From: Bacteroidota bacterium
Lineage (GTDB): Bacteria > Bacteroidota > Ignavibacteria > Ignavibacteriales > Ignavibacteriaceae
DNA length: 5,923 bases
Direction: 5' to 3'
Assembly: GCA_021796135.1 (NCBI GenBank)
Contig: JAJYOQ010000267.1
Coordinates: 1 to 5,923 of the forward strand
Position 1 is the stretch's first letter; each line of letters starts with the position of its first letter. The position numbers and the translations under genes were made by a program. A model generated the notes under the pieces. It ran no database searches, was not told the DNA's origin, and was given only the letters and a program-made list of their open reading frames with translations. This document shows positions 1 to 5,923 of this stretch, one piece after another.

Positions 1-2336
1 AGAGCAAGTATATTATCAGTAGCAGAAAGCGAGTAAAAAGGATGTTTGCTGTCAATCTCATGTAAGCTAATCTCAGCTTTACCGCTTTCCAGCTTTGCAA
101 TGTACCTAAGTACTTTTCCTTTGTCTTCGGCGCTTTTCCTTTTATTTTCAAATTCATAATCACAATTTTCAAGATTTATAAAAAATTCATCTATTGATTT
201 TGAATTCCTTGCTTTAACCGGAACAATATTTTCAACAAGTACATCTTTTAATTCCATTCTCATGCCGACTTCTCGCGCTAGAATTAATAATTTTCTCGCA
301 AAGTCTACACCGTTCAAATCATCTCTTGGATCCGGTTCGGTAAACCCTTTTGCTTTTGCCTCTTTTAATATGGAACTAAAGGATTTACCTTTTGTAAATG
401 AAGTGAACAAATAACTTAGTGTACCTGACAGTATTCCTTCTATCTTAATAATTTTATCTCCGCTAGATACTAAATCTCTTACCGTATTTATTATAGGAAG
501 ACCTGCTCCGACATTTGTTTCATACATAAACTTTACATTATGTAATAATGCTGATTGTTTAAGCGCTAAATAAAATTCCATACTCCTTGAATTTGCTTTT
601 TTATTTGGCGTAACAATGGAAATACTTGCATTTAAAATTTCCTGATATTTATCTACCACTTCCTCACTTGCAGTACAATCAACAAAAATACTGTTTGGAA
701 GATTTAGCTTTATCATTGTATCCACAAAATTATTGAGGTCTGTTTTTTTACCGGCAGCTAATTTCTCTTCCCATTCAGACAGATTTATATTATTTGTATC
801 AATTACCATTTTCCTTCTATTGGCAAGCGCTAATATATTTATGCTAAGTAAATATTCTTTAGCCAGAAATCCTGTTTGATTAGATATTTGTTGTAACAAT
901 GTGCTTCCAATAAGTCCGGTCCCGACAATAAAAAGGTTTACGGTCTTTGTAATAGACAAAAAGAATGCATCATGCAAAGCATTTAAAGCTTTTGCAACAT
1001 TATCTTTTGAAACTACGGTAGAGATATTTAATTCTGATGAGCCTTGTGCTATTGCAACAATGTTAATACCGTTTTTACCAAGAGCTTGAAAAACTTTGCC
1101 GGAAAGTCCCGGTTTATTTCTCATATTTTCCCCGACTACAGCTATTATAGATAAATTGTTTTCTATAACAGGATCATATATTTTCTTTTCATTGATTTCA
1201 TAATGAATCTCCTCTCGAATAGCTTTAACTGCTGTCTCGGCATAATTAGGAAGAATAGCCAGGCATAGAGAATGTTCGGAAGATGCTTGAGTTATGAGGA
1301 TAATATTTATTTTTTTTCTTCCTAACGCCGCAAATATCCGTTGAGCTATACCTGCCTCACCTATCATTCCGCCGCCTTGAATTCTTATTAACGATATATT
1401 GTCGATAGACGATATACCTTTAATTAAAAATTCATTAGTCAGACTTTTATTGTTAATAAGGGTTCCTTCAAAAGCTAGGTTAAAAGTATTTTTAATTCTG
1501 ATCGGAATTTTCTTATCTAATGCGGGCTGCATTGTCGGAGGATGTATTACTTTGGCTCCGAAATGCGATAACTCCATTGCTTCTTCATATGTTAGATTCT
1601 TAAGAGAAAAAGCTTTTTTAACTTTTTTAGGGTCCGCTGTAAGAACACCGTCTACATCAGTCCATATTTCAATTTCTTTGGCATTTAATGCTGCTGCATA
1701 AATTGATGCTGAATAATCAGATCCTCCTCTTCCTAGCGTAGTTGTCTCATTTTCATTAGTGGATGCTATAAAACCTGTAATAATCTGAATTTTTTTATGA
1801 GATTTGAAATATTTTTTAATATTATAATTCGTAGCGTTAAAGTCGACTTTAGCGGCTCCAAAGTTTTCATCAGTTTTAATAAGTTGACGGCTGTCAAGAA
1901 ATTCACAGTCGACGTCATTATCTTTTAGAACTTGAGCAATTATATAAGAAGAAAGTCTTTCTCCAAAACTAAGAATGAAGTCTAAAGTACGTGCCGATAA
2001 TTCTTTTACTAAAAAAACCCCATGCAGTACATCTTCCAATTCATTAAGGTTTAATTTTAAGTTTGCAAGCGTATTGCTTTGTGTTTTGACATTAAGAAGC
2101 TCTTTAGCAATTTGAAGATGTTTTTTTTCTAATATTTTATATAAATCAAAATATTCACTATTTCCCGAAGAAGCATTATTACTGATACTAATCAACTCAT
2201 CTGTTACTCCCTGGAAAGCAGAAAATATTACGGCAATTTTTTTATTTACATGAATTGAATTTTTAATGATTTCAATTACATTTTGAATTCGCTTTGAATC
2301 ACCGACAGAGGACCCGCCAAATTTTAATACTTTCAT
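1..2336 (-). CDS. thrA: Bifunctional aspartokinase / homoserine dehydrogenase (3' end cut by window edge)
   Basis: Cytoplasmic fused enzyme that phosphorylates aspartate (first step of the aspartate family) and reduces aspartate semialdehyde to homoserine with NAD(P)H, feeding Thr, Ile and Met synthesis. The reading frame is open for 778 codons from the ATG at 2336 to the left edge. The aspartokinase domain is about residues 1-285, with KFGGSSVG at 5-12, SFGERL at 123-128 and LGRGGSDYS at 201-209. Two ACT domains follow (about 312-388 and 393-455; the second has GENMRNKPG at 402-410), the usual site of feedback binding. The homoserine dehydrogenase part begins near 465 with the nucleotide-binding GTGLIG at 472-477, then GILSGT at 634-639 and EPDPRDDLNGVDFARK at 667-682. 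E667, D678 and K682 keep the spacing of the catalytic Glu/Asp/Lys of the family. E. coli ThrA has 820 residues, so roughly 40 are missing here. The start is fixed by the N-terminal MKVLKFGG. An attenuator lies directly upstream. thrB/thrC would be expected beyond the left edge but are not in view. Confidence 0.97.
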   Translation of the reverse strand, partial: MKVLKFGGSSVGDSKRIQNVIEIIKNSIHVNKKIAVIFSAFQGVTDELISISNNASSGNSEYFDLYKILEKKHLQIAKELLNVKTQSNTLANLKLNLNELEDVLHGVFLVKELSARTLDFILSFGERLSSYIIAQVLKDNDVDCEFLDSRQLIKTDENFGAAKVDFNATNYNIKKYFKSHKKIQIITGFIASTNENETTTLGRGGSDYSASIYAAALNAKEIEIWTDVDGVLTADPKKVKKAFSLKNLTYEEAMELSHFGAKVIHPPTMQPALDKKIPIRIKNTFNLAFEGTLINNKSLTNEFLIKGISSIDNISLIRIQGGGMIGEAGIAQRIFAALGRKKINIILITQASSEHSLCLAILPNYAETAVKAIREEIHYEINEKKIYDPVIENNLSIIAVVGENMRNKPGLSGKVFQALGKNGINIVAIAQGSSELNISTVVSKDNVAKALNALHDAFFLSITKTVNLFIVGTGLIGSTLLQQISNQTGFLAKEYLLSINILALANRRKMVIDTNNINLSEWEEKLAAGKKTDLNNFVDTMIKLNLPNSIFVDCTASEEVVDKYQEILNASISIVTPNKKANSRSMEFYLALKQSALLHNVKFMYETNVGAGLPIINTVRDLVSSGDKIIKIEGILSGTLSYLFTSFTKGKSFSSILKEAKAKGFTEPDPRDDLNGVDFARKLLILAREVGMRMELKDVLVENIVPVKARNSKSIDEFFINLENCDYEFENKRKSAEDKGKVLRYIAKLESGKAEISLHEIDSKHPFYSLSATDNILA

Positions 2337-2365
2337 TTTATTTTTCTTTCATTTCAAATATGTAT

Positions 2366-2401
2366 AAAAAAAACCGGCTTCATTTCTGAAGCCGGTTTTT
2401 T
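2366..2401 (-). terminator. Rho-independent terminator of the thrA attenuator
   Basis: A perfect inverted repeat pairs 2368-2381 with 2388-2401 (14 bp with a CCGGCTTC core) around a 6-base loop. Read on the minus strand it is followed by a run of eight T (2373-2366, part of it within the stem). It lies between the leader-peptide stop and the thrA start, with about 30 bases left before the ATG. It therefore sits inside the thrA 5' leader rather than at a gene end, which is the position of an attenuator. The hairpin is symmetrical enough to work in the plus direction too, but no plus-strand gene leads into it. Confidence 0.93.
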
Positions 2402-2430
2402 AATTTTATAACTATATAACCGTGCTTCAG
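2386..2430 (-). promoter_or_regulatory. Antiterminator: alternative pairing that would disrupt the thrA attenuator hairpin
   Basis: In the minus-strand RNA the segment from 2430 to 2418 reads CUGAAGCACGGUU. The start of the terminator hairpin (2397 to 2386) reads AACCGGCUUCAG. They pair over 12 bp with a single bulged A and a 20-base loop, using up the 5' arm of the terminator. The segment begins at the last base of leader codon 26 and includes the UGA stop. A ribosome that finishes the leader would cover it and let the terminator form. A ribosome held at the Thr codons would leave it free. The pairing is seen in the sequence; the switching behaviour is inferred from classical amino-acid attenuators. 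No clear additional partner segment within the leader was found. Confidence 0.8.
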
Positions 2431-2507
2431 CCGCCGTAAATTGTTTTCGGGGTGTGCATTCCGGTAGTAGTGCAGTTGATTAATATATGTTTATTTTTAA
2501 TTTTCAT
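2427..2507 (-). CDS. thrL: Threonine/isoleucine leader peptide of thrA (26 aa)
   Basis: A small open frame from ATG (2507-2505) to TGA (2429-2427). Of its 26 residues, five are Thr (13, 14, 15, 19 and 22) and four are Ile (3, 8, 10 and 23). The centre reads N-C-T-T-T-G-M-H-T-P and the end is I-Y-G-G. Nine of 26 codons for the two end products of the pathway, directly ahead of a terminator and thrA, is the signature of an attenuation leader, whose translation rather than whose product matters. The three consecutive Thr codons are at 2471-2463. A ribosome stalled there would reach to about 2450 and leave the antiterminator at 2430-2418 exposed. The start is preceded by A/T-rich sequence with no Shine-Dalgarno, about 15 bases after the predicted transcript start. 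The symbol is by analogy with E. coli thrL; the sequences are not homologous as far as can be seen. Confidence 0.85.
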   Translation of the reverse strand: MKIKNKHILINCTTTGMHTPKTIYGG

Positions 2508-2527
2508 AATTATATTATAAGCTTAAA

Positions 2528-2559
2528 CAAAAGTAATACTTAATTTTCTGTTTGTCAAA
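2528..2559 (-). promoter_or_regulatory. Promoter of the thrL-thrA transcript (Bacteroidetes type)
   Basis: On the minus strand the -7 element TACTTTTG (2535-2528) matches TAnnTTTG exactly. The -33 element TTTG (2559-2556) lies 20 bases upstream. This is the consensus used by the Bacteroidetes primary sigma factor. Transcription would start near 2521-2523, about 15 bases before the leader ATG. The -33 element directly abuts the stop codon of the upstream hydrolase gene. Confidence 0.75.
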
Positions 2560-3975
2560 TTACTGCTCTAAAATCCAACTTGTTATTAATTCTAAAACTT
2601 TAGGAGATATTGTCTCTGAAATCTTATTATACTCGGACGGTAAACCCGACTTAGCAGGCTGAAATAGATGATTTAATCCTTCGAAGTTAACTATTTTGAC
2701 TTTTTTATTTCCACCGTCTATTAATGCTTTTTTTATTGCTGCAAGATCTTCTTTAGGAGGAACCTGCACATCTTTTGTACCGTCAATCGCAAGTACAGGA
2801 CATTTTATTTTTTCTAATGCTGGGCGAGGATCGTAATTTATGAAGTACCTAAACCATGGACTCAATACAGGTTTTAGCTGCAATAAGAAATTCTCTTTGG
2901 AACCAAGTGCTTGTTTGAATTGCGGACTGGAATTATCATAAAAATCGGATGCAACTTTTTCAAGTCTATGTGCAGTTTGACTGCTGTCTTTTTTTTCTTT
3001 TATAAGATTATAAATTTTTTCATTTAATTTCTTTGTAATTTCTAATGTACTATCATTTTCACCCGCCCCTTTCCCGATTAGGTATGCTTGCTTCAATAAT
3101 ATTTGATCGCACGGGATTCCCGGTGCAGCCATTAGAATAATAAAAGAGATATTCTTCGATTGATTAGCTACCATTGGAGCTATAATTCCGCCTTCACTAT
3201 GACCGATAAGACCGATTTTCCCTACTTCTTTTCTTGTTTTAAGGTAATTAACTGCAGCTGCAGCATCCGATGCTAAGTCTTTAGAAGTAGCGCCTGCATA
3301 ACTTCCTGTAGATTTTCCAACTCCCCTGTCATCATATCTTAAAACCGCTATTCCATGTCTTGTTAAGTAATCAGAAATTACTAGAAATGGTTTATGCCCT
3401 AGAATTTCTTCATTTCGATTATGCGGACCTGAACCGGGGATTAATAGAACTGTTGGAAACTTTTTTCCTTCTTTAGGGTAAGTAAATGTCCCGGAAAGGA
3501 CATCCCCGGCTTTTTTATTTTCAAAAGTTACTTCTTCTTCATTGTAGGGATAAGGTTTCTTCGGTTCCTGAGGTCTTATAATTTCAATATCTTTATTTGT
3601 TTTTACTAGATTAAGAGGAAGATTACTTCCGCCTTGACTCCACATACCGTTAAAGAAACTGCTATCGGCATAGTATCTGCCTGAATATGTTCCTTGAATA
3701 ACCGGCACATCTATCTCAAGCCGGTTTCCGTCAAATGAAACTTTAGAAGTCGGAATATCTTTAGCGCCTTGATCTGGGCTGTCCAATGTAGCGCTATATT
3801 CATCACCAGTCTTTTGAATATGAAAAACAATTCTTAATTGTATTGTAGAAACATTTAAGGTGCCTATCCAATTCCCGGCTATATCTATTTTCTTTTGTAT
3901 ACTCTGAGCGAAAGTAAAACCATTTAATATTGAGCAAGCTATAATACTGATAAAATATAATTTAATTTTTTGCAT
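2560..3975 (-). CDS. Secreted alpha/beta-hydrolase with N-terminal beta-rich domain
   Basis: Probable exported serine hydrolase (esterase or peptidase-like), 471 residues; the natural substrate cannot be told from sequence. Residues 1-24 form a signal peptide (basic start MQKIK, hydrophobic core, A-Q end). Residues about 31-125 form a beta-rich domain often found ahead of this hydrolase type in Bacteroidota (GNWIGTL near 34-40, LDSPDQGAKDIP at 64-75). The hydrolase domain covers about 150-471: oxyanion region PGSGPHNR (180-187), nucleophile elbow GHSEG with S260, acid D402 in DGTKD, and H436 in GLNHLF. All three catalytic residues are present. The ATG at 3975 is chosen because the signal peptide begins there; an in-frame TTG at 4011 adds 12 residues but lies within the predicted promoter. 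The gene is divergent from recQ and heads towards thrA with no terminator in between. Residues 107-114 are encoded by the sequence repeated at the right window edge. Confidence 0.92.
   Translation of the reverse strand: MQKIKLYFISIIACSILNGFTFAQSIQKKIDIAGNWIGTLNVSTIQLRIVFHIQKTGDEYSATLDSPDQGAKDIPTSKVSFDGNRLEIDVPVIQGTYSGRYYADSSFFNGMWSQGGSNLPLNLVKTNKDIEIIRPQEPKKPYPYNEEEVTFENKKAGDVLSGTFTYPKEGKKFPTVLLIPGSGPHNRNEEILGHKPFLVISDYLTRHGIAVLRYDDRGVGKSTGSYAGATSKDLASDAAAAVNYLKTRKEVGKIGLIGHSEGGIIAPMVANQSKNISFIILMAAPGIPCDQILLKQAYLIGKGAGENDSTLEITKKLNEKIYNLIKEKKDSSQTAHRLEKVASDFYDNSSPQFKQALGSKENFLLQLKPVLSPWFRYFINYDPRPALEKIKCPVLAIDGTKDVQVPPKEDLAAIKKALIDGGNKKVKIVNFEGLNHLFQPAKSGLPSEYNKISETISPKVLELITSWILEQ
3633..3657 (-). 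repeat. Inverted 25-bp repeat, copy 1 (inside hydrolase gene)
   Basis: The minus-strand reading of these 25 bases is identical to the last 25 bases of the window (5899-5923). Here it encodes FFNGMWSQ in the beta-rich domain of the hydrolase, where it fits the family well, so this copy appears to be the original. Confidence 0.97.
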
Positions 3976-4008
3976 AATTTTTCTCTTTAATGATTGCACA
4001 TTTACAAA

Positions 4009-4016
4009 CAAAATTA
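4009..4016 (-). promoter_or_regulatory. Promoter -7 element of the hydrolase gene
   Basis: The minus strand reads TAATTTTG, an exact TAnnTTTG match, 33 bases upstream of the ATG at 3975. No exact TTTG is seen at -33; a TTTT lies about 19 bases further upstream. The element overlaps the alternative TTG start at 4011, which argues against that start because it would lie ahead of the transcript. Confidence 0.55.
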
Positions 4017-4057
4017 CCTATAATAATTATCTTTTAAAAATATTAAAAATGAATTGT

Positions 4058-4065
4058 TATCTTTA
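4058..4065 (+). promoter_or_regulatory. Promoter -7 element of recQ
   Basis: TATCTTTA followed by CA resembles the common Bacteroidetes TATCTTTGCA with one mismatch. No clear -33 TTTG is present. Transcription would begin around 4071-4073, ahead of the ATG at 4091 but after the ATG at 4049, which supports the downstream start for recQ. Confidence 0.45.
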
Positions 4066-4090
4066 CATTTTCAATATATATAATTATAAA

Positions 4091-5530
4091 ATGACTTCGC
4101 CAAAAGAAATATTAAAGAAATATTTTGATTATGATTCATTCCGCGGTTTACAGGAAGAAATTATAGACCGAACTGTTAACCGTTTGGGACATAGTTTAGT
4201 GTTAATGCCAACCGGAAGTGGGAAATCATTGTGCTATCAAATTCCGTCTTTAATATTTGAAGGCGGAACAATTGTTATTAGTCCTCTCATTGCTCTTATG
4301 CAGGACCAGGTTGATTCTTTAAAGAAAAAGAATATTCCCGCATCATTTATTAACTCAACAATTTCAAAAAGTCAAAAGGAAGAAAGATTAGATCAATTCC
4401 TATTAAGCAAAATAAAAATTCTGTATGTCACTCCCGAAAGATTTAGAATAAATGATTTTGTTCAGAAAATTAAAAATGCTAATATTTCCCTTCTCGCTGT
4501 CGATGAAGCTCATTGTATTTCGGAATGGGGTCATGATTTCCGTCCCGATTATTCAAGGTTAGGTGATTTTAGAAAATTACTGGGCAATCCATTAACTATT
4601 GCACTTACCGCCACTGCAACTTATAATGTTCAAAAAGATATTATAAATAAATTAAAAATTAACACTGATGAAATCCTCACTTTCCATCAGGGAATCGAAC
4701 GCCCAAATTTACGACTATCTGCTATTGATGTAATTGATGAAAAGGAAAAGCTCAAAGAAATACTTTCTGTGCTTGATAATTATAAAGGATCAGGGATAAT
4801 CTATTTTTCTCTTATTCAGACTCTTGAAAAGTTTTCTCAATTATTAAGAGATAAAGGATATAAGCATAATGTTTATCATGGTAAATTACCCGATAAACAA
4901 AGGAAACTAATGCAAAGAGATTTTATTTCCGATCGTGATTGTTTAATCCTGGCTACAAATGCTTTTGGAATGGGAATAGATAAACCGGATATCCGTTTCG
5001 TTATTCATGCTGAAGTGCCTTCATCAATAGAATCCTATTATCAAGAAATCGGAAGAGCCGGCAGAGACGGTAAAGATTCATTGTGTATGCTTTTATATAG
5101 TCAGCAGGATCTTTATATTCAGATGGATTTTATAAAATGGTCTAACCCTGACGCAAATTTTTATTCTGCGGTATATGACCTTTTAAAAAGAGATATTGAT
5201 AGAGTAAATTCCGATGGAATAGATTTTTTGCGCGAACAAATGAATTTTAAAAACAAAAATGATTTTAGAATTGAAACAGCTCTGGGTATGCTTGATCGTT
5301 ATTCAGTTACAGAAGGATCCCTGGAAAAACATAACCTGAAAATTATAAGTGATTTACCCTTTGAACTTGATAACGAAAATCATCTAAAGGAAAAACTTTT
5401 GAACGATAATAAGAAGTTGCTTTCAGTTGTTAATTATTTTAAAAGTGACAGCTGCAGAAGAGTGTTTATCTCTGATTATTTTGGTTTTAAAAATGAAAAA
5501 CCATGTCATAATTGTGATAATTGCTCCTAA
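4091..5530 (+). CDS. recQ: RecQ-family ATP-dependent DNA helicase, short form with variant C-terminus
   Basis: 3'-to-5' DNA helicase of recombination and repair, 479 residues. Seen motifs: motif 0 FRGLQ (17-21; FRPLQ is more usual), Walker A TGSGKS (41-46, K45), DEAH (138-141) running into the aromatic-rich loop CISEWGHDFRPDY (142-154), ALTATAT (171-177), motif V ATNAFGMGIDKPD (288-300) and motif VI QEIGRAGRDG (318-327, with R322 and R325). A zinc cluster closes the protein: C455, C472, C475 and C478, one residue before the end. There is no winged-helix (RQC) or HRDC domain after the zinc cluster, unlike the 609-residue E. coli RecQ. Instead about 100 residues (350-450) separate motif VI from the first cysteine, longer than in E. 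coli RecQ. The ATG at 4091 is preferred over the in-frame ATG at 4049, because MTSPKEILKKYF is the normal RecQ beginning and the 14 extra residues look like translated A/T-rich leader. The thioredoxin-fold gene follows after 50 bp. Confidence 0.95.
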   Translation: MTSPKEILKKYFDYDSFRGLQEEIIDRTVNRLGHSLVLMPTGSGKSLCYQIPSLIFEGGTIVISPLIALMQDQVDSLKKKNIPASFINSTISKSQKEERLDQFLLSKIKILYVTPERFRINDFVQKIKNANISLLAVDEAHCISEWGHDFRPDYSRLGDFRKLLGNPLTIALTATATYNVQKDIINKLKINTDEILTFHQGIERPNLRLSAIDVIDEKEKLKEILSVLDNYKGSGIIYFSLIQTLEKFSQLLRDKGYKHNVYHGKLPDKQRKLMQRDFISDRDCLILATNAFGMGIDKPDIRFVIHAEVPSSIESYYQEIGRAGRDGKDSLCMLLYSQQDLYIQMDFIKWSNPDANFYSAVYDLLKRDIDRVNSDGIDFLREQMNFKNKNDFRIETALGMLDRYSVTEGSLEKHNLKIISDLPFELDNENHLKEKLLNDNKKLLSVVNYFKSDSCRRVFISDYFGFKNEKPCHNCDNCS

Positions 5531-5580
5531 ATAAATTATTAATTTATTTACTTTAAATAAAATATAAATTTAATTTGGCT

Positions 5581-5923
5581 ATGATAACTATAACTTCCGA
5601 TAAAGAACTTAAAGACTTTATCTCCGAAAATGAAGGGGCAGTTCTGTATTTCAGTACCCCGCAGTGTAATGTCTGCAAAGTTCTTAAGCCAAAATTGATC
5701 GATTTGTTGGATGATAAATTTCCTCAAATGAAATTCTCCTATATTGATTGTGATCAATACAAGGAATTGGCTGCCCAAAATAATGTTTTTGCAGTACCAA
5801 CTATATTGTTTTTTATTAAGGGGAAAGAATTTATTAGGAAATCGAGAAATGTGAGCTTAGATCAGCTAGAAGAAGAAATAACCCGTCCATATTCACTATT
5901 CTTTAACGGTATGTGGAGTCAAG
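5581..5923 (+). CDS. Thioredoxin-fold protein with C-N-V-C active site (open at right edge)
   Basis: Small cytoplasmic thiol-disulfide protein; no signal peptide. The visible 114 residues show YFSTPQCNVCK with the redox pair C29/C32, the central strand YIDCDQY with an extra C57, and the cis-proline motif VFAVPTILFF with P73. The helix at about 92-100 completes one thioredoxin fold, so the natural C-terminus should be near residue 105-110. Classical thioredoxins have CGPC. CNVC lacks the proline, so redox potential and partners may differ, and a general disulfide reductase role is unproven. The gene starts 50 bp after recQ with no convincing promoter or terminator between, so co-transcription is likely. 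The last eight residues (107-114) come from the inverted repeat shared with the hydrolase gene and may not belong to this protein. Confidence 0.88.
   Translation, partial: MITITSDKELKDFISENEGAVLYFSTPQCNVCKVLKPKLIDLLDDKFPQMKFSYIDCDQYKELAAQNNVFAVPTILFFIKGKEFIRKSRNVSLDQLEEEITRPYSLFFNGMWSQ
5899..5923 (+). repeat. Inverted 25-bp repeat, copy 2 (right window edge)
   Basis: These last 25 bases equal the reverse complement of 3633-3657 without mismatch, and the match stops at 5898. It may extend beyond the window. It lies at the end of the thioredoxin-fold frame, past the point where that fold is normally complete. A join created during amplification or assembly is the simplest explanation. Confidence 0.95.

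Follow-up and report, generated by a model that had tools for sequence, protein, structure and literature searches.

The window, that is, the whole stretch of 5,923 nucleotides analysed here (contig JAJYOQ010000267.1 of assembly GCA_021796135.1), carries the thrA gene on the minus strand (2336-3, ATG at 2336), which is cut by the end of the window. Protein matches and Pfam domains (AA_kinase, ACT domains, NAD_binding_3 and Homoserine_dh) identify its product as a fused aspartokinase/homoserine dehydrogenase. The best protein matches are 95, 86 and 85% identical, and their named sources include several Ignavibacteriaceae MAGs. The sequence-only reading of this DNA had spoken of a Bacteroidetes-like genome, which comes close, as several of the nearest named thrA relatives are Ignavibacteriaceae, a family of the phylum Ignavibacteriota in the NCBI taxonomy. 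An alpha/beta hydrolase gene (2560-4011) precedes thrA on the same strand, and two ordinary genes lie on the plus strand, a short RecQ-type helicase gene (4049-5530) and a thioredoxin-like gene (5575-5922).

The region ahead of thrA contains the parts of a putative transcription attenuator, all on the minus strand. Promoter scoring places a -33 element, TTTG of the Bacteroidota type, at 2559-2556 and a -7 element, TACTTTTG, at 2535-2528, which together score 10 of 10 against TTTG-N20-TAnnTTTG, which we take to be the Bacteroidota-type promoter consensus. The leader ORF, identified by reading the frame and by codon tests, runs from an ATG at 2507 to a TGA at 2427 and encodes the 26-residue peptide MKIKNKHILINCTTTGMHTPKTIYGG with 5 Thr and 4 Ile codons, and its presumed sensor codons (Thr 13, 14, 15, 19 and 22, and Met 17) all lie at least five codons ahead of the stop. 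The antiterminator strand CTGAAGCACGGTT (2430-2418) overlaps the leader stop codon and is complementary to AACCGGCTTCAG (2397-2386), the 5' arm of the terminator, which is common to both structures; the two strands were assigned by duplex energy and co-variation. The terminator hairpin (2399-2370, -19.9 kcal/mol), assigned by folding and co-variation, is joined to a tract of 8 U (2373-2366) that overlaps the last hairpin pairs and ends 33 nt before thrA. All the parts that the earlier reading had named, a promoter, a 26-residue leader, an antiterminator segment over the stop and a terminator with a U-tract, are therefore present, and its span of 2366 to 2535 holds from the terminator through the leader to the -7 element, but leaves the TTTG at 2559-2556 outside. 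The 147-nt leader RNA of the window is more stable than its dinucleotide shuffles (z of -4.85 sd, with 0/200 equally stable), and the antiterminator duplex, with 12 pairs, one bulge and an energy of -19.0 kcal/mol, was also matched by none of 200 shuffles.

The upstream regions of thrA in relatives, whose comparison had been proposed together with the attenuator, were drawn from the class and the order to which Stygiobacter electus and the nearest relative (G252) belong, and amount to 85 thrA-like genes (33 with the window included, plus 40, plus 12). The complete element was found in 29 of the 85, the window included, and the promoter, the antiterminator and the terminator hold their positions among these 29. 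At one further locus, L153, whose thrA is 93% identical, the contig edge cuts the element and the terminator is present. The other 55 regions are without the element, two of them being shorter than 100 bases (L103 with 82 and L160 with 92), and nothing similar was seen in L094 (61% identical) or in the Melioribacteraceae and Stygiobacter loci (L081, L082). Leaders were taken from candidate lists ranked by their Thr content, and the start codon was set by eye where several were possible. A promoter score of 9 or 10 of 10 was reached by 21 of the 29 leaders as compared to 270 of 5800 shuffled regions, and the spacer is 20 in 26 of them. At four loci (L096, L099, L101 and L102) the leader ATG lies just 4 nt past the -7 element, and these mRNAs may be leaderless. 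In another branch of the class, Thr-rich ORFs that end in TR-stop precede aspartokinase genes with no visible terminator (L149-L152), and these loci are counted among the 55. The attenuator is thus a conserved sequence element in Ignavibacteria.

Both alternative structures are conserved in the relatives. In 28 of the 29 leaders no more than 4 of 200 shuffles match the antiterminator duplex, the exception being L092, whose antiterminator is weak (16/200), and the mean duplex energy is -18.1 kcal/mol with a leader's own strands, compared to -15.3 kcal/mol when the strands are swapped across species. The co-variation alignment holds 26 leaders; L093, L162 and L108 were omitted because their antiterminator is placed differently relative to the stop, and in these three the pairing is retained although the letters differ. 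A G/A difference occurs at one base of the shared arm, with G in 15 and A in 11 of the 26 aligned sequences; the antiterminator pair at this base is C-G in 14, U-A in 11 and another combination in 1, whereas the terminator pair is G-C in 15, A-U in 5 and mismatched in 6. Since the antiterminator pair is U-A in all 11 A-variants and the terminator pair is kept in only 5 of them, the antiterminator pair is maintained even where the terminator pair is lost. Both structures exceed all 500 shuffles in the number of cells paired, the number of cells with double changes and the covariation score, in a comparison whose shuffles leave kinship in place, and both exceed their slid versions in cells paired and in score. 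Pairs with double changes number two per structure, which is not above the shuffles (241/500 and 324/500 reach two), and the antiterminator slid by -3 has three such pairs against two in register. In the aligned sequences, then, changes in the 5' arm of the terminator are matched by its antiterminator partner and, to some extent, by its terminator partner, so that co-variation supports the conservation of a mutually exclusive antiterminator and intrinsic terminator, as in ribosome-mediated attenuators.

The amino acids that are sensed were assessed on 20 representatives, left after nine near-duplicates had been dropped from the 29 leaders. Their 491 codons include 131 for Thr and 38 for Met, and 1000 dinucleotide shuffles never reach either number. 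Because the leaders came from Thr-sorted lists, there is some circularity in the test for Thr, which does not extend to those for Met and Ile. Both Lys and Ser were likewise above the shuffles, so that the shuffle test alone is not specific, and Cys (11 codons against 10.2) and Ile (29 codons against 33.9 expected) were not enriched in this way. The last 16 codons, the part where a stall would count, give a sharper picture: among the 320 codons of the 20 leaders, Thr accounts for 34.4%, Met for 10.3% (33 codons), Ile for 3.4% (11 codons) and Lys for 1.9%, as compared to 4.7, 1.6, 8.9 and 7.9%, respectively, in the longer proteins at 27 of these loci, thrA included. Binomial values for these frequencies take no account of kinship and carry no weight here. 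For the window by itself, neither count is beyond chance, as 305 of 2000 dinucleotide shuffles of its leader hold at least five Thr codons and 402 of 2000 reach its Ile count, and Thr becomes significant because of the comparison with the relatives. The peptide as such is not conserved, with 33 synonymous and 63 non-synonymous pairwise codon differences among five close leaders. These leaders are therefore short ORFs whose codons match the operon's product, as known from ribosome-mediated attenuators, and their codon usage indicates that Thr codons are the signal and that Met is probably sensed as well. Ile was discarded as a co-signal, being depleted in the last 16 codons and not above the shuffles, which means that the name threonine/isoleucine attenuator used in the earlier reading is half right: Thr stands on the evidence of the relatives, and Met appears to take the place of Ile.

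The arrangement of these parts suggests how the element might operate. RNA polymerase would start at about 2525, followed by a ribosome that translates the 26-codon leader. When charged tRNA-Thr, and probably tRNA-Met, is ample, the ribosome would reach the stop and cover the antiterminator strand at 2430-2418, the terminator would form, and transcription would end at the U tract before thrA. A stall at the Thr or Met codons would leave this strand free to pair with 2397-2386, and transcription would read through into thrA. The start site, the termination, the stalling and the response to Thr or Met are all inferred from this arrangement. The predicted switch was followed in a folding calculation that yields equilibrium values for the pairing before the second terminator arm is made, under the assumption that the ribosome covers 13 bases ahead of its A site. 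For the window, the calculated antiterminator value is 0.91 with the ribosome stalled at any Thr codon or at Met17, 0.00 at the stop and 0.91 without a ribosome. Similarly, with the ribosome at the stop it is 0.00 in 19 of the 20 representatives and 0.08 in L161, and without a ribosome it is at least 0.71 in 18 of them, the others being L161 (0.00) and L092 (0.01). Late Thr codons give low values in L091 (0.18) and L098 (0.14), and L161 ranges from 0.11 to 0.65 throughout. As a control, E. coli thrL gave 0.59 to 1.0 when stalled, 0.0 at the stop and 0.38 without a ribosome. On this purely calculated basis, and with the assumed 13-nt footprint, a ribosome at the stop covers the antiterminator and a ribosome at the sensor codons does not. 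When the full-length RNA is folded, 17 of the 20 representatives favour the terminator, and L093 (0.24), L098 (0.06) and L108 (0.11) do not. The regulatory logic borrowed from enterobacteria hence carries over in that the switch behaves like the E. coli control, but it fails in one element, as 18 of the 20 leaders have no strong protector hairpin in the calculation. With little or no protector hairpin, the model predicts that the state without translation is one of read-through.

The thrA genes behind the element are followed by further genes of the pathway at several of the loci tested with Pfam, namely by asd in L084, by thrB in L096, L217 and L219 (and by the start of one in L108), and by thrC in L092, L098, L099, L159, L217 and L219. 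L217 has the order thrA-asd-thrB-thrC, a pyrroline-5-carboxylate reductase-like gene, a SAM riboswitch, metY, an OsmC-like gene and an alpha/beta hydrolase gene, the last of which may be metX.

The same frame recurs ahead of other genes. A covariance model built from 26 thrA elements only (R1) was run on 164 genomes of the order, where false matches score 41 to 42.5 bits. It recovered, outside its training set, the leaders MSMWMCMMIPLGS and MTLNSAMWMCMIMMFPQGS before metY in G316 (71.8 bits) and G249 (70.6 bits), two close relatives (metY 91% identical) that are counted as one event, and a Thr leader before thrB in G270 (68.4 bits), where thrC was read by eye behind thrB. Weaker matches in fitting places are MNNQVFTYNPMCTTTTMCMLMTTPAMEVNAGL before hom in G270 (44.8 bits) and MKTKISTYNSCCQIICMVCLTCILEVNEGL before cysK in G383 (43.5 bits), both with scores near those of the false matches, and MNYKVLTYSPMCTMMCMAMTTLIPKVISGL before hom in G409 (36.7 bits), which scores below them. 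The codons vary with the gene: the leaders are Met-rich before metY, Thr-rich before thrB, rich in Thr, Met and Cys before hom, and Cys-rich before cysK. The antiterminator duplexes of these copies are matched by at most 3 of 200 shuffles. In NCBIfam, metY and thrB pass the curated cut-offs, and metX, cysK and hom are best matches below them, metX and cysK being truncated in the fetched stretch and hom matching the dehydrogenase half of the fused enzyme.

A second model (R2), made of the R1 set and five of these copies, gave 26 matches of at least 50 bits in 391 genomes of the class, 25 of them leader elements (24 in the training set and a new one in G282) and one an ordinary terminator (G160). 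Its matches in the order (164 genomes) number 28, with 27 in the training set and one being the cut L153, and it misses L108. Nineteen weaker R1 or R2 matches (about 33 to 50 bits; L179-L182, L186, L246 and L249-L261) were opened and none has an amino-acid leader; most are terminators at gene ends, and L182, L249 and L251 are ambiguous cases. Likewise, no Thr leader accompanies the R1 matches that lie shortly ahead of thrA in L015 (26.6 bits) and L002 (23.8 bits). The core stem CCGGCTTC..GAAGCCGG, searched as an exact pattern that misses G-U or other changes, occurs at 0 to 2 places per genome in 10 genomes, and of four places opened outside attenuators three are gene ends and one is coding sequence. 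It is thus too rare in these genomes to be the usual terminator of the group, which favours common descent of the copies over a common type of terminator.

Among the metY loci, of which 30 were fetched and 19 tested with Rfam, 16 carry the SAM riboswitch RF00162, which binds SAM directly. The three without it are L187 and L188, which have a Met leader on the thr frame, and L205. The latter has a Met/Cys leader, MINNKTNMIPVNMCCSMCMMCLSKRERDII, that starts about 316 nt upstream of metY and possesses its own terminator and antiterminator, with letters unrelated to the thr frame, and leaders of this Met/Cys kind have apparently originated on at least two occasions before metY in this group. Met-rich leaders on the thr frame are placed before metY in L175 (2163-2236, minus strand) and L176 (2181-2254, minus strand). 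These findings raise the possibility, to which we give slightly less than even weight, that a single Ignavibacteria frame, consisting of the promoter, the antiterminator over the stop and a CCGGCTTC-like terminator, has been copied to several genes for the synthesis of aspartate-family and sulfur amino acids and retuned through its leader codons, with Thr and Met before thrA, Thr before thrB, Thr, Met and Cys before hom, Met before metY in place of the SAM riboswitch, and Cys before cysK. Under this proposal the untranslated leader would also read through, so that a Met shortage which slows initiation would act like a stall at Met codons. If so, Met sensing would be possible where a three-hairpin attenuator would fail.

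Other explanations of the element have to be weighed against a ribosome-read attenuator. The hairpin could be the ordinary terminator of the alpha/beta hydrolase gene, with the small ORF present by chance. That gene runs in the same direction, with its end about 160 nt ahead of the hairpin, and the Thr content of the window leader alone is not significant, but a conserved promoter lies between the two, and the pairing of the stop-overlapping strand with the terminator arm is kept by co-variation. Moreover, at 27 relative loci the ORF upstream of the element varies in strand, length and distance while the element persists, which excludes the terminator of a fixed upstream gene and makes this explanation hardly credible. 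It could also be assumed that the leader mainly sets thrA translation through coupling or reinitiation and that the hairpin constitutively limits read-through. Reinitiation can be helped by short leader ORFs (PMC4833913); against this, 90 nt and a strong terminator separate the leader stop from the thrA start, and a co-varying antiterminator has no role in such a scheme, which we consider highly improbable.

A closer competitor accepts the attenuator and differs in what it reads, namely Thr and Ile as in enterobacteria, with the Met codons being incidental. The four Ile codons of the window leader speak for it, as do E. coli thrL and the Cytophagales-type leaders described below, all of which combine Thr with Ile. 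However, three of the four Ile codons of the window come before the Thr run, the depletion of Ile in the last 16 codons holds for the 20 representatives, Met occurs within this part in 18 of them, and the same frame carries Met-rich leaders before metY and hom. Reading of Thr and Ile is therefore unlikely, with odds that overlap those of the best explanation. It is very probable, on the sequence evidence gathered here, that a ribosome-read transcription attenuator controls the thr operon.

Leader-peptide attenuation is a textbook mechanism that has been studied mostly in Proteobacteria, and the enterobacterial thr attenuator senses Thr together with Ile. The latter (thrL; Rfam RF00506, Thr_leader) shares with the element in the window a leader with Thr codons, an antiterminator near the stop, an intrinsic terminator and a downstream thrA. 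The window matches RF00506 with 28.0 bits (E 0.038), short of the gathering threshold of 55 bits, and no Rfam family, RF00506 included, reaches its gathering threshold in any of 20 relative loci. The pair of signals is also different, since Ile is depleted and Met enriched in the Ignavibacteria leaders, where Met replaces Ile, the protector hairpin is weak or absent in 18 of 20 (0.38 for E. coli) and the promoter is of another type, as the E. coli type differs from that of Bacteroidota.

Thr-rich leaders before thrA also occur in Cytophagales and Mucilaginibacter, and the Mucilaginibacter locus (L078) has a strong terminator with an antiterminator over the end of the leader, as in the Ignavibacteria element. 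The Cytophagales leaders differ in their TG-stop ending (mostly ITG) and their high Ile content, and no clear terminator was seen by eye. In 22 leaders of this type, one of them from Mucilaginibacter, taken from 80 wider Bacteroidota loci, the last 16 codons hold 35.2% Thr, 16.8% Ile and 4.8% Met. Thr/Ile leaders with an ITG-stop lie within 350 nt of thrA in L001, L005, L006, L008, L030, L037, L073, L075 and others, and many of these Cytophagales-type loci have a conserved ACGGGGT(G/A)A.CCCGT-like motif across the stop. An intrinsic terminator is not clearly visible by eye at such loci, and Rho or translational control is possible. Up to an E value of 1, R1 has no match at the Cytophagales leaders and has weak matches elsewhere in L005, L006 and L008.

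Further parallels come from other groups. The uORFC-8-2 motif before cysS (PMC8632094) and the cys leaders of Mycobacterium (PMC1262725) use Cys codons as the signal, like L178 before cysK, but they belong to other groups and have other RNA structures, and the mycobacterial leaders are without terminators according to their authors (PMC1262725). The SAM riboswitch RF00162 has the same target, metY, in the same order, in which L187, L188 and L205 have leaders instead. Leader attenuation of amino acid operons is suggested in Flavobacterium psychrophilum (PMC9723704), short ORFs are reported in Bacteroides leaders (PMC7366714), a Bacteroid-trp motif is listed (PMC2864571), and a survey from 2010 states that, up to its own discovery of leader peptides in Firmicutes, only Proteobacteria and Actinobacteria were known to have them (PMC2965389). 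A Xanthomonas met operon is described as controlled by its 5' region, mainly at the level of translation, with attenuation suggested as a possible part and with no use of the word leader (PMC6230763). The kind of mechanism is thus known, and none of the open-access papers surveyed here describes a thr leader in Ignavibacteria, a Met-codon attenuator or one frame reused ahead of several genes.

To conclude, the parts, their conservation, their co-variation and the codon enrichment define a family of leaders in Ignavibacteria, and gene callers are likely to miss ORFs as short as these. A conserved family, together with a recurring frame whose sensor codons vary, would allow the change of specificity in a regulatory RNA to be studied as a natural experiment. 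Furthermore, a leader that senses Met would pose a well-defined question, because a shortage of Met also affects initiation. In the operons of uncultured Ignavibacteria, the amino acid signals could be assigned from sequence alone.
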